Positions 1 to 63,331 of a stretch of 63,331 nucleotides of DNA are shown piece after piece (position 1 is the first letter of the stretch; the number at the start of each line of letters is the position of its first letter). Under the pieces are notes generated by a model. That model did no database searches and had not been told where the DNA came from. It worked only from the letters and a program-made list of their open reading frames with translations. The DNA lies in NCBI RefSeq assembly GCF_000466425.1, contig NZ_KE992092.1, forward strand, positions 1-63,331. The letters are read 5' to 3'. The translations under genes were made by a program, and so were the position numbers. Source of the DNA: Capnocytophaga sp. oral taxon 863 str. F0517. GTDB lineage: Bacteria > Bacteroidota > Bacteroidia > Flavobacteriales > Flavobacteriaceae.

Positions 1-94
1 CCTTAAATAATTCCATCATACATTAATTTTCAGAGAGCAAATATATGAAATTATTTTGATGCCTCAATTAAATAATTAGCTAATAAAAAACGTA

Positions 95-110
95 TTAACC
101 ATTTGGTTAA
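95..110. promoter_or_regulatory. Operator palindrome upstream of tetR-like gene
   Basis: TTAACCATTTGGTTAA is a 16-base palindrome broken only at its centre. It covers the TTTG (102-105) that would be the -33 element of the promoter whose -7 box TACCTTTG lies at 126-133 with a 20-base spacer. A near-identical perfect palindrome precedes the tolC-like gene at 830-845. The likely ligand is the adjacent TetR protein, which would block its own promoter; this is inference from position and symmetry. Confidence 0.75.
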
Positions 111-125
111 TTCAAATATTTAATG

Positions 126-133
126 TACCTTTG
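126..133 (+). promoter_or_regulatory. -7 promoter box of tetR-like gene
   Basis: TACCTTTG matches the Bacteroidota TAnnTTTG box, with TTTG 20 bases upstream inside the palindrome. It implies a transcription start near 140 and a short leader before the GTG start at 159. Confidence 0.6.
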
Positions 134-158
134 CTCCCGAATAAGTGAATAGTGAACA

Positions 159-785
159 GTGACCACCGAAGAACGTATCAAAGCTGCTGCCCGTAAGGTC
201 TTTCACCAGAAAGGCTATGCAGGTACCCGCACCCGCGACATAGCCGAGGAAGCGGGGATCAACCATGCTATGGTCAATTATTATTTCCGCAGCAAGGAGA
301 AGCTCTTCCAGATCGTGATGATGGAGACCATGACTCTCTTTTTCAAAGGTGTATCGACTATACTCAATAATGAAAACACCTCCTTGGAGGAAAAAATAGA
401 ACAAGTAGTGGCTAATTATATAGACTTGCTCTTGGAAGAACCTGAATTACCGACCTTTATGTTCAACGAGGTACGCACTAATCCTGAGCCTTTTGTTGCC
501 AATACTCGTATCCTTCAGGCACTAGAGCACTCCGTCTTAGCCCGCCAATACGCCGAAGCTGTAGCACAAGGGCGAATCACTGAACCCAACCTTATACACA
601 CTGTGCTTAACGTGATCAGTTTGGTGATATTTCCCTTCATCGCTCAGCCTATCTTTACCGCCCTAAGCAGAACCGACAAAGAGGCGTACAAAACCCTCAT
701 GCTTGAGCGAAAAAAATTGATTCCCCAGTGGATCAAGGCTATGTTGTTTGTAGAGGAAAAATCCAAAAATAAGCGGAGTATATGA
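159..785 (+). CDS. TetR/AcrR family transcriptional regulator
   Basis: The 208-residue protein has the TetR helix-turn-helix near residues 20-50 (TRDIAEEAGINHAMVNYYFR followed by SKEKLF), then an all-helical ligand-binding half with no recognisable ligand signature. TetR proteins usually repress and are released by a small ligand. It is transcribed in the same direction as the efflux genes that follow, with matching palindromes before both, so it is probably the local repressor of the pump and of itself. The start is GTG and lies in a GTGAATAGTGAACAGTG tract of the kind that fills other gene junctions here; no in-frame ATG is available before the HTH. Confidence 0.9.
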   Translation: MTTEERIKAAARKVFHQKGYAGTRTRDIAEEAGINHAMVNYYFRSKEKLFQIVMMETMTLFFKGVSTILNNENTSLEEKIEQVVANYIDLLLEEPELPTFMFNEVRTNPEPFVANTRILQALEHSVLARQYAEAVAQGRITEPNLIHTVLNVISLVIFPFIAQPIFTALSRTDKEAYKTLMLERKKLIPQWIKAMLFVEEKSKNKRSI

Positions 786-829
786 GCCCTTTCGCCCTTT
801 AAAAACAACCCTATTTTTTTACCTATATA

Positions 830-845
830 TTAACCAATTGGTTAA
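830..845. promoter_or_regulatory. Operator palindrome upstream of efflux operon
   Basis: TTAACCAATTGGTTAA is a perfect 16-base palindrome 31 bases before the tolC-like ATG. It differs by one base from the copy at 95-110. I see no clear TAnnTTTG box between it and the ATG, so the exact promoter is uncertain. Inferred binding site of the TetR protein encoded just upstream. Confidence 0.75.
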
Positions 846-876
846 ACATATTGATTAACAATTAACAATTAAAAAG

Positions 877-2139
877 ATGCGACTCTTATTTTTACTTTTA
901 TTCCTTCCTATAGCAGTCTTTGCCCAAGAGAGGATTAGCTTGGAAAGCTGTTATGCACTTGCTCGCGAGCACTATCCAACCATACAGAAGTTGGACTTGA
1001 TTGCCAAGAGTGAGGACTATACCTTAGCCAATGCTAATAAGGCTTATCTACCTCAAATTAGTATCACAGGACAGGCTACTTACCAGTCGGAAACCATTGA
1101 TTTTTCGCAGTCTATCGGGCGGTTGCCACTGCCTATCACTTTACCTAAGGTAAGCAAAGACCAATACAAAGTAGTGGGTGAAGTGAGCCAACTCCTCTAT
1201 AATGGGGGCGCTACTCGCACTCAAAAGCAGCTCATCAAAGCCCAAAGTGCTGTGCAGACCCAAGCGGTGGAGACCCAACTCTATGCCCTAAAACAGCGCG
1301 TGAGTAACCTCTATTTTGGGGTATTGCTCATAGAGGCACAACTAACTCAAAACCAGCTAAATATAGAAACTCTCCAATCCCAATTGGAGAAAGCCACAGT
1401 AGCCCTCAAGTACGGCACAACCCTGGCAAGTCAGGTAGCCGAACTCAAAGCGGAGATTGTACGCCTTTCGATGCAACATACCGAATATGAAGCTACCAAG
1501 ACCCTATACCTTCAGATACTTAGTACTTTTATTGGCCAACCACTCTCTACCAATACCATCTTAGAGCGCCCCCAAAGCCGTAGGATAGGCAAGGGCAACC
1601 AACGTCCTGAACTCAAGGGCTTTGACCTACAGCAGGCGGTATTGGAAGCGCAAGAGCGACAACTCTCCTCGGAGTATCTACCTAAGATAGGTTTGTTTGC
1701 CCAAGGAGCTTATGGTCGCCCTACACTCAATATCATCAAGAATGAGTTTGACTTCTATTATATAGCAGGGGTGCGCCTACAGTGGCATCTAAGCCCACTA
1801 TATAGCTTGTCCAACAGGAAGCAACTCCTTCGCTTTCAAGGAGAATCCCTCTCGGCTGACCGACAAGCCTTTATGATGAGCACCGAGCTGGATCTTACCC
1901 AGCAACAAACACAAATCAGCAAGCTCCAGCGCCTGATGGAGCAGGACAAAGAGAGCGTTGCCCTACGCCACCAAGTGGCTCAAGCCGCTCAAGTACAATT
2001 GGACAATGGGGTCATCACCACCCACGAATACCTCCAAAAGGTTAATGCCGAACACCTCGCCCAGCAGACGCTCCTCTTACACGAGATACAGCTCCTCCAA
2101 GCACAAGAAAACCAACACTTAGTGACCAATGACCAATGA
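877..2139 (+). CDS. TolC family outer-membrane efflux protein
   Basis: The 420-residue protein starts with a signal peptide (MRLLFLLLFLPIAVFAQ, cleavage after FAQ) and has the long alternating helical and strand segments of the outer-membrane efflux protein family, including a glutamine-rich coiled coil near residues 100-200 and again near 320-410. It would form the outer-membrane channel for the adaptor and ABC transporter encoded downstream. The last residues VTNDQ and the stop are encoded by a simple repeat tract (from 2121) that also ends the nucleoside phosphorylase gene at 33991. Confidence 0.9.
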   Translation: MRLLFLLLFLPIAVFAQERISLESCYALAREHYPTIQKLDLIAKSEDYTLANANKAYLPQISITGQATYQSETIDFSQSIGRLPLPITLPKVSKDQYKVVGEVSQLLYNGGATRTQKQLIKAQSAVQTQAVETQLYALKQRVSNLYFGVLLIEAQLTQNQLNIETLQSQLEKATVALKYGTTLASQVAELKAEIVRLSMQHTEYEATKTLYLQILSTFIGQPLSTNTILERPQSRRIGKGNQRPELKGFDLQQAVLEAQERQLSSEYLPKIGLFAQGAYGRPTLNIIKNEFDFYYIAGVRLQWHLSPLYSLSNRKQLLRFQGESLSADRQAFMMSTELDLTQQQTQISKLQRLMEQDKESVALRHQVAQAAQVQLDNGVITTHEYLQKVNAEHLAQQTLLLHEIQLLQAQENQHLVTNDQ

Positions 2140-2167
2140 CTAGTGACTAGTGACCAATGACTAATGA
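2121..2167. repeat. Simple degenerate repeat tract at gene junction
   Basis: Units of the type GTGACCAAT / GACTAGTGA are repeated imperfectly across the 3' end of the tolC-like gene and into the spacer. The first 20 bases recur exactly at 33973-33992. The spacer continues with AACTCAAAA-type units up to the next ATG. Confidence 0.8.
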
Positions 2168-2216
2168 TGTAGCTCGTGCTTAACTCAAAACTTAGAACTC
2201 AAAATTCAAAACTCAA

Positions 2217-3143
2217 ATGAAGAAAATATACCTCGCAAGCCTCCTTATTCTAAGTGCTTGCACTTCCAAAAATACCTTTGATGCCTCTGGTAACTTTGTT
2301 GCCGATGAGGTAATTGTATCGGCTGAACAAAATGGCCGTCTCTTGTCTTACTCCGTGGAAGAAGGTAAGACCCTCCAAGAAGGGGAAAAAGTAGGGCAAA
2401 TCAATGTGGAAGTCCTAAAGCTCCAAAAGGAGCAGGTGGAAGCCTCCATCTCCTCCCTCAAGGAGAAAACGCTGTCTTCTGCCGATCAAGTAGCTCTTAT
2501 TCGTAGCCAATACGAGGTACAGAAAGCGCAGCTTGCCCAGCAAGAACGCGAGCATTCTCGTGTGCAACAGCTTGTGGCAGGCGGAGCCGCTACCCAAAAA
2601 CAGTTGGACGACCTCACCGCCCTGACCGACCAACTGCACAAACAGCTTGCCGTAACTGAAAACCAACTCAAGCTGAGCCTTACCAACATCGACAGCCAAA
2701 ACCGCAATGTACTCAGCCAAGAAGCACCCTTACAGAAGAGTGCTGCCGCTGTCCAAGCACAAATCAACCAAGGTGAGATCATCAACCCTATCACGGGTAC
2801 CGTCTTGGTGAATTATGCACTCAAGGGAGAGATGCAGACCTTCGGCAAGCCGCTATACAAGATTGCCAATATAGACACGCTCACCCTCAAAGCCTATATC
2901 ACTGGTGAGCAATTGCCCCAACTCAAATTGGGTCAGCTCGTAACCGTTCATACCGATGCAGGAGCGGACAAGCAACGCGCCTATGAGGGTACCCTTACCT
3001 ATATAGCCGACAAGGCCGAGTTTACCCCCAAGACCATACAAACCCAATCCGAGCGCGCCAACTTGGTCTATGCGATCAAAGTAAAAGTCAAAAACGATGG
3101 CTACCTGAAGATAGGGATGTATGGGGAAGCGGTGTTTAAGTGA
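2217..3143 (+). CDS. HlyD/YhiI-type membrane fusion lipoprotein (efflux adaptor)
   Basis: The 308-residue protein has a lipoprotein signal (LILSAC lipobox, Cys15), a biotinyl-lipoyl-like segment (residues 30-60, ending GQINVEVLKLQ), a helical hairpin (about 65-170) and a barrel half with the motif NPITGTVLVNYALKGE. This is the layout of periplasmic adaptors that join an inner-membrane ABC exporter to TolC. It lies in the same direction as the tolC-like gene and the ABC genes, with a reverse-strand SMR gene between it and the latter. Confidence 0.88.
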   Translation: MKKIYLASLLILSACTSKNTFDASGNFVADEVIVSAEQNGRLLSYSVEEGKTLQEGEKVGQINVEVLKLQKEQVEASISSLKEKTLSSADQVALIRSQYEVQKAQLAQQEREHSRVQQLVAGGAATQKQLDDLTALTDQLHKQLAVTENQLKLSLTNIDSQNRNVLSQEAPLQKSAAAVQAQINQGEIINPITGTVLVNYALKGEMQTFGKPLYKIANIDTLTLKAYITGEQLPQLKLGQLVTVHTDAGADKQRAYEGTLTYIADKAEFTPKTIQTQSERANLVYAIKVKVKNDGYLKIGMYGEAVFK

Positions 3144-3197
3144 AGCCTGCGAATACCTGGAGCAGGGTATGTGGGTGAAGAGTGAAAAGTGAAGAAA

Positions 3198-3527
3198 TCA
3201 GTGCCCACTTGTCTTTGAAAAGAGGTTAATCACCACTACCCCTACGATAATCAGTAGGGCGCCCAGTACAAAAGGGAGGTCTATTTTACTTTTGAAAACA
3301 AGAACACTCACGATAGCGGTCAGTACAATCCCTACCCCTGACCAGATAGCATAGGCTACCCCCAGCGGAATATTCTTGAGGGCTAAGGATAAAAAATAAA
3401 AGGAAACCCCATAGGTCAAGAGCGACCCCACTGCAAACAAGCCCTTGGTAAATCCTTCTGACTTTCCTAAAAGAGTGGTAGCGAAGACCTCTAAAACAAT
3501 AGCTAAAGTGAGGTATAAGTAGTGCAT
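3198..3527 (-). CDS. Small multidrug resistance (SMR) family transporter
   Basis: Four transmembrane segments in 109 residues, beginning MHYLYLTLAIVLEVFATTLL, match EmrE/QacC-type proton antiporters. The membrane glutamate of the LEV motif, equivalent to EmrE Glu14, is present, as are the later motifs YAIWSGVGIV and GVVVIN. A longer reading to 3584 is unlikely because a -7 box (TACTTTTG on this strand, 3551-3558) lies inside it; the ATG at 3527 (or 3536) gives the family's usual length of about 110. It is embedded in reverse inside the ABC efflux cluster, so it must have its own promoter. Confidence 0.85.
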   Translation of the reverse strand: MHYLYLTLAIVLEVFATTLLGKSEGFTKGLFAVGSLLTYGVSFYFLSLALKNIPLGVAYAIWSGVGIVLTAIVSVLVFKSKIDLPFVLGALLIIVGVVVINLFSKTSGH

Positions 3528-3550
3528 AAGTATCATATCTAAATCCGTGG

Positions 3551-3558
3551 CAAAAGTA
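3551..3558 (-). promoter_or_regulatory. -7 promoter box deciding the SMR start
   Basis: TACTTTTG on the minus strand, about 24 bases before the ATG at 3527. Because it lies inside the longest open frame it excludes the upstream start. Confidence 0.6.
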
Positions 3559-3666
3559 CAATCTTTTTTAACAATAGAAAACAAAAATAGCTTATGTGGC
3601 TCACCTCCGTGTGTGTTTGTAGCTCATAACCAAATTGACTTATTGGCAAATTAACAAATTAGAAAA

Positions 3667-4569
3667 ATGACAAGCATCACCATACATAATCTCAGCAAGT
3701 CCTACGGCGATACGAAGGCCGTGCAGCACCTTTCCTTAGAGGTCAAGAAAGGCGAGCTTTTTGGGCTGATTGGCCCAGATGGCGCAGGCAAAACCACCGT
3801 CTTCCGTATGCTCACCACCCTACTGTTGCCTGATGAAGGAAGCGCTACAGTGGAGGGACTTGATATTGTAAAGGATTATAAGCAAATCCGTAAGATCGTA
3901 GGCTATATGCCGGGGCGGTTCTCCCTTTACCAAGACCTCACTGTGGAGGAAAACCTCTCTTTCTTCGCAACTGTCTTTGGCACCACTATTACCGAGAATT
4001 ACGACCTTATCAAGGATATTTATGAGCAGATAAAGCCTTTTAGTGCGCGTCGTGCAGGCAAACTCTCGGGGGGTATGAAGCAGAAGTTAGCGCTCTGTTG
4101 TGCGCTCATTCACAAGCCTAAAGTCCTTTTGCTGGACGAGCCTACCACAGGGGTAGATGTAGTCTCCCGTAAGGAGTTTTGGCAGATGCTCGCCAAGCTG
4201 AAAGCGCAGGGTATCAGCATACTGGTTTCCACCCCTTATATGGACGAGGCCAGCCTATGCGACCGCATTGCTCTTATGCAGGAGGGCAAAATCCTTTCTA
4301 CCAGTACCCCTCGGCAGATTGTCAGTGATTTTGGTCAAACACTTTATGCAGCAAGTACGCCCAATATTTACCCATTGTTCCAGCATCTGCGTACTTGCCC
4401 CGAAATAGATAGTTGTTATCCCTTTGGCGAATACTTACATATCACCTTAAAGCAAGCGACAGATCCGCTCCAATTAGAGCAACAACTGAAAACCACCTTC
4501 CCTCACCTTGAGTGGAAAACGATTACCCCTACCATTGAGGATAGTTTTATACGATTAATGAGACAATGA
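3667..4569 (+). CDS. ABC transporter ATP-binding protein (YbhF N-half type)
   Basis: The 300-residue ATPase has Walker A GPDGAGKTT, signature LSGGMKQK, Walker B VLLLDEPTTG and the switch region. The GPDGAGKTT form of Walker A is typical of the N-terminal half of E. coli YbhF. The C-terminal 90 residues are an accessory domain. With the next ATPase it corresponds to a split version of YbhF and would energise the two permeases at 5472-7778. It ends RLMRQ inside a simple AT repeat tract. Confidence 0.9.
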   Translation: MTSITIHNLSKSYGDTKAVQHLSLEVKKGELFGLIGPDGAGKTTVFRMLTTLLLPDEGSATVEGLDIVKDYKQIRKIVGYMPGRFSLYQDLTVEENLSFFATVFGTTITENYDLIKDIYEQIKPFSARRAGKLSGGMKQKLALCCALIHKPKVLLLDEPTTGVDVVSRKEFWQMLAKLKAQGISILVSTPYMDEASLCDRIALMQEGKILSTSTPRQIVSDFGQTLYAASTPNIYPLFQHLRTCPEIDSCYPFGEYLHITLKQATDPLQLEQQLKTTFPHLEWKTITPTIEDSFIRLMRQ

Positions 4570-4675
4570 GATAATTAGATAATTAGACAATTAGCTAATT
4601 AGTCAATGAGATAATTGATTAATGGCAAATTGACTAATTGACTAATTGCAAATTAGTAAATTAAAGAATTAGAAA
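4562..4675. repeat. Simple AT repeat tract between ATPase genes
   Basis: The spacer is made of imperfect units GATAATTAGATAATTAG, then GACTAATTGACTAATTG, up to the next ATG. It holds no promoter box I can recognise and looks like expanded low-complexity spacer within an operon. Confidence 0.8.
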
Positions 4676-5410
4676 ATGAATGCCATAGAATGTAACAACC
4701 TTACCAAGCAATTCGGTGATTTCAAAGCCGTGAATGGTATCTCTCTATCCGTCAAGAAAGGCGAAATCTTTGGCTTTCTCGGTGCCAATGGCGCGGGGAA
4801 GACCACCGCTATACGCATCTTCTGTGGGCTTTCTTACCCTACTTCGGGAGAGGCACGAGTGGCTGGCTTTGATGTCTACCGCGAGCAAGAGCAGATCAAA
4901 AAGCATATCGGCTATATGAGCCAGAAGTTTTCCCTCTATGATAGCCTTACCGTTACGGAAAACATTACCTTCTACGGAGGGGTATATGGGCTAAGCCGCC
5001 AGCAGATTAAACCCCGCCGCCAGCAGCTCATTGAGACACTCGGCCTTGAGCAGGAAGCCAACAAGCTGGTAGGCTCTTTGCCGCTGGGCTGGAAACAGAA
5101 ATTGGCTTTCTCGGTAGCAATCTTTCACCGCCCTGAGATTGTCTTCTTGGACGAGCCTACCGGTGGGGTTGACCCCATAACGCGCCGTCAGTTTTGGGAT
5201 ATGATCTATGAGGCTGCCGCTCAGGGCATCACCGTTTTTGTAACCACCCACTATATGGACGAAGCCGAATACTGTAACCGCATCAGCATCATGGTCGATG
5301 GCAAGTTGGAAGCCATGGACAGCCCAAGCCAACTCAAGAAACAATTCAACACCGATTCCATGGACGAGGTCTTCTATGCCCTTGCCCGCCAAGCCCAACG
5401 TAATGAATAA
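4676..5410 (+). CDS. ABC transporter ATP-binding protein (YbhF C-half type)
   Basis: The 244-residue ATPase has Walker A GANGAGKTT and Walker B IVFLDEPTGG, but the ABC signature reads LPLGWKQK in place of LSGGQ. That departure is also found in the second half of YbhF-type proteins, so it is probably a family trait and not damage. The pair would make one asymmetric heterodimer. A palindromic GTAGGGGCGAATGG element lies in the spacer after the stop. Confidence 0.9.
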   Translation: MNAIECNNLTKQFGDFKAVNGISLSVKKGEIFGFLGANGAGKTTAIRIFCGLSYPTSGEARVAGFDVYREQEQIKKHIGYMSQKFSLYDSLTVTENITFYGGVYGLSRQQIKPRRQQLIETLGLEQEANKLVGSLPLGWKQKLAFSVAIFHRPEIVFLDEPTGGVDPITRRQFWDMIYEAAAQGITVFVTTHYMDEAEYCNRISIMVDGKLEAMDSPSQLKKQFNTDSMDEVFYALARQAQRNE

Positions 5411-5416
5411 CCCCTT

Positions 5417-5464
5417 GTAGGGGCGAATGGCAATTCGCCCTTCATAGAATGGCCATTTGCCCTT
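5417..5464. repeat. Short palindromic dispersed element (copy 1)
   Basis: GTAGGGGCGAATGGCAATTC followed by GCCCTT, with a second smaller unit ATGGCCATTTGCCC after it. The arms GGGCGAATgGC and the ATTCGCCC reverse complement can form a hairpin. Related copies occur at 17714, 26338, 45467, 60971 and 62016. Confidence 0.8.
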
Positions 5465-5471
5465 TTAGAAT

Positions 5472-6578
5472 ATGAAACAGTTAATAGCCTTTATCCGCAA
5501 GGAATTCTATCATGTATTCCGTGACCGTCGTACGCTTTTGATCCTCTTCGGGATTCCTATCGCGCAGATTATCCTTTTCGGCCAAGCCCTCAGCAGCGAG
5601 GTGAAGCATATCGGTATTGCTGTGCTAGATGAGGCACACAACACCTATTCCCAGCAGCTTAGCTCACAGCTGGCGGCCAGTGATTATTTCAAGATGAAAG
5701 CGCCCCTACTCAGTTACAAAGAGATAGAAGACCCTTTCAGGCGTGGGACAATAAAAGCCGCCCTTGTCTTTCCCTCTGATTTTGGCAATGACCTCTATAC
5801 CCCCAAGGGTAGCACCCTACAACTCATCACCGATGGAAGTGACCCTAATACTGCCAAAACGGTAGAGAACTACCTCTCCGCTATAGTAGCCCGCTACCAG
5901 CAAACGCTGAACCCTACCCTGCGACTGCCCTACCAGATAACGGTAGAAAACCGCATGTTGTACAACGAGGAACAGAATGGCTCTATGAACTTTGTCCCCG
6001 GGGTGATTGCGCTCGTCTTTATGATTGTCAGCACCGCCCTGACCTCCGTGGCAGTGGTACGCGAAAAGGAGTTAGGCACCATGGAGATCCTTTTGGTATC
6101 GCCTTTCAATCCCTTGAAAATACTCGTAGCCAAGGCCGTTCCCTACCTGATTCTCTCGCTGATCAACTTTACCGTGATTCTCCTACTCTCGGTCTATATG
6201 CTTGAGGTACCCATACGTGGTAATCTGCTGTTACTTTATGCGGAAAGCACCTTATTTATCATAATCTGTTTGTCCTTGGGGCTACTGATTTCCACCAGTA
6301 CCTCCTCCCAGCAAACGGCCATGCTTATCTCCATGATGGGAATGATGTTGCCTACGGCCTTTTTCACCGGCTTTATGTTTCCTATAGAGAACATGCCTCT
6401 TGTCTTTCAAGGTATCTCCAAAATCTTCCCCTCAAGCTATTACTATAGTATTGTAAAGAAAATAATGCTCAAAGGACTGGATTTCAGTTATATATGGAAA
6501 GAAACCTTTATTCTTATCACCATGGCAGTGGTATTTTTAGGCCTTGCTATGAAGAAGTTTAAAATACGATTAGAATAG
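5472..6578 (+). CDS. ABC-2 type permease (YbhS/YhhJ-like)
   Basis: The 368-residue protein begins with one transmembrane helix (IRKEFYHVFRDRRTLLILFG), has a large extracytoplasmic domain to about residue 170, then five more membrane helices. The motifs VREKELGTMEILLVSP and FPIENMP are typical of ABC-2 exporters of the YbhS/YbhR/YhhJ group. It is followed by a similar protein, and the two probably form the membrane dimer with the two ATPases. Substrate cannot be told; relatives export drugs. Confidence 0.9.
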   Translation: MKQLIAFIRKEFYHVFRDRRTLLILFGIPIAQIILFGQALSSEVKHIGIAVLDEAHNTYSQQLSSQLAASDYFKMKAPLLSYKEIEDPFRRGTIKAALVFPSDFGNDLYTPKGSTLQLITDGSDPNTAKTVENYLSAIVARYQQTLNPTLRLPYQITVENRMLYNEEQNGSMNFVPGVIALVFMIVSTALTSVAVVREKELGTMEILLVSPFNPLKILVAKAVPYLILSLINFTVILLLSVYMLEVPIRGNLLLLYAESTLFIIICLSLGLLISTSTSSQQTAMLISMMGMMLPTAFFTGFMFPIENMPLVFQGISKIFPSSYYYSIVKKIMLKGLDFSYIWKETFILITMAVVFLGLAMKKFKIRLE

Positions 6579-6581
6579 AAG

Positions 6582-6659
6582 AGTGGTTAGTGATTAGTGG
6601 TTAGAATTAACCCATTAATCACTAACAACTAACAACTGACAACTAACAACTGACAACTG
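6582..6659. repeat. Simple repeat tract with self-complementary halves
   Basis: The first part is GTGGTTAGTGATTAGTGG-like and the second ATTAATCACTAACAACTAAC-like, so the transcript can fold into a hairpin. The tract runs directly into the ATG of the second permease through repeated AACTGACAACTAAC units. Confidence 0.8.
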
Positions 6660-7778
6660 ATGAAAACCTTATCATTCATACTCCAAAAAGAATTCAAACA
6701 GATATTCCGAGATAAGACCATCTTGGCCATGATGTTTGTTGCCCCTATGATGCAGCTGATTATACTGCCTTTGGTGGCCAATTTTGATGTGAAGAACATC
6801 AACCTCGTCTATGTAGATCACGACCAAAGCCCCTATTCGCAGCAGTTGATTCAGAAGATCAGCTCCTCAGGATACTTTCGCCTTGTCGATGCTCCTTTCT
6901 CTTACAAAGAAGGGCTTGCTTTGATAGAAGACGGTCAGGCCGATGCGGTCTTGGAGATCCCTGAAGGCTTTGAACGTAGCCTTATACGTGAAGGAGGGCA
7001 AGCCCTCGGGCTCTCCATAGATGCGATTAACGGCAGCAAATCCTCCTTAGGGGGCGCCTATTTGCTCTCGGTCATACGTGAGTTCAACGCTGAGCTGGAC
7101 GTAAATGTAAAGGCTCCCCAACGCATAGGAGCGGTAGCCAAGCTCAATGTGGCCACGACCCATTGGTACAATTCGCATCTGCAATATACACGCTATATCG
7201 TCCCTGGTATCTTGGCCATCCTGCTTACCATTATCGGAGGCTTCCTCTCAGCACTCAATGTAGTGAAAGAGAAAGAGATAGGCACCATTGAGCAGATTAA
7301 CGTCACCCCTATTCGAAAGTGGCAATTTATACTTGGTAAGCTCATTCCCTTTTTGGTCGTAGGTTTAATCCTCTTTACCTTGGGGCTTACGGTGATGTAT
7401 GTCGTCTATGGTATCTTCCCGGCAGGCAGTTTGCTTACCCTATACACCTTTGCCACCATGTATCTCATTGCAATTTTAGGCTTTGGTCTTTTGGTCTCCA
7501 CCTATGCCGATTCGCAATTGCAAGCCATGTTCATTGCCTACTTCTTTATCATGATTTTCCTTCTGATGAGCGGTTTCTTAACCAGTGTAGATAGCATGCC
7601 CGCCTGGAGCCAAGTGGTAAGTCGTTTTATCCCTGTAACCCACTTTGTCAGTGCCATGCGTCAAATAGTTCTCAAGGGTAGTAGCTTGGTACAACTAAGC
7701 CATGAATTTCTGTATCTATTAGGCTTTGCAATAGTACTGAACAGCTGGGCTGTGTGGAATTATAGGAAAACAAGTTAA
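6660..7778 (+). CDS. ABC-2 type permease (YbhR-like)
   Basis: The 372-residue protein has the same plan as its neighbour: an N-terminal membrane helix after LQKEFKQIFRDKTILAM, a soluble loop domain, then a block of five helices with VKEKEIGTIEQINVTPI and FIPVTHFVSAMRQI. It is probably the second half of the export channel and closes the tetR-tolC-adaptor-ATPase-permease cluster. The stop at 7778 is followed by a new promoter for the restriction locus. Confidence 0.9.
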   Translation: MKTLSFILQKEFKQIFRDKTILAMMFVAPMMQLIILPLVANFDVKNINLVYVDHDQSPYSQQLIQKISSSGYFRLVDAPFSYKEGLALIEDGQADAVLEIPEGFERSLIREGGQALGLSIDAINGSKSSLGGAYLLSVIREFNAELDVNVKAPQRIGAVAKLNVATTHWYNSHLQYTRYIVPGILAILLTIIGGFLSALNVVKEKEIGTIEQINVTPIRKWQFILGKLIPFLVVGLILFTLGLTVMYVVYGIFPAGSLLTLYTFATMYLIAILGFGLLVSTYADSQLQAMFIAYFFIMIFLLMSGFLTSVDSMPAWSQVVSRFIPVTHFVSAMRQIVLKGSSLVQLSHEFLYLLGFAIVLNSWAVWNYRKTS

Positions 7779-7856
7779 CAGGAAAAGTGAAAAAGTAATC
7801 CTTAGTTTGTAAATTAATTATTTGTTAATAATATTAAAATCTTAAAAAGAATAGCT

Positions 7857-7864
7857 TACTTTTG
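7857..7864 (+). promoter_or_regulatory. -7 promoter box of the hsd locus
   Basis: TACTTTTG, 23 bases before the hsdR ATG. No good TTG at the usual distance. This would be the main promoter for the whole restriction-modification operon, since the next five genes are tightly spaced or overlapping. Confidence 0.5.
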
Positions 7865-7886
7865 TAACTTCCTATAAGGCTGCATT

Positions 7887-10800
7887 ATGAGAAGTAATTT
7901 TGAGTTTCTAAAAGCTATTGAACCTGCTATACTCTATCGAATCGCTTATTTGGCAGAGACCTACTTATATACTGACCCCAATGGTTGCTTGATGAAGCTA
8001 CGCCAATTTGCCGAAGTGATGGTCAATGAGGTCTTCCAAATAGAACATATTGCCTTACCTCATGATAACAATCAGGCCAATAGAATCAGTGTCCTTAAGC
8101 GGGAAGGAATTATAGAACACCAATTAGGTAGTATTCTTAACCAATTACGGCAGCGAGGGAATGAAGGCGCTCATGGGGGCTTCGACTCGGTTAGCTCCGC
8201 CAAGACAAACTTGCAAATGGCCTACAAGCTCGCCCAATGGTATGCCTTGAGTTATGGGGAAGGAACTGGAGGCCATACCTTTGTGATGCCTCAAGAGGGG
8301 GATAACCCCAATATTGCCGAGCTACAAGCCGAAAAAGAAGCCCAAGAGCAGCAAATCAAAGCCCTTACCGAGCAACTCCTTGAACTCCAAAAACAGCAAA
8401 GCTATTGGCAGGCCGCTCAAACTAAAGAGTTTATCAACGCCCAAAAAGAGCGCGCCCGCCGCACCCAGCAATATGTAAAAAGCCTTCAACTCTCCGAGGC
8501 CGAAACACGTCAGCTCATTGATGCACAGCTGTGTGAAGCAGGCTGGCAAGCCGATACCGAATGCCTACGCTATAGCAAGGGTACCCGCCCCGAAAAAGGG
8601 AAAAACCTCGCCATAGCCGAGTGGCCAACCGACAAGGGAGTGGCCGATTATGCTCTATTTGCAGGCCTACAACTGGTAGGTATCGTAGAGGCCAAAGCCA
8701 AGCACAAAGACATTTCAAGCATCCTCTCCAACCAATGTAAAGACTACGCCACCCATATCAAAAAAGAACATGCCTGCTATCTCATTGGTCAATGGGGGGA
8801 TTATCAAGTACCTTTCCTCTTTGCTACCAATGGCCGAAAATACCTCAAGCAATTGGATACCAAGGCGGGCATTTGGTTCTTAGATGTACGAGATAGTGGC
8901 AATATCTCCAAAGCACTCCAAGGCTGGAAAAGTCCCCAAGGCCTCTTGGAGGATTTAGCACAGGATATAGCCAAAGCCACTCAAAACCTTGCTCAAACCC
9001 CTTATGACCTACTAAGAGACCCCAACGGACTCAACCTACGTCCTTACCAAATCCGCGCTGTAGAGGCTACCGAAAAAGCCTTAGCCAACGGTCATCGTTC
9101 GGCTCTCCTCTCTATGGCAACAGGGACAGGAAAGACACGTACCTTGCTTGCGATGATCTACCGCTTTTTGGCTGCCAAACGCTTTAAGCGTATCTTATTT
9201 TTGGTAGACCGTAATGTCTTAGGAAAGCAGGCGCTCGATGTGTTCAAAGATGTAAAACTGGAAGACCTACAAACGCTTTATAATATCTATCCTATCAATG
9301 AACTTGGTGAAAAAACAATAGCGAAAGAAACCAAAATACAATTGAGCACTGTACAGGCTATGGTAAGGCGTATCCTCTATAATGAAGCGCAGGATATGCC
9401 CTCAGTATCGGATTATGACTTGGTAATCATAGATGAGGCACACCGTGGTTATATACTTGATAAAGAGATGAGTGAAGATGAATTTGCTTTTCGCGATCAA
9501 GACGATTTCACCAGCAAATATACCATGGTTATAGACTATTTCGATGCGGTGAAAATAGCGGTTACTGCTACCCCTGCCCTACAAACTACCCAGCTCTTTG
9601 GCAAACCTGTCTTTGAGTACTCTTATCGTGAAGCCGTTTTGGATGGTTTTTTAGTAGATTATAACCTACCTCACCATATTTTCACCCAACAGCGTATAGA
9701 AGGGATTCACTATGCTAAGGGCGATACTATACAAGCATATGACCTTGAGAAAAATGAAGTGATAGATTTGTCAGAAATACCTGATGAGCTGAACTTCGAG
9801 GTAGAGCAGTTCAACCGAAATGTTATCACAGAAGGGTTCAACCGTGCCGTTTTGGAGGAAGTGAGCCTCTATTTAGACCCTACTGGCGAAGGAAAGACCC
9901 TTATTTTTGCGGTAGATGATGCCCATGCCGATCTTGTGGTGAAGCTCCTCAAAGAAATCTATGCTGAGCAAGGGGTAGATAACGATGCTATCCAAAAGAT
10001 AACAGGTAGCATAGGAGATAAAAAGCGGGTAGAAGAAGCAGTTAATAAGTTCAAAAACGACACTTATCCCAACATAGTGGTAACGGTAGACCTACTTACC
10101 ACAGGGGTAGATGTCCCTGAAATTACCGCCTTGGTATTCATGCGTTTTGTAAGATCACGTATTCTCTTTGAGCAGATGATAGGGCGCGCTACCCGACTTT
10201 GTCCTAAGATAAACAAGGAGAGTTTTGAGGTATATGATCCCGTAGGTGTCTTTGATTTCTTTGCAGAAGTCTCTGAAATGGCACCTATTGTAGTGAATCC
10301 TACCACTACACTGGAAGATATCATCAATGGCTTTGAACATACTGAGAACCCTAAGCTGATTGCCAAATATACCCAACAGCTCTTAGGCCGATTGCAACGA
10401 CGCGCGAAGAATATTAGCCAACAGGATTTTGATTATTTCTGTAGCCTAAGTCAGGGGGTATCCCCTAAGGATTTTTTAGCCACCCTTAAAAATACACCCA
10501 CCGAACAGGTAAAGACTTTTATCAAAGAGAATGTAAAAGCTATTGCTTGTTTGTTCTATTCCCACCCTAAGACGGTAAAGTACAAATATATCAGCGACAA
10601 GCCAGATGAAGTACGCGAACACTATGTAGGCTATGGCAAGACCGAAAAACGCCCAGGGGACTATATAGAACAATTTTCTGCCTATATAGCCGAGAATCGC
10701 AATAAGCTCACCGCCCTGAACCTGCTTTGTACGTGCCCTTCGGAGCTTACCCGTAGCGACCTCAAGCGCCTTTACTTAGAAATGGCGCAAGAGGGCTATA

Positions 10801-11153
10801 CCCTGAAAGAGCTGAATAAGGCATGGAACAATGCCAAGAATGTAGAGATCACCGCCGACCTCATTGGTATGATACGTACCTTAGCCCTAGGCAATGCCTT
10901 AGTGGATTATAAAGTACGCTTAGACAATGCTTTTGAAAAACTCAAACAAACACACAGTTTCAATGCTATGGAAACCAAATGGCTCGACCGTATCAAGACC
11001 TTCCTAGAGAAGGAACAATATATCGAAAAGGCAGACTTTGATACAGGCGCCTTCCAAAATGCTGGCGGCTATGAGAAGATTAATAAGGTCTTTAAAAACC
11101 ATCTGGGAGAAATTGTAGATGAATTAAAGGAATATTTGTTTGAGATTGCGTAA
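7887..11153 (+). CDS. hsdR: Type I restriction endonuclease subunit R
   Basis: The 1088-residue protein has an N-terminal DUF4145-like segment (1-130), a coiled coil (about 145-195), a type I nuclease region around GVADYALFAGLQLVGIVEAK (PD-(D/E)xK pattern, residues 250-275), then a superfamily 2 helicase with Walker A MATGTGKTR, DEAH box VIIDEAHRG, TATP motif and motif VI QMIGRATRL. The C-terminal part resembles the EcoEI-type R subunit. It translocates DNA and cuts unmethylated targets in complex with HsdM and HsdS encoded downstream. Confidence 0.95.
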   Translation: MRSNFEFLKAIEPAILYRIAYLAETYLYTDPNGCLMKLRQFAEVMVNEVFQIEHIALPHDNNQANRISVLKREGIIEHQLGSILNQLRQRGNEGAHGGFDSVSSAKTNLQMAYKLAQWYALSYGEGTGGHTFVMPQEGDNPNIAELQAEKEAQEQQIKALTEQLLELQKQQSYWQAAQTKEFINAQKERARRTQQYVKSLQLSEAETRQLIDAQLCEAGWQADTECLRYSKGTRPEKGKNLAIAEWPTDKGVADYALFAGLQLVGIVEAKAKHKDISSILSNQCKDYATHIKKEHACYLIGQWGDYQVPFLFATNGRKYLKQLDTKAGIWFLDVRDSGNISKALQGWKSPQGLLEDLAQDIAKATQNLAQTPYDLLRDPNGLNLRPYQIRAVEATEKALANGHRSALLSMATGTGKTRTLLAMIYRFLAAKRFKRILFLVDRNVLGKQALDVFKDVKLEDLQTLYNIYPINELGEKTIAKETKIQLSTVQAMVRRILYNEAQDMPSVSDYDLVIIDEAHRGYILDKEMSEDEFAFRDQDDFTSKYTMVIDYFDAVKIAVTATPALQTTQLFGKPVFEYSYREAVLDGFLVDYNLPHHIFTQQRIEGIHYAKGDTIQAYDLEKNEVIDLSEIPDELNFEVEQFNRNVITEGFNRAVLEEVSLYLDPTGEGKTLIFAVDDAHADLVVKLLKEIYAEQGVDNDAIQKITGSIGDKKRVEEAVNKFKNDTYPNIVVTVDLLTTGVDVPEITALVFMRFVRSRILFEQMIGRATRLCPKINKESFEVYDPVGVFDFFAEVSEMAPIVVNPTTTLEDIINGFEHTENPKLIAKYTQQLLGRLQRRAKNISQQDFDYFCSLSQGVSPKDFLATLKNTPTEQVKTFIKENVKAIACLFYSHPKTVKYKYISDKPDEVREHYVGYGKTEKRPGDYIEQFSAYIAENRNKLTALNLLCTCPSELTRSDLKRLYLEMAQEGYTLKELNKAWNNAKNVEITADLIGMIRTLALGNALVDYKVRLDNAFEKLKQTHSFNAMETKWLDRIKTFLEKEQYIEKADFDTGAFQNAGGYEKINKVFKNHLGEIVDELKEYLFEIA

Positions 11154-11165
11154 TATAATATTTTT

Positions 11166-13133
11166 ATGAAAAAATTTGACTTGTTTAGGCTTAATTGTTT
11201 TTTGAATGATGTAAAAGCTAGTGATTTTAAATTAATAATAGTTTCATTGGTATCAGAATATATTTTTGATAAAAATAATGAATGTATTGATATTGAAGAT
11301 TGTTACAGACATATTATTGATTTTCATAAAATTAGCATAGATAAAGATTTGTTTGATACTATCATATCTAAAAGTAGTAATTTTAAATTAGAAAAATTAG
11401 ATAATAATGTATTTTTATCACTAAAAGTTGAAAGGTTTAATAAAATAAATGATGATTTAAATAATCATTCAATAGAAATCTACATAAGACACTTTATTAA
11501 AGATAATCAATATGATATCAAATACATAGATGTAATCAAATCAATATTATACAAAGCTGTTTATGAAAATATTAATAGCTTTTCTCCTGAAAATTTATTA
11601 TCTTTAATATCGGATGATATAAAAGAAGATTTTAATCAAAATGAGATAGAAATATTTAATAAATTTCTTGAATATCAAGATAGTTCTAAAAATACTGCTA
11701 TCTACAATGTTTTTCTTAAAGCAATTGAATATGCTATTATCACTTCAAATAGAGGAATAAAAGAGTTTTCTAAGGATATTTTTAAAGGGAAAAAATATTT
11801 ACTTGATACAAATATTTTATTTAGACTTTTAGGAGTAGGTGGAGAGGAAAGGAAGCAGAGCATATATGACCTAATAAAGATATGTATATTACAAGGAATA
11901 ACATTTGAATATACAGGAGAAACCTATCAGGAGTTTTTCAAAACACTTTCTGGAACAATCAAATTTTTAAAGACAGCCGATTCCAAGTATGACATAGACA
12001 CTCTTGGTTATGTTATCGAAAAAGAACCTAATTTAATTAAACAAGATTTTGTTTCACATTATTCAAGACTAAAAGTATTAAAAAAAGTAAGTACACCAGA
12101 ACAATATGAACTACTAATTCGTTCAGAATTATCTACTATTTTTGATAGTTTAAAAATCTCATTAGCAAAAAGTATTTCAAAGGATTCTAAAAAAGTTGAT
12201 ATATTATCACAAGAACTACTCAATAATAAAAAGAAGTTACCTTATGAATTAAAATATACAGAAAAAGCATCTAAGGTTGATGCATATAATATCATTTATG
12301 TAAGAAAATTAAGAGGAAACAATAACTATAATTATAAAGATGTTATTTCTTTCTATCTCACAACAGACAGATCATTGAATAAAATCTTATCAAAAAACGA
12401 AAGTAATACAATATCAGAAACTATTCTACCATCACAATTATTTCTTCTTCATTTCCCGTATATGTCTAATGAAGATGGAGAGATAGATTATACATTATTT
12501 TTGAAATTTATAAAAAGAAGAACTACTGAATACAATCTAAGAGGTAGCCAAGTTTTGAATTATATTAAAGAGATAAGAACTATAACTAATTCTGAAGAAA
12601 ATATTTCTACTATATTGAAAGTTTATGCAGATCAGAGATTTGATAATTTAAAAACGGATAAGAATGAGAATAGAATTTTTTCAATAAAAGAAATAACAGA
12701 AAAAATTACAGACAAAAAAATACAAGATGGTAAAATAGCTCAAGATAATCTAGATGCAATAAGAGAAAGTGCATATAATAGATTACCTAAAATTTTTAAT
12801 AGTACAAAGACTACAATTATAATATTAGATATAGCTATTATGGTTATTTTTATTCCTTTTATATCAATTTTACTTAGAAAAATAATAACTAATTTTACGA
12901 TTATCACTTCAATATTTATATTGTTAGAATTTATTAAATATATAGTTCTGAACAAAATGAAATTTATAAATCATATATGGAAAAAATATTTTATATATCG
13001 GTTAGAATCAGCAGAATATTTTATAGATAGTAAAGATTCTAATTTTGTAAAAGAAGGAATGAAATTGTATGATTCAGTAGATGGTGATGTTTGGAAGAAT
13101 GTTTGGAAAATAAAAAATAGTACAAAAAGATGA
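11166..13133 (+). CDS. PIN-like domain membrane protein embedded in the hsd operon
   Basis: This 655-residue protein is not a standard type I component. A PIN-like ribonuclease fold is suggested by LLDTN (Asp214), an acidic TYQEF, KVDAYN, and LTTDRS (Asp401), in the right order for the four acidic residues. The N-terminal 200 residues are unrecognised. Two membrane helices lie near residues 555-605 (TIIILDIAIMVIFIPFISIL and the following segment) with a basic tail. The gene is far more AT-rich than hsdR and hsdM, which suggests separate acquisition. Its stop overlaps the hsdM start by four bases (ATGA), so it is cotranscribed and probably translationally coupled. Function unknown; an accessory defence effector is possible. 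Confidence 0.8.
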   Translation: MKKFDLFRLNCFLNDVKASDFKLIIVSLVSEYIFDKNNECIDIEDCYRHIIDFHKISIDKDLFDTIISKSSNFKLEKLDNNVFLSLKVERFNKINDDLNNHSIEIYIRHFIKDNQYDIKYIDVIKSILYKAVYENINSFSPENLLSLISDDIKEDFNQNEIEIFNKFLEYQDSSKNTAIYNVFLKAIEYAIITSNRGIKEFSKDIFKGKKYLLDTNILFRLLGVGGEERKQSIYDLIKICILQGITFEYTGETYQEFFKTLSGTIKFLKTADSKYDIDTLGYVIEKEPNLIKQDFVSHYSRLKVLKKVSTPEQYELLIRSELSTIFDSLKISLAKSISKDSKKVDILSQELLNNKKKLPYELKYTEKASKVDAYNIIYVRKLRGNNNYNYKDVISFYLTTDRSLNKILSKNESNTISETILPSQLFLLHFPYMSNEDGEIDYTLFLKFIKRRTTEYNLRGSQVLNYIKEIRTITNSEENISTILKVYADQRFDNLKTDKNENRIFSIKEITEKITDKKIQDGKIAQDNLDAIRESAYNRLPKIFNSTKTTIIILDIAIMVIFIPFISILLRKIITNFTIITSIFILLEFIKYIVLNKMKFINHIWKKYFIYRLESAEYFIDSKDSNFVKEGMKLYDSVDGDVWKNVWKIKNSTKR

Positions 13134-14548
13134 ACAACCAAGAAATTGTAGCCAAACTATGGGCACTGTGTAATGTGCTCCGTGATGATGGTATCACCTA
13201 TCACCAATATGTAACAGAACTTACCTACATCCTTTTCCTAAAAATGGCTAAGGAAACGAATTCCGAAGGAGAAATACCTGAGGCTTATCGTTGGGACACT
13301 CTTGTGAGCAAAGACGGTATAGAACTAAAGAAATTCTATAAGGAACTATTAGAACACTTAGGTGATCAGTGCACTGGTAGAATTCAGGAAATCTATGCAG
13401 GGGCTAAATCCAATATAGAAGAGCCTAAAAACTTGGAAAAAATCATCAAGACCATTGATGCCCTTGATTGGTATTCTGCCAAAGAAGAAGGCTTGGGAAA
13501 CCTCTATGAAGGTTTGCTGGAGAAGAACGCCAATGAAAAGAAATCAGGAGCAGGGCAGTACTTTACCCCTCGTGTGCTTATTGATGTGATGACGGAACTT
13601 ACGAACCCCCAAGCGGGTGAACGCTGTAATGACCCTGCTTGTGGTACTTTTGGCTTTATGATTGCTGCTGACCGGTATATCAAAGACCAGACTGATGACC
13701 TTTTCTCCCTTTCGCAAGAGGTGCAAGAGTTCCAGATCAATGAGGCTTTCTCAGGGGGCGAACTGGTACATGAAACCCACCGCTTGGCACTGATGAACGC
13801 CATGCTACACGACATCAAAGGACCTATACAGCTTGGTGATACGCTTTCCTCCTTAGGCAAGCAAATGACTGGTTATGATGTGGTACTGACCAATCCGCCC
13901 TTTGGTTCCAAGAAAGGGGGAGAACAACCTTCTCGAGATGATTTTACCTTCCCCACTTCCAACAAACAGCTGAATTTTTTACAACATATCTACCGCAGTC
14001 TTAAAAGAGGCGGACGTGCTGCCGTAGTACTCCCCGACAATGTGCTCTTTGTAGATGGCGATGGCGAGCGTATCCGCAAAGACCTCATGGAAAAGTGCAA
14101 CCTACATACCATCTTGCGCCTACCTACAGGGATTTTCTATGCCCAAGGGGTCAAGACCAATGTGCTCTTCTTCGAACGAGGCCTTTCGGACAAAGGCAAT
14201 ACCCAAGAGGTTTGGTTCTATGATCTCCGTAGTAATATGCCTAACTTCGGGAAAACCAATCCCCTCAAGCGGGAACATTTTGACGAGTTTGTACAGTGCT
14301 ATCAGCGTGACGACCGCCGTAAGCGCCAAGAAACCTATAGTGAGGAAAATCCACAGGGCAGATGGCATCGATACACCTATGAAGAAATCTGTGCCCGTGA
14401 CAAAACAAGCCTTGACCTAAGCTGGATACGTCAGGGAGAAGAAACCGAAGACATCCCCTTGAGCGAACTCATAGCCACTATGGAGGAAAAAGCAGCCAAA
14501 ATCACTGAGGCTATTGCACAACTAAAAGCCATTATGGGAAATGAGTAG
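13130..14548 (+). CDS. hsdM: Type I restriction-modification methyltransferase subunit M
   Basis: The 472-residue N6-adenine methyltransferase has an HsdM N-terminal helical domain (to about 140), SAM-binding motif I NDPACGTFGFM (the more usual form is GTGG) and catalytic motif IV TNPPFG. It works with HsdS to methylate the recognition site. The start overlaps the preceding gene and the end overlaps the rhuM-like gene by eight bases, so the operon is compact. Confidence 0.95.
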   Translation: MNNQEIVAKLWALCNVLRDDGITYHQYVTELTYILFLKMAKETNSEGEIPEAYRWDTLVSKDGIELKKFYKELLEHLGDQCTGRIQEIYAGAKSNIEEPKNLEKIIKTIDALDWYSAKEEGLGNLYEGLLEKNANEKKSGAGQYFTPRVLIDVMTELTNPQAGERCNDPACGTFGFMIAADRYIKDQTDDLFSLSQEVQEFQINEAFSGGELVHETHRLALMNAMLHDIKGPIQLGDTLSSLGKQMTGYDVVLTNPPFGSKKGGEQPSRDDFTFPTSNKQLNFLQHIYRSLKRGGRAAVVLPDNVLFVDGDGERIRKDLMEKCNLHTILRLPTGIFYAQGVKTNVLFFERGLSDKGNTQEVWFYDLRSNMPNFGKTNPLKREHFDEFVQCYQRDDRRKRQETYSEENPQGRWHRYTYEEICARDKTSLDLSWIRQGEETEDIPLSELIATMEEKAAKITEAIAQLKAIMGNE

Positions 14549-15554
14549 TCCAAAGAAACCTAAAGACATGCTAAGGGCTTCTGTAGCGGAGTATCTGACC
14601 TTTGTCACCGCTACAGGAGAAAGCAATATCCAAAGCCTCTATGCCGACGAGAATGTTTGGCTTTCCCAAAAAATGATGGGACTACTCTATGGGGTGGAAT
14701 CTCATACCATTACCTATCATTTACAGAATATATTCACTGACAATGAGTTGGAAGAAAGTTCAGTTACTCGAATTTTTCGAGTATCTGCGGATGATGGGAA
14801 GACCTATAATACGAAGCACTATAATCTATCAGCGATAATCGCGGTAGGCTATAAGGTCAATTCGGAAAGGGCGGTGCAGTTCCGCAAATGGGCTACGCAG
14901 GTCATAGAAGAATTTACCATCAAGGGCTTTGCCATGGATGATGAGCGCCTGAAAAACGATGGAACCCTGCTGGGAAAGAAGTATTTCGAGGAACAGCTAC
15001 AGCGTATAAGAGAGATACGCCTGTCCGAACGCAAGTTCTATCAGAAAATCACTGACATTTACGCAACTTCCATTGATTACGACCCTAAATCCTCCGCTAC
15101 CCAACGCTTTTTTGCCACCGTACAGAACAAACTGCATTGGGCTATTCATGGGCATACCGCTGCCGAGGTAATTTACGAGCGTGCCAATGCCAAAAAACCT
15201 CACATGGGACTGACCTCTTGGAAGGATGCCCCCGAGGGGAAAATCTATCCCTTTGATGTAGTTGTAGCTAAGAACTACCTTACTGAAGATGAGATGGCAC
15301 AGCTACAGCGCTTAGTCTCTGCCTACTTGGATATGGCAGAAGATATGGCACTGAGGCATATCCCGATGACCATGAGCGATTGGGAAGTACGCCTCAACCG
15401 CTTTTTAGAATTTGCCGACCGAGAGGTCTTACAAGACGCTGGTAAAATCACCGCCGAGATTGCTCATACCCATGCCTTAGCGGAGTTTGAAAAGTATCGT
15501 ATCGTACAAGACCGCCTTTTCCAATCGGATTTTGATAAATTTCTTGAATCATGA
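14541..15554 (+). CDS. RhuM family protein
   Basis: The 337-residue protein matches the RhuM family: YADENVWLSQKMMGLLYGVE, FRVSADDGKTYNTKHYNLSA and VNSERAVQFRKWA are characteristic, giving a DNA-binding-like N-terminal part and a helical C-terminal part. RhuM proteins are often found inside type I restriction operons between hsdM and hsdS, as here; their role is not established. It overlaps both neighbours (8 and 4 bases), which implies joint expression. Confidence 0.85.
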   Translation: MSSPKKPKDMLRASVAEYLTFVTATGESNIQSLYADENVWLSQKMMGLLYGVESHTITYHLQNIFTDNELEESSVTRIFRVSADDGKTYNTKHYNLSAIIAVGYKVNSERAVQFRKWATQVIEEFTIKGFAMDDERLKNDGTLLGKKYFEEQLQRIREIRLSERKFYQKITDIYATSIDYDPKSSATQRFFATVQNKLHWAIHGHTAAEVIYERANAKKPHMGLTSWKDAPEGKIYPFDVVVAKNYLTEDEMAQLQRLVSAYLDMAEDMALRHIPMTMSDWEVRLNRFLEFADREVLQDAGKITAEIAHTHALAEFEKYRIVQDRLFQSDFDKFLES

Positions 15555-16870
15555 ACACTAAGCAAATACGACAAAAGATATTAGATTTAGCTATCCGTGG
15601 GGAGTTGGTGCGCCAAGACTCCACCGATGAACCTGCCTCCGTGCTCCTGGAACGTATTCGTACAGAGAAAGAGCAGCTTATCAAAGATAAAAAGCTCAAA
15701 CGAGATAAAAAAGACAACGAACCGATTGATGAAGTCCCCTTTGAACTTCCAGAGGGATGGGAGTGGTGTAGGTTGGGGGATATAGCTAATATCTCAATGG
15801 GACAATCTCCCAAAGGTGAAACTGTAATGAGAAATTCTAATGGAATTGAGTTTCATCAAGGAAAGATATATTTTACAGATAAATATATAGACAAATCTCC
15901 TTTTTTTACAAGTGAACCTACAAAAATAACATCTAATAGTGTCCTGTTGTGTGTAAGAGCTCCTGTTGGAGAAGTTAATTTGGTCAATAGAGAAGTTTGC
16001 ATAGGAAGAGGGTTATGTGCTATAGAACCTCTTGGCAATATAAGTATAGATTTTTGCTTCTTTTGGCTAATATTATTGAAGGATTATTTTAATGAGAACT
16101 CTACGGGTTCTACTTTTTCATCTATTTCAGGCGAAATTATAAGAAATGCTTTTATTCCCCTCCCTCCTCTTGCAGAGCAGCATCGTATTGCCCAAAAAGT
16201 AGAACGGCTGCTCACCATTGTAGATACTATTGAACAACTTCAAGAGGAGCTCAAAGCCCTTGTTAAGCAGGCTAGAAATCAGGTGCTTAACTATGCCATA
16301 GCGGGCAAGCTCACTCATCAAGACCCTAACGAGGAACCTGCAGAAGAACTTCTTAAGCGTATAGGCAAAACAACTGCCACTGATACCCCTTATGAGAAGT
16401 TGCCTAAGGGGTGGGCGTGGTGTAGGCTGGGGGATATAACGAAGACCATAGCTACAAAACCATATCAGATTTTGCAGTCTGAAATAGAAAAAAATGGGGA
16501 TTTTCCTGTAATAAGCCAAAGTGCTAATTATATAGAAGGTTTTTCTTCTGATGAAACAAAGGTTCTAAAGGTAGAAGATTTTATCATTGTCTTTGGAGAC
16601 CATACGAGAGTAGTAAAATATATAGATTTTGATTTTATTGTTGGTGCAGATGGGGTTAAAGTTATTCTACCTAACAATAATCTATCAAAATATCTCTATT
16701 ATCTCATTCTCAATGCTTCTTACAAAATTGAAAACAGAGGATATAGTAGGCATTTTCAGCTTCTACAGAAAGAATTTTTCCCTCTCCCTCCTTTACAAGA
16801 ACAACACCGTATTGTCCAAAAAATAGAGACTTATTTTTCTTTTTTAGATACCATAGAAAATAGTTTGTAA
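15551..16870 (+). CDS. hsdS: Type I restriction-modification specificity subunit S
   Basis: The 439-residue protein has two target recognition domains separated by a helical conserved region. Each domain starts with a PxGWxWCRLGDI motif (about residues 70 and 290) and ends with LPPLxEQHRIxQK. It decides the DNA sequence recognised by the complex. The start of the second domain carries a 40-bp sequence (16384-16423) repeated in inverse orientation at 18256-18295, in front of a silent third domain. Inversion would join residues 1 to about 290 to the silent domain in frame. Confidence 0.95.
   Translation: MNTKQIRQKILDLAIRGELVRQDSTDEPASVLLERIRTEKEQLIKDKKLKRDKKDNEPIDEVPFELPEGWEWCRLGDIANISMGQSPKGETVMRNSNGIEFHQGKIYFTDKYIDKSPFFTSEPTKITSNSVLLCVRAPVGEVNLVNREVCIGRGLCAIEPLGNISIDFCFFWLILLKDYFNENSTGSTFSSISGEIIRNAFIPLPPLAEQHRIAQKVERLLTIVDTIEQLQEELKALVKQARNQVLNYAIAGKLTHQDPNEEPAEELLKRIGKTTATDTPYEKLPKGWAWCRLGDITKTIATKPYQILQSEIEKNGDFPVISQSANYIEGFSSDETKVLKVEDFIIVFGDHTRVVKYIDFDFIVGADGVKVILPNNNLSKYLYYLILNASYKIENRGYSRHFQLLQKEFFPLPPLQEQHRIVQKIETYFSFLDTIENSL
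16384..16423 (+). repeat. Inverted repeat, left copy, hsdS invertible segment
   Basis: A 40-base block coding for TPYEKLPKGWAWC at the start of the second recognition domain of hsdS. It is identical to the reverse complement of 18256-18295. The two copies bound a 1912-bp segment that contains the rest of hsdS, the recombinase gene and the silent cassette. Confidence 0.95.
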
Positions 16871-16906
16871 AAACTTCGTTTATTATCATTTCTAAATTTT
16901 AAAGAA

Positions 16907-17710
16907 ATGATAGAACAATTCAAGTCTTTTCTACAGAAAAGCAATTTAGCGCCCAATACGATAGACTCGTATGTGTGGACAGTGAGGTATTTCTTAGAAA
17001 AATACCCTATTATCAACAAGCCCAACCTGATGGCTTACAAGAATTTCCTACTGGACAAGTACAAAGCACAAACCGTTAATCTGCGTTTGCAGGCGATTAA
17101 CAAGTACTTGGACTTCGTCAAGAAAGGCGCTCTGAAGATGTCCTTTGTAAAGGTACAGCAAAAGAACTTTTTAGAGCATGTGATTAGTCATGCGGATTAC
17201 CTGTTCCTAAAGGCACAACTCAAAAAAGATGGGTATCAAGATTGGTATTTTCTCGTATGGTTTCTCACCGCTACAGGGGCGCGTGTGAGTGAGCTGATTC
17301 AGATAAAAGCAGAACACCTCACTCAAGGCTATCTAGATCTTTATAGCAAGGGCGGAAAGGTACGCCGCCTATACATTCCCAAGCTCTTGCGCGAGGAAAG
17401 TAGCCAATGGCTTAAGGCAAAGGGAATTACTTCAGGCTATATCTTTCTCAATCGCTTTGGCAAACGTATCACCCCACGAGGAATTGCCCAACAACTCAAG
17501 GTCTTTGCTCATAAGTACCAGCTTAATCCTAAAGTGGTATATCCTCACTCTTTTAGACATCGGTTTGCTAAAAACTTCTTAGAGCGTTTCAATGACCTTA
17601 CGCTCCTTGCCGACCTGATGGGGCATGAAAGTATTGAGACCACTCGTATCTATCTCAGGCGTACTGCCAGCGAGCAGCAAGCCATTGTAGATACCATTGT
17701 CGATTGGTAA
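16907..17710 (+). CDS. Tyrosine recombinase (likely hsdS invertase)
   Basis: The 267-residue protein has an N-terminal SAM-like core-binding domain (FKSFLQKSNLAPNTIDSYV) and a catalytic domain with ATGARVSEL (Arg I), HSFRHRFA (His-x-x-Arg), GHESIETTRIYLR (His and the tyrosine nucleophile). It is of XerC/XerD type. Its place inside the inverted repeats that join the active hsdS to a silent cassette suggests it catalyses the inversion; the same arrangement is known for phase-variable type I loci in several Bacteroidota. Confidence 0.9.
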   Translation: MIEQFKSFLQKSNLAPNTIDSYVWTVRYFLEKYPIINKPNLMAYKNFLLDKYKAQTVNLRLQAINKYLDFVKKGALKMSFVKVQQKNFLEHVISHADYLFLKAQLKKDGYQDWYFLVWFLTATGARVSELIQIKAEHLTQGYLDLYSKGGKVRRLYIPKLLREESSQWLKAKGITSGYIFLNRFGKRITPRGIAQQLKVFAHKYQLNPKVVYPHSFRHRFAKNFLERFNDLTLLADLMGHESIETTRIYLRRTASEQQAIVDTIVDW

Positions 17711-17713
17711 GCT

Positions 17714-17760
17714 GTAGGGGCAAATTTGCGTTAGCAAGTATGTGAGGCTATTTGCCCTTA
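17714..17760. repeat. Short palindromic dispersed element (copy 2, long loop)
   Basis: GTAGGGGCAAAT pairs with ATTTGCCCTTA at the other end, enclosing a second small hairpin TTGCGTTAGCAA. It fills the space between the convergent recombinase and silent hsdS cassette and could act as a transcription stop. Confidence 0.65.
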
Positions 17761-18279
17761 TGTTAACATCTTTTCTATTTGGTCAAAGGAAGCAAAAAAA
17801 CTTTCTATTTTTTGGACGATACGGTGCTGCTCCGCAAGAGGAGGGAGAGGGAAAATAAAATTTGTTATATCTTCATTGTTAATTGAGGGTGAATTATCTC
17901 CTTTCATATGTTTATTCAGTCCTTGAACTACATAATCAGATACCATCAGATAAAATAAATACTTAGGAAACAGAGCTTCATTAGGACTACACACATAAAA
18001 GCCTGTTGAAGCTATACAGTTTGAGTATTCTTCATCTACAAAAGCTATATTTTTCAGATAAGGTCTAACCATAGAAAATAAGGAGTCACCAAATTTCACT
18101 TTCCTACTGGCTCTACTTGGGGCATCAGTTACAGCTATAGTTTTTACATCAGTAATTTTGTTTTGTCTATTATCTATAGAAGCAATGTCTATATAATTAA
18201 ATTTTTCACCTGAAGGCTTTTGAGATTTCATTGTATTCAAAATTTGATTTCCTTGACACCACGCCCACCCCTTAGGCAA
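17758..18279 (-). pseudogene. Silent hsdS target-recognition cassette
   Basis: A promoterless 173-codon segment in reverse orientation. It encodes LPKGWAWCQGNQILN, a complete recognition domain, and the closing motif PLPPLAEQHRIVQKIESFF with its own stop. No full-length gene begins here; the reading frame simply continues into the 40-bp inverted repeat, which matches the start of the second domain of the active hsdS. It is therefore a storage form, activated in frame by inversion, and not a decayed gene. Confidence 0.9.
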
Positions 18280-18295
18280 CTTCTCATAAGGGGTA
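18256..18295 (-). repeat. Inverted repeat, right copy, hsdS invertible segment
   Basis: Reverse complement of 16384-16423 over 40 bases without mismatch; the bases just outside differ. It precedes the silent recognition domain in the same reading frame as in hsdS. Confidence 0.95.
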
Positions 18296-18346
18296 ATATC
18301 CCTTCATTGGCAAATTGACCTTACATACTTCACTTAATTGTGGCAC

Positions 18347-18354
18347 TATTTTTG
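18347..18354 (+). promoter_or_regulatory. Possible -7 promoter box
   Basis: TATTTTTG about 100 bases before the lipoprotein ATG at 18453, followed by a small hairpin GGTCTTTGCAAAAGACC. No convincing -33 element at the right distance, so weak. Confidence 0.35.
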
Positions 18355-18452
18355 TGGTCTTTGCAAAAGACCTAAATCAGCATTTCAGGGAGAACTGCCC
18401 ATAGCGCCTTGTCCGATAATATCAACCACTATTCACTGTCCGTTATTCTCTT

Positions 18453-19496
18453 ATGAAAAAACTCCTTCTATGCTTCCTTATCACCCTTATGGCTTGCCAG
18501 TCCCCTAAAAAAGAGGAACAAGCCCCTACTACTATTCCCTCTGCTTCGTCCGAGCAGGCAACGACCAAGCAAAACTCTGATAACTTCGAAAATACCACAC
18601 CAACTCCCACCGCCCGCCCCGACTTCCCCATTGGTTCGGTCGTATATGTTCTATCCAAAGTGGAGAAGCAGGCCGCTGCACTTGCTGAAAACCAGTCCCA
18701 AGCGACAGAATCTTTCGCCTTAGGTAGCAAATTGGTAATCTTAGGAGAAGAAGGGCCTTATTACAAGGTAAAGAAGGACAGTCATGAGGGCTATATTCTC
18801 AAAAGTGAGGTAGGCTATCAGGATGAGGCCTTTACCCATAAGGAATTAGAGCAGGTCTGCTCCCTTATTGAGTACAAAGGCTCCACTCACACCCCTAAGG
18901 ACTTGGATAATCTATCGGAATTCTTTTCTATAAGCCTTATCAGTGAAGCCGACTACCAGCAGGCACTCCAGCATAGCCCAAAGCCCTTTGACAAGGGAGA
19001 AGAAATTGAGAAGAAAGGGAAAATCCTATCCCTACCTTGCCAAAAAAAGGTAGCAAAATACGAAGATAACAGCTTAGAAGGCTTGGAGGCCGTCTATACC
19101 TATGTGGGGGAACATGAGGCTATAGGACAATATATCGTTCAGGTAACAGGCTTCCAGGTAGTGCCTTATATACTTACGGACAAAATTACTGGTAATGAGC
19201 TCTATATGGATGGGTTCCCCTTGCTCTCGGCCGACAAAAAGCATATCATCACCCTCCATACCGACCCTATCCATGGGGTGAGTGATATCGCTCTCTACCA
19301 TATCGAAGGGACGACACCCCTGCGCCTCAAGGCGTTGGTCAAGGCTTCCTTTGCTTGGTGGAAATGCGCTATGAGTCCGCAAACTCCTATCTTTTTAGGC
19401 GAGGACAACGCCCTCTATGCGGCCATCTATCCCTTGGGGCTTCCCGAGGAACATCCTGCTAAGCTACTTTATATAAGATTAGTGATTAAGGATTAG
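18453..19496 (+). CDS. Lipoprotein with SH3-like segment
   Basis: The 347-residue protein has a lipoprotein signal (FLITLMAC, Cys15), a Ser/Thr/Pro-rich linker to about residue 50, and a segment resembling a bacterial SH3 fold (GSVVYVLSKVEK ... SKLVILGEEGPYYKVKKDSH ... YILKSEVG, about 55-115). The remaining 230 residues are not recognised. It is probably anchored in the outer membrane or periplasm. It ends VIKD with the stop in an ATTAGTGATTAAGGATTAG repeat-like tract. Function unknown. Confidence 0.75.
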   Translation: MKKLLLCFLITLMACQSPKKEEQAPTTIPSASSEQATTKQNSDNFENTTPTPTARPDFPIGSVVYVLSKVEKQAAALAENQSQATESFALGSKLVILGEEGPYYKVKKDSHEGYILKSEVGYQDEAFTHKELEQVCSLIEYKGSTHTPKDLDNLSEFFSISLISEADYQQALQHSPKPFDKGEEIEKKGKILSLPCQKKVAKYEDNSLEGLEAVYTYVGEHEAIGQYIVQVTGFQVVPYILTDKITGNELYMDGFPLLSADKKHIITLHTDPIHGVSDIALYHIEGTTPLRLKALVKASFAWWKCAMSPQTPIFLGEDNALYAAIYPLGLPEEHPAKLLYIRLVIKD

Positions 19497-19509
19497 TCTT
19501 CAGAGAACC

Positions 19510-20730
19510 TTATTCCTCTGTAATCGTTTCGAATTGTTGCCAGAAATCAGGGAAAGATTTCTCGACCACCTCCGCTTGGTTGATGGTAATAGGCACCATA
19601 AGTGATAAGGGTGCAAAAGCCATAGCCATGCGGTGGTCATTATAAGTATCAATAGCTACATTGGAGCGAATTTTACGACTATTGCCTATCCATATTTCTT
19701 CTTCAGAGATACGCACTTCTCCTCCCAGCTTGGTCAGTTCCTTTTTCAGCGCTTCCAATCGGTTGGTTTCTTTGATATTAAGGGTATGTAGTCCGCTTAG
19801 GAAACACTCCATCTTCAAGGCAAAACAAGTCACCGCAATTGTTTGGGCTAAATCAGGGCAATCCATAAGATTATAAGAAAAGATGGTAGAGAGCGGCTCT
19901 CGTTCCTTTAGAATCAGTATCCTGTCCTCTTGGAAGATTGTCTTAATCCCAAAAGCTTGGTAAATATCGGCTACGATACGGTCGCCCTGCAAGCTCTTCT
20001 CCTTGTAGTGGTTCAGGATGAGGGAAGTCCCCACAGGGCTGATGGCTACGATACTATAGAAATAGGAAGCCGAACTCCAATCGGGCTCCACCACCACCGT
20101 CTTGGGAGCTATATCGGGGGTATAGTTCACATAGAACGTATTATCCTCGAAGGAGGCTACAATGCCCAATTCATTAAGCAAGGAGAGGGTCATATTCAGA
20201 TAAGGAAAGGAGGTAATCTCACCCTCGAGATGCAAGGTAAGTCCTTTGGGGAAGGAAGGAGCCACCAGCAGTAAGGCCGATATATATTGGCTACTTACAT
20301 GGGCATTGATCGATAGTGTTCCCCCTTGGAGTCTATTCCCCTGAATGTATAGGGGCGGAAAGCCTTCATTTCTATCGTAATGGATGGTTCCCCCTATTTT
20401 TCGCAAGGCATCTACCAAGATACCGATAGGGCGTTCCTGCATGCGCTCGGAACCTGTAAGCAAGACATCTCGGTTACAACAAGCGGTATAATAAGCCGTC
20501 AGGAAACGCATAGCCGTCCCTGCATCCCCTATATGGATAAGGCGATCTGTATTGTGTAGGCCTTTGTACATAGCCTCTGAATCTCTGGATGGGGAGGCAT
20601 TTTCTATCTGCAAAGAAGGGTAGAGCGCCTGCAACAGAAGCAGCCGATTGGTCTCACTCTTGGAGCCCCCTATGGTTAGCACAAGGTTATGTTCACTCTT
20701 TAAGTGTCTTTTTTTCAGTTGAATATTCAT
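19510..20730 (-). CDS. aroA: 3-phosphoshikimate 1-carboxyvinyltransferase (EPSP synthase)
   Basis: The 406-residue protein catalyses the sixth step of the shikimate pathway, joining PEP to shikimate 3-phosphate. Motifs: GSKSETNRLLLL (active-site Lys), GDAGTAMRFLTAYY (the common form is GNAGTA), LTGSERMQERPIG, CPDLAQTIAV and ESFP-type end KSFPDFW. It is somewhat shorter than E. coli AroA (427), as in other Bacteroidota. A TAATTTTG box lies at 20749-20756 on this strand. It converges with the lipoprotein gene at 19496. Confidence 0.93.
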   Translation of the reverse strand: MNIQLKKRHLKSEHNLVLTIGGSKSETNRLLLLQALYPSLQIENASPSRDSEAMYKGLHNTDRLIHIGDAGTAMRFLTAYYTACCNRDVLLTGSERMQERPIGILVDALRKIGGTIHYDRNEGFPPLYIQGNRLQGGTLSINAHVSSQYISALLLVAPSFPKGLTLHLEGEITSFPYLNMTLSLLNELGIVASFEDNTFYVNYTPDIAPKTVVVEPDWSSASYFYSIVAISPVGTSLILNHYKEKSLQGDRIVADIYQAFGIKTIFQEDRILILKEREPLSTIFSYNLMDCPDLAQTIAVTCFALKMECFLSGLHTLNIKETNRLEALKKELTKLGGEVRISEEEIWIGNSRKIRSNVAIDTYNDHRMAMAFAPLSLMVPITINQAEVVEKSFPDFWQQFETITEE

Positions 20731-21017
20731 GTCTTATTTTAGAAGCTACAAAATTACAGAATATTCCTAAAAATAAAGATAGAAACCCTTATTCACTAAG
20801 AAAAAAATAACTTTTTTAACATTTTGTTATTTTACACTTCTATAAGGCTTCGCTTTCCTAAAAAATGTACTTAAGACAGAAGTGTGCTTAAAAATAAATA
20901 TAGAGAAATATTTCTTAGAATCGGTATTTTTTATTATCTTTACCCCTTGAAACGACCAATACCAAAATAGAGGATCATGATAGACCCTTACCATTGATAA
21001 CTAATCATTGATAATTA
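20731..21017. other. AT-rich intergenic region
   Basis: Divergent spacer. It holds the aroA -7 box (TAATTTTG, minus strand, 20749-20756) and, on the plus side, TATCTTTA near 20935, one base off the -7 consensus, for the LUD gene. The last 35 bases are ATTGATAACTAATC-type simple repeats. No other gene seen. Confidence 0.6.
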
Positions 21018-21629
21018 ATGTACTGGCTTAAGAATTTTGTCAACTGGATTTTCAAACGGAAAGTAATCACTATCAACGACTATATAGAAACCCCCAAGGA
21101 AGACCTACCTATAGACGAAGCTTTTGTAAAAAACTTCAAAGCAAAGGGAGGTATTTTCATATATGTAGATAAAATAAGAGACCTACCCGATGTTTTCCAA
21201 ACGATTGTATCCCAAGAAGGCGAAGATACCTTAGTCTTTGGGCACAACATCTCCTTAGAAGAATTATTTCTAAGTGATTTCCCTGATTATTTCACTGCTG
21301 ATGACCAGCAGGCGACTCATTTTTTAACGGACTGCGAATACTTAGTTGCCGAGGAGGGTTCAGTGATGTTCTCGTCACGTCAGCTGGGGCAGAAGCGATT
21401 GGACGAGCTTCCCTCTAAGCTAATTGTAGTGGCCAAAATCAGCCAAATTGTAGCCACCCTCATGGATGCTATGGGCGGGCTGAACCTCCAGACATTCCTC
21501 CATGCACGTCCCAACAATATCCGTACCCTAAGGGCTTTCATGCCTCAGGATAAGGACTCCATCTTCTGTGAAAACTGTTACCGAACCACTTATCTCATCC
21601 TCTTAGAGGACTTAAATACAAACGAATGA
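21018..21629 (+). CDS. LUD domain (LutC/YkgG-like) protein
   Basis: The 203-residue protein resembles the LUD domain group, with SLEELFLSDFPDYF, ATHFLTDCEYLVAEEGSVMFSSRQ and a closing CENCYRTTYLILLEDL. LutC-type proteins belong to lactate-utilisation complexes, but a single LUD gene directly before cdsA is an arrangement I associate with Flavobacteriia, and there is no lutA or lutB here, so the substrate is uncertain. It overlaps cdsA by four bases (ATGA). Confidence 0.7.
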   Translation: MYWLKNFVNWIFKRKVITINDYIETPKEDLPIDEAFVKNFKAKGGIFIYVDKIRDLPDVFQTIVSQEGEDTLVFGHNISLEELFLSDFPDYFTADDQQATHFLTDCEYLVAEEGSVMFSSRQLGQKRLDELPSKLIVVAKISQIVATLMDAMGGLNLQTFLHARPNNIRTLRAFMPQDKDSIFCENCYRTTYLILLEDLNTNE

Positions 21630-22516
21630 ATGAATTACTCAAACGCTGTATCACAGGTATTATCTATGTGTTCCTGCTCCTTACGGCTATCATGCTCTCC
21701 AATGCCGAGGCCTTTGGCTTTCTTTTCCTTATCTTTGCCTTAGTATGCTTGTTCGAGTTCAAGCGCTTGGTACGCTTGGGGGGAAGTGCCATCTACCTGC
21801 TATTCTTAGGCCTTTGGTGGTGCTTCAACTATCTGATTCCTATCAACGAATTGGGCGAAAACCTTTTTGTCTATCTACTGCTTTTGGCGGTAATCTCCAC
21901 AGACACCTACCTAATCCTCTACCTGTATAGGAAAGAAGAAGTAAAATATACCACCTGGCAGAAATACCTCTTAGACCTGCTCTATGTAGGAGGGGGGTGC
22001 TTATTTATTTCCCTGCTTTACAAGGCAGAAATCTACCGAAATGAACAGGAACTTTCCAGTCCTTTTGCTTTTTGGGAACTCTCACAGTGGCACCTTTCGG
22101 AGGCCTTTTCGGAGGCACAACATACTATGATTGCCCTTTTGGCGATTATTTGGGCGAGTGACAGCTTTGCCTATGTATCGGGGCGCTTTTTGGGGCGTAC
22201 CAAGCTCTTTCCTTCGGTCTCTCCCAAGAAAACGGTGGAAGGCTTCGTAGGAGGCCTACTCGGCGCCCTACTTGTAGCCGCTTGGCTATCCCTCTATAGC
22301 GAGAAGGCCTTGTGGAAATGGCTCATCATAGCCTCTGTATTGGTCATAACAGGCACCTTGGGCGATTTGGTAGAATCCAAGTTCAAGCGCGTAGCTGGCA
22401 AAAAGGATAGCGGCACCATACTCCCCGGCCATGGCGGATTGCTCGATAGGCTCGACAGTCTTATCTTTGCCTCACCCTTTGCCTTTCTAACCCTATGGAT
22501 ACTTTCGTATTGCTAA
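21626..22516 (+). CDS. cdsA: Phosphatidate cytidylyltransferase
   Basis: The 296-residue membrane protein has about eight membrane helices and the family signature near the C-terminus: GDLVESKFKRVAGKKDSG followed by GHGGLLDRLDS. It makes CDP-diacylglycerol from CTP and phosphatidate in the inner membrane, the branch point for phospholipid synthesis. It is translationally coupled to the LUD gene. Confidence 0.93.
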   Translation: MNELLKRCITGIIYVFLLLTAIMLSNAEAFGFLFLIFALVCLFEFKRLVRLGGSAIYLLFLGLWWCFNYLIPINELGENLFVYLLLLAVISTDTYLILYLYRKEEVKYTTWQKYLLDLLYVGGGCLFISLLYKAEIYRNEQELSSPFAFWELSQWHLSEAFSEAQHTMIALLAIIWASDSFAYVSGRFLGRTKLFPSVSPKKTVEGFVGGLLGALLVAAWLSLYSEKALWKWLIIASVLVITGTLGDLVESKFKRVAGKKDSGTILPGHGGLLDRLDSLIFASPFAFLTLWILSYC

Positions 22517-22588
22517 ACTCAAGCCCTATAGAAAAATATCCTGATTGGATAAGGAACTACAGGATTAAGAAAATAGTTTTTCTTTTCC

Positions 22589-22619
22589 TTGTTTATTTCT
22601 ATAATATTCCGTAACTTTG
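22589..22619 (+). promoter_or_regulatory. Promoter of gdhA
   Basis: TTG at 22589-22591, 20-base spacer, TAACTTTG at 22612-22619. This is a full Bacteroidota-type promoter. The leader after it is a tract of TTAGTTGTTAG and CCACTAACTACTAACC units that can fold back on itself before the ATG at 22712. Confidence 0.7.
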
Positions 22620-22628
22620 TAGAAAATT

Positions 22629-22705
22629 TAGTTGTTAGTTGCCGGTTGTTGGCTATTGGTTACCACTGACTGCCAACCACTAACTACTAACCACTAACAA
22701 ATCAA
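22629..22705. repeat. Simple repeat tract in the gdhA leader
   Basis: GTTGTTAGTTGCCGGTTGTT-like units followed by complementary CCACTAACTACTAACC units. The leader RNA would form an imperfect hairpin just before the gdhA start codon. Confidence 0.75.
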
Positions 22706-22711
22706 ATAATA

Positions 22712-24052
22712 ATGGACGTACAAAAAATTATGGCCTCTTTGGAGGCAAAACACCCAGGAGAAAAAGAGTACTTGCAAGCAGTACATGAAGTGTTGGAATC
22801 CGTACAAGAGGTCTATAACCAACACCCTGAATTTGCAAAGGCTAAAATCATTGAACGTATTGTGGAGCCAGACCGTATCCATACCTTCCGTGTGGATTGG
22901 GTAGATGACAAAGGAGAGGTACAATCCAACCTCGGTTACCGAGTACAGTTCAATGCGGCTATTGGCCCTTACAAAGGGGGGATTCGTTTCCACAAGGCAG
23001 TGAACCCTTCTATGCTCAAGTTCTTAGGTTTCGAACAAACCTTCAAGAATGCCCTCACTACCCTACCTATGGGCGGTGCTAAGGGAGGTTCTGACTTCGA
23101 CCCTACCGGCAAGTCCGATGCTGAGATCATGCGTTTCTGCCAGGCTTTCATGCTTGAATTGTGGAAATACATAGGTCCTGATACCGACGTACCCGCCGGA
23201 GACGTAGGGGTAGGTGGCCGTGAAATCGGTTATATGTACGGTATGTACAAGAAATTAGCACACGAATACAACACTGGGGTACTTACCGGTAAAGGCATCA
23301 ACTGGGGTGGCTCACTTATCCGCCCTGAAGCTACTGGTTATGGTGCCCTTTATTTTGTAGACCATATGCTTAAGAAGCTCGGCCGTGATATCAAGGGACA
23401 ACGTGTGGTTGTTTCTGGTTTTGGTAACGTAGCTTGGGGAGCTTCTGAAAAGGCTACCCAACTCGGCGCAAAGGTTATCGGTCTTTCTGGCCCTGATGGC
23501 TGCGTGGAAGTACCTGGTGGTATGACTCAAGAAATGATCGACTACCTACTCGAACTCCGCGCTTCCAACCGCAATATCGTAGCACCTTTCGCTGAAAAAT
23601 TCCCTAAAGAAAGCAAATTCACCGCTGGCAAAAAAGCATGGGTGATCCCTTGTGATATCGCCTTGCCTTGTGCTTTCCAAAACGAATTGAACGGTGATGA
23701 TGCCAAAACCCTTATCGACAATGGCGTAAAACTCGTAGCTGAAGTATCCAACATGGGTTGTACTCCTGAGGCTATCAAGGCTTTCCAAGATGCTAAATTG
23801 CCTTTCGCTCCAGGTAAGGCAGTCAATGCAGGTGGGGTAGCTACTTCCGGATTGGAAATGACTCAGAATGCGGCTCACCTTTCTTGGACTTCCGAAGAGG
23901 TAGATGCTAAGCTACACCAGATTATGGAGTCTATCCATAATGCTTGTCTCAAATACGGACAAGAAGGAAACTACATCAACTATGTAAAAGGAGCCAACAT
24001 CGCTGGTTTCATGAAAGTAGCACATGCTATGCTTGACCAAGGAGTGATTTAA
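22712..24052 (+). CDS. gdhA: NADP-type glutamate dehydrogenase
   Basis: The 446-residue protein matches the hexameric short-chain form. It has GPYKGGIRFH, the catalytic-lysine motif PMGGAKGGSDFDP, PAGDVGVGGREIGYM, and a Rossmann half with VSGFGNVAWGA. It makes glutamate from 2-oxoglutarate and ammonium. The start after the repeat leader gives the usual length. A strong hairpin stops transcription after the gene. Confidence 0.95.
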   Translation: MDVQKIMASLEAKHPGEKEYLQAVHEVLESVQEVYNQHPEFAKAKIIERIVEPDRIHTFRVDWVDDKGEVQSNLGYRVQFNAAIGPYKGGIRFHKAVNPSMLKFLGFEQTFKNALTTLPMGGAKGGSDFDPTGKSDAEIMRFCQAFMLELWKYIGPDTDVPAGDVGVGGREIGYMYGMYKKLAHEYNTGVLTGKGINWGGSLIRPEATGYGALYFVDHMLKKLGRDIKGQRVVVSGFGNVAWGASEKATQLGAKVIGLSGPDGCVEVPGGMTQEMIDYLLELRASNRNIVAPFAEKFPKESKFTAGKKAWVIPCDIALPCAFQNELNGDDAKTLIDNGVKLVAEVSNMGCTPEAIKAFQDAKLPFAPGKAVNAGGVATSGLEMTQNAAHLSWTSEEVDAKLHQIMESIHNACLKYGQEGNYINYVKGANIAGFMKVAHAMLDQGVI

Positions 24053-24073
24053 TAATTGAATATAGTTGTCTTC

Positions 24074-24110
24074 AAAAAAGGCTGTCCCGCTTTCGCGGGA
24101 CAGCCTTTTT
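24074..24110. terminator. Bidirectional intrinsic terminator
   Basis: A 16-17 bp perfect stem (GGCTGTCCCGC, loop TTTC, GCGGGACAGCC) flanked by A-run and T-run. It sits between the convergent gdhA and TonB receptor genes and serves both. Confidence 0.95.
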
Positions 24111-24111
24111 C

Positions 24112-26271
24112 TTATAGCTTGAGCTTAATACCTCCGTTGAACACAAAACCGTCCAAGGGAGCATAGATATCTTTGAATACGGGAGCACGCTCACTACCTG
24201 TATAGATACTTCCAAAACGGGTCTGACGTACATCCAAGAAGTTTTCAAAATTGATATAAACAGAACAATGTTTCCATAATTTCTCTACTATAAAACCTGT
24301 CATCCAGTAAGGATGCCCACGCTCTCCATCACTCAGCAGTTGTGAACTGAAATAATAGGCTTCTAACCCGATTTTCCACTTATCTTCCACTTCGTAAAAC
24401 AAAATAGAGTTGGTACGGTGCTTAGCAGTAAGCAGATTGTCCGTAAAGACATCTCCCTCATGGAATTGAGTGTTGGTTAGGGTGTAACCCAAGAAAAGTT
24501 TGAAGTCCTTGTAACCTATTTTTACATTGGTTTCCAATCCTTTGGTGAGGATATGCCCTTCTATATTGGTTAGGTGATACTTCTTAGGTGATAGGTTTTC
24601 CAGCAATAGCGGATGGTCTAAGTAAGTATAGAAAAAGAGTTGATTGATACTCAGAGTCCATTCCTCTCCTAAAAGGGTCTGGTAATTAATATCAAAGTTG
24701 GCGCCATAACTCTTCTCCAACCGATTCTTTTGGCTACTCACAGGCAAGATGTTTTGATAATGAAATCGTTCGCTTTCCTCTGTGAATAAGGTAGGTGTTT
24801 TATACCCCAATCCGCCTGATATGCGGGAAGTGAGTTTCTCTGATAGGTGAAAGAGGCTGGCTAGCCTAGGAAGTACTACCCATCCATAGTCTTTGACAAA
24901 ATCGGTGCGCAAACCACTTTCTATCTCCAACCATGGGGCGGTTTTCCAAGTATTTTGGGCAAATCCTCCTACAATCATCTCCTGCTCATCTCTCAAAGGG
25001 AAGGTAGTAAGAGGCTGTTCCTTAAAACGATGATCTAAAAGGGTTACTCCTATAATCCAGTCTGTTTTTTCTCTTTCCAAACCATAGAACCCTTCTGTAA
25101 AGCTGCTTAGCTGTGTTCCTGAAAAACGATAATCAGGCAGGACAATTTCTCTTTGGAAGTAGTTAATACTACTCTTTAGCTGGAATCGGGAATCCTCACT
25201 TATATGGTGGTCAAATGTTAGCTGGCCACCATAGCGATGAGTATTGTTTTCCTCAAAATAGTGATAGGCAGGGTCGGTATTGCCCCTTAAGTACTCTATA
25301 TGTCCTCCTAACCGCTGCTCCACCATGGCATTTATCCCTATGTTCAGCGAGGTGTCTTCGTCAAAATAGAGGAATAGCTTGGGATTCACTACCCAGCGTT
25401 CAAAGCGAGGAATGGCAGAAAAGGGAGTGTCACTTGGTGCATAGGCTTGGTTTCTGCTATGAGAAGCAAAAAGAGTGGTACCTACATGATTGAATTTTTG
25501 TCCATAGAATGCATTCAAGTTTAATCCCTTAGCCGATGTGCCGTCTATATGAAAAAGTAGCTCTCTCGCTGGGGTAGGGGTCTTAGAGATCAAATTGACC
25601 AATCCTGCTATGGCACCTCCTCCATAGAGGGTGGAGCTGGTACCCTTGATGACTTCCACCTGCTTGAGGTCCAAGGGGGGCGTTTGCAGCAAACCCAAGC
25701 CACTGGCAGCTCCAGAGTAAGCAGGGAATCCGTCCTTGAGTATCTGGGTATAGCGCCCATCCAATCCTTGGATACGAATACCTGCATTGGCACTGATTGG
25801 AGAGGTTGTCTGTACTTGTATACCAGTGCTTTCACTCAGTAGCATCCGCAAATCACTGGGGCGCATGTTGCCTTTTTCATCTAGCTCTTCAGCTGTAATA
25901 AGCTCAATACGAGTAGGCACTTTCTCTATGGTACGGCTACTACGTGTGGAGGTGATAGTCAGCCCCTCCAGCTCGGTCTCTTCTTCCTCTAATTCAAGGA
26001 TAAGGGGAATATTAGTCTGTGTAATAGTGTATTCAAGGCTTCTAAATCCAATAAAGGAGAATACCAGTACCTCTCCAGAGGCTGCTTTGATAGAGAAATC
26101 TCCTTGTTCATTGGTAGTAGTGCCTCTTGGAGTATCTTTGATGCGTATGGAAACGCCAAAAAGAGGTGTTTTATCCGTTGCGGAGGTAATATGTCCGCTT
26201 ATTTTTTGCTCCTGCCCATAGAGGATACTACCGCCAAAGAGAACAAAGAGCAGTATAATGATATTTTTCAT
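24112..26271 (-). CDS. TonB-dependent outer-membrane receptor
   Basis: The 719-residue protein has a signal peptide (ending ILYGQ), a carboxypeptidase-like regulatory domain (KISGHITSATDKTPLFGVSI, about 23-110), a plug domain (GIQVQTTSPISANAGIRIQG, VEVIKGTSSTLYGGGAIAGL) and a long beta-barrel ending GGIKLKL. It imports a ligand across the outer membrane with TonB. The upstream gene encodes a small Cys/His-rich protein, so a metal or metal complex is a likely ligand, but that is inference. Confidence 0.92.
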   Translation of the reverse strand: MKNIIILLFVLFGGSILYGQEQKISGHITSATDKTPLFGVSIRIKDTPRGTTTNEQGDFSIKAASGEVLVFSFIGFRSLEYTITQTNIPLILELEEEETELEGLTITSTRSSRTIEKVPTRIELITAEELDEKGNMRPSDLRMLLSESTGIQVQTTSPISANAGIRIQGLDGRYTQILKDGFPAYSGAASGLGLLQTPPLDLKQVEVIKGTSSTLYGGGAIAGLVNLISKTPTPARELLFHIDGTSAKGLNLNAFYGQKFNHVGTTLFASHSRNQAYAPSDTPFSAIPRFERWVVNPKLFLYFDEDTSLNIGINAMVEQRLGGHIEYLRGNTDPAYHYFEENNTHRYGGQLTFDHHISEDSRFQLKSSINYFQREIVLPDYRFSGTQLSSFTEGFYGLEREKTDWIIGVTLLDHRFKEQPLTTFPLRDEQEMIVGGFAQNTWKTAPWLEIESGLRTDFVKDYGWVVLPRLASLFHLSEKLTSRISGGLGYKTPTLFTEESERFHYQNILPVSSQKNRLEKSYGANFDINYQTLLGEEWTLSINQLFFYTYLDHPLLLENLSPKKYHLTNIEGHILTKGLETNVKIGYKDFKLFLGYTLTNTQFHEGDVFTDNLLTAKHRTNSILFYEVEDKWKIGLEAYYFSSQLLSDGERGHPYWMTGFIVEKLWKHCSVYINFENFLDVRQTRFGSIYTGSERAPVFKDIYAPLDGFVFNGGIKLKL

Positions 26272-26337
26272 GGAATTTTATATGTAATAAATAGATAATG
26301 TTGGCACAAATTACAAAAACGCACCAGTCAAAGTAAA

Positions 26338-26364
26338 GTAGGGGCGAATGGCAATTCACCCTTA
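26338..26364. repeat. Short palindromic dispersed element (copy 3)
   Basis: GTAGGGGCGAATGGCAATTC then ACCCTTA, with one arm mismatch (CACCC for CGCCC). It lies between the TonB receptor start and the stop of the upstream small gene. Confidence 0.8.
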
Positions 26365-26374
26365 TGTTGAAGAA

Positions 26375-26695
26375 TTAAGCTATTTTAGGAGGAACCCAGA
26401 TATTTCCCAAGTAGGAGGAATCTATAATAATATAGGGGTAGGAAATCAAGTGTTTGGTTTCTATAATAGGAGAAAGTGTTTCCAAGGGCGTCTCTTCAGA
26501 GACAGGAAGAGAAAGTACCATTTGGCAGCAATTGCAGATACATAGCGGGTTGCATAGGTCTATATCACCAGAAGAATGAGAGTGAGATGCACTCATCTCA
26601 GCCGTATCATTGCCCTCATATATAGGCATATCACTACATGGCAATACCAACAATGCCACAAGATAAAGACCTAATATGAATGCAATACTTTTCAA
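26375..26695 (-). CDS. Small secreted Cys/His-rich protein (DUF6660-like)
   Basis: The 106-residue protein has an N-terminal hydrophobic signal (SIAFILGLYLVALLVLP), a His-rich stretch SASHSHSSG and a cysteine cluster CNPLCICNCCQ. Such small proteins recur directly before TonB receptors in Flavobacteriia and I recall them as DUF6660. The cluster suggests metal binding. The only start in frame before the signal is TTG at 26695, with no ATG upstream. It is in line with the TonB receptor 103 bases downstream. Confidence 0.65.
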   Translation of the reverse strand: MKSIAFILGLYLVALLVLPCSDMPIYEGNDTAEMSASHSHSSGDIDLCNPLCICNCCQMVLSLPVSEETPLETLSPIIETKHLISYPYIIIDSSYLGNIWVPPKIA

Positions 26696-26772
26696 GTTCT
26701 GAGTTTTTATTTTGAGTTACTAATGCCAATCAAGAATTGAATTTGTAGTTCTGCTCTTGAAACCACTAACCA

Positions 26773-26979
26773 CTATTTCTTCAGATAGTGGCTTACTATT
26801 CCCCAAGTGATAGCCGCCAATACAGCGGTTACTCCAGAGATAAAGAGAGCACCCATAGCTAAGTAGCCATTGACAAACATAAGGGCTAAAAAGAGCAAAG
26901 CAAATAGTCCTACGCCAAAGATAACCGCTTGTGTTACAGCTTGTTTCTTTACAGTTGCATTAGGTAATGAATGTCCCAT
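26773..26979 (-). CDS. Small two-helix membrane protein
   Basis: The 68-residue protein has a polar N-terminus (MGHSLPNATVKKQA), two membrane helices (VIFGVGLFALLFLALMFVNG and MGALFISGVTAVLAAITWGI) and a basic end. ATG start. It could be in an operon with the Cys-rich protein and TonB receptor. Not recognised; the clear membrane pattern supports a real gene. Confidence 0.6.
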   Translation of the reverse strand: MGHSLPNATVKKQAVTQAVIFGVGLFALLFLALMFVNGYLAMGALFISGVTAVLAAITWGIVSHYLKK

Positions 26980-27082
26980 AGTACAAAGGATTTTATAGAT
27001 GATTCTTTAGCTACAAATTTACGTATTTATCTCTAGGAAAACAAGATATTTTTCGTATTTTTGCGCTTTATCATAACTAAGT

Positions 27083-27164
27083 GGTTAGTGATTAGTGGTT
27101 AGTGATTAATGCTTGGTCATTAGTTGCTAATGGTTAGTCATTAGTCACTCGTCATTAGTCACTA
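27083..27164. repeat. Simple repeat tract before ligA fragment
   Basis: Imperfect units GTGGTTAGTGATTAG, then GTCATTAGTCACTCGTCATT, running to the ATG at 27169. The two halves are partly complementary. Confidence 0.8.
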
Positions 27165-27168
27165 AAAA

Positions 27169-27362
27169 ATGGACACTATCTTATCGCAGATTGAAGCGCT
27201 TCGCAAGGAGCTTAACGAGCACAACTACAATTATTATGTGCTCGATACCCCCTCTATTTCCGATTTTGAGTTTGACCAAAAACTCAAAGAATTACAAGAA
27301 TTGGAGGCTAAATACCCCCAGTACAAAGACCCTAATTCGCCAACGGTGAGGGTAGGGGGAGA
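27169..27362 (+). pseudogene. ligA: Truncated 5' end of NAD-dependent DNA ligase
   Basis: The first 63 or so codons ([20 protein letters not shown], then [15 protein letters not shown] and [12 protein letters not shown]) match the start of bacterial LigA adenylation domains. The similarity then stops and the frame closes after 80 codons. LigA is about 660-700 residues and essential, so a full copy must exist elsewhere. The break falls near 27355-27366, exactly where a reverse-strand gene loses its own C-terminus, so the point is a recombination junction. Confidence 0.8.
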
Positions 27363-27771
27363 AATCAATCAATATAATAGCTGGTGCACCAAATATCTCC
27401 ACTCCCTGTGAGACACTTATAGAGATATCGGCTACTGAGTTTTTGTTGATATTCCGTTGTCTATTGAAAAAAAATAGAGAAGAGAAAGGAGCCCAACAAG
27501 TTGAATCTATTGTAAGATGTGGATTATTCTTATCAGGATTATGATAGGCAATTCTCTTATCCCACATAATGATGTCATACAAATGTGTCTCATCAAAATT
27601 AGATAAATCTTCTTCAAAGAAGAGAAGTTTATCCTTATCATCTAGAATATAAAGATGTAACTGTGGAAATAATTTCTTGATTGGAGAAAGCAAACTCTTG
27701 CAATAGGCAATATATTGCCCTGCATTCAGTGATCGAGAACGAAACCGAGTGATGATTTCTATAGTATTCAT
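27292..27771 (-). pseudogene. Immunity-protein-like gene, C-terminus replaced by antisense ligA
   Basis: The first 138 or so residues (MNTIEIITRFRSRSLNAGQY to [16 protein letters not shown]) look like a small soluble immunity protein of the polymorphic-toxin type, possibly Imm52; that family call is from memory and weak. From about residue 138 on the frame is read from the antisense strand of the ligA fragment ([11 protein letters not shown]), so the natural C-terminus is lost. It may be non-functional. No toxin gene is seen beside it. Confidence 0.5.
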
Positions 27772-27869
27772 AGTCAGTATTTTTGTTTTTTTATTCTCAC
27801 CTCACTTAGTGATTGTATGTAATATACAAAAAAAGAGCTAAGATATTTATTAATAACACTAAGAAACCT

Positions 27870-28175
27870 TTATAAAAAAGAGATCTTTCCCTTTTTGTAT
27901 ATAGATAGACCAAAAATATTACCTGTATACAAGCAATTAAGACAAGGAAGAAAAGAGAAAAGAAAAAATAAGATAACATAGCCTATTTGATTTTCTTTTA
28001 ATAGAAAAAAATTCTCTATTATCCAAGTTCCTAAAATAAAAAATATCACATGTGATGATATTATAAAACACATGTATTTATACAACCATACTTCTCCTTT
28101 TTCTTCCTTTATAAGAAAAAAAGGGAGTATATAGACCAATAAGGATACAACTATTACTATTACAAATATATACAA
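27870..28175 (-). CDS. Small hydrophobic protein
   Basis: The 101-residue frame has three to four predicted membrane helices (IFVIVIVVSLLVYILPFFLI; CFIISSHVIFFILGTWII; IGYVILFFLFSFLPCL) and a basic C-terminus. The start is TTG, so the true start is unsure. Base use is AT-rich like the immunity-like gene beside it. Not recognised. Confidence 0.45.
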   Translation of the reverse strand: MYIFVIVIVVSLLVYILPFFLIKEEKGEVWLYKYMCFIISSHVIFFILGTWIIENFFLLKENQIGYVILFFLFSFLPCLNCLYTGNIFGLSIYKKGKISFL

Positions 28176-28309
28176 GAATGGTATACGATATAAAATTTAT
28201 AATGAGTGATTTAGTATGCCACAAAGGTGTCATGTTCTAGAATTAGCTGATACTAACCCTATCTCTTAACAAATCCCTTAGTGTCCTTGATTTTTTGATA
28301 ATTTCTCTT

Positions 28310-28336
28310 GCTGGTGTGAGCTTGCAGCTCGTGACC
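28310..28336. repeat. Second palindromic dispersed element (copy A)
   Basis: GCTGGTGTGAGCTTGCAGCT followed by CGTGACC. The reverse complement of 46276-46301 matches it at nearly all positions, and a fragment TGTAGCTCGTGC lies near 2166-2177. Confidence 0.65.
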
Positions 28337-28423
28337 ATTACCAGTAGAGCTTACAGCTCATTTTAAGGAGCTATAAACTCCCTTTATCATAAAGTGCGAA
28401 CTATACTCATACTTCATAAGTAA

Positions 28424-28463
28424 TTTCTCTGTTTTTGGAGAATTTTTCTCGTTTTTGGAGAAT
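28424..28463. repeat. Tandem duplication of a 20-base unit
   Basis: Two copies of a TCTC(T)GTTTTTGGAGAAT unit in a row just downstream of lptD. Each contains complementary TCTC and GAGA ends. May act in 3'-end formation; purely descriptive. Confidence 0.6.
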
Positions 28464-28507
28464 CGGATTTTATTTAGGATTATCGTTTGTAATCTTAGCC
28501 TTACCTC

Positions 28508-31195
28508 TTAATTAAGGATCCTATCAGGAGATTTGTTCTTCTCCCACTTGAGGTCGGAGAGCATAGAGGCCTTTATCCCAATAAAGAAATGCCAGGAGTT
28601 GCGGTCTCCGAAAGGGGAGAAACTGAAAGACATTCGGAAACTGTTCAGGTCGCGCTCAAAACGGAACTGGGTATAGGTGATACCTTTGTCCTTGAAATCG
28701 TAACCGGAGGACATCCCCACTCGGAACTTAGGAGTGAGATCTATATTCCCAGATACCATTAGGGAGTTATTGGATATCATAGGATTACGATTCGAATTGG
28801 CATAGGAGAGCGAATAAGCGAGGGTCAAGTCCCATGGCATAGCAGCGTTGTATAGGCGAGGCTTCTCGTCCTTTTCCTTATCTTTCCCTTCTTCTTCCCC
28901 TTTCATGGGCTTGCTCAGGTCGGTATTCATAGCTGCCCCAAAGAGGTCATCGGCACGGCCTCCAGAAGCAGTATTATCGGTATTGGCGCCCTTCTTGAAA
29001 TTCTTGCTGGAGAAGGTATAATTCAGGGTCATATTGGCATTGGTAAAGCGGAAAAGGCTTCCTCCGTTATTGATATTGAACTTCTCCAACTGTCGGCCAT
29101 TGATATCGATCGCATAGGGGTTGAAAGTAGCCCCGAAGTTGACCCCCAAGGTATTGTTGAAGAGCTGGGTACCTCCAGTCATATTCAGCGGAGAGAAACG
29201 TTTGTTCCTTAGGTCATAACCCGAGGAGAAGTTGAGGCTATTGAGTAGCATCACCTTTTTGGGCTTGGCCTCCTCTATAGAATCTTTGCTTCGTTCCCGT
29301 ACCTTTGCCTCAAAAGTATTGCTCAAAGAGAAGCTCATAGAGCTGGACTCGGTACGGCCAGGTGCCCCATAGAGGCCTCCTTCGAAACGGCTATAATCGC
29401 GATGGGTACCAAAGGCATCGGCTATGTAGTAGTCGTAATATTTGTCAAAAGAAGGGGTATAGCCATAATTCACAGAAGGGCGCATCACATGGCGGATTGC
29501 CTGGATTTTTTTATCTTTTCCAAAATCAAAAGTCCCATAGATAGTCGTTCCCAGTCCCGTCCCGAAGTTATAAGTCATATAGCGATCGAAGCCATTGAGG
29601 GTATCCTTACTCACCTTGTTAGTCAGCTCATTATAATCGTTATACTTGACCGTCTTGAACTGCCAAGTCTCGTTGATTGAAGCGTTCAGCGACATACTGA
29701 CAAACTTGAGTATCTTGAAATTGGTCGATACAGGGATACTATGCCTGAAGCCCGTTTGCCCCTTGTCGAACATCGTCTTGGAGAAAAAGTCCCTATCGGT
29801 GGTATTGTAACGATTGTCTCCCTGTAAGCTATAATTGAAGTTGATATTCTGTATCAAGCCCTTCTTACTCATTCCCTGTTTTACAAAAGGATAGATACGA
29901 TCCATACTCACTCGCAGGGCAGGGAGGGTCATCTGGATACTCTGCGTATTGGTATTCTGAGAGTGAGAAGCGGTAAGGGACAGATTCACCGATGGATAAG
30001 CCGGGAAGGTACGCGAGTAGGAGATGGAAGAGGAGAGTGTATTGTTCAGAAAGTTGGCCGAGTTCTGCTGATTGTATGAGTTCTTATAATAGGTAGAGCT
30101 ACCCAAGTTCACCGAAGAGGAGAAAGTGGAGAGCGGGCTGGACTTACTATCCTGAGAGTGAGACCATTGTATATTATAAATAGAGCTACGGCTATAGTCG
30201 GGAAAGCCCCTTTGGCTATAGATAAGGTTCTCATAGCGCACACTTAGGTTACCGGAATACTTATAGCGCTTGCGATAGGTAGAAGCCCCCCGAAGTCCAT
30301 AGCTTCCGTTGGTATAATAATCCCCAGTAAGGGCTAAGTCCAGATAATCAGAGATGACAAAGTAGTAACCTCCATTTTGGATATAGTAGCCCCTATCGTT
30401 GACCTCCCCAAAAGTAGGAAAGAGGAGCCCAGAGGTACGTGAATCCACCATGGGGTAGTAGGCGAAAGGCAGCGCTATAGGGGTAGGCACCTGAGAGATA
30501 TACATATTGCTGAAGCCGGCAACGATTTTCTTTTTAGGGACAAACTTAGCCTTGCGCAAGCGAATGTAGTAATCAGGGTCATCGAGGTCTTCGGCAGTAG
30601 TGATCATCCCTTCCTTGAAGAAGTAGGTAGAATCATTTTCCTTTTTGATGATTTGGGCACGTATCTTATTCTCATCCTGCGTGGTATAAGCGTTGCGGAT
30701 GATTGCTTTCTTGGTCACATAGTTAAATCGGATCGAGTCGGGTTCGATCACCTGCTCTGCCTGCTTGAATACCGGCGCCTGTACCAGCTCCCCTACACTA
30801 TCCTTGATACGACCTGCGTAGGCCTCGCGCTTCTTATAATCGATGACACTAATCCCCGCCTTCAGGTCAGTATCCTCATAAGTAATCTGAGATTGGTTAT
30901 AGAGCGATACCTTGTTGAGCGATCGGCTGATGACCACACTGTCCTTGGCGTGATAGCGCACCACATCGGTAAGGGTCGATTTTCGTTTGGGCAAAGAATC
31001 CCGCTTGAGCGTATCGGCACCTTCCTTGGGGGGAATAGCAAGAGAATCTGGCTTAGTGAGCGAGTCCAAAGGAGGAAAAACCTCCACTAAGGGGGTACGA
31101 ATAGCCCAAGACCTATTCAGCCCTTGCTGGGCTGAAAGTCCTATAAAACAAGCCATCGTACTAAGGTATAAGATATATTTTTTGTATCTTTGCAA
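28508..31195 (-). CDS. lptD: LPS-assembly outer-membrane protein LptD
   Basis: The 895-residue protein has a signal sequence ending GLSAQQ, an OstA/LptD-type N-terminal domain (VSLYNQSQITYEDTDLKAGI ... VVAGFSNMYIS and PIALPFAYYPMV) and a long beta-barrel. It would insert lipopolysaccharide into the outer leaflet. The divergent pairing with an amidase gene is common in Bacteroidota. The only start in frame before the signal is TTG at 31195, which overlaps a plus-strand TATCTTTG box, so the true start needs checking. Confidence 0.88.
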   Translation of the reverse strand: MQRYKKYILYLSTMACFIGLSAQQGLNRSWAIRTPLVEVFPPLDSLTKPDSLAIPPKEGADTLKRDSLPKRKSTLTDVVRYHAKDSVVISRSLNKVSLYNQSQITYEDTDLKAGISVIDYKKREAYAGRIKDSVGELVQAPVFKQAEQVIEPDSIRFNYVTKKAIIRNAYTTQDENKIRAQIIKKENDSTYFFKEGMITTAEDLDDPDYYIRLRKAKFVPKKKIVAGFSNMYISQVPTPIALPFAYYPMVDSRTSGLLFPTFGEVNDRGYYIQNGGYYFVISDYLDLALTGDYYTNGSYGLRGASTYRKRYKYSGNLSVRYENLIYSQRGFPDYSRSSIYNIQWSHSQDSKSSPLSTFSSSVNLGSSTYYKNSYNQQNSANFLNNTLSSSISYSRTFPAYPSVNLSLTASHSQNTNTQSIQMTLPALRVSMDRIYPFVKQGMSKKGLIQNINFNYSLQGDNRYNTTDRDFFSKTMFDKGQTGFRHSIPVSTNFKILKFVSMSLNASINETWQFKTVKYNDYNELTNKVSKDTLNGFDRYMTYNFGTGLGTTIYGTFDFGKDKKIQAIRHVMRPSVNYGYTPSFDKYYDYYIADAFGTHRDYSRFEGGLYGAPGRTESSSMSFSLSNTFEAKVRERSKDSIEEAKPKKVMLLNSLNFSSGYDLRNKRFSPLNMTGGTQLFNNTLGVNFGATFNPYAIDINGRQLEKFNINNGGSLFRFTNANMTLNYTFSSKNFKKGANTDNTASGGRADDLFGAAMNTDLSKPMKGEEEGKDKEKDEKPRLYNAAMPWDLTLAYSLSYANSNRNPMISNNSLMVSGNIDLTPKFRVGMSSGYDFKDKGITYTQFRFERDLNSFRMSFSFSPFGDRNSWHFFIGIKASMLSDLKWEKNKSPDRILN

Positions 31196-31243
31196 AATAT
31201 AAACGAGCCAGTGTGTGGATTCAACATTTTTTATTTACCTTTG
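31185..31243 (+). promoter_or_regulatory. Two possible -7 boxes for the amidase gene
   Basis: TATCTTTG at 31185-31192 and TACCTTTG at 31236-31243. The second gives a leader of about 125 bases before the ATG at 31374. Confidence 0.5.
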
Positions 31244-31373
31244 CATTTTGAAAATCAAAGTTTTAAGCAATAGGTAAAGACTTTATTTTCAGAGGTCAAA
31301 CTTACGGATATTTTTTGTATCACGAAAGCGATAAAGGAAGTTTGTGAATGTTTTTAAAGAAATTTTATAATTA

Positions 31374-32399
31374 ATGAAAAAATATTTTTTCTATATCTTT
31401 TTACTTTTTTCTCTCTCTATCGAGGCACAGACGGAGCCTTTTAAGATTGTTTTGGATGCGGGACATGGAGGAAAAGACCCCGGAAAGGTGCATAAGAAAA
31501 TCTATGAAAAGGATATCGTACTGAAAATCATCTTATTGTTAGGCAAAGAATTAGAGAAAGATCCCCTCTTCAAGGTAATCTATACCCGGCGAGATGACCA
31601 CTTCATAGAGCTATATGAGCGCGGGACTATTGCCAACAAGGCGAAGGCTGATCTTTTCGTATCGGTACATTGTAACTCCTCTCCGAGCAAGGATGCCCAT
31701 GGTTCGGAATCCTATGTATTGGGCTTACATGTCAATGACATCAACTTTGAGGTTGCCAAGGAGGAAAACCAGGTGATTTTCTTGGAAAAAGACTATAAAG
31801 AACGCTATGCTGGCTACGATATTAATTCGCCCGAATCCTTCATAGGGCTTTCTATCATGCAAGAGGAATACCTCGAACAGAGCATTCAGGCAGCCAAGCG
31901 GGTACAATCCTCCTTAGCCGAGAACACCCAGCGCCGTGACCGTGGCGTGAAGCAGGCCGGCTTTATCGTACTTCACCAAACCTATATGCCTGCCCTGCTG
32001 ATAGAAACTGGCTTTTTGAGCAATCAAGAGGAGCGCGAGTACCTCAACTCCATCGCTGGACAACAACAGATTGCCATCAGTATTGCTAAGGCTATCAAAA
32101 ACTATTACCATTGGCTAAAGAACAACAGCCAGCTTAGCAAGGAAGCCGCTGCGGCTGCTCGTGGTGATATGTACTACCGTATCCAAATCGCTACCAGCAA
32201 CAAGGATTTGGCTGCGGTACCCTCCAACTTCAAAGGACTTAGCCCCATTCTCAAAGAAAAGATAGGTAACGCCTTCCGCTACTATTATGGCAAGGAAACC
32301 GACCTGAAGAAAATGGAAAATCTACTACAAATCGCTAAGAAAAAGGGCTTCACCGATGCCTTTATCGTAACCTTTATCAGTGGGAGGAGAGCAAACTAA
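31374..32399 (+). CDS. N-acetylmuramoyl-L-alanine amidase (Amidase_3)
   Basis: The 341-residue protein has a signal peptide (ending SIEAQ) and a zinc amidase domain with IVLDAGHGGKDPG (His), the YEKDIVL glutamate, FVSVHCNSS (His) and LIETGFLSN (catalytic Glu). The C-terminal part from about 265 (YYRIQIATSNKDLAAVPSNF) is an SPOR-like or related segment. It cleaves the peptide from peptidoglycan in the periplasm, as AmiC does in cell separation. Confidence 0.92.
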   Translation: MKKYFFYIFLLFSLSIEAQTEPFKIVLDAGHGGKDPGKVHKKIYEKDIVLKIILLLGKELEKDPLFKVIYTRRDDHFIELYERGTIANKAKADLFVSVHCNSSPSKDAHGSESYVLGLHVNDINFEVAKEENQVIFLEKDYKERYAGYDINSPESFIGLSIMQEEYLEQSIQAAKRVQSSLAENTQRRDRGVKQAGFIVLHQTYMPALLIETGFLSNQEEREYLNSIAGQQQIAISIAKAIKNYYHWLKNNSQLSKEAAAAARGDMYYRIQIATSNKDLAAVPSNFKGLSPILKEKIGNAFRYYYGKETDLKKMENLLQIAKKKGFTDAFIVTFISGRRAN

Positions 32400-32449
32400 A
32401 AAGTGAAAAGTGAAAAGTGAAAAACTAACAACTAACCACCACTAAAACT

Positions 32450-33079
32450 GTGAATAAAAATGAACTTAAAGATGTCCTTTGCGGAGCGAGCCAAGTTAGC
32501 TATGGAGCTCCTATCCAAGCAATCGCCTGTTACCTTAAAAGAGGCCAGATCTCAGGCTATAAGAGTCAAGAACCGAAGTCAATCAAGGAAGAAGAAACAG
32601 AGAGACTCTGTCAGTGGATAGAGGAGCACCACTTTTGGTATTCTTCTATTGATATTGCCAACTTTGTATCTGCTGGAGCCGAACAAAAAGTCTATTTAGA
32701 TGGAGAAAAAGATGTTTTAAAACTTAATGACAGCATCTATTATGCTTCATGGCTGGATTATTTGTATAATCTTTTGCTTAATAACTATCTTTTTCCTGAT
32801 ACTGCCTATGAACTTTTAGGCTTTTACAGAGAAAATAAGACCCTATATGCCGTAGTGAGACAATCCTTTGTGAAAGAGAATGAACCTACTTCTTTAGAAA
32901 AAGTAAAAACCTATTTAAAAAATAATGGTTTTGAGACTATTCGCAACAATGATTATAGAAATAGAAAATTAGGCATTATTTTAGAAGACCTACACGATGA
33001 AAATGTTCTAACTAAAGATGGAGTCTTATTTTTTATTGATACTGTCTTCTATTTAGAGAGTGACTTTTGGAATGATTAG
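32450..33079 (+). CDS. Polyvalent-protein-type kinase-like domain protein
   Basis: The 209-residue protein resembles the kinase-like domain found in phage polyvalent proteins: a loop SAGAEQKVYLDGEKDVLKLND carrying a lysine, a hinge-like stretch LLGFYRENKTLYAVVRQSFV, and a catalytic-loop-like LEDLHDENVLTKDG ending FIDTVFYL. A GTG start at 32450 directly follows an AACTAACCACCACTAAAACT repeat tract; the nearby ATG is out of frame. It is a stand-alone domain with no phage genes beside it. Function unknown. Confidence 0.65.
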   Translation: MNKNELKDVLCGASQVSYGAPIQAIACYLKRGQISGYKSQEPKSIKEEETERLCQWIEEHHFWYSSIDIANFVSAGAEQKVYLDGEKDVLKLNDSIYYASWLDYLYNLLLNNYLFPDTAYELLGFYRENKTLYAVVRQSFVKENEPTSLEKVKTYLKNNGFETIRNNDYRNRKLGIILEDLHDENVLTKDGVLFFIDTVFYLESDFWND

Positions 33080-33118
33080 CACCTCTTACAAACTATAAAC
33101 CCTATAATTCTAAAAGCA

Positions 33119-33991
33119 ATGAACAACGCAGAACTTATTGTCTCTGGAGAGGGACGTATCTATCACCTGAATATTCATGCCGAGGATATCGCCTCTACCA
33201 TTCTCTTGGTAGGTGACCCACAACGAGTACCTATGGTGAGTGCTCATTTCGACAAAGTAACATTCACCGCTCACAAACGGGAATTTGTCACCCATACAGG
33301 CTATCTGAATGGCAAACGTATCTCGGTGGTTTCCACAGGGATAGGCCCCGATAATATAGATATCGTGCTCAATGAAATAGATGCACTCTTCAATATTGAC
33401 TTCGAGCGCAGAGTTGCCAAGGAAGTACATACGCCCTTAACCTTCATTCGCTTAGGTACTTCTGGAAGTTTGCAAGCCGATATTCCTGTAGATAGCATTG
33501 TCCTTTCGGCTTTTGGCTTGGGCATGGACAACCTTCTACACTCCTACAAAGATAGCCCTAAGGTACGTGAGCAAGCCATGGAAGAAGCCTTTATCGCTCA
33601 TACCCAATGGTATATGGACAAGGGACACCCCTATATTGTAAAAGGAAGTGAGGCACTCTTGCAGCGGTTCGACTCTCCTGCCGTTTTCAAGGGAATTACC
33701 GCTACTGCCCCAGGCTTCTATGCCCCTCAAGGCAGAAGACTGCGCCTTACACCTCAAGACGACCAACTCAATGAGAAATTAGCCTCCTATTGCTTTGAAA
33801 GCCATCGTGTTACCAATATGGAGATGGAGACTGCCGCTATCTATGGTCTTAGCAAGCTCTTAGGTCATCAGGCACTGTCCATGAACGCTATCATCGCCAA
33901 CCGCCCCGCAGGTACCTTCTCCGCAGATCCTGGAAAAGCGGTGGAGAAACTGATACAATATGCACTTTCTATAGTGACCAATGACCAATGA
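33119..33991 (+). CDS. Nucleoside phosphorylase (uridine phosphorylase-like)
   Basis: The 290-residue protein has the PNP/UDP family motifs LVGDPQRVPMVSAHFD, VVSTGIGPDNIDIVL, TSGSLQADIPVDS and TNMEMETAAIYGL. It splits nucleosides with phosphate for base salvage; whether uridine or another nucleoside is preferred cannot be told. The last residues VTNDQ and the stop lie in a repeat tract identical over 20 bases to the end of the tolC-like gene at 2121-2140. Confidence 0.88.
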   Translation: MNNAELIVSGEGRIYHLNIHAEDIASTILLVGDPQRVPMVSAHFDKVTFTAHKREFVTHTGYLNGKRISVVSTGIGPDNIDIVLNEIDALFNIDFERRVAKEVHTPLTFIRLGTSGSLQADIPVDSIVLSAFGLGMDNLLHSYKDSPKVREQAMEEAFIAHTQWYMDKGHPYIVKGSEALLQRFDSPAVFKGITATAPGFYAPQGRRLRLTPQDDQLNEKLASYCFESHRVTNMEMETAAIYGLSKLLGHQALSMNAIIANRPAGTFSADPGKAVEKLIQYALSIVTNDQ

Positions 33992-34032
33992 CAAGTGACT
34001 AATGATGAGTGACAAGTACTAATAACTAATGA
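33973..34032. repeat. Simple repeat tract at gene end
   Basis: AGTGACCAATGACCAATGAC and following GTGACTAATGATGAGTGAC units cover the last codons and stop of the phosphorylase gene and run into the terminator. Confidence 0.85.
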
Positions 34033-34033
34033 T

Positions 34034-34065
34034 AAAAAAATCCTCACGGGTGGTGAGGATTTTTT
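34034..34065. terminator. Bidirectional intrinsic terminator
   Basis: Stem ATCCTCAC / GTGAGGAT with a five-base loop, A7 before and T6 after. It would end the phosphorylase transcript on the plus strand and a possible small RNA (from about 34204) on the minus strand. Confidence 0.9.
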
Positions 34066-34204
34066 ACTTAAAACTAACTGATTTCTAATGAGGTTAAAAC
34101 AACTGATATAAAAACACTAAAAAAGAACTTGCTCATTAGAAAAACGTAATGGAAATGAAATACTAAAAACATTCCTTTACAGGCGGATTTTTACATCCAA
34201 ACAA
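34034..34204 (-). ncRNA. Candidate small RNA with promoter and terminator
   Basis: On the minus strand, TTG (34238-34240), a 19-base spacer and TATCTTTG (34211-34218) make a consensus promoter with no gene behind it. About 170 bases on lies an intrinsic terminator (34065-34034). In between, TTTCTAATGAG and CTCATTAGAAA (34133-34143 and 34082-34092) form an 11-bp stem. A 32-codon hydrophobic frame starting MFLVFHFHYVFLM is also possible, so a short peptide cannot be excluded. Confidence 0.45.
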
Positions 34205-34432
34205 CAACAGTGCAAAGATATAAATTTTTTCTGAATAAACAAGCGTTATTTTTAATTATTTTAAATAAAAGTTTTTACTCATTGATTATCAATTAGTTAC
34301 AACTCAACACTACCGACTTAACCCCTACAAGTAGGTATGTTACGCTCGCTGGTATCCGAGCATGTGAATAAAAAATATTTTTTATTTTTCCCAAAGATAT
34401 TGTACTTTTGCACTTAGAAGTAACGACCACAG
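34066..34432. other. Intergenic region upstream of FUSC gene
   Basis: Apart from the minus-strand small-RNA candidate it holds the plus-strand box TACTTTTG at 34403-34410, 22 bases before the FUSC ATG. No other gene seen. Confidence 0.6.
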
Positions 34433-36679
34433 ATGAAACGACTTGATTTTTTAGATTTTCTCAAGAGCTACGCCTTCGTTATTGGGGTAATGAAGTCCTT
34501 CGCTATTCTTACCTGCGCTATAGCAGGGTGGCTGTTGGGCGGTGTATATATATCGGCAGGGCTTACTGCGGCTACGACCATTATCATGATTGCCCCAAGT
34601 GATATCCCTGGTAACCGCAAGCACCACTTAGGCGGGATTGCCATTGCTACCCTTTTTGTGGCTATTAGCTCCGTATCGGTGAATTTCGTTCATGCCTATG
34701 GTTCGCTGTGGCAGCTGCTGACCGTCATGGCCATACTGACCTTTTGCTATGCTTATATCTCCCTCTATGGGGCGAGGGCAGCGATGGTCTCTATTGCGGG
34801 GATCTTCACCCTCACCTTGGCCTTGGTGCGCCCCCAGCAGGGGATCCAGATCCTCTACAATGCGCTGTATATCTTTATGGCAGGGGCTTGGTATATCTTT
34901 TTAGTTCGGGTACTGATGTGGATTCGTCCGCGCCAATATAGCGAGCAGCTCTTAGCCCAGTGCATGACCCTTACGGCTAGATATTTGCAGACCCGCGCCT
35001 TGCTCATTCGCAATACTGCTCACCGTGTGGCCAATAAGCAAGTACTCCTCTCCCTACAATCCTCCCTGAATGAGGAATATGAGAAGCTACGCGCGGTGCT
35101 TTTGGATTCCCGTTCCAAATCAGGTAAGACCAACTACTTACAACGCCAGTTCCTTATCTTTATCGAGATGGTGGATATCTTCGAATTGGCCATTGCCAAC
35201 CCTATCCCCTATGAAAAAGTGGATAAATATACCCAAAAGAACGCTGTTTTCTTTGAGAAATATACCCACTTCTTAGAGGAAATCTCCCAAATTCTCCTTA
35301 AAATGGCCGAGTATATAGGGGAAAGAAAGAAAGGTACCTTCTCCATTAGCCTTAAAAGCCTTTTGGAAAAGCAATTGGAGTTCAAGCAGGCTTATATCGC
35401 TATCAGTCAGGAAGGTTCTTTCTCCGAAGAACAGATGCTTTTGGAGAAAATGTACCACTATTTGGCCAAGCAGACCCAAAATATCTATAACGTACAACAG
35501 ATATTCAACAATTACTATACCCAGGAGGTGAGTTTCCGCGATGAGAAGAGCTACCGCCGCTTTGTCAGTGTGGACAACTACTCCATCAAGCGCTTGGCCG
35601 ACCACTTTTCGTTTCAGTCGTCTTTTTTCCGCCATGCCTTGCGCTTGGCCATTGTAACGGTAGTGGGATACCTTATCGGGGAAGCCTTTGAGGTACAGAA
35701 CCCCCATTGGATTCTCTTTACCGTATATGTGATCATGCGTCCTGGCTATGGCCTTACCCTAAGTCGCTCCAAGGACAGAGCTTTGGGTACGCTTATCGGG
35801 GCGGGATTTGCTTTTATCTTGGTCTATATCTGTCAGTTTGTCCTACACTTGGACTACGAGATTTACAAATATATCTATGGGCTAACCATTCTCATGAGTA
35901 TGCCCTTTGGTTATGGGCTATTGCAGGAGAATTTCAGTATAAGTGCGATTTTCCTCACCCTCTACATTGTCTTAGCTTATGCACTCTTTGTCCCCAATGC
36001 GATGAGCGTGGTTCAGTACCGTGTGGTGGATACCCTGATTGCCTTTGCCCTTTCGGTGAGTGCCAACTACCTGCTCTTCCCCTCATGGGAGCATAAGAAC
36101 TACAACCTACTGATTATCAAAAGCCTTAGAGCCAATTTAGGTTATACCAATGAGCTAATCAAACGGGCAGACAAGCCTGAAATCACCACCGAGTACAAGG
36201 TAGCCCGTAAGAAGGCTTTCTTAGCTTTGGCCAACCTGAATGCGGGTTTGCAGCGTATGCTCCAGGAGCCTAAGTCTCAGCGGAAGAACTACAACGTCTG
36301 CAACGAGATACAGGTGCTTCAGCAGGATTTCCTCTCCTGCGTAGCGACCCTTAGCACCCAGCTTGTTGAGCCCCCCTCCCCTATTGTCCGTGACCTTTTT
36401 GTTCGCGCCATACAGGAGATACAGCACAAGCTACAGCACTGTGTAGCCCTCTTGGATGGCAAGCTGGATGAAGAAATACGCCCCTTTGACCCCCAAGTCT
36501 TCTACGAAATCCGCCAGACAACCCTTGAGCTATTTGCTGAGCAAGACAAAACCAATGCTGTCGATAGCCCCTTAGCCGCCATTCGCCCCCAAGAGATGCT
36601 CTTTTTTACCGAACAGCTGAACTACCTAAGGGAACTGACCGAGAATATTGAAAGACTCATTGGGCAGTTGGGTAATTAG
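34433..36679 (+). CDS. FUSC family inner-membrane protein (YccS/YhfK-like)
   Basis: The 748-residue protein has two blocks of membrane helices (about 10-170 and 400-540), each followed by a cytosolic helical domain, the layout of the YccS/YhfK family. The second block has the FUSC signature NPHWILFTVYVIMRPGYG followed by LTLSRSKDRALGTLIG. Relatives are thought to be aromatic-acid or drug exporters; substrate unknown. Stands alone with its own -7 box at 34403-34410. Confidence 0.87.
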   Translation: MKRLDFLDFLKSYAFVIGVMKSFAILTCAIAGWLLGGVYISAGLTAATTIIMIAPSDIPGNRKHHLGGIAIATLFVAISSVSVNFVHAYGSLWQLLTVMAILTFCYAYISLYGARAAMVSIAGIFTLTLALVRPQQGIQILYNALYIFMAGAWYIFLVRVLMWIRPRQYSEQLLAQCMTLTARYLQTRALLIRNTAHRVANKQVLLSLQSSLNEEYEKLRAVLLDSRSKSGKTNYLQRQFLIFIEMVDIFELAIANPIPYEKVDKYTQKNAVFFEKYTHFLEEISQILLKMAEYIGERKKGTFSISLKSLLEKQLEFKQAYIAISQEGSFSEEQMLLEKMYHYLAKQTQNIYNVQQIFNNYYTQEVSFRDEKSYRRFVSVDNYSIKRLADHFSFQSSFFRHALRLAIVTVVGYLIGEAFEVQNPHWILFTVYVIMRPGYGLTLSRSKDRALGTLIGAGFAFILVYICQFVLHLDYEIYKYIYGLTILMSMPFGYGLLQENFSISAIFLTLYIVLAYALFVPNAMSVVQYRVVDTLIAFALSVSANYLLFPSWEHKNYNLLIIKSLRANLGYTNELIKRADKPEITTEYKVARKKAFLALANLNAGLQRMLQEPKSQRKNYNVCNEIQVLQQDFLSCVATLSTQLVEPPSPIVRDLFVRAIQEIQHKLQHCVALLDGKLDEEIRPFDPQVFYEIRQTTLELFAEQDKTNAVDSPLAAIRPQEMLFFTEQLNYLRELTENIERLIGQLGN

Positions 36680-36707
36680 GTAATGAGTCAATATGCCAAT
36701 TAGCTAA

Positions 36708-37247
36708 TTATATCTTGACGATGGTAATACCTTTATCAATATTGTCAAAATCATTATCGGAAGTTACCAATATCCAATCATTTTTAGCACATAGTTCAAG
36801 ATAATAGGCATCATTGTAGTCTATATGGAAGTTTTCAATGATATGATTGCTATTAATAGCATTGAAGTTGTCAGGATATTTTTGCACAAAATCTAAGTTA
36901 TAGATTTTATCGAGCATTACTTTCACATCTTCAAGATTATTTCTATAATCTTGGCTTTGTTTGTAATCTTTTTTGTAATCTCCTGACACATTTTGAGGAT
37001 GTTTCTTCCATATATTATAGAAAAAGCGCATAGAAGTATTAGCAAACTCACTTACCACAAGGCTTACTAAGGCAATTTGTAAATTATAAGTACGTATATT
37101 TCTGAAAAAACTTGTTGCTTTTTCTTGCTTTTTCTCATTACTATTAATCATAGGAGCTAATAGCATGATCCAGATATTATTGTCAAAGAAATATGTTTTA
37201 TTAGCTTTGAACTCATGTTGTGAGTAGGGGATAATAGTATTAGGCAT
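36708..37247 (-). CDS. PIN-like domain protein, third gene of GHKL-STAS-PIN operon
   Basis: The 179-residue protein has PIN-type acidic residues in order: FFDNNIWIML (Asp22 region), SEFANTSMRFF, DYNDAYYLELC and LVTSDNDFDN. PIN proteins are Mg-dependent ribonucleases, often toxins. There is no VapB-type antitoxin; the genes immediately upstream, two bases apart each, encode a STAS-like protein and a GHKL ATPase. It may be the effector of that set. AT-rich. Confidence 0.75.
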   Translation of the reverse strand: MPNTIIPYSQHEFKANKTYFFDNNIWIMLLAPMINSNEKKQEKATSFFRNIRTYNLQIALVSLVVSEFANTSMRFFYNIWKKHPQNVSGDYKKDYKQSQDYRNNLEDVKVMLDKIYNLDFVQKYPDNFNAINSNHIIENFHIDYNDAYYLELCAKNDWILVTSDNDFDNIDKGITIVKI

Positions 37248-37249
37248 CT

Positions 37250-37597
37250 CTATAGAATTTCTTCAACAGCTTGTTCAAAGGCTTCTTGATTGGCAAAATA
37301 TTCTTTAGCATAGGTCGCTACCATCTTAAAAAGGGCTTTATCCTTATCATCTACATTTACTAACTTAAGATGAAGATTAAGAAAATCTCCCTTAAAATCC
37401 TGATAGAGCTTGCCTATAGCCATATTAAGGAAGGCAGTAATGACAATAGTAATCCCTTGAAAGTCCAATTCTACTATATTCTCTCTGCGAAGTGCTTCTA
37501 CTATAGCCTGATAGACCTTCTTTCCATCATCGGAGCTAACTGCCAAATCCGAATCTATGATGTTTTTAACTATCAAATGTTGCTTTTTTGTTTCCAT
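37250..37597 (-). CDS. STAS-like DUF4325 protein
   Basis: The 115-residue protein resembles the DUF4325 family: VSSDDGKKVYQAIVEAL, VELDFQGITIVITAFLNMAI and a closing segment on a STAS-like fold. DUF4325 proteins are commonly encoded next to GHKL ATPases, as here (two bases after the ATPase stop). By analogy with anti-sigma/anti-anti-sigma pairs (SpoIIAB/SpoIIAA), it may bind or be phosphorylated by the ATPase; it lacks an obvious phosphorylatable Ser in the classical place. Confidence 0.75.
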   Translation of the reverse strand: METKKQHLIVKNIIDSDLAVSSDDGKKVYQAIVEALRRENIVELDFQGITIVITAFLNMAIGKLYQDFKGDFLNLHLKLVNVDDKDKALFKMVATYAKEYFANQEAFEQAVEEIL

Positions 37598-37599
37598 AC

Positions 37600-38472
37600 T
37601 TAAAATATATTGTCTAAGCTTTCTTCTTTTAGCCTATAATGCTGCTTATCATTTAGATTAAATGACAGATTTATCAGTGTTCCTCCAAAAGGAGCGGTTA
37701 ACCATTTAGTAACAACCTGTCCATTGGAAAATTCATAATAGCCATCAGAAGAGACAATATGTATTTTCCCTTTATTGAGCTTGATAAACTCAGATATAAT
37801 ACCCAATCCCAGTCCTCCAACCTCTCTTTTAGTAGTATTGCCCGAAACCATAGCCCATTGTATCGCTTCACTTGCTGATATTTCTCTTTCTAAGAAAGAA
37901 GAAACATTCTCCTTAATTGTAATCCCTCTATCTACAATTGTGAAATGAAGCGGTTTCTTAGGATTTCTTGGAAAAAATTGTCCACAGACATGTATGTAAT
38001 CACACCTTCCATGTGTCCTTGCATTCTCGTATAGTTCAAAAATATTTTTAGCAATCTCATTACCTAATTGGTTGCTAAGAGAGGGAAATTCCGGTTTAGC
38101 AAACAATTGCTTAATATAATCATAAAATAAGGCATCATCTTTAGGATTTAATCGTTGATACTTCAAAGAAGTATCATACCTATCAACCAATTCAGAATAA
38201 CCATAATTCACTAGAAAACTATTTTTTCTCAAGATATTAGAGAGCTTATGAGGTATATTTTCTAAGCCAATAGTATTCCCATTACTTTCCAATTTTTCAA
38301 AGAGTGCCCCTATAAGCGCACATAGGTTCGCCTCCATGAAATCAATTTGGCTGAAATCAAATATAATAGTTTGATTGTGATATCGTAGGGATTGGTTATA
38401 CAAATCACACAAATAATTATATCCTTGAAAGTCGCTTTTTATTTGTCTTTCAGATAAGAACACCCTTTCCAC
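37600..38472 (-). CDS. STAS-like plus GHKL ATPase protein
   Basis: The 290-residue protein has an N-terminal STAS-like segment (QTIIFDFSQIDFMEANLCAL, about 35-80) and a C-terminal GHKL fold: N box NIFELYENARTHG, G1-like FTIVDRGITI, G2 GGLGLGIISEF, and a final strand GTLINLSF. There is no histidine-phosphorylation domain, so it resembles anti-sigma-type kinases more than sensor kinases. It heads a tight operon. A TTG-N20-TATTTTTG promoter lies at 38492-38522, and a second (TAATTTTG) at 38569-38576. Confidence 0.8.
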   Translation of the reverse strand: MERVFLSERQIKSDFQGYNYLCDLYNQSLRYHNQTIIFDFSQIDFMEANLCALIGALFEKLESNGNTIGLENIPHKLSNILRKNSFLVNYGYSELVDRYDTSLKYQRLNPKDDALFYDYIKQLFAKPEFPSLSNQLGNEIAKNIFELYENARTHGRCDYIHVCGQFFPRNPKKPLHFTIVDRGITIKENVSSFLEREISASEAIQWAMVSGNTTKREVGGLGLGIISEFIKLNKGKIHIVSSDGYYEFSNGQVVTKWLTAPFGGTLINLSFNLNDKQHYRLKEESLDNIF

Positions 38473-38491
38473 AAGCCTCTGATTTAAACTG

Positions 38492-38522
38492 CAAAAATAC
38501 TATTTTTTTCAGTACTCCACAA
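38492..38522 (-). promoter_or_regulatory. Promoter of the GHKL-STAS-PIN operon
   Basis: On the minus strand: TTG at 38520-38522, 20-base spacer, TATTTTTG at 38492-38499, 20 bases before the ATG. A second promoter, TTG (38597-38599), 20-base spacer, TAATTTTG (38569-38576), lies upstream in the same direction. Confidence 0.7.
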
Positions 38523-38659
38523 GGAAAAGTTTTGAATTCTGAGTAATGCCCCCATCACTACCCGACTGCAAAATTACAATATTGGAAAAGCAAAGTCAAG
38601 AAAATGAAAGGCGAGAAGTAAGAATTTATACGATAAAAGAAAATGTTAAGCCCTCAAAT

Positions 38660-38770
38660 ACCAAAAAGCCTCTTCGCAAAAAGGAAGAGGCTTATAGTTC
38701 GCTTTTTAAGTGCCTGTTTTACTGCTTGTGTAAAAGGGCAACTATAGACGAAAATGCTATTGCATTTTCA
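38660..38770 (-). ncRNA. Candidate structured small RNA
   Basis: On the minus strand a consensus promoter (TTTG at 38803-38806, 19-base spacer, TACCTTTG at 38776-38783) is followed about 110 bases later by an intrinsic terminator (GCCTCTTC / GAAGAGGC, 38668-38691, then TTTTT). Between them are a perfect hairpin GAAAATGC-AATA-GCATTTTC and a longer stem-loop with TATAGTT / AACTATA, GCC / GGC and TTTTAC / GTAAAA segments. No frame of note. The size and long bulged hairpin recall 6S-type RNAs, which is only a suggestion. It lies upstream of the GHKL operon in the same direction. Confidence 0.6.
38668..38691 (-). terminator. Intrinsic terminator of the small RNA candidate
   Basis: Eight-bp stem GCCTCTTC / GAAGAGGC with an eight-base loop; a T5 follows on the minus strand and no protein gene on that strand precedes it, so it most likely ends the small RNA. 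Confidence 0.75.
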
Positions 38771-38868
38771 CGGTGCAAAGGTACAATTATTTTTTTAGCA
38801 GACAAAGGGATTTTATTCGACATTCAACTAAAGAAGGCAACTTTCTGAAGAATAAAATGCAAATTTTA

Positions 38869-38900
38869 TTTGTGTATATGGGAATATTTTATTAATTTTG
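38869..38900 (+). promoter_or_regulatory. Promoter of the metallo-hydrolase gene
   Basis: TTTG at 38869-38872, 20-base spacer, TAATTTTG at 38893-38900; leader of about 60 bases to the ATG at 38966. Confidence 0.65.
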
Positions 38901-38965
38901 TATCGTTTAAGAACTCTTTGTTTTTTCATTTTGTGAAATCATTTTAATCTCTAAAAAAACTATAT

Positions 38966-40096
38966 ATGATTCAAAGAACTTTTCATCCAGTAGGCCAAGG
39001 TGCTTTTTATTCTGAAAGACATGAAAATCATAACATTGTCTATGATTGCGGGAGTATGAATGTTAGTAAGGGTAAAAAAGTTGTATCGCAAAGTTTCAGC
39101 AAAGAAGATGTAATTGACATCCTTTTTATTTCGCACTTTGATTATGATCATATATCTCTGATTGAAGACTTAAAGACAACAGTAAAAGAAATCAGAAATG
39201 TTGTAATACCATTGTTACATCGCAATGAAAAGATTTTATTATCTAATGTATTTAAGGCTTTAGGAGAATACTCTTTAGCCTCCTTAGTGGATAATCCTAA
39301 CAAATTCTTTGGAGCAGAAACTCGTATTATTAGCGTCCAAGTATATGAGGAAAAGGAAGAGATAAATTCTGAAGAAGAGAAGGTTGCGAATATAGAACTC
39401 TCTAATGTATCTAATGTAATAGGTATAGAGCAAAACAAAGAGATACCAAGCGGAACTCCTATAACTATAGAAAATTATTCTGATTGGGTATTTATCCCTT
39501 TTAACTATAAATACAAAGACCGAAGTAAAGAATTTCTTGATAAATTAGAAAGCGATGACATCAAAAAACTTAAAAGACACTCTAAGCACATTCTCGACTC
39601 AGAATTTAGAAATAAAATAAAAAAAACATATAAGAAAGTAAGTGGTAATATTAATGAAAACACCTTGTTTTTATATTCAGGCCCAACCCCTAAGGAAAAA
39701 TCTAATCATCCCTACCTATATTGGACAAACAAACTTTTTTGTGGCTTTTCTTTTCTAGAGTCCTGTGATATACCTTTTTTAGAGCAAAATAGAGTTGCTT
39801 GTTTATACACTGGTGATGGTGATTTAAACAAAACTAAAGTAAAGGATATATACAAAAAGTATTGGAAGCTAATAAAAACTATACAAATTCCTCATCATGG
39901 AAGCCTATACTCTTTTGTTGAAAATGTATTGGAGAGTAGTTATTTTTTTTGTCCTATTTCTGTAGGAAAGAACAATTCATATGGACATCCTTCTACAAAA
40001 GTAATTAGTGAAATATTATCACACAAGAGTTACCCTATATATGTAACAGAGGATGTTGATAGTATATTTATTGAAATAATTAAAAAAAACAACTAA
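38966..40096 (+). CDS. Metallo-beta-lactamase-fold (ComEC-like) hydrolase
   Basis: The 376-residue protein has the metal motif SHFDYDH (HxDxDH type) near residue 58, an early strand HPVGQGAFYSERHENHNIVY with a YDCGS turn, and late motifs YTGDGD and QIPHHGS typical of ComEC/YtkP-type MBL proteins. It is soluble, without the ComEC channel. Such stand-alone proteins are common in defence islands, where they may be nucleases. AT-rich and convergent with the dynamin operon. Confidence 0.8.
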   Translation: MIQRTFHPVGQGAFYSERHENHNIVYDCGSMNVSKGKKVVSQSFSKEDVIDILFISHFDYDHISLIEDLKTTVKEIRNVVIPLLHRNEKILLSNVFKALGEYSLASLVDNPNKFFGAETRIISVQVYEEKEEINSEEEKVANIELSNVSNVIGIEQNKEIPSGTPITIENYSDWVFIPFNYKYKDRSKEFLDKLESDDIKKLKRHSKHILDSEFRNKIKKTYKKVSGNINENTLFLYSGPTPKEKSNHPYLYWTNKLFCGFSFLESCDIPFLEQNRVACLYTGDGDLNKTKVKDIYKKYWKLIKTIQIPHHGSLYSFVENVLESSYFFCPISVGKNNSYGHPSTKVISEILSHKSYPIYVTEDVDSIFIEIIKKNN

Positions 40097-40138
40097 GAAA
40101 TACACAATAAAACTTATTAAAAAAATTAGACAGTATCT

Positions 40139-40181
40139 AACAATAAGAGACTATACAACCTTAATATAGTCTCTTATTGTT
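40139..40181. terminator. Bidirectional hairpin terminator
   Basis: A perfect 17-bp stem (AACAATAAGAGACTATA, nine-base loop, and its complement) between the convergent metallo-hydrolase and LeoA-like genes. Confidence 0.85.
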
Positions 40182-40191
40182 ATTATTAAAA

Positions 40192-41883
40192 TTAGTTAAT
40201 TTCTTCAAAGCCAATATCTTGAATGTTTTTAGGGTTTCTATACCATTCTTCTATCTGTACTTTCATATTAGAGATATTCTTATCTTGAGAAAGCATATCA
40301 TTATACATATTTTTCATTTTTTGTAAAGCTGGAGCAAACTCTTTAATTAATTCTTCGTCGCTTCCCCTGAATTGCTCTACTATATTCTTTTCATAATCAT
40401 TCAAATACGCTATAATATCTTCCCTCGCCTTATCTAACTTCTTAGCATTCTCATGTTGTTTGAAAAGCTCAATAACTTCAATACCTACCCCAACAAAGGC
40501 TAATGCTGATCCAAGATTCTTAGCCAGTTTAACGGCACCCCAAGGTTTAAATTTCATAGAGATTCCAGTAAGAGAACTGATAGTATTCCTACCACTTAAA
40601 ATAAAATCACGCATTTGTGAAACAGGAACTAACCTAAGTCCATTTATTCCATCTTTAACCAAACCATTAATCATTTTATTAGACAAATTTTCTCTAAAGG
40701 CTAATTGATCTGAAATAGTTTTTTCTAAATTGGTTATCTTTACACTATTAAAAGAAGTATATTCAGTATAGATATTCTCAATACCATCATTAAAAAGATT
40801 TCCTTCATTACCTATTTTATTCATAAAGATTTCCCCAAAAGTGCTCGCATCAGCCCCCATGATATCTATTCTAATATCTTTTATATAGTTTAGCAATTCC
40901 GTTTTTAAGTTTTTCAGATTTTTCCTTATTTCTTGGGTTGTCTGTGTAAGTTTATAATCTAATTCTCTTATAGAATTCTGATTATTAACAAGTTCTTTGT
41001 CTATTTGATTAAAAACAGAGTTAATACTATTGAGCTTATTAGTAAGTACATCCGTTATAATACTTTGTTGCTGACCTGTAATAAGAGCTGTTCTATTCCC
41101 TGAAATAATCTTATTGGTAGCCTCTTTAAGTGTATTTATTTTAGATATTTCTTCATAATTCTTATCTTTTAACCAAGTATCTAAGCCTCTTCCATAAGGA
41201 TTTGCAGAAATAGCTACTACTTTCAAGTCTGCTTTTTCTTGAGTAGTAAGTCTTATAAAATTATCTAATTGATTTACCAATGATTCCTTTTTAATTTCAA
41301 GTAGCTCTTTATAATCATCATCGTCTTCTATATCACATACATCATCAAACTTGTTTAATACAAATATTGTGCTACTGAGTTTGTTAAGATCCCTAAAAAG
41401 CCATTTAAAAACTTCCGAATGACTATTCTTTAGTGGATTTACAGAATTAAGAACACAAAGTACTAAATGAGCCTCAGAGATATATTTCTTCGTAATATCC
41501 TCGTATTTAAGTCCATTTTCTTTAGACTTGAAACCAAAAAGCCCTGGAGTATCTACAATCTCACATTTATCCTCTAATCCTTTGGGACGATATATCTCTA
41601 TTGCATCCGAGGATTCCGATTGGTCTATCTTCATATTATCCATAACTCTTTCTAACCAAGCTGCAGCAACTGTCGTTTTCCCTTCTGAAAACCCTCCTAC
41701 GAGTACCACTTTTATCTTTTGTTCCTCAATATTTCTGAGAGCATTCTGTATTTTTTGAATGTCATCTGAAAAATCAAGCCCAAAATTATTTCCCTTTTTT
41801 GCCCATTCTAAAACTTTAAGCAATCCTTGCTTAGATTGCTCCTTCAGAATTTCAAAATTCTTAATAGCGTCTATGTTTTTCAT
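40192..41883 (-). CDS. LeoA-like dynamin-family GTPase
   Basis: The 563-residue protein has G1 VLVGGFSEGKT, a LeoA-like continuation TVAAAWLER, G3 VDTPGLFG and G4 FVLNKFDD. After the GTPase domain there are long coiled coils (about 270-350 and 480-540) and a hydrophobic tip (residues near 445-475, WGAVKLAKNLGSALAFVGVG) that may touch membrane. LeoA from enterotoxigenic E. coli is a dynamin-like protein encoded with LeoB and LeoC. Its start overlaps the end of the larger GTPase gene by 23 bases. Confidence 0.85.
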   Translation of the reverse strand: MKNIDAIKNFEILKEQSKQGLLKVLEWAKKGNNFGLDFSDDIQKIQNALRNIEEQKIKVVLVGGFSEGKTTVAAAWLERVMDNMKIDQSESSDAIEIYRPKGLEDKCEIVDTPGLFGFKSKENGLKYEDITKKYISEAHLVLCVLNSVNPLKNSHSEVFKWLFRDLNKLSSTIFVLNKFDDVCDIEDDDDYKELLEIKKESLVNQLDNFIRLTTQEKADLKVVAISANPYGRGLDTWLKDKNYEEISKINTLKEATNKIISGNRTALITGQQQSIITDVLTNKLNSINSVFNQIDKELVNNQNSIRELDYKLTQTTQEIRKNLKNLKTELLNYIKDIRIDIMGADASTFGEIFMNKIGNEGNLFNDGIENIYTEYTSFNSVKITNLEKTISDQLAFRENLSNKMINGLVKDGINGLRLVPVSQMRDFILSGRNTISSLTGISMKFKPWGAVKLAKNLGSALAFVGVGIEVIELFKQHENAKKLDKAREDIIAYLNDYEKNIVEQFRGSDEELIKEFAPALQKMKNMYNDMLSQDKNISNMKVQIEEWYRNPKNIQDIGFEEIN

Positions 41884-44308
41884 TTTCTAAGTTATTTTTT
41901 TGATCATTTAAAAATTTAATATTTTCATTGAACATATTTTGTAGGTTTCTATAACGCACCACAACCTGCTTATTTTCTTCTATAACAGGCTGTATGATAT
42001 CTTTTTTGATTTGTGCAATAATTTCACCTCTTGAATTACCAATTTCATTTAATATATGTCCTCTTATTTTATCAAGTTCCACACTGATATTATTTTTAAT
42101 TTTAGCTTTTCTACTTTCCTCTCCACCAAATATGTTTACTAAGTACTCTATTACTGCTCCTATGGCCGCTCCTATAGCTGGTCCCCATGGTCCAAAAAAA
42201 GCTCCTACACTCATTCCTATACCAACAAACTTGCCCTTAATTTCTATTTCAGGAATTTCAATCTTTGGCATATAAGATATATTAACACTTCCATTAGCAT
42301 TAGATCTTTGTAAATCATTTATTCTATCACTCAAAAATTCTATTTCTTTATTAATATTATTTTTCTTATATTCTCTCTGTTGTCTAACTTCTTCCTCATA
42401 TAAGTTTATAATCTCTTTTATTCTGCGCTTAATTGTACTTTCACAAAATGATTTAATTCGCTCTCTATCTATTTTAAATTTATCAATATATCTATTGATT
42501 TCCTCTTTGCAATCATTAAAGACTTCCCTTACAATTTGAGCCTCCTTATGTTTTAGTCCATTAGATAAATCTTCAATATTTGAAATTCTTCTATTAGTAG
42601 AAATAACTTGTTGATTGATTTGCTCTATAAGATTATCTGAATAATGTTCATCCCGAATTTTCCTGATTTCTCCTATAAAAAAATCTAAACAAGCAATTAT
42701 TTTATCAATATTTATATTGTATATTTTTCTATCTATATTGCCTAAGCTACTTAAAATCAGATGAGATATCCTTGAAATATTTGATTTTTCAATAAGTGTC
42801 TCCTGCCTCTTAAACACTTCTAAAAATTTATTCCTATTTTTGATATGCTTTTCATTCAGACTATAAGGAATAGTTTTTGAAGCTCCATAAAAAGCAAGTA
42901 GGGCTTGAATAGTTATACTCCCTTTATAAAAATCTCCTAATACTTCTGTCATTTTATAATCTACCTCCCTTGCAAGTTCTGGCTCATAATTTAATTGATC
43001 AGAAGTTTTATTAATATCCTCTGGAGAGTATTTAAAACCCCTTTTATTGATAATACAATATACTTCCGCTTGTTGTTTTAAATACATCTTTATTTTCTCA
43101 ATAGTCCCACTTTCAGGAACTTTTCCAAAAACAACATAAAAAACAGTATGAGAAGGTGAAACTGCATTTATAATCATATCCTTATATTTGCCTTCATCAC
43201 CTTCTATCCCTGGTACATCTATCAGAACAAAATCTCTATTTTTATAAAAGAAATTATAGGCTTTACTGGATTTTGTAAAATCTTGACGACCTGTTCCTAT
43301 AATTTCTCCATCCTTAAACTCCGATAGTTTTTTGAATACTTTAGAGATTTTATTATTCAGTGACTTATACTTTCTATTTATAAAAAACAGAGGTATAAAG
43401 TGTAAGAATTTATTTTTATCCTTATATGATTTTATTTTTAATTCTACTTCTTTTATTCTATCTTCTATTTGTTTTTTACCTACTAATATTTTTTCAAATT
43501 TCTCATATTCTTTTGTTTTATCTTTATCCTTTAATAGAATTCTTAGACTTTCAATAATAGTACTCTTCCCCGCATTGGTCTCTCCAAAGAAAGAGATTGT
43601 ATATTTACTCCATTCATGAATATTTCTTAAGCCTAATATTTTATTTTTCAGTTCATTATTAAGATTATTAATATCTTCTCTTGACTTATTAATCCGCTTA
43701 ATAATATCTTTATGCTTGAAATTAGATTTAGCTAAACTATCACTAAGTTGTCTAATTCTATCATTTAATTCTTTTCCAATATTTGAAGATAAGTTATTAT
43801 ATATTTGTTTATACCCACTCGCGTTATTAGGAATAGAGCTTAATGATTTTGTGTTATCTTTATATACAACTTCTTTCTTCGGAGCCTTCGGAATAGATCG
43901 TCTATATTTTATATAATCTATAAGTTTTTTTATAAGTAACTCTAAAACAATCATCCCTACTAAGCCTATGGCTATATAGATCTTATATTCCCATACCATG
44001 CACCACCACTTGTAAGTATAGGTGTCTTTTTTGAAAGGTAGCGTATGAGTAAAAATTCCATCATATATTGCTGTAAGAACGAAAGAAACAATGGTAAGAA
44101 TCACTAAAAAGTAAGATATAACGGCTTCTGCTTTTATGATGATTGCACATATCACTGAAAACAAAAATACCCAATATCTATTTTTATAGAATAAGAGAGT
44201 AATACTATCAGGCTCATTAGGCCAGGTATAAGTAGCAAAATCAATTACTATAATTAGCAAGAAAATTATTCCAAGAATAGTTCCTATATATTTCAATATA
44301 TCCTTCAT
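41861..44308 (-). CDS. Membrane-anchored dynamin-like GTPase
   Basis: About 815 residues from the ATG at 44308. The longer frame to 44380 would start inside a hairpin, so is less likely. It has four N-terminal membrane helices (to about 135), a coiled coil, a GTPase domain with G1 GETNAGKST, G3 IDVPGIEG and G4 IINKRG, further coiled coils, and a glycine-rich hydrophobic patch (GMSVGAFFGPWGPAIGAAIG) that resembles a membrane-inserting paddle. With the LeoA-like gene it forms a two-dynamin pair. Such pairs remodel membranes; a role against phage has been proposed for bacterial dynamins. Confidence 0.82.
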   Translation of the reverse strand: MKDILKYIGTILGIIFLLIIVIDFATYTWPNEPDSITLLFYKNRYWVFLFSVICAIIIKAEAVISYFLVILTIVSFVLTAIYDGIFTHTLPFKKDTYTYKWWCMVWEYKIYIAIGLVGMIVLELLIKKLIDYIKYRRSIPKAPKKEVVYKDNTKSLSSIPNNASGYKQIYNNLSSNIGKELNDRIRQLSDSLAKSNFKHKDIIKRINKSREDINNLNNELKNKILGLRNIHEWSKYTISFFGETNAGKSTIIESLRILLKDKDKTKEYEKFEKILVGKKQIEDRIKEVELKIKSYKDKNKFLHFIPLFFINRKYKSLNNKISKVFKKLSEFKDGEIIGTGRQDFTKSSKAYNFFYKNRDFVLIDVPGIEGDEGKYKDMIINAVSPSHTVFYVVFGKVPESGTIEKIKMYLKQQAEVYCIINKRGFKYSPEDINKTSDQLNYEPELAREVDYKMTEVLGDFYKGSITIQALLAFYGASKTIPYSLNEKHIKNRNKFLEVFKRQETLIEKSNISRISHLILSSLGNIDRKIYNINIDKIIACLDFFIGEIRKIRDEHYSDNLIEQINQQVISTNRRISNIEDLSNGLKHKEAQIVREVFNDCKEEINRYIDKFKIDRERIKSFCESTIKRRIKEIINLYEEEVRQQREYKKNNINKEIEFLSDRINDLQRSNANGSVNISYMPKIEIPEIEIKGKFVGIGMSVGAFFGPWGPAIGAAIGAVIEYLVNIFGGEESRKAKIKNNISVELDKIRGHILNEIGNSRGEIIAQIKKDIIQPVIEENKQVVVRYRNLQNMFNENIKFLNDQKNNLENEKHRRY

Positions 44309-44349
44309 AAAAAGAGCTTTTCTAAATCTAAACAAGATATTATTTTTTT

Positions 44350-44392
44350 GAATATACACCAATGGTAGATAAATTACCATTGATGTATATTC
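44350..44392. repeat. Long hairpin between small gene and dynamin gene
   Basis: GAATATACACCAATGGTA pairs with TACCATTGATGTATATTC (18 bp, one mismatch, seven-base loop). On the minus strand it is followed by As and not Ts, so it is not a plain terminator there; it may mark an RNA-processing site or adjust expression of the two dynamins relative to the small genes. Confidence 0.7.
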
Positions 44393-44400
44393 TTAATTTT

Positions 44401-44613
44401 CTACTTCATTAGCTTTCCTAATAATCCAAATATAGGAGAAATAATATCAGAAATTTGTTCATCCTTATTTGCTTGCTTAGTACCAGACTGCAAGAATACT
44501 TTATTACTACTCGTAGATGTACTCTGTGTACTAGAGGTTGTTTTACTTGCATTATAAGCCTCATAAGCTTTTGCTGCAACTTTTGCTGCTTTAAAAAGTT
44601 GATCTAAATTCAT
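44401..44613 (-). CDS. Small protein of the dynamin operon
   Basis: The 70-residue protein has an amphipathic helix at the start (LDQLFKAAKVAAKAYEAYNA), a Ser/Thr-rich linker and a short hydrophobic end (ISPIFGLLGKLMK). Not recognised. It is 17 bases after the DUF6140-like gene and before the dynamins in the same direction; a membrane-contact or adaptor role is possible. Confidence 0.6.
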   Translation of the reverse strand: MNLDQLFKAAKVAAKAYEAYNASKTTSSTQSTSTSSNKVFLQSGTKQANKDEQISDIISPIFGLLGKLMK

Positions 44614-44630
44614 ATTTTTAAGTTTTATAA

Positions 44631-44852
44631 TTATGCTATTTTCACTACTTTCAGTACCGCTCCCAAAGTATGGTAGATACTGCTGATATTGATTCCATAT
44701 ACACGCTGGAAGGCAGCGATTACGTCTTTTCCGCCGTTTACTGAAACGGGGTTGGTGGTGGTCTGAGTTGGGATCACAACTTGCATCCCTGGTTCTAAAC
44801 GGATACCATTGGAGGCTACCGTCCTACTTACGGTTACTTGATACAGAGGCAT
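44631..44852 (-). CDS. DUF6140-like small protein
   Basis: The 73-residue protein (LYQVTVSRTVASNGIRLEPG, then NPVSVNGGKDVIAAF and YGINI) resembles what I recall as DUF6140, a small Bacteroidota family of unknown role. First gene of the dynamin operon. A -7 box TAATTTTG lies at 44937-44944 on this strand. Confidence 0.65.
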   Translation of the reverse strand: MPLYQVTVSRTVASNGIRLEPGMQVVIPTQTTTNPVSVNGGKDVIAAFQRVYGINISSIYHTLGAVLKVVKIA

Positions 44853-45018
44853 AAATTTAATGGTTAATGGTCAATTGTTAATTCTGCTATTCGTCATTAG
44901 TCGTTAGTCACTTGTCACTAACATTGTTTCTTGGGGCAAAATTACAACCCTACCCAGCCAAACTGTGACCGACATAAAACAAATTTCAAACTTTAACATT
45001 TCGTTGTTGATAGGACAT

Positions 45019-45163
45019 AAAAAAGCGCGGCATTCCTTGTTGCTTGTACACGGAAGCCCGACCAAAGGCCTACACCAAAAGCAAAAGGAATGCCCACGCC
45101 TGAAACGTAGGCATCTCCACTTTACTTTCCCTTGGTGTTGAAAAAATTGGTCGTATTTCCGTG
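45019..45163 (-). ncRNA. Two-state structured RNA element with terminator-like 3' end
   Basis: Read on the minus strand: three 7-bp helices in register (CACGGAA with TTCCGTG, CGACCAA with TTGGTCG, ACACCAA with TTGGTGT) join 45163-45132 to 45078-45049. A second stem of 16 bp plus 3 (AAGCAA and AAGGAATGCC with their complements) joins 45094-45079 to 45045-45029 and is followed by TTTTTT (45024-45019). Both cannot form fully at once, as only three bases would have to span the long helix. A 14-codon frame (45114-45070, MPTFQAWAFLLLLV) overlaps the switch, with its ATG in a third small hairpin. It may be an attenuator, a stand-alone RNA, or a DNA repeat. Confidence 0.7.
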
Positions 45164-45280
45164 CAGGGGAAAATATAAAGCGAAACGCTATTTTAATGAT
45201 TAATGATCAATTGTTAACGATTAATAATCGTTATGATGAGTTGTTATTTCTATATTTTTCTAATTATAATTAGTTAGGGG

Positions 45281-45288
45281 CAAAGATA
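45281..45288 (-). promoter_or_regulatory. -7 box upstream of the structured element
   Basis: TATCTTTG on the minus strand, about 120 bases before the long helix begins. No TTG at the normal distance, so moderate support. Confidence 0.45.
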
Positions 45289-45466
45289 ACGAAAATTTTT
45301 TTAAGCAGAAAGAAAAAATTTATATTTTTTAAGCGGACAAACCGTGTCCATTTTGTTAATTTGTTAATTTACTAATGAATTTGCATTTCTATTGACTGTT
45401 CATTAAAAAATTAATGTTCACTAAAAATGAACATGCAAAATTAGTGAACATTTTTGTTTTATGCAA

Positions 45467-45493
45467 TAAGGGTGAATTGCCATTCACCCCTAC
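45467..45493. repeat. Short palindromic dispersed element (copy 4)
   Basis: TAAGGGTGAATTGCCATTCA then CCCCTAC: a nearly perfect inverted repeat, opposite orientation to copies 1, 3 and 5. It ends four bases before the LOG gene stop. Confidence 0.8.
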
Positions 45494-45497
45494 ATTA

Positions 45498-46184
45498 TTA
45501 AAACTTCGGTCTGAGGCTATACTTGAGGTAGAATTTCTCAATGATGTCTTCCACTTCGTCGGCAGTATCTACAATGCGGAAGATGTCCATGTCTTTGGCG
45601 GAGATGTTGCCAAACTTGTCCAAGAGGACTTCCTTGATCCAGGCTACCAAGCCACTCCAGAACTCGGAACCCACCAAGATAATAGGGAAAGGCTCTATCT
45701 TGGTGGTCTGTATCAGCGTAATGGCTTCGAAAAGTTCGTCCATAGTACCAAAGCCTCCCGGGAAAACAACAAAGGCTTGGGAGTAACGGACAAACATCAC
45801 CTTGCGGGCAAAAAAGTAGTTGAAGTGTAGGTTCTTATCTCTATCCACATAAGGATTGTCGTGTTGTTCAAAGGGAAGTTCTATATTGATTCCTACCGAA
45901 GCCCCCTCACCTTGGGTAGCGCCTTTGTTGGCGGCTTCCATGATCCCTGGGCCTCCGCCGGTGATCACCCCAAAGCCCATGCTGACGATGCGTTCAGCGA
46001 TCTCTGTAGCCAAATTATAATACTTGCTATCGGGCTGGATACGAGCAGAGCCAAAGACAGAGACACAAGGACCTATGGCACTAAGACGTTCGTAGCCGGT
46101 AACAAACTCGCTCATGATCTTGAAAATACCCCAAGAGTCATGCTGCTGTAATTGAAATTCTTCGAATTGTCGTTTTTTTGTCAT
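45498..46184 (-). CDS. LOG family (TIGR00730) Rossmann-fold protein
   Basis: The 228-residue protein has the two signature motifs GGGPGIMEAANKGA and FPGGFGTMDELFE of the LOG/YgdH-type nucleotide-binding family. Members act as cytokinin riboside 5'-monophosphate phosphoribohydrolases or related nucleotide hydrolases; the true substrate in this organism is unknown. The start ATG at 46184 follows a TTAACAATTATAAAAG leader. Confidence 0.88.
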   Translation of the reverse strand: MTKKRQFEEFQLQQHDSWGIFKIMSEFVTGYERLSAIGPCVSVFGSARIQPDSKYYNLATEIAERIVSMGFGVITGGGPGIMEAANKGATQGEGASVGINIELPFEQHDNPYVDRDKNLHFNYFFARKVMFVRYSQAFVVFPGGFGTMDELFEAITLIQTTKIEPFPIILVGSEFWSGLVAWIKEVLLDKFGNISAKDMDIFRIVDTADEVEDIIEKFYLKYSLRPKF

Positions 46185-46275
46185 CTTTTATAATTGTTAA
46201 TTATTAATTGTCAATTGTTATACAACTCTCATATACAAGCGCTATCATGAGGAGCCAAAGGCTCTAAATATAGTC

Positions 46276-46301
46276 AGGCACGAGCTACAAGCTCGCGCCA
46301 G
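46276..46301. repeat. Second palindromic dispersed element (copy B)
   Basis: GGCACGAGCTACAAGCTCGC followed by GCCAGC. Its reverse complement matches 28310-28336 at nearly every position. A small hairpin GAGCCAAAGGCTC lies just before it. Confidence 0.65.
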
Positions 46302-46423
46302 CATATGACTTTGCTACTTCGCCAATGCATGTGGTAAAAGTTCTCCCCAACATAGCGAAACGAGAAAGCAAATATACCACTTTTTTTTGAGTTAAATATA
46401 TTTTCACTAAAGTATTTTTTACG

Positions 46424-46431
46424 TAAATTTG
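46424..46431 (+). promoter_or_regulatory. -7 promoter box of the gldA-like gene
   Basis: TAAATTTG, 32 bases before the ATG at 46464. No TTG at the usual spacing. Confidence 0.45.
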
Positions 46432-46463
46432 CCCTTAATTTTCTATTTATTCCAATACATGTT

Positions 46464-47363
46464 ATGGCGGTTATCGTAGAACACTTAAGCAAACAATATG
46501 CAGGGCAAAGGGTGGTGGATCAGCTTGATTTTGAACTCCGTAAGGGGGAGATCACGGGCTTTTTGGGGCTGAATGGCGCCGGAAAGACCACCACGATGAA
46601 GATGATCAGCGGTGCCCTCTTACCCGATGAGGGGGAAGTGCGTATCTTAGGCCACTCTATCCTCTCGGAACGCGAAGAGGCGCAGCGGCATTTGGGCTAT
46701 CTGCCTGAGCATAATCCTTTGTATCCTGATATGTATGTGAAGGAGTACTTGGGCTATGTGGCTGATATCTACCATGCCCCTCGAAAGAACATCGCCGAGA
46801 GTATCGCCCTGACACGCTTGGAAAGCCACGCTCATAAGAAGATACACACCCTCTCGAAGGGGTATCGCCAGCGAGTAGGACTGGCCGCAACCCTACTGCA
46901 TGACCCCGATGTGCTGATCTTGGACGAGCCTACCAATGGACTTGACCCGCAGCAAATCCTGGAGATACGCCAGATAGTGCGGGACTTAGGAGCGGAAAAG
47001 GTGGTCTTGCTCTCCTCCCATATCATGCAGGAGATACAGGCCGTGTGCCAGCGGGTGCTGATCCTACACAAGGGGAAGATTATCCTCAACCAGCCGATGG
47101 CTCAGCTTCAGGACAAGGAGCAGACCATAGAGGTGCTCTTTGACTTCCGAGTGGAGGAACAGCTATTGCGCCGTATACCGCACATCAAGACCATTCGCAA
47201 CAATGAAGAATTTTTCTTCACCCTTACCTTTGATACCCAGGAGGATATGCGCCCCAGGCTCTTTGATTTTGCTACAGAAAATGGCCTAAAAATCCTACAG
47301 ATGAACCACCGCCATACCGACCTGGAACAACTATTCACAGAACTTACTAAAGCCAATTCGTAA
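46464..47363 (+). CDS. gldA: ABC ATPase, gliding-motility GldA-like
   Basis: The 299-residue ATPase has Walker A GLNGAGKTT, signature LSKGYRQR, Walker B VLILDEPTNGLD and an accessory C-terminal domain ending DLEQLFTELT. The sequence as a whole fits GldA of Flavobacteriia, which works with the permease GldF and GldG in gliding and the associated secretion. gldF and gldG are not in the window. It overlaps the next ATPase gene at its stop (TAATG). Confidence 0.7.
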   Translation: MAVIVEHLSKQYAGQRVVDQLDFELRKGEITGFLGLNGAGKTTTMKMISGALLPDEGEVRILGHSILSEREEAQRHLGYLPEHNPLYPDMYVKEYLGYVADIYHAPRKNIAESIALTRLESHAHKKIHTLSKGYRQRVGLAATLLHDPDVLILDEPTNGLDPQQILEIRQIVRDLGAEKVVLLSSHIMQEIQAVCQRVLILHKGKIILNQPMAQLQDKEQTIEVLFDFRVEEQLLRRIPHIKTIRNNEEFFFTLTFDTQEDMRPRLFDFATENGLKILQMNHRHTDLEQLFTELTKANS

Positions 47364-48298
47364 TGAGTACACCGCTATTACAGATCACCGACCTAAGCAA
47401 GCAGTATGGCAAGCAGGCTGCCCTCTCGGGGGTGTCCTTGGAGATTCCACATGGGAGTATTTTTGGGTTATTAGGCCCTAATGGAGCAGGAAAAACGACT
47501 CTGATCCGTATCCTCAACCAGATTATCTCCCCCGATGCGGGAGAAGTACGCTTGGAGGGCGTTCCCCTAAGCCCCATGCACATCACTCAGATAGGTTATA
47601 TGCCCGAAGAAAGGGGGCTCTATAAGAATATGACCGTCCGTGAGCAGCTGTTATATTTGGGACAACTCAAGGGATTAAGTCGTCAGCGTGCTGAGGAGCA
47701 GTTGGATTTTTGGCTTAATCGCTTGGAGATAGCTCACTGGAAAGGAAAGAAGCTACAGGAGCTTTCCAAGGGGATGGCACAGAAGGTACAGTTTGTCGCC
47801 ACGATACTCCACGAGCCTAAGCTACTGATATTTGATGAAGTCTTTAGCGGTTTAGACCCTATCAATGCAGAGCTCATCAAGGAGCAAGTGCTTTACTTGC
47901 GCGAGCAAGGGGCTACCATTCTCTTTTCTACCCATCGGATGGAGTCAGTAGAGAGTTTGTGTGATCGTATTGCCCTACTGAACCGCTCCCAGCTGCTACT
48001 TAGTGGGGAGCTAAAGGCCATCAAGCGACAATTCCAAAAGAACACCTACGAGGTTGGGATCATCCCCAACGAAGGGGCGTCCTTTGAGGAGTTCAAAAAT
48101 CGTTACCAAACGGCTCCTGCCCAATTTCCTGCCATCCACAACGAAGAGAAATGGTTGGTACATCTTAGTGAGGAACAAGACCCTCACCAGGTACTGTTCT
48201 ACTTAGCTGAAAGGGGTAAAATCACCCACTTCAACCAGCAAATACCCAGTGTTAGTGATATCTTTATACAGACTATTCAATCAGTGAAAAGTGATTAG
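47363..48298 (+). CDS. ABC transporter ATP-binding protein (NatA-like, DUF4162)
   Basis: The 311-residue ATPase has Walker A GPNGAGKTT, signature LSKGMAQK, Walker B LLIFDEVFSGLD and a C-terminal extension of the DUF4162 kind. Such proteins normally pair with a large NatB-like permease, but the next gene is deoC on the other strand, so its partner must be elsewhere or lost. The last residues VKSD and the stop are encoded by a GTGAAAAGTGATTAG repeat tract. Confidence 0.87.
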   Translation: MSTPLLQITDLSKQYGKQAALSGVSLEIPHGSIFGLLGPNGAGKTTLIRILNQIISPDAGEVRLEGVPLSPMHITQIGYMPEERGLYKNMTVREQLLYLGQLKGLSRQRAEEQLDFWLNRLEIAHWKGKKLQELSKGMAQKVQFVATILHEPKLLIFDEVFSGLDPINAELIKEQVLYLREQGATILFSTHRMESVESLCDRIALLNRSQLLLSGELKAIKRQFQKNTYEVGIIPNEGASFEEFKNRYQTAPAQFPAIHNEEKWLVHLSEEQDPHQVLFYLAERGKITHFNQQIPSVSDIFIQTIQSVKSD

Positions 48299-48348
48299 TG
48301 GTTAGTGATTAGTTATTAGTAGTTAGTGATTAGTTATTAGTAGTTAGA
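48282..48348. repeat. Simple repeat tract at ABC gene end
   Basis: Units AGTGAAAAGTGATTAGTGG and AGTTATTAGTAGTTAGTGAT, starting inside the last codons of the gene. Similar to tracts at 2121, 33973, 54057 and 58511. Confidence 0.85.
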
Positions 48349-48387
48349 TTTTCTTAGAATAAAACACACAGCTTATTGACTATAAAT

Positions 48388-48427
48388 ATTTTGGGATTTT
48401 TCAGACATGTCTGAAAAATCCCAAAAT
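48388..48427. terminator. Perfect 40-bp palindrome between convergent genes
   Basis: ATTTTGGGATTTTTCAGACA joined directly to its reverse complement. As RNA it folds into a long hairpin that probably terminates transcription from both sides; as DNA it could also extrude a cruciform or bind a dimeric protein. Confidence 0.75.
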
Positions 48428-48489
48428 TAGTATAAGAATAATTAGTACATACAGGCTGAGACTGATTCCTGACCTCTGACAACTTAGAA

Positions 48490-49119
48490 CTATATCAGGA
48501 TTGCCGAAGCCCCGATACGGCTTGCACCCAAGGCGATGTATTGTAGGGCGGTTTCTCGATCTCGGATACCGCCTGAGGCTTTGATTAGGGCATTGTCGCC
48601 TACCACTTCTTTGATTAGCTGTACATCAGCAAGAGTAGCACCGCCTGTACCGAAGCCGGTGGAGGTCTTGACAAAGTCTACCCCAGCATCCACACAGAGT
48701 TGAGCGGCTAAGCGTTTTTGGTCATCGGTGAGATAGCAAGTTTCTATGATGACTTTCAGCACCTTATCAGCGGTTTCCTGCTTGAGTAGCGCAATTTCGT
48801 CCCGTACTTTAGTAATTTGTCCAGAGAGCAGGAGCCCCAAGTTGATCACCATATCGATCTCATCGGCTCCCTCGGCCAAGGCAGTAGAGGTCTCGTGTAG
48901 CTTGCCCTGAGTACTCATCGCCCCTAAGGGAAAGCCTACCACGGTACATACTTTTACATTGGAGCCTTTAAGCTCGAGGGCTACCAAAGGAACATAACTA
49001 CTATTGACACAAACCGAGAAGAAGCCATATTGGCGTGCCTCTTGGCAAAGTTTTTCTATTTGAGCAGGTGTTGCTGTTGCTTTAAGAAGCGTATAATCAA
49101 TATATTTTGCTAAGTTCAT
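48490..49119 (-). CDS. deoC: Deoxyribose-phosphate aldolase
   Basis: The 209-residue TIM barrel has YIDYTLLKATAT at the start, KVCTVVGFPLGA, the Schiff-base lysine in DFVKTSTGFGTGGAT and IKASGGIRD. It splits 2-deoxyribose 5-phosphate to acetaldehyde and glyceraldehyde 3-phosphate in deoxynucleoside salvage. It is 68 bases from trxA in the same direction. Confidence 0.93.
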   Translation of the reverse strand: MNLAKYIDYTLLKATATPAQIEKLCQEARQYGFFSVCVNSSYVPLVALELKGSNVKVCTVVGFPLGAMSTQGKLHETSTALAEGADEIDMVINLGLLLSGQITKVRDEIALLKQETADKVLKVIIETCYLTDDQKRLAAQLCVDAGVDFVKTSTGFGTGGATLADVQLIKEVVGDNALIKASGGIRDRETALQYIALGASRIGASAILI

Positions 49120-49187
49120 GGTTGAAATATTAGAAAAAAGGCTACCTGATATACAGATAGCCCCATAACCTTATGAATTTTAATAAA

Positions 49188-49505
49188 TTATAGAAGTGAA
49201 TCTAAGGCATCGGTATAGATTTTCTTAGCTGCAACCCCTACTTGGCGGCCTACAACTTCTCCATCTTTGAATACCAATACGGTAGGGATATTTCTCACCC
49301 CATATTTGGCGGCAAACTCTTGGTTGTTATCCACATCCACTTTGCCTACCACTACTCTACCCTCGTATTCAGTAGCAAGTTCTTCAATCACTGGGCCAAG
49401 CATACGGCAAGGACCACACCATGTTGCCCAAAAATCTACTAATACAGGTTTATCACTCTTGAGTACTACTTCATCAAATGAAGCATCAGTTACTTGTAAT
49501 GCCAT
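49188..49505 (-). CDS. trxA: Thioredoxin
   Basis: The 105-residue protein has the redox site WATWCGPCRM (Cys30, Cys33), the cis-proline segment VRNIPTVLVFKDGE and the usual length of TrxA. It reduces protein disulfides in the cytosol. A -7 box TATCTTTG lies at 49533-49540 on this strand, 28 bases before the ATG. Confidence 0.95.
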   Translation of the reverse strand: MALQVTDASFDEVVLKSDKPVLVDFWATWCGPCRMLGPVIEELATEYEGRVVVGKVDVDNNQEFAAKYGVRNIPTVLVFKDGEVVGRQVGVAAKKIYTDALDSLL

Positions 49506-49634
49506 GTCTTTTAACTTTAAAAATTATGAATGCAAAGATACAACTTTTTCAGGAGAAAAAGAAAGCCTTTTTTATAGATTTTTTCTATGTTAGTGATTAG
49601 TAGGCCTATTGGTTAGTAACTCAAAACTTTTTTG

Positions 49635-49642
49635 TATCTTTG
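49635..49642 (+). promoter_or_regulatory. -7 promoter box of hemN
   Basis: TATCTTTG, 47 bases before the ATG at 49689, divergent from the trxA box at 49533-49540. Confidence 0.55.
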
Positions 49643-49688
49643 CAGTCCAAACAAAACAACAACACCATTGACAATTAACAATTAAAAA

Positions 49689-51050
49689 ATGTCTTCTTTA
49701 TTTCAAAAATACAATGTACCAGGCCCTCGCTATACCAGCTATCCTACGGTGCCTTATTGGGAAGATAGTTCCTATTCTTATGAAAAATGGCTCGCTTCGG
49801 TACGGACTTCTTTTACGGAAAGTAATAGCACTCAGGGTATTAGCCTCTATATACACCTGCCTTTTTGTGAGAGCCTTTGTACCTTTTGCGGCTGCCATAA
49901 GCATATCACCAAGCGGCATGAGATGGAAGATCCTTATATCAAAAATGTTCTCAAGGAATGGCAACTCTACTTGGCAGTACTGCCCTCACGGCCACGTATC
50001 AAGGAAATTCACTTAGGAGGGGGTACCCCTACTTTCTTCTCTCCGGACAACCTGCAATACCTTATTGAGCGTATCTTTGACGGAGCGGATCGTGCCGAAG
50101 GTTTCCAGTTCAGCTTTGAGGGACACCCCAATAATACCACCCTTGAGCACTTAGAAAGGCTCTACGCTTTGGGTTTTACCCGTGTGAGCTATGGGGTACA
50201 AGATTATTCGCCTGTGGTACAGAAGGCTATTCACCGCATCCAGCCTTTTGCCAATGTGGAGCGTGTAACGCTCGAGGCACGGGAAATAGGTTATACCTCT
50301 ATCAGTCATGACCTTATCTTTGGACTTCCTTTCCAAAAGGAAGAAGACGTACGCCACACTATAGAATGCACCAACCGCCTACGTCCTGACCGTATTTCCT
50401 TTTATAGTTATGCCCATGTGCCTTGGGTTAAGGGCACTGGCCAACGTGGGTTTGATGAAAACGACTTACCTACCGCTGATCAAAAAAGACATCTCTATGA
50501 GATAGGTAAGCAGCAACTGTTAGACAATGGCTATATAGAAATTGGGATGGATCACTTTGCCCTACCTACGGATGAGATGTACGAATCCTTCGTCAGGGGC
50601 ACCCTCCACCGCAATTTTATGGGCTATACTGCCTCCAAAACCCAGCTGATGGTCGGCTTGGGCATCTCGGCCATTAGTGATAGTTGGTATGGTTTTGCTC
50701 AGAATGTGAAGACAGTCAAGGAATACGAAGAAGTCTTGGCCACCGATAGGATCCCCGTATATCGCGGGCATATCCTCTCGGAAGAAGACCTTATCTTGCG
50801 CCGCCATATCCTCAACCTCATGTGTCAGTTCTACACCTCTTGGGCGGCACCACAGCTACAATTCCCTGAAGCAGAAGCGGTCAAGTCACGCCTTGTGGAA
50901 ATGGAAAAAGATGGCCTGATACATATCAAGCCACAAGCTATTGAGGTGACCGATGCGGGCAAACCTTTTGTACGCAATATTTGTATGGCCTTCGACCTAA
51001 GATTGCAGCGCAATGTGCCCACTACACGGATTTTTAGTATGACGATCTAA
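49689..51050 (+). CDS. hemN: Oxygen-independent coproporphyrinogen III oxidase
   Basis: The 453-residue radical-SAM protein has the cluster motif HLPFCESLCTFCGC, LGGGTPTFF, SFEGHPNNTT, and a HemN C-terminal domain. The N-terminal GPRYTSYPTVPYW is typical of true HemN and not of HemW. It converts coproporphyrinogen III to protoporphyrinogen IX without oxygen, in heme synthesis. Its start follows a TTGACAATTAACAATTAAAA leader. Confidence 0.93.
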   Translation: MSSLFQKYNVPGPRYTSYPTVPYWEDSSYSYEKWLASVRTSFTESNSTQGISLYIHLPFCESLCTFCGCHKHITKRHEMEDPYIKNVLKEWQLYLAVLPSRPRIKEIHLGGGTPTFFSPDNLQYLIERIFDGADRAEGFQFSFEGHPNNTTLEHLERLYALGFTRVSYGVQDYSPVVQKAIHRIQPFANVERVTLEAREIGYTSISHDLIFGLPFQKEEDVRHTIECTNRLRPDRISFYSYAHVPWVKGTGQRGFDENDLPTADQKRHLYEIGKQQLLDNGYIEIGMDHFALPTDEMYESFVRGTLHRNFMGYTASKTQLMVGLGISAISDSWYGFAQNVKTVKEYEEVLATDRIPVYRGHILSEEDLILRRHILNLMCQFYTSWAAPQLQFPEAEAVKSRLVEMEKDGLIHIKPQAIEVTDAGKPFVRNICMAFDLRLQRNVPTTRIFSMTI

Positions 51051-51079
51051 AAATTTATTCTTGTATAAGTAGAGACCTC

Positions 51080-51418
51080 TTAGTCATCAAAGAGGTCTCT
51101 TTCTATTTCTTCCATTTCGATGATATCCAAGGCCTCTTGTAGGGTGGGGCAGGCGACAAGCTCTTCGGGGAAGTCATCGGGATTATAATGCTCATAGACC
51201 ACCACGAAGGAGTGTTCGCCCTCGGCACGCACCATTTCGGAGAAGTAGAAGAGGGCATCGAGCTGCTCTTCGTCCAATTCGGTTACTCCCTCCAAGTGGA
51301 TAATGATATGATTGGGCTTCAGGGTAGGATCCTTCAGTAGCTGATTGACAGTATCCAGATTGATTTCCTCTGCATTGAGCTTAATGGTGGCGATAAGGTC
51401 TTTTTTGTGAATGTGCAT
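51080..51418 (-). CDS. Conserved small acidic STAS-like protein
   Basis: The 112-residue protein alternates strands and helices (IIIHLEGVTELDEEQLDALF, FVVVYEHYNPDDFP, TLQEALDIIEMEEIERDLF), as in STAS domains. In Flavobacteriia such a protein is often beside RNase Z; here it follows the aspartate kinase fusion gene, 19 bases away. Specific function not known. Confidence 0.65.
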   Translation of the reverse strand: MHIHKKDLIATIKLNAEEINLDTVNQLLKDPTLKPNHIIIHLEGVTELDEEQLDALFYFSEMVRAEGEHSFVVVYEHYNPDDFPEELVACPTLQEALDIIEMEEIERDLFDD

Positions 51419-51437
51419 ACTATATGTTTAGAAAAGG

Positions 51438-53855
51438 TTATTTGTTACCAATGATACGCAAGATGTCTCCAAATACACCACGAGCAGTTACCGCAGCACC
51501 GGCACCGGCACCTTGGATCACGATCGGGTTCTCCCCATAGGACTCGGTGTATATCTCAAAGATGGAATCGGCTCCCTTCACTTGGCCTAAGGCACTGGTT
51601 ATAGGTACAGAAACGAGCTTCACCTCCAGGCGGGCGGTGCTGGTATGGGAGAGGTCTCCATGGAGATCCCCTACATAGCGCAAGACTGTTCCGGCTGGTG
51701 CCTTATCCTTGATCTGCTGATAAATAGGATCAAATTCCCTCAGGCGAGTGAGGAACTCCTCTCGGCTGCCTTGGCGCAAGTCCTCAGGAATAAGGTTCTC
51801 AATGGCTACTTCCTCGAACTCGTTTTCCAAATCCAATTCTCTGGCTAAAATCAATAGCTTGCGCCCTACATCGTTACCACAGAGGTCTTCTCGTGGGTCG
51901 GGTTCGGTATAGCCGCTATCGATAGCCTTTTGAAGAATTTCGCTAAAGGGAGCGTCACTGGCTGAATAGGTATTGAAGAGAAAGCTCAAAGTTCCGGAGA
52001 AGATCCCCTTAATGCGGGTGATGTTCTCTCCAGAGTGGTGGAGGAGCTTGATGGTATCAATCAGTGGCAGACCTGCCCCTACATTGGTCTCATAGAGGTA
52101 TTGTTTTTTGTATTGGGCGAGCGTCTCCCTAAGTTTTTTATAGAAAGGATAACCGATGGTATTGGCAATCTTGTTGGCTGAAACCAAGTCAAAACCATTT
52201 TCCACCAGTGGCAGATAGTTCTCTACAAAGTCCTTGCTGGCTGTAACATCGATGGCTATGAGGTTTTCCAAGTGGTGCTGTTGCACTTGTTCTATAAAAG
52301 CACCTATTTGGCAAGGTTTCTTCTGGGCATCAAAGGCTGCGTATTGCTCAGTGGAAATTCCTTTATGATTGAAAAGCAACTCTTTAGAATTGGCGATAGC
52401 GATGAGCTGCAAGTTGATATTTCTACGCTTGAGGATATCGGCACGTGCCTCGAAGATTTGTTCTATAAGGGTTCCTCCTACGGTGCCACGTCCAAAGATC
52501 GCCAAATTGATGCGCTTGGAGATTTCGAATATTTCCCCATGAATCACATTGACCGCCTTGGGAAGGTTTTTCTTATGCACTACCACACTGACGTTGCGCC
52601 CAGTAGCGGAGTTATTGATTAGTAGTGGAATTACTTGGTTGCGAATCAGCGCATTATAGGGTTTGTCAAAGTCTGCCAAGTTCTGTCCAACGATGGAAAC
52701 CACCCCTACCTGCTCCACTAAGCTCACCCCACTCACATCATGACTATACACATCCAATTCAAACTCTCGCTCCAAGGCCTGTTTGGCCTTTTGGGCATCC
52801 TTGTTGGCCACCAAAAAGCCGATACCACGCTCAGAAGAACCTTGGGAGATGATACTCACACTGATCTCCGCCTGCGCCAAGGCACGGAAGATACGCGCAT
52901 CCACCCCGACTTTCCCCAAAAGACCACGCCCTTCGAGGATTACCAAGGCATAGTTCTCCAAAACGGAGATGGCACGAATTCCCCCCTTGTTGCTTTCCGC
53001 CTGACAAATCAGCGTGCCGGATTCATCCGGCTTGAAGGTATTGAGGATACGCAAAGGGATTTGCTTCTCCAGCAGTGGGATAATGGTTTTGGCATGAAGG
53101 ATAGAGGTACCGAAATTGGCCAGCTCGTTAGCCTCCTCAAAGGAGAGCTGGCGGATAATTCGAGCATCGGAAACCAATTCGGGATTGGCAGTAAAGATCC
53201 CATCCACATGGGTGTAGTTCTGAAGTTCTTCTGCTTCTAAGATAGAGGCTAAGATAGAGGCCGAGTAATTGCTTCCGTTACGCCCCAGAGTAGTGGTTTG
53301 CCCCTGGGCATTGGCAGCGATAAAGCCGGTCACAATGGGGGTCACCCCTTTAGGGATTTGAGCGAAATAAGCTCGGGTTTTCTCTTGTGAGGCCTCCTCT
53401 ACCAATTGGGCATTCCCAAAATGGCTATCGGTAACATAGAAGCGACGGCTATCGGCAAAGGTAGCTCGGATACCGCGCTTGCCCAGTAGATGGGTAATAT
53501 ATTTGGCCGAGAGCACCTCCCCCTGTGCCATGGCGTTATCCTTGATCTTATCATTATAGTCCCCTAAGAGGGAAACTCCATCAAAAATACGCTGGAGCAC
53601 CGAAAATTCTTCGGAAAAGTCAATATCCTCCCCTGCCATTTGGTATTGCTTAAAGGCCTGGAAGTCTGCCGAGATATCCGCTCCATGGGCAGCCCGCTCC
53701 AGCATAGACTCCAACTGATCGGTAGCCTTATCACGAGCCGAAACCACCACGGCAATCTCTTGTCCTTGAGCGACCTTGTTTGTAATAATGGAAAGTACTG
53801 TTTCTAAGCCCTTTCCGTTGGCGAGGGACTTCCCTCCGAATTTGAGAACCTTCAT
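51438..53855 (-). CDS. thrA: Bifunctional aspartate kinase/homoserine dehydrogenase
   Basis: About 805 residues from the ATG at 53855 (a TTG at 53861 is less likely). The kinase half starts VLKFGGKSLANG and has TTLGRNGSNYSASI; two ACT-type regulatory segments lie near 320-450; the dehydrogenase half starts IFGRGTVGGTLIEQI and has the lysine motif GYTEPDPREDLCG. It carries out the first and third steps toward threonine and methionine. asd, the step between, is at 59956. Minus-strand -7 boxes lie at 53883-53890 and 54002-54009. Confidence 0.95.
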   Translation of the reverse strand: MKVLKFGGKSLANGKGLETVLSIITNKVAQGQEIAVVVSARDKATDQLESMLERAAHGADISADFQAFKQYQMAGEDIDFSEEFSVLQRIFDGVSLLGDYNDKIKDNAMAQGEVLSAKYITHLLGKRGIRATFADSRRFYVTDSHFGNAQLVEEASQEKTRAYFAQIPKGVTPIVTGFIAANAQGQTTTLGRNGSNYSASILASILEAEELQNYTHVDGIFTANPELVSDARIIRQLSFEEANELANFGTSILHAKTIIPLLEKQIPLRILNTFKPDESGTLICQAESNKGGIRAISVLENYALVILEGRGLLGKVGVDARIFRALAQAEISVSIISQGSSERGIGFLVANKDAQKAKQALEREFELDVYSHDVSGVSLVEQVGVVSIVGQNLADFDKPYNALIRNQVIPLLINNSATGRNVSVVVHKKNLPKAVNVIHGEIFEISKRINLAIFGRGTVGGTLIEQIFEARADILKRRNINLQLIAIANSKELLFNHKGISTEQYAAFDAQKKPCQIGAFIEQVQQHHLENLIAIDVTASKDFVENYLPLVENGFDLVSANKIANTIGYPFYKKLRETLAQYKKQYLYETNVGAGLPLIDTIKLLHHSGENITRIKGIFSGTLSFLFNTYSASDAPFSEILQKAIDSGYTEPDPREDLCGNDVGRKLLILARELDLENEFEEVAIENLIPEDLRQGSREEFLTRLREFDPIYQQIKDKAPAGTVLRYVGDLHGDLSHTSTARLEVKLVSVPITSALGQVKGADSIFEIYTESYGENPIVIQGAGAGAAVTARGVFGDILRIIGNK

Positions 53856-53882
53856 AATCAATGATTAATGACAAATAAAGTG

Positions 53883-54033
53883 CAAATATACAAATTTTCT
53901 TTTATTCAGTTGTAAATAGAGAAAATTTTTTTATCAATAAGCTGATTTTCCAATTTTCTAATTTACTTATAAGCCAATTAAGTCAGAACTGAATAGGAGT
54001 GCAAAGATACAACATTTAACAGCGCCTTGTCAA
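53883..54033 (-). promoter_or_regulatory. Two possible promoters of the thrA-type gene
   Basis: TATATTTG at 53883-53890 lies 28 bases before the ATG. Further up, TTG (54031-54033), a 21-base spacer and TATCTTTG (54002-54009) make a better promoter with a leader of about 140 bases. Confidence 0.5.
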
Positions 54034-54056
54034 GGAAATTTTGAGTTTTTAGTTAG

Positions 54057-54111
54057 CCGCTTTTCACTATTCATTAGTCACTAGTCACTAGTCATTATTC
54101 ATTGGTCATTA
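54057..54111. repeat. Simple repeat tract at gene end
   Basis: On the minus strand, ATGACCAATGAATAATGACT and GTGACTAGTGACTAATGAAT units cover the last codons (MTNE) and stop of the gene at 54095. Confidence 0.85.
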
Positions 54112-54916
54112 TATAGTCGTATCCTTTAACCGAAAATGGAATTCCTAAGCGCTTGTTCAGTGGGCGTATACTTCCGTCAGCAAAGCGGATATAGCAGGTA
54201 TTGATGGTAGAGGGGAAGACAAACTTATCATAGTCCTTGCCTCGCATCTCTACAAATTGTATCCCTACCCAGGCCTCCCCCTTGGGGACGAAGACAGAGA
54301 GCTTGCGGGAGAAGGTTTGAGGCTCTCTACTGGGGAAGACTTCTATGTAAATCGGTTCTTTGAGCAGAGGGGTAAAAGTCTTATGCTGCTTATCGGTCTG
54401 ATAGACCACCACCCGCAGCACTGCCATATAGAAATCACTTCGGTGCACATCTATGGTTAGTTCGGTAAGGCGGGCATCATGCTTGAAGGAAAGGAAATCC
54501 CCAATCTCGGCATTGAGATACTTTCTTTCGCTTGTTGGCTCAAAACCGTCCTTCATCTCACCATAGAGCCTCATGACCGCAGGAATCCCCTTGCCCCTGA
54601 TGGTATAGTATTTTGGTTTTTGAAGTGTGAAAGAAGCCTCGGGAAGCTGTATGTCTGCCTCCTGTAGTACAATTTTATTTTGTATCTCCCTGGAGAGTAG
54701 CACCTTACGCTTATAGCTCAAGTGTGAGAAATAGATACTATCGGTGGGGGCAGCCGAGAGCCGCTCCAGGGAAAACTGTCCATATTCGTCGGTAATCAGT
54801 CCCTTGGAGGTGCCTACCACCCCTATATTTACATATTCTACAGGGGTACCCTTGGGAGAGACCACCTGCTGCTGTGCCAAGCAAGGCAACGCTAAGAGGA
54901 AAAAGAGAAAACGCAT
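54095..54916 (-). CDS. Secreted protein with carboxypeptidase-like regulatory domain
   Basis: The 273-residue protein has a short signal peptide (MRFLFFLLALPCLAQ) and a CarboxypepD_reg-like domain (VVSPKGTPVEYVNIGVVGTS, GLITDEYGQFSL) at 18-90, followed by an unrecognised beta-rich half. Bacteroidota use this fold in many surface and periplasmic proteins. It ends in a repeat tract. Possibly in an operon with the next upstream gene (74 bases apart, same strand). Confidence 0.75.
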   Translation of the reverse strand: MRFLFFLLALPCLAQQQVVSPKGTPVEYVNIGVVGTSKGLITDEYGQFSLERLSAAPTDSIYFSHLSYKRKVLLSREIQNKIVLQEADIQLPEASFTLQKPKYYTIRGKGIPAVMRLYGEMKDGFEPTSERKYLNAEIGDFLSFKHDARLTELTIDVHRSDFYMAVLRVVVYQTDKQHKTFTPLLKEPIYIEVFPSREPQTFSRKLSVFVPKGEAWVGIQFVEMRGKDYDKFVFPSTINTCYIRFADGSIRPLNKRLGIPFSVKGYDYIMTNE

Positions 54917-54989
54917 AAACTAATGGTTAAAGGTTAATGATTAATGATTAATGCCAGCAATGATTAATCATTATTGGCATTAATCATTA
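54917..54989. repeat. Simple repeat tract with 14-bp inverted repeat
   Basis: AATGATTAATGCCA (54944-54957) pairs with TGGCATTAATCATT (54976-54989) with an 18-base loop. The rest is GGTTAATGATTAATG units. It fills the gap between two genes on the minus strand. Confidence 0.8.
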
Positions 54990-56057
54990 TTATCGTCCTG
55001 CTCGTATACCTATCATAAAGGGATATTCCCCTTTGCTATTGCCCGTAAAAAGGGGCGCCAAGCTATAGCGCGCATAGAGGCTCCAGCCCTTGACTCCAAT
55101 ATGAGCAGAGAGACCATAAGTCCATAGGTTGGTGGTGAGATCCTTGCGGATAATTGTCTTATAGGTATCACCCTGCTGTTGGTAATTAATTTTCTGATTG
55201 GCATCAAGGAGAACTCCAACAAAGGCACCCACGCCAAGGTAGAGTCCTTCATGGTTTTGGAAATAGGAGGCGTTTCTATAGACCTTATCTTTGGAGAAGT
55301 CCCATTCCAAATCCACCGGAATCATCAGGTAGTGCAGGCGGAGTTTGGATTTGGTCAATTCGTTGTGATAAGCTACCAAACGCGTATGGTCTCCCTCTCG
55401 ATCATAGAAAAGATTATTCCTTATCTTAAAATTCTGGTAGAGCCAAGAAACCCCAAAGTTCAGATGTAGGAGGTTATCATTTTTCTTTAGTCGGAAATTG
55501 GTATAGAGCCCCAGTTCGAAGGACTTAGAGCCAAGCGGGCTGAGGCGCTTGTCTCCAAAGTGTTCGGCCGAGCTAAGGTTCAGTACTCCCAATGCCAAAT
55601 AAGGGTAGTAAATATCCCATCTATTGACATAACGGCGCAGATAGGTATCGGATTCCTTCCGGCGTGATAGGGAATCGACCTGTGCCACCACCTTTTCATA
55701 AGCCTGTGCTGGGGCTAAGGTATCTTTTGTAGCGAAAAGGCTATCGGCAGGAATCGCTTTTAGCGCCTCGTCCAGCTGGCCTTGGAGACACTGCGCTTGC
55801 TGATATATCAGCTGCTTGGTTTGTCGCTCGGAGCGTGTCTTAAACCCTTTTTTCAGTTGCTCGGCTTCCTCTTGGGTGATTTTCCCTTGTTCCAAGAGGT
55901 CTTCCACCGAGGCCAACTGCTTGAGCAACATCGATTTCCGCGCCGCTACAATGGAATCGATGGCGTATTTGCTCTCTTTAATTTGCTTCTCCAAAGGCTG
56001 CTGCGCCCAAAGGGTACCCCCCACTAAGAGGAAATATCCTATAAAAATCCTTTTCAT
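54990..56057 (-). CDS. Outer-membrane beta-barrel protein with N-terminal coiled coil
   Basis: About 355 residues from the ATG at 56057. Signal peptide MKRIFIGYFLLVGGTLWAQQ, then a helical region (KQIKESKYAIDSIVAARKSM, EQGKITQEEAEQLKKGF; to about 130) and a barrel-like half of amphipathic strands ending in GIRAGR. This looks like a porin-type or adhesin-like outer-membrane protein of unknown role. -7 box TAGCTTTG at 56095-56102 on this strand. Confidence 0.75.
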   Translation of the reverse strand: MKRIFIGYFLLVGGTLWAQQPLEKQIKESKYAIDSIVAARKSMLLKQLASVEDLLEQGKITQEEAEQLKKGFKTRSERQTKQLIYQQAQCLQGQLDEALKAIPADSLFATKDTLAPAQAYEKVVAQVDSLSRRKESDTYLRRYVNRWDIYYPYLALGVLNLSSAEHFGDKRLSPLGSKSFELGLYTNFRLKKNDNLLHLNFGVSWLYQNFKIRNNLFYDREGDHTRLVAYHNELTKSKLRLHYLMIPVDLEWDFSKDKVYRNASYFQNHEGLYLGVGAFVGVLLDANQKINYQQQGDTYKTIIRKDLTTNLWTYGLSAHIGVKGWSLYARYSLAPLFTGNSKGEYPFMIGIRAGR

Positions 56058-56222
56058 AATTGTCAATGGTTAATTGTCAATGATTAATAAGACACAAAGC
56101 TACGATTTTTTTATTAATTTTCCTATTTTTTTGAAGGATTTTTTGTTGATCGCAACATGAAGATTGTTTTCTTTGTAGCTCAAAAAGGAAAATAAGAGTA
56201 TTGTTTATTTTCTTTTTTTTTG

Positions 56223-56230
56223 TATTTTTG
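56223..56230 (+). promoter_or_regulatory. -7 box deciding the start of the small gene
   Basis: TATTTTTG lies inside the longest open frame of the next gene, so translation must begin after it. Confidence 0.55.
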
Positions 56231-56243
56231 CAAACAAAAAAAC

Positions 56244-56489
56244 ATGGAAAATTTTAAGTCTGGGACTATACACTGTTTAAAGGTAACAATGAATAACCCT
56301 AAATCTATGAAAAAAGTATTACCTCTTTCCTTGGTAGCCCTATTTCCCTTTATCTTCCTCAAGCTCCCTAATGAGGAAGTGTCAGCTCGTGTATTAGCTC
56401 CTATTTTCTTTGCCCTTTTTGCCCTTTCTTGTATCACAGAAATCTATAAAAGAGTAAAGCATAAAGAAGAAAACATAAAAAACTCTTAG
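56244..56489 (+). CDS. Small membrane protein
   Basis: From the ATG at 56244 about 81 residues; the ATG at 56307 (MKKVLPLSLVALFPFIFL) is an alternative. Two hydrophobic segments (VLPLSLVALFPFIFL and VLAPIFFALFALSCI) and a charged tail KRVKHKEEN. Not recognised; it resembles the small protein at 57257 in plan. Next gene is a toxin-antitoxin pair. Confidence 0.5.
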   Translation: MENFKSGTIHCLKVTMNNPKSMKKVLPLSLVALFPFIFLKLPNEEVSARVLAPIFFALFALSCITEIYKRVKHKEENIKNS

Positions 56490-56496
56490 AATTTTA

Positions 56497-56528
56497 TTTG
56501 ACTTTTGCTTTTAGAAATCGTATCTTTG
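56497..56528 (+). promoter_or_regulatory. Promoter of the vapBC-like pair
   Basis: TTTG at 56497-56500, 20-base spacer, TATCTTTG at 56521-56528, 36 bases before the antitoxin ATG. Confidence 0.7.
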
Positions 56529-56564
56529 CAAAGTTATTTTTCACTTTATTAAAAACCTTTCATT

Positions 56565-56807
56565 ATGTCCATTTTATTAGAGAAACCAAAGAAAAAAACT
56601 ACAAAGAAAACTACATCCCTTGTTATATCTTCTAAGGAAACAAAAGCACAAGAACCTACCCAAAAGGATCCTGCAAAGAAAAAGACACTTTGGGATATAG
56701 CGGAGGAGTTAGCTAAAAACCCCCTTTTCACTATTGATGAAAAGGATAGAGACCTTATATATGGTTCTAATATGATGACAAAATTATTACAAGAGGAAGA
56801 ACTATGA
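56565..56807 (+). CDS. Probable antitoxin of PIN toxin
   Basis: The 80-residue protein is Lys-rich at the start (EKPKKKTTKKTTSLV) and has an acidic C-terminal helix. No known antitoxin family is obvious, but size, charge and the four-base overlap with a PIN gene support the role. The N-terminal part would bind DNA and the C-terminal part the toxin, by analogy with VapB. Confidence 0.65.
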   Translation: MSILLEKPKKKTTKKTTSLVISSKETKAQEPTQKDPAKKKTLWDIAEELAKNPLFTIDEKDRDLIYGSNMMTKLLQEEEL

Positions 56808-57235
56808 ACTACTTCTTAGATACTAATATCATCATCATTCTATTTGAAGGAAGAAAAGATGAAATTCGGAATAATGTGAGAGAAATTTTAATGAATGAGG
56901 AAAATTCTTTTTATGCAAGTACTATTTCTTTATTAGAAATAGCACAATTATATAGAAAAAAGCGTTTCAAAAACATTGATTATAATCTTTTTGATAGGGG
57001 AGACAAGCTAATTGCACACATCCTTGATGTCGTATCATTGGTAAAAATTCTCTCATTTGAACAAAAGCATACATTTATAGTAGGTCGTTTAGGGTTCGTT
57101 CCTAATCATAATGATCCTAATGACTTAGCTATTATAGCTCATGCCATTGCTGAAAATATGCCTATTATTTCTTGTGATGATAAGTTCCCTGCTTATCAGG
57201 AACAAGGGGCCATTGTAATACATAACCCTAGATAA
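56804..57235 (+). CDS. VapC-like PIN-domain ribonuclease toxin
   Basis: The 143-residue protein has PIN residues in order: FLDTNIIIIL (Asp6), SLLEIAQL (Glu46 region), NDPNDLAIIAHA and ISCDDKFPA. VapC toxins cleave tRNA or rRNA when free of antitoxin. Overlaps the antitoxin gene by four bases (ATGA). Confidence 0.85.
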   Translation: MNYFLDTNIIIILFEGRKDEIRNNVREILMNEENSFYASTISLLEIAQLYRKKRFKNIDYNLFDRGDKLIAHILDVVSLVKILSFEQKHTFIVGRLGFVPNHNDPNDLAIIAHAIAENMPIISCDDKFPAYQEQGAIVIHNPR

Positions 57236-57256
57236 TACACTCTAATCTCAAAAACG

Positions 57257-57466
57257 ATGAAACCTTTTTTAAGAAAAGATGGTAGGAGTTTTTACTTTCT
57301 ATTCTGCGTGCTCTTCCTCGGCGCTATTGTCATCTATCGCCTCATTAGCGACGAGAGACCTTCTGTGCTTAACAGTATTCTGCTGATCTCTGTAGCCCTG
57401 CTCAATCTCAGCTCGGCCTTCTACTCTCTCTACGATGTGAGAAAGAAAGAACGAAATAGAGACTAA
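57257..57466 (+). CDS. Small two-helix membrane protein
   Basis: The 69-residue protein has two hydrophobic segments (YFLFCVLFLGAIVIY and ILLISVALLNLSSAFY) and a charged end DVRKKERNRD. It lies 21 bases after the PIN toxin. Not recognised; possible third member of that unit, or an independent gene. Confidence 0.5.
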   Translation: MKPFLRKDGRSFYFLFCVLFLGAIVIYRLISDERPSVLNSILLISVALLNLSSAFYSLYDVRKKERNRD

Positions 57467-57509
57467 CGAATGGTCATTACTCATTATCCGTTGGATATTG
57501 ATTTTTTTG

Positions 57510-57517
57510 TATATTTG
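57510..57517 (+). promoter_or_regulatory. -7 promoter box of the relBE-like pair
   Basis: TATATTTG, 35 bases before the ATG at 57553; a TTG at 57491-57493 is closer than usual (16 bases). Confidence 0.5.
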
Positions 57518-57552
57518 CATCATACTAAACATTAAATATAAGGATAATAAAT

Positions 57553-57798
57553 ATGAATACACTGACATTTAAAAACAATTTGGACTTTCATCAGTATCAA
57601 ATGCTTATGAAATTTCTGACACATATGAAGATTGAGGTAGCAGAACCTCAAGGATATGATTTCTATTATGAACTCTCCTTAGAAGAATTGGAGGAACTTA
57701 AATGCTCTGACGAGGAAATAGAAAAAGGAGAAACTATCAGTAGTGAAGATTTGTTTAAAGAGTTAAGAGGTGAATACACTACAAATAAGATGGACTAA
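57553..57798 (+). CDS. Probable antitoxin of RelE/ParE-type toxin
   Basis: The 81-residue acidic protein (LTFKNNLDFHQYQMLMKFLT, then ELSLEELEELKCSDEEIEKG) has no clear DNA-binding motif but the size and overlap (29 bases) with the toxin gene fit a type II antitoxin. Confidence 0.65.
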   Translation: MNTLTFKNNLDFHQYQMLMKFLTHMKIEVAEPQGYDFYYELSLEELEELKCSDEEIEKGETISSEDLFKELRGEYTTNKMD

Positions 57799-58072
57799 AA
57801 CAGCTTCCAATAATATAAGAAAAACACTTGCTTATTGGCATGAGCATAATGATTCTTTTGCTTATTCTGAAAAGATTCTTGACGAGACAGAAAAAGCAGA
57901 GAAGACTATTTTGGATAATCCTTATAGGAAGCAGGAATATAGTGAAGTCCTGAATTTGTATAGGAGCTATTTCTTTAAAGGAAAATTTGTCCTATACTAC
58001 AGAATAGATGAAATAGCTAATATTATTTGGATTACAAATTTTAGGAGTGCAAAGCAAAAACCTCTGTTTTAA
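57770..58072 (+). CDS. RelE/ParE family toxin
   Basis: The 100-residue protein has the family pattern LQIRWTKTASNNIRKTLAYW, NPYRKQEYSE, RSYFFKGKFVLYYRID and IIWITNFRSAKQ. Type II toxins of this family inhibit translation (RelE) or gyrase (ParE). The start is GTG at 57770 inside the antitoxin gene. Confidence 0.85.
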   Translation: MNTLQIRWTKTASNNIRKTLAYWHEHNDSFAYSEKILDETEKAEKTILDNPYRKQEYSEVLNLYRSYFFKGKFVLYYRIDEIANIIWITNFRSAKQKPLF

Positions 58073-58123
58073 AGAATTATAATACCAACAATTATAAAGG
58101 GATTTCTTTTAGCCTACTGATTG

Positions 58124-58516
58124 TCAGCCCTGCGGCTTTGGCTTTTTGGATAGGTGTAGAAGGGTAATTATGTAGTGTATTGTTGCCTTGTCTGGCTTTC
58201 TATCTAAGGGCATATCACCACAGCCTATCACTCGCGCCTGATGAAGGTCAAGGTGATAGAAGTCCAACCACTGTTTGATAAAGGGCTGTAAAAGAGCTAT
58301 ATCCTGCTCATCGATTAAGGGTTTCTGATAAAAATCTTGTAAGCGCTCTGCCTCTCGCTTCTTCCAAAGTGCCTCTGAGTATTGCTCCCTCCAATATTCA
58401 TTATCCCCCAGCCTGCTAAAAAGGGTAGGTTCCTCATTTACGGGCACCTCCCTTTCAGGCCTACAACTGCTCAAAAGTACAAGCAGTAATAGTATGGATT
58501 TATACAAACTATTCAC
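58124..58516 (-). CDS. Small lipoprotein
   Basis: The 130-residue protein has a lipoprotein signal (LLLVLLSSC, lipobox LSSC) followed by a helical region (YWREQYSEALWKKREAERLQ) and a VIGCGDMPLDRKPDKATIHY segment. Not recognised. Its GTG start and the stop of rimO just upstream lie in the same GTGAATAGTGAATAG repeat tract. Confidence 0.65.
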   Translation of the reverse strand: MNSLYKSILLLLVLLSSCRPEREVPVNEEPTLFSRLGDNEYWREQYSEALWKKREAERLQDFYQKPLIDEQDIALLQPFIKQWLDFYHLDLHQARVIGCGDMPLDRKPDKATIHYIITLLHLSKKPKPQG

Positions 58517-58545
58517 TATTCACTATTCGCTATTCACTTTTCACT
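58511..58545. repeat. Simple repeat tract spanning a stop and the next start
   Basis: On the minus strand, AGTGAAAAGTGAATAGCGAA then TAGTGAATAGTGAATAG: it encodes the VKSE end and stop of rimO and the GTG start of the lipoprotein gene. Confidence 0.85.
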
Positions 58546-59840
58546 GGTTCTCCATATAGGTCAAAATCGGTAGCTTCTGTAATTAGAATGTCCGCAAAGT
58601 CGCCTATTTTTACATAGTGCTTGGCAGCATCGATGAGCACCTCGTTATCCACATCGGGGGAGTCGTATTCGGTACGGCCGACAAAGTATTGCCCTTCCTT
58701 GCGGTCAATAAGGCAACGGAAGGCCTTACCTACCTTGGCTTGGTTCAGCTCCCAGGAGATTTGGGACTGTATCTCCATGATCTCGGAGGCACGGCGCTGC
58801 TTGACCTCTTCGGGGACATTATCCTCCAGTTCATAGGCCGCTGTGTTTTCCTCATGGCTATAGGTGAAGCACCCCAAGCGCTCGAAACGCATCTGGCGTA
58901 CAAACTCCTTGAGAAGTTCAAAATCCTCCTCTGTCTCGTTCGGATAGCCTACAATCAGGGTGGTACGAATGGCTATTTCGGGCATCGCCTCGCGGAAGTC
59001 CTTCAGTAGTTGAGTGGTTTTGGCCTGGGTGGTACCGCGCTTCATACTCTTGAGGATAGGATCGGCAATGTGCTGAAGTGGGATATCCAAATATTTGCAT
59101 ATCTTAGGCTCCTCTTTCATCACTGTAAGGACGTCCTTAGGGAAGCCTGTTGGGAAGGCATAGTGAATACGTATCCACTCAATGCCCTCTACCTTGACCA
59201 AGGCACGAAGCAAGTCGGCTAATTTGCGCTCCCCATAGAGATCTAAGCCATAATAGGTCACATCTTGGGCGATAAGTATGAGTTCTTTTACGCCCTTCTT
59301 GGCCAACTTTTCAGCCTCTACCACCAAGTTTTCGATAGGAGTACTCTTGTGGCTACCCCGCATGATGGGAATGGCACAGAAGCTACAAGGGCGATCGCAA
59401 CCCTCGGAGACCTTCAGGTAGGCATAGTTCTTAGGCGTAGTGGTCAGGCGCTCCCCTATCAGCTCATGCTTATAGTCTGCCCCCAAGACCTTGAGCAAGG
59501 CAGGGAGTTCAGTGGTACCGAAGTACTGATCCACATCGGGGATTTCCTTTTGCAAATCAGGCTTGTAGCGCTCCGAGAGGCAGCCCATGACAAAGACCTT
59601 GTCCACCAGGCCTTCCTCCTTTTTTTGGATATATTCCAAAATGGTATTGATACTCTCCTCCTTGGCATTATTGATAAAGCCACAGGTGTTGATGACCACA
59701 ATGTTACCCTGATCCTCATGGACGACCTCCTTGCCACTGGCTTTGAGTTGTCCCATAAGTACCTCACTATCATACACATTCTTGGAGCAGCCCAAGGTAA
59801 CTACATTGATTTTATTTCGTTTGATGGATTTTGTCCGCAT
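58530..59840 (-). CDS. rimO: Ribosomal protein S12 methylthiotransferase
   Basis: 436 residues from the ATG at 59840. An N-terminal UPF0004 domain (VVTLGCSKNVYDSE; conserved Cys; VVINTCGFINNAKEES), radical-SAM motif CDRPCSFCAIP (Cys residues 3-3-2 spacing), and a C-terminal TRAM domain. It adds a methylthio group to an Asp of ribosomal protein S12. A longer frame to 60392 runs antisense to asd and past the -7 box at 59865-59872, so is excluded. Ends in a repeat tract. Confidence 0.94.
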   Translation of the reverse strand: MRTKSIKRNKINVVTLGCSKNVYDSEVLMGQLKASGKEVVHEDQGNIVVINTCGFINNAKEESINTILEYIQKKEEGLVDKVFVMGCLSERYKPDLQKEIPDVDQYFGTTELPALLKVLGADYKHELIGERLTTTPKNYAYLKVSEGCDRPCSFCAIPIMRGSHKSTPIENLVVEAEKLAKKGVKELILIAQDVTYYGLDLYGERKLADLLRALVKVEGIEWIRIHYAFPTGFPKDVLTVMKEEPKICKYLDIPLQHIADPILKSMKRGTTQAKTTQLLKDFREAMPEIAIRTTLIVGYPNETEEDFELLKEFVRQMRFERLGCFTYSHEENTAAYELEDNVPEEVKQRRASEIMEIQSQISWELNQAKVGKAFRCLIDRKEGQYFVGRTEYDSPDVDNEVLIDAAKHYVKIGDFADILITEATDFDLYGEPVKSE

Positions 59841-59864
59841 GATGTTGTTGCTTATTTCAGGGTG

Positions 59865-59872
59865 CAAAATTA
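59865..59872 (-). promoter_or_regulatory. -7 promoter box deciding the rimO start
   Basis: TAATTTTG on the minus strand, 24 bases before the ATG at 59840. Confidence 0.6.
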
Positions 59873-59900
59873 CATCTTTTAAAAGAATAAAAGAAATATT

Positions 59901-59931
59901 TTGTTTGTTAGAGAAAAAATTCCTACTTTTG
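59901..59931 (+). promoter_or_regulatory. Promoter of asd
   Basis: TTG at 59901-59903, 20-base spacer, TACTTTTG at 59924-59931; the ATG is at 59956. Divergent from the rimO promoter. Confidence 0.7.
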
Positions 59932-59955
59932 CGTGATTTATAAAAAAGAAATATT

Positions 59956-60945
59956 ATGAAAGTAGCTGTAGTGGGCGCTACCGGAATGGTAGGCCATGTA
60001 ATGCTGGAGGTCTTGGCCGAACGCAATTTTCCAGTGACTGAACTTATCCCGGTGGCTTCCGAAAAATCAGTCGGCAAGACCATCACCTTCAAGGGAAAGG
60101 AATACAAAGTTGTAGGGATGAACCAAGCGATCTCCCTCCGTCCTGATGTGGCTTTGTTCTCCGCCGGTGGGGATACCTCCAAGGAGTGGGCGCCTAAGTT
60201 TGCCCAAGTGGGTACCGTCGTGGTGGATAACTCTTCGGCTTGGCGTATGGATCCGACCAAAAAACTGGTCATCCCAGAGATCAATGCCGATGTGCTTACC
60301 GCTGAGGATAAGATCATTGCCAATCCGAACTGCTCTACCATCCAGATGCTCGTAGCCTTGGCACCTTTGCGCAAATATGGAATCAAGCGCATCGTAGTTT
60401 CTACCTACCAGTCTATCACCGGAACTGGGGTGAAGGCGGTTACCCAATTGGAAAACGAGTACAAGGGCGTACAAGGGCCTATGGCCTACCACTACCCTAT
60501 CCACCGCAATGCGATTCCTCACTGCGATGTATTCGAAGAAAATGGCTATACCAAGGAGGAGATGAAGTTAGTAAGAGAAACAAAGAAGATCTTCGGCGAT
60601 GATTCGATACGAGTGACTGCCACTGCGGTACGTATCCCTGTGGTAGGGGGGCACAGTGAGTCGGTCAATGTGGAGTTCGAGCAGGAATATGACTTGGCCG
60701 AAGTGCGCAAGCTCCTAAGCCAGGCCCCAGGGGTGGTCTTGCAGGACAATACCGATACCAATACCTACCCTATGCCTATCTATGCCCATGGCAAGGATGA
60801 GGTATTCGTAGGCCGTGTGCGCCGTGACGAGACCCAACCCAAGACCCTCAACCTATGGGTGGTAGCCGACAACCTCCGCAAAGGAGCAGCCACCAATACC
60901 ATCCAAATCGCTGAAACACTCCTTAAAAAGGGATTCCTCAAATAG
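59956..60945 (+). CDS. asd: Aspartate-semialdehyde dehydrogenase
   Basis: The 329-residue protein has the NADP-binding start VAVVGATGMVGHVMLE, DNSSAWRMD, the catalytic cysteine in ANPNCSTIQM and the later HSESVNVEFE motif. It reduces aspartyl phosphate to aspartate semialdehyde, for lysine (and so peptidoglycan), threonine and methionine. Six bases separate it from the PAP2 gene. Confidence 0.95.
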   Translation: MKVAVVGATGMVGHVMLEVLAERNFPVTELIPVASEKSVGKTITFKGKEYKVVGMNQAISLRPDVALFSAGGDTSKEWAPKFAQVGTVVVDNSSAWRMDPTKKLVIPEINADVLTAEDKIIANPNCSTIQMLVALAPLRKYGIKRIVVSTYQSITGTGVKAVTQLENEYKGVQGPMAYHYPIHRNAIPHCDVFEENGYTKEEMKLVRETKKIFGDDSIRVTATAVRIPVVGGHSESVNVEFEQEYDLAEVRKLLSQAPGVVLQDNTDTNTYPMPIYAHGKDEVFVGRVRRDETQPKTLNLWVVADNLRKGAATNTIQIAETLLKKGFLK

Positions 60946-60951
60946 TGCCTG

Positions 60952-62001
60952 ATGACAAATAACGAACGATGTAGGGGCGAATGGAAATTCGCCCTTACTT
61001 TCCTTTTCATTTTTCCCTTTTTCTATATCAATACCGCGATTGCACAGGAGGTCGTGATGGGTGCCTTGTCCGATACCATCCCTGTGGATGAAGATTGGAT
61101 CCCTAAGGAAATCGAAGGGTCTCATTACCAAATAGAACCTGACCTCTATTTTACCTATCAGAAGCCTAAGTTTTGGGACTTGATCAACAAGGCGCCTCGC
61201 AATGCCCTCAATACCCTCAAGGATTTTGTAGCCAAGCCTTATTATCCCTATGGTATAGCAGCTTTAGGAGCTACGGCAGCCCTTATCCCTGCCGACCCTT
61301 GGCTCATCCAAGAGAGTCGTAGCTTAGGCGAGCAGTTAGGCTTTAGTTCGGCTCATACCTATAAGAAGTTAGGCTTTCTAAAGATTGTCCCAGCCGATGT
61401 CAATTCCGCGCTGTACTTCATAGGCAATGGGACGACCTTTATCCTGATCAGTGGTGGACTGGCTACCTATGGTCTCATCACCGACGATTATAGGGCAAAG
61501 AGTACCGCCATGCAACTGATCGAAAGCATCCTCGTCACAGGGGTATTTGTCCAACCCATCAAGCGACTTACCGGTCGGGAAAGCCCCTTCATTACCGAAG
61601 AGAATGGAAGATGGCACAGCTCCTGGCACTTTGCCCCCAGCTTTGCCGCCTACCAGCGTGATACCCCTCATTACGATGCCATGCCTTCAGGCCACCTGAC
61701 TACCGCTATGGCTGCCGTGACGGTCTTGGCCGAGAACTATAAGGATTATAAGTGGATCAAGCCGGTAAGCTATACCGCCCTGGCGCTCATGTCCTTCGAG
61801 ATGATGCAGAGCAAAGTACATTGGGCTTCCGACTATCCCATCGCCCTCTTTATGGGCTACCTTATCGGAAAAAACATTGCCGAGTCACGTATTGAAATCT
61901 CCGATTACCGACCTAAAACAGCTCAGAAATACCATTGGAACCTCTCCAGCTCCACCGCTTGGGACGGCACACCACTGTATGGGGTCATTTTGAGTTTCTA
62001 A
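60952..62001 (+). CDS. PAP2 superfamily membrane-associated phosphatase
   Basis: The 349-residue protein has the three PAP2 motifs: PIKRLTGRESPF, AMPSGHLTTAMA (catalytic His) and SKVHWASDYPIAL, and several membrane helices. Family members remove phosphate from lipids such as undecaprenyl diphosphate or phosphatidate, at the outer side of the inner membrane. A signal-like N-terminus (FALTFLFIFPFFYINTAIAQ) is preceded by CRGEWK, encoded by an inserted palindromic element (60971-60997), so the element has become part of the signal region. Confidence 0.82.
   Translation: MTNNERCRGEWKFALTFLFIFPFFYINTAIAQEVVMGALSDTIPVDEDWIPKEIEGSHYQIEPDLYFTYQKPKFWDLINKAPRNALNTLKDFVAKPYYPYGIAALGATAALIPADPWLIQESRSLGEQLGFSSAHTYKKLGFLKIVPADVNSALYFIGNGTTFILISGGLATYGLITDDYRAKSTAMQLIESILVTGVFVQPIKRLTGRESPFITEENGRWHSSWHFAPSFAAYQRDTPHYDAMPSGHLTTAMAAVTVLAENYKDYKWIKPVSYTALALMSFEMMQSKVHWASDYPIALFMGYLIGKNIAESRIEISDYRPKTAQKYHWNLSSSTAWDGTPLYGVILSF
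60971..60997. repeat. Short palindromic dispersed element inside a coding region (copy 5)
   Basis: GTAGGGGCGAATGGAAATTC followed by GCCCTTA lies in codons 7-15 of the PAP2 gene and supplies the basic n-region of its signal peptide. Confidence 0.85.
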
Positions 62002-62015
62002 TTTTGGGTTAGCCA

Positions 62016-62039
62016 TAGAGGCTAATGGCAATTAGCCTT
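62016..62039. repeat. Divergent palindromic dispersed element (copy 6)
   Basis: TAGAGGCTAATGGCAATTAG followed by CCTT has the same arm layout with GGCTAAT / ATTAGCC in place of GGCGAAT / ATTCGCC, i.e. compensating changes on both arms. Confidence 0.6.
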
Positions 62040-62074
62040 CAAACATTGATCATTAATCATTAACCATATAATTT

Positions 62075-62791
62075 ATGAGTTTATTCCAACTTTTACAAGA
62101 AAAGCAGTGGGTAGACCTTACCCATCAGATAGACGAACATTCGCCTAAATTCCCCGCCCTACCAGCCTTGGAGCAGAAAGACCTCTTCACCCTCAAGGAC
62201 GGTTTCCTTGTACAGCAATTCTTGGTGGTAGGCCAATATGGCACCCATATCGATGCCCCTATCCACTTTGTAGAAGGAGGGCGCTGGCTGGACGATATTC
62301 CTCTGAAAGACTTACTCCTACCCCTTTATGTGATTGACAAATCCCAAGCAGTAGCCCAAAACAATGACTATATCCTGACCCGTGAGGACATCTTAGCCTT
62401 CGAAGCGCAACACGGACAGATTGCCTCAGGTGCTTTTGTTGCCTTCCGCAGCGACTGGCATAAGCGTTGGCCTTCCTATGAGCAAATGCGCAATTTAGAC
62501 GACAAAGGGGTACAGCACACCCCAGGCTGGAGCCGTGAGGCCTTGGAGTTCCTTATCCATGAGCGCAAGGTCAAAGCCGTTGGCCACGAGACTTTGGATA
62601 CCGATGCGGGCGTACCTGCCGCCGCCAAGGGATTGGTTGAGGAATACTACCTCCTCTCTCAGGATATCTACCAAATAGAGGTCATGGCGCATCTTGATCA
62701 ATGTCCTGCCACAGGAGCGATCATCTCCATCGCCTATCCTCATTGGAAAAAAGCCACCGGCTCTCCCGTACGCGCCATAGCGATTTTTTAG
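62075..62791 (+). CDS. Cyclase family (kynurenine-formamidase-like) metalloprotein
   Basis: The 238-residue protein has the metal-binding motif GQYGTHIDAPIHF of the cyclase/KynB-like family and the later GHETLDTDAG and CPATGAIISIAYP. Members hydrolyse formamides or related bonds; KynB function is possible but no kyn genes are nearby. Start preceded by a CATTAATCATTAACC leader. Confidence 0.82.
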   Translation: MSLFQLLQEKQWVDLTHQIDEHSPKFPALPALEQKDLFTLKDGFLVQQFLVVGQYGTHIDAPIHFVEGGRWLDDIPLKDLLLPLYVIDKSQAVAQNNDYILTREDILAFEAQHGQIASGAFVAFRSDWHKRWPSYEQMRNLDDKGVQHTPGWSREALEFLIHERKVKAVGHETLDTDAGVPAAAKGLVEEYYLLSQDIYQIEVMAHLDQCPATGAIISIAYPHWKKATGSPVRAIAIF

Positions 62792-62793
62792 GT

Positions 62794-62850
62794 TTTTAGT
62801 TATTAGTGGTTAGCATCTGACCACTAATAACTAACAACTAACCACTAAAA
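62794..62850. repeat. Simple repeat tract with 15-bp inverted repeat
   Basis: TTAGTTATTAGTGGT and ACCACTAATAACTAA are perfect complements separated by about nine bases. The tract continues as CAACTAACCACTAAAAA. It probably terminates the cyclase transcript. Confidence 0.8.
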
Positions 62851-62888
62851 ATGTTGAAAAGTTAATTTTTTTAATAAATAAAAAATCG

Positions 62889-62896
62889 TATCTTTG
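62889..62896 (+). promoter_or_regulatory. -7 promoter box of the terminal lipoprotein gene
   Basis: TATCTTTG, 38 bases before the ATG at 62934. Confidence 0.55.
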
Positions 62897-62933
62897 CCCC
62901 GGTAAAACAATTATAAGTATAAATTATAAAACC

Positions 62934-63331
62934 ATGAGAAAGTATTTATCTACGCTATTGGTAGCGAGTATGTTAATTGCCAGCTGTAGCAAAGATGCTG
63001 AGGTAATCCGCGAGAAGATTTTCTCTCAAAGCCGCCCTATACTCTCAGGGCAAGGCCAGCCTGACAATGGTAAAGGAGAGGATGGAGATTATTATTTGGA
63101 TTTAACAAATGCCAAACTCTACGGGCCTAAAACCCAAGGAGCATGGGGCGATCCTTCTCTCGATCTCAAAGGGTTGCCTGGGACTAATGGAATAACCCCT
63201 ACCATTTCGGAGGATGGTTATTGGGTAATCAATGGAGTTAAGACAACTACTAAGGCTCAAGGAGAGAGAGGACAAAATGGACGTACTCCTGTATTCTCTA
63301 TAATAGATGGTTATTGGGCAATCGATGGTGT
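62934..63331 (+). CDS. Surface lipoprotein with DGYWxIxG repeats, partial at window end
   Basis: The frame is open to the end of the window (132 codons and 2 bases). It starts MRKYLSTLLVASMLIASC with a lipobox (IASC), continues with a Gly-rich low-complexity region, and then has two similar units, TISEDGYWVINGVKT and FSIIDGYWAIDG, separated by GERGQNGRTP. Such Gly-rich then DGYW units are typical of long repeated surface lipoproteins in Bacteroidota (DUF4988-like). The rest lies outside, so length and function are unknown. Confidence 0.75.
   Translation, partial: MRKYLSTLLVASMLIASCSKDAEVIREKIFSQSRPILSGQGQPDNGKGEDGDYYLDLTNAKLYGPKTQGAWGDPSLDLKGLPGTNGITPTISEDGYWVINGVKTTTKAQGERGQNGRTPVFSIIDGYWAIDG

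What the first reader, a model, noticed from the sequence alone, without database searches (positions are those of the whole stretch)
45019..45163. Two-state RNA element with competing long helices, a leader-size frame and a U-run
Three 7-bp helices lie in register (45049-45055 with 45157-45163; 45059-45065 with 45147-45153; 45072-45078 with 45132-45138), all inside the loop of a second stem of 16 bp (45029-45045 with 45079-45094) that ends in T6 on the minus strand. Full coexistence is geometrically impossible, so it is a switch or an alternation. Order of transcription on the minus strand makes the three-helix state form first; the terminator-like stem forms if that is prevented. A 14-codon frame (MPTFQAWAFLLLLV) overlaps the element, with its ATG in a small hairpin. 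Three independent helices in the right order are very unlikely by chance.
Basis: partly seen in the sequence, partly recalled or inferred. Interest (0 to 1): 0.8.

Follow-up and report, generated by a model that had tools for sequence, protein, structure and literature searches.

The report
Widespread unnamed RNA attenuator in Bacteroidota
The stretch is one copy of a so far unnamed RNA switch at the start of many bacterial messages, which can fold either into a stop signal or into one long hairpin and so probably decides whether the genes behind it are transcribed.

Summary
The element (45019-45189, minus strand) is one of four copies in its genome. It belongs to an RNA class scattered over the Bacteroidota: 43 of 395 sampled genomes, 26 of 171 genera (own included); 0 of 150 Pseudomonadota genomes. 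No Rfam 15 family matches it in the window or 55 loci scanned.

Four segments form a classical attenuator topology: 1:2 and 3:4 (3:4 followed by a U-run = terminator) against 2:3. In 80 copies each pairing is far better within a copy than between swapped copies (z 16.9, 18.2, 14.1), while 1:4, an internal negative control, is not (0.9). This holds for 39 copies under 70% identity to each other. Unusual: the loops of the two OFF hairpins are themselves complementary (P1, P1b, P2), so the ON state is one long rod.

Promoter-like motifs lie upstream in 53 of 80 and a gene start follows at a median of 49 nt: a cis leader. The 14-codon frame is not conserved. Target genes are diverse. In the main type the 2:3 hairpin is also followed by a U-tract, a complication. 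The trigger is unknown. I read it as a kinetic transcription attenuator; no transcript data were available.

The parts
45281..45288 (-). -7 promoter motif TATCTTTG (Bacteroidota TAnnTTTG type) upstream of the element
   Evidence: Read. TAnnTTTG lies within 150 nt upstream in 53 of 80 copies, 8.4 +- 2.6 expected from single-base shuffles. That TAnnTTTG is the phylum's -7 motif is recalled knowledge.
45179..45189 (-). 5' mini-hairpin AGCG-TTT-CGCT, the start of segment 1; free in the ON state
   Evidence: 4 bp
45167..45189 (-). Segment 1: pairs with segment 2 in the early/OFF state
   Evidence: 9-bp core 45167-45175 with 45123-45131; 1:2 swap test z 16.9, 14.2 in 39 dissimilar copies
45157..45165 (-). 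P1, 5' strand (lies in the loop of hairpin 1:2)
   Evidence: 9 bp with 45047-45055; swap z 32.0 over 80 copies
45147..45153 (-). P1b, 5' strand CGACCAA
   Evidence: 7 bp with 45059-45065; swap z 18.0
45129..45138 (-). P2, 5' strand
   Evidence: 10 bp with 45072-45081; swap z 31.2
45104..45131 (-). Segment 2: pairs with segment 1 (OFF) or segment 3 (ON)
   Evidence: 2:3 = 12 bp 45104-45115 with 45089-45100; swap z 14.1
45085..45100 (-). Segment 3: shared strand, pairs with segment 2 (antiterminator) or segment 4 (terminator); a short U-tract follows
   Evidence: U-tract also
45072..45081 (-). P2, 3' strand
45055..45070 (-). P4: small hairpin GCC..GGC whose loop holds the P1b 3' strand UUUGGUCG
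   Evidence: P4 swap z 10.2 over 80 copies, 4.2 in 21 model-independent copies; in the window read directly from the sequence (the automatic helix list did not pick it)
45059..45065 (-). P1b, 3' strand UUGGUCG (loop of P4)
45047..45055 (-). P1, 3' strand
45024..45045 (-). Segment 4: pairs with segment 3 to make the terminator stem
   Evidence: 10 bp 45029-45038/45085-45094 and 7 bp 45024-45030/45094-45100; 3:4 swap z 18.2
45019..45024 (-). U6 run that completes the intrinsic terminator
   Evidence: Read directly; a U-run of at least 4 stands at the 3' end in 75 of 80 copies
44937..44962 (-). Second promoter-like site (TTTG 44959-44962, TAATTTTG 44937-44944) between the U-run and the next gene; unusual, TAnnTTTG there in 3 of 77 loci only
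   Evidence: read
44631..44852 (-). First gene after the leader: DUF6140 small protein (73 aa)
   Evidence: PF19637 8.4e-21
44401..44613 (-). 70-aa protein, no Pfam family
41861..44380 (-). Dynamin-like GTPase, LeoBC-like
   Evidence: PADLOC LeoBC 1.6e-112; Pfam Dynamin_N only below its cut-off
40192..41883 (-). Dynamin-like GTPase, LeoA-like
   Evidence: PADLOC LeoA 9.5e-150; DLP_helical 7.7e-58

Best explanation
It is the 5' leader of an mRNA and works as a transcription attenuator made of RNA alone plus an unidentified input. Segment 1 pairs with segment 2 as soon as both are made. Segment 3 follows. If segment 4 then pairs with 3, the 3:4 stem plus U-run stops RNA polymerase before the gene (OFF = 1:2 + 3:4). 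The loop of hairpin 1:2 carries P1-P1b-P2 and the stretch between segments 3 and 4 carries their complements, P1b's shown in the loop of hairpin P4. When these two loops find each other before segment 4 is out, they zip up, pull 1:2 apart and leave segment 2 free to hold segment 3 (ON = P1 + P1b + P2 + 2:3, one long rod), and transcription reads through. The choice is thus a race between loop-loop strand exchange and polymerase. Shown by comparison: the helices of both states, the cis position, the U-run. Inferred: termination itself, the race, and that a factor, ligand or elongation rate sets the outcome.
For: Within-copy against swapped complementarity over 80 copies: P1 z 32.0, P1b 18.0, P2 31.2, P0 (core of 1:2) 14.9, P4 10.2, 2:3 (A:B) 12.7, 3:4 (B:C) 11.9, each 0 of 2000 permutations. 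As whole segments: 1:2 16.9, 2:3 14.1, 3:4 18.2, 1:4 0.9. In 39 copies under 70% identity to each other: P1 20.3, P1b 15.4, P2 21.4, P0 11.1, P4 7.7, A:B 10.5, B:C 10.4; segments 1:2 14.2, 2:3 12.5, 3:4 15.4 and 1:4 0.5. In 21 copies not used to build R2: P0 7.1, P4 4.2, B:C 7.0, 1:2 10.0, 3:4 10.2, 1:4 1.8; P0, P4, 1:2 and 3:4 are not modelled, the ON helices are, so finding those there is partly by selection. Column counts on 57 copies: ON helices 95.1% of cells paired, 29 of 32 pairs with double changes, score 0.645 against 0.185 shuffled; OFF helices 87.0%, 16 of 24 pairs, 0.272 against 0.201. Growing transcripts: 1:2 formed in 80 of 80 after segment 2, ON in 80 of 80 just before segment 4. 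Upstream promoter motif in 53 of 80 against 8.4 expected, between U-run and ATG in only 3 of 77; gene start within 200 nt downstream in 65 of 75 against 19 of 75 on the mirror side, U-run of 4 or more in 75 of 80.
Against: No transcript or 3'-end data. At equilibrium the full RNA prefers ON (2:3 in 73 of 80, 3:4 in 7; mean 7.5 kcal/mol over the forced 3:4 fold in 58 copies), so OFF needs kinetics or a factor. The simple terminator scan lists the 2:3 hairpin plus the U-tract behind it, not 3:4 (1 found, 0.4 +- 0.8 in shuffles), and copies of the main type have at least 4 U after segment 3 in 43 of 45, so 2:3 could itself stop or pause polymerase there; in the other types this is so in 8 of 35, against 31 of 35 at the 3' end. 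The OFF helices covary more weakly on the aligned columns (the number of pairs with double changes was reached by 9 of 500 shuffles), and those columns were chosen from the same alignment. Permutation z-values ignore remaining relatedness. The window's own copy has a second promoter-like site before its gene, so it may not control that gene, or not alone. The first genes share no common function.
Confidence: 0.7

Rival explanations
1. A protein- or RNA-responsive attenuator or antitermination element: a trans factor binds P4, P1b or the 5' hairpin and sets the fate of polymerase, in the manner of nut, put, EAR or pT181-type leaders (recalled). It overlaps with the best explanation and differs in making the factor, not timing, decisive.
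For: The string ACGACCAA at P1b recurs in 36 of 80 copies, including different copies in one genome whose P1 and P2 differ, as if P1b were an address. The P4 loop UUUGGUCG resembles a YUNR pairing loop (motif recalled).
Against: No partner gene or RNA was found; none was searched for beyond promoter motifs on the other strand, which show no excess (8 of 80, 10.0 expected). Other types use other P1b sequences.
Confidence: 0.3
2. A ligand riboswitch: the P1/P1b/P2/P4 domain binds a small molecule and thereby chooses between terminator and antiterminator.
For: Two states with an intrinsic terminator are typical of riboswitches. An A between P1 and P1b (95%) and UUUU after P1b (72-89%) are kept although unpaired in the ON fold.
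Against: Only 14 positions reach 90% weighted identity, and several of these lie in helices. P1b itself shows 25 eight-base strings in 80 copies. The downstream genes have no shared metabolism.
Confidence: 0.18
3. The polarity is different: in the main type the 2:3 hairpin with the U-tract behind it is itself a terminator or a pause hairpin, 1:2 prevents it, and 3:4 is a second stop or serves another end.
For: Terminator scan; at least 4 U after segment 3 in 43 of 45 main-type copies.
Against: Not kept in other types (8 of 35), while the 3' U-run is (31 of 35). In the ON fold the U-tract pairs with the A-rich strand before segment 2. A pause there would fit the race model rather than oppose it.
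Confidence: 0.12
4. A stand-alone trans-acting small RNA with its own promoter and terminator; the neighbouring gene is incidental.
For: A promoter motif and a terminator bracket the element. In the window copy and two others (L006, L007) a second promoter-like site precedes the gene.
Against: 74 of 77 loci have no TAnnTTTG there, and the start codon follows the U-run by a median of 49 nt, 13-20 nt in several. A small RNA does not need an exact antiterminator for its own terminator.
Confidence: 0.1
5. A non-autonomous mobile element (MITE-like) or DNA cruciform: multi-copy, quasi-palindromic, hairpin-forming.
For: Several copies per genome. The element is so palindromic that the models also hit its reverse strand weakly.
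Against: Copies keep their own P1/P2 with compensating changes, orientation to the next gene is strongly biased (65 of 75 against 19 of 75), and 1:2 and 3:4 are kept while 1:4 is not, which a simple palindrome would not show.
Confidence: 0.04
6. A ribosome-mediated (trp-type) attenuator with a leader peptide.
For: Same 1:2 / 2:3 / 3:4 logic; a 14-codon ATG frame in the window copy; some ATG frame of 9-40 codons starts in the middle of the element in 38 of 80 copies.
Against: ATG at the window frame's place in 33 of 80 copies with differing frames. Short frames upstream are no commoner than in shuffles (27 against 29.4 +- 4.2) and ATG is depleted there (39 against 55.1 +- 3.8).
Confidence: 0.02

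Closest known systems
trp-type transcription attenuators (segments 1-4; recalled)
   Same: 1:2, 2:3 and 3:4 pairings with a U-run after segment 4; 2:3 is the antiterminator
   Different: No leader peptide seen; a long stretch with its own conserved helices lies between segments 3 and 4 and inside loop 1, and the two loops pair with each other; not tied to amino-acid genes
pT181/pIP501-type plasmid leader attenuators (recalled)
   Same: Loop-loop contacts decide between alternative leader folds and an intrinsic terminator
   Different: There the partner is an antisense RNA in trans; here both loops are in one molecule and no excess of antisense promoter motifs was seen
DUF805b RNA (Rfam RF02914)
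   Same: Cis-regulatory RNA; stands just downstream of this element in 8 of 10 Capnocytophaga loci scanned
   Different: A 35-nt motif of its own; the present element does not match it
Flavo-1 (RF01705) and 6S-Flavo (RF01685)
   Same: Structured RNAs of Bacteroidetes (table seen in PMC2864571); Flavo-1 is also seen in 5' regions and in both orientations (PMC9723704, passages read)
   Different: No match of the element to these or any other Rfam family at gathering threshold in the window and 55 loci
EAR / JUMPstart-ops / put antitermination RNAs (recalled)
   Same: Leader elements upstream of varied operons
   Different: To my knowledge those act without a built-in competing terminator; this one carries terminator and antiterminator in itself

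Membership tests
Intrinsic-terminator transcription attenuator | Mutually exclusive antiterminator (2:3) and terminator (3:4) sharing one strand, both conserved | tested here: met
Intrinsic-terminator transcription attenuator | U-run directly after the terminator stem | tested here: met
   at least 4 U in 75 of 80 copies
Intrinsic-terminator transcription attenuator | No terminator in the antiterminator state | tested here: inconclusive
   main-type copies have a U-tract after the 2:3 hairpin too
Intrinsic-terminator transcription attenuator | Condition-dependent termination in the leader in cells | not testable with these tools
   no transcript data
Ribosome-mediated (trp-type) attenuator | Conserved leader peptide | tested here: not met
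Metabolite riboswitch | Highly conserved unpaired aptamer core | tested here: inconclusive
   14 positions at 90% or more weighted identity, several in helices
Metabolite riboswitch | Target genes of one pathway | tested here: not met
   69 of 77 first genes scanned; most frequent Pfam family in 5 of 69
Any Rfam 15 family (among them Flavo-1, 6S-Flavo, Bacteroidales-1, DUF805b) | Covariance-model score above the gathering cut-off over the element | tested here: not met
   window plus 55 loci: no match over the element; permissively, best overlap by E-value is cold-seep-1, 19.3 bits against a cut-off of 125.8
MITE / mobile palindrome | No preferred orientation to genes; no compensating changes after insertion | tested here: not met
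MITE / mobile palindrome | Target-site duplication and empty sites | not tested
   not searched
Antisense-RNA-controlled leader attenuator (pT181 type) | Counter-transcribed RNA from the same locus | tested here: inconclusive
   no excess of TAnnTTTG on the other strand; other promoter types not covered

The most novel reading that the evidence does not exclude
A phylum-wide class of 'folding clocks': leader RNAs that need neither peptide nor aptamer and that read the state or speed of RNA polymerase itself, through a race between intramolecular loop-loop strand exchange and synthesis of the terminator strand. They would put otherwise unrelated accessory genes (restriction-modification, dynamin-like GTPases, SusC receptors, surface lipoproteins) under one common input such as stress, NTP level or phage take-over of polymerase, with the P4 loop/P1b sequence as the address that separates types.
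Probability: 0.25. Interest if true: 0.92.

Novelty: new variant of a known kind. Interest (0 to 1): 0.77.

Why it matters
A structured RNA class of about 170 nt, found in 43 of 395 sampled Bacteroidota genomes and with eight sense copies in one Capnocytophaga genome (G013), has no match in Rfam 15. Its two states are both written in the covariation, with an internal negative control, so the switch can be tested at once by mutation and compensation. If it works as proposed, it would give Bacteroidota a common post-initiation control of defence, surface and other accessory genes, and offer a natural case of co-transcriptional strand exchange deciding termination.

Tried and rejected
Leader peptide: inside the element and upstream; rejected. 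Known RNA family: Rfam over the window at gathering threshold, permissively on 44850-45500 (eight hits, best E 0.11, the best one over the element cold-seep-1 at 0.4, all far below their cut-offs), 20 loci, 15 divergent loci, 20 further loci, and 281 bases of L125 permissively; only DUF805b, downstream, and two tRNAs reached a cut-off. Downstream start regions copying the 5' strands as decoys: not general (mean score self 7.44, other loci 7.30); of the 58 elements of that set, those with enough downstream sequence were tested and five passed the 98th percentile of other loci (L041, L008, L081, L106, L104), four of them slightly, L081 far (20 nt exact). 1:4 pairing: seen in single-sequence folds, not supported by swaps (z 0.9 in 80, 0.5 in 39, 1.8 in 21). 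Other carriers: no match in phages (window 45000-45300), in plasmids at distant setting (L041 element), or for the main-type pattern in viral contigs; divergent types were not tried there. Antisense promoter: none above chance. tRNA in the window: none. The pattern hit in Azospirillum (L037) was a chance match: no model hit in that genome.

Rows dropped: 11 reverse-strand echoes out of 91 rows of A4, leaving 80; L102 was left out of that set because L108 is the same place. The first swap test used 25 hand-picked divergent copies of 58 and was repeated on all 80. My first 'independent' set of 22 wrongly held L108, the place of L102, which was in R2; one search repeats it with 21 (also without L119, which has a long insert), with nearly the same values. 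For protein families, 69 of 77 first ORFs were scanned; eight doubtful ones were left out; the tallies print only the first 25 families. Searches of over 40 genomes used stricter filters, so 43 of 395 and 28 of 299 are likely lower bounds; the Pseudomonadota control (0 of 150) used them too, and the tool noted that it held no positive genome. Confidence in the best explanation was lowered from 0.74 to 0.70 on re-checking, because my draft had left out the terminator scan.

Full report
1. What is there. The same region can also form a stem that ends in U6. It matches no Rfam family.

2. Homologues. The sequence occurs four times in its own genome; the other three copies are 76-78% identical. 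By blastn 10 of 60 genomes (own included) have it, all of one genus. A pattern scan of named genomes (36 stretches, one of them a chance match in Azospirillum) shows that this genus is Capnocytophaga. It also found copies in Avrilella, Paenimyroides and Epilithonimonas, in Sphingobacterium, in a Chitinophagales bin, a Prevotellaceae bin and two Bacteroidales bins. A covariance model R1 from 30 copies found 15 of 20 genomes of the genus (48 rows, two of them reverse-strand echoes) and 9 of 395 of the phylum. A second model R2 from 57 copies found 43 of 395 phylum genomes, 26 of 171 genera, and 28 of 299 genomes of the family; the window's own genome is counted in each. In 150 genomes of the phylum of Azospirillum it found none. 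Of six genomes reached through loci five had matches; the Azospirillum genome had none, the Chitinophagales bin had four sense copies.

3. Structure. I aligned 80 sense copies (echoes removed). To test pairing without leaning on aligned columns, I compared the complementarity of the two sides within a copy with that of sides taken from different copies. P1, P1b, P2, P0, P4, A:B and B:C all win in 0 of 2000 permutations reaching them. The same holds in 39 copies under 70% identity to each other and in 21 copies found only by R2 and not used to build it; P0, P4 and B:C are not part of the models. Column counts agree (for the OFF helices the columns were picked from the same alignment). P1 and P2 differ between most copies yet stay complementary (one search lists them for 30 copies). 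P1b comes in 25 eight-base strings among 80 copies.

4. The four-segment logic. Folding growing transcripts of four copies showed that the 5' end pairs with the strand before the A:B hairpin. Taken as segments, 1:2, 2:3 and 3:4 are kept (z 16.9, 14.1, 18.2) and 1:4 is not (z 0.9) (39 dissimilar copies 14.2, 12.5, 15.4 and 0.5). This is the logic of a transcription attenuator: 1:2 + 3:4 = terminator state, 2:3 = antiterminator state. In the terminator state P1, P1b and P2 lie with one strand in the loop of hairpin 1:2 and the other between segments 3 and 4, the P1b strand in the loop of hairpin P4. Pairing of these loops makes the long rod of the ON state.

5. Order of events. In all 80 copies the 1:2 hairpin (median 20 bp) is in the minimum-energy fold when segment 2 is finished. 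In all 80 the ON fold is the minimum just before segment 4. In the full RNA 73 have 2:3 and 7 have 3:4. With 3:4 forced, the nested fold is on average 7.5 kcal/mol worse (range 0 to 22, 58 copies). So read-through is the likely default at equilibrium, and termination needs segment 4 to arrive before the 1:2 hairpin has been opened by strand exchange, or a factor that holds the loops apart. This step is inference from an energy model without pseudoknots.

6. A complication. A simple terminator scan of 44850-45350 listed one site, on this strand, the 2:3 hairpin with the U-tract behind it, and not 3:4, whose loop exceeds its limit (0.4 +- 0.8 expected). In the 45 copies with CGACCA at least 4 U follow segment 3 in 43; in the other 35 copies in 8, against 31 of 35 with at least 4 U at the 3' end. 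So the distal U-run is the shared feature; in the main type 2:3 may in addition pause or stop polymerase.

7. Cis or trans. TAnnTTTG motifs lie upstream in 53 of 80 copies (8.4 expected), mostly 29-35 or 52-90 nt away, but between U-run and start codon only in 3 of 77. First ORFs were found in 77 of 80 with a median gap of 49 nt. ORFs of 60 aa or more start within 200 nt downstream in 65 of 75 and in the mirrored position in 19 of 75. The element is a 5' leader. The window copy is one of the three exceptions: its gap is 166 nt and holds a promoter-like site, so control of its own downstream genes (DUF6140, a 70-aa protein, two dynamin-like GTPases of LeoBC and LeoA type) is uncertain.

8. Targets. 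The 69 first genes scanned are mixed: 5 match N6_N4_Mtase, 3 the type III RM methylase domain, 1 EcoRI methylase, 1 a type I specificity domain, 1 IIGP GTPase, 2 the TonB plug (2 SusC by NCBIfam), 3 each LRR, collagen-like, BNR and lipocalin-like, 1 each DUF805, DUF6140 and TPR (the lists print the first 25 families only). In PADLOC the printed families, all methyltransferases, match at most 5 of 69.

9. Known or new. No match to Rfam 15 over the element in the window or in 55 further loci at gathering threshold. Literature: the listings of searches showed no description of such an element. I read passages, not whole texts, of PMC9723704, PMC2864571, PMC11109978, PMC8632094, PMC8040213 and PMC6429828. 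PMC8040213 reports thousands of candidates, some palindromic and from Bacteroidetes (for example HMP2_4205, 132 bp, near TPR genes), so a piece of this class may sit there unrecognised. Weinberg et al. 2017 (recalled as the source of the DUF805 motifs) was not held; supplements could not be read.

10. Verdict. A real two-state element, one of a widespread class without a name in Rfam, best read as a kinetic transcription attenuator with loop-loop strand exchange. It works like a four-segment attenuator; it is not a member of the ribosome-mediated kind, and membership among metabolite riboswitches is open.

Noticed in passing
L005, L009, L010, L014, L018, L024, L027, L028, about 8-30 nt after the U-run where measured: Rfam DUF805b (RF02914) stands between the U-run of this element and the start codon in 8 of 10 Capnocytophaga loci scanned (L024 and L028 carry the same element sequence); two regulatory RNAs in tandem.
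   Followed up: partly
L081, element and the 55 nt after it: A 20-nt exact copy of the leader's P1/P1b 5' strand overlaps the start codon of a DNA methyltransferase-like gene (gene type judged from its sequence). L104 has a shorter case. Not general in the class.
   Followed up: partly
L100, L103, L111, L121, L125, L129, L130, between U-run and ATG: By eye, a second hairpin with a G-rich loop (such as GGGACUG, GGGGCUG, GGGUUUG) stands after the terminator in these non-Capnocytophaga copies; no Rfam match there in L125.
   Followed up: partly
window 40192-44380, minus strand: Two dynamin-like GTPases, best PADLOC models LeoA (9.5e-150) and LeoBC (1.6e-112), after the DUF6140 gene and a 70-aa gene.
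   Followed up: no
L003, G000:C35: Another copy in the same genome is followed by a gene whose protein begins with a P-loop GTPase motif; probably the one of 69 that matches IIGP.
   Followed up: no
L027 (G001:C20): A copy whose 5' half is replaced by another sequence although DUF805b and a DUF805-like gene follow; looks like a decayed leader.
   Followed up: no
whole element: The element is so close to a palindrome that the covariance models also hit its reverse strand (11 of 91 rows).
   Followed up: yes
about 35-40 nt upstream of the element in L041 and L054: The sequence just upstream of the element is very similar in a Chitinophagales bin and in Avrilella, which suggests that leader and upstream sequence travel together between families.
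   Followed up: no
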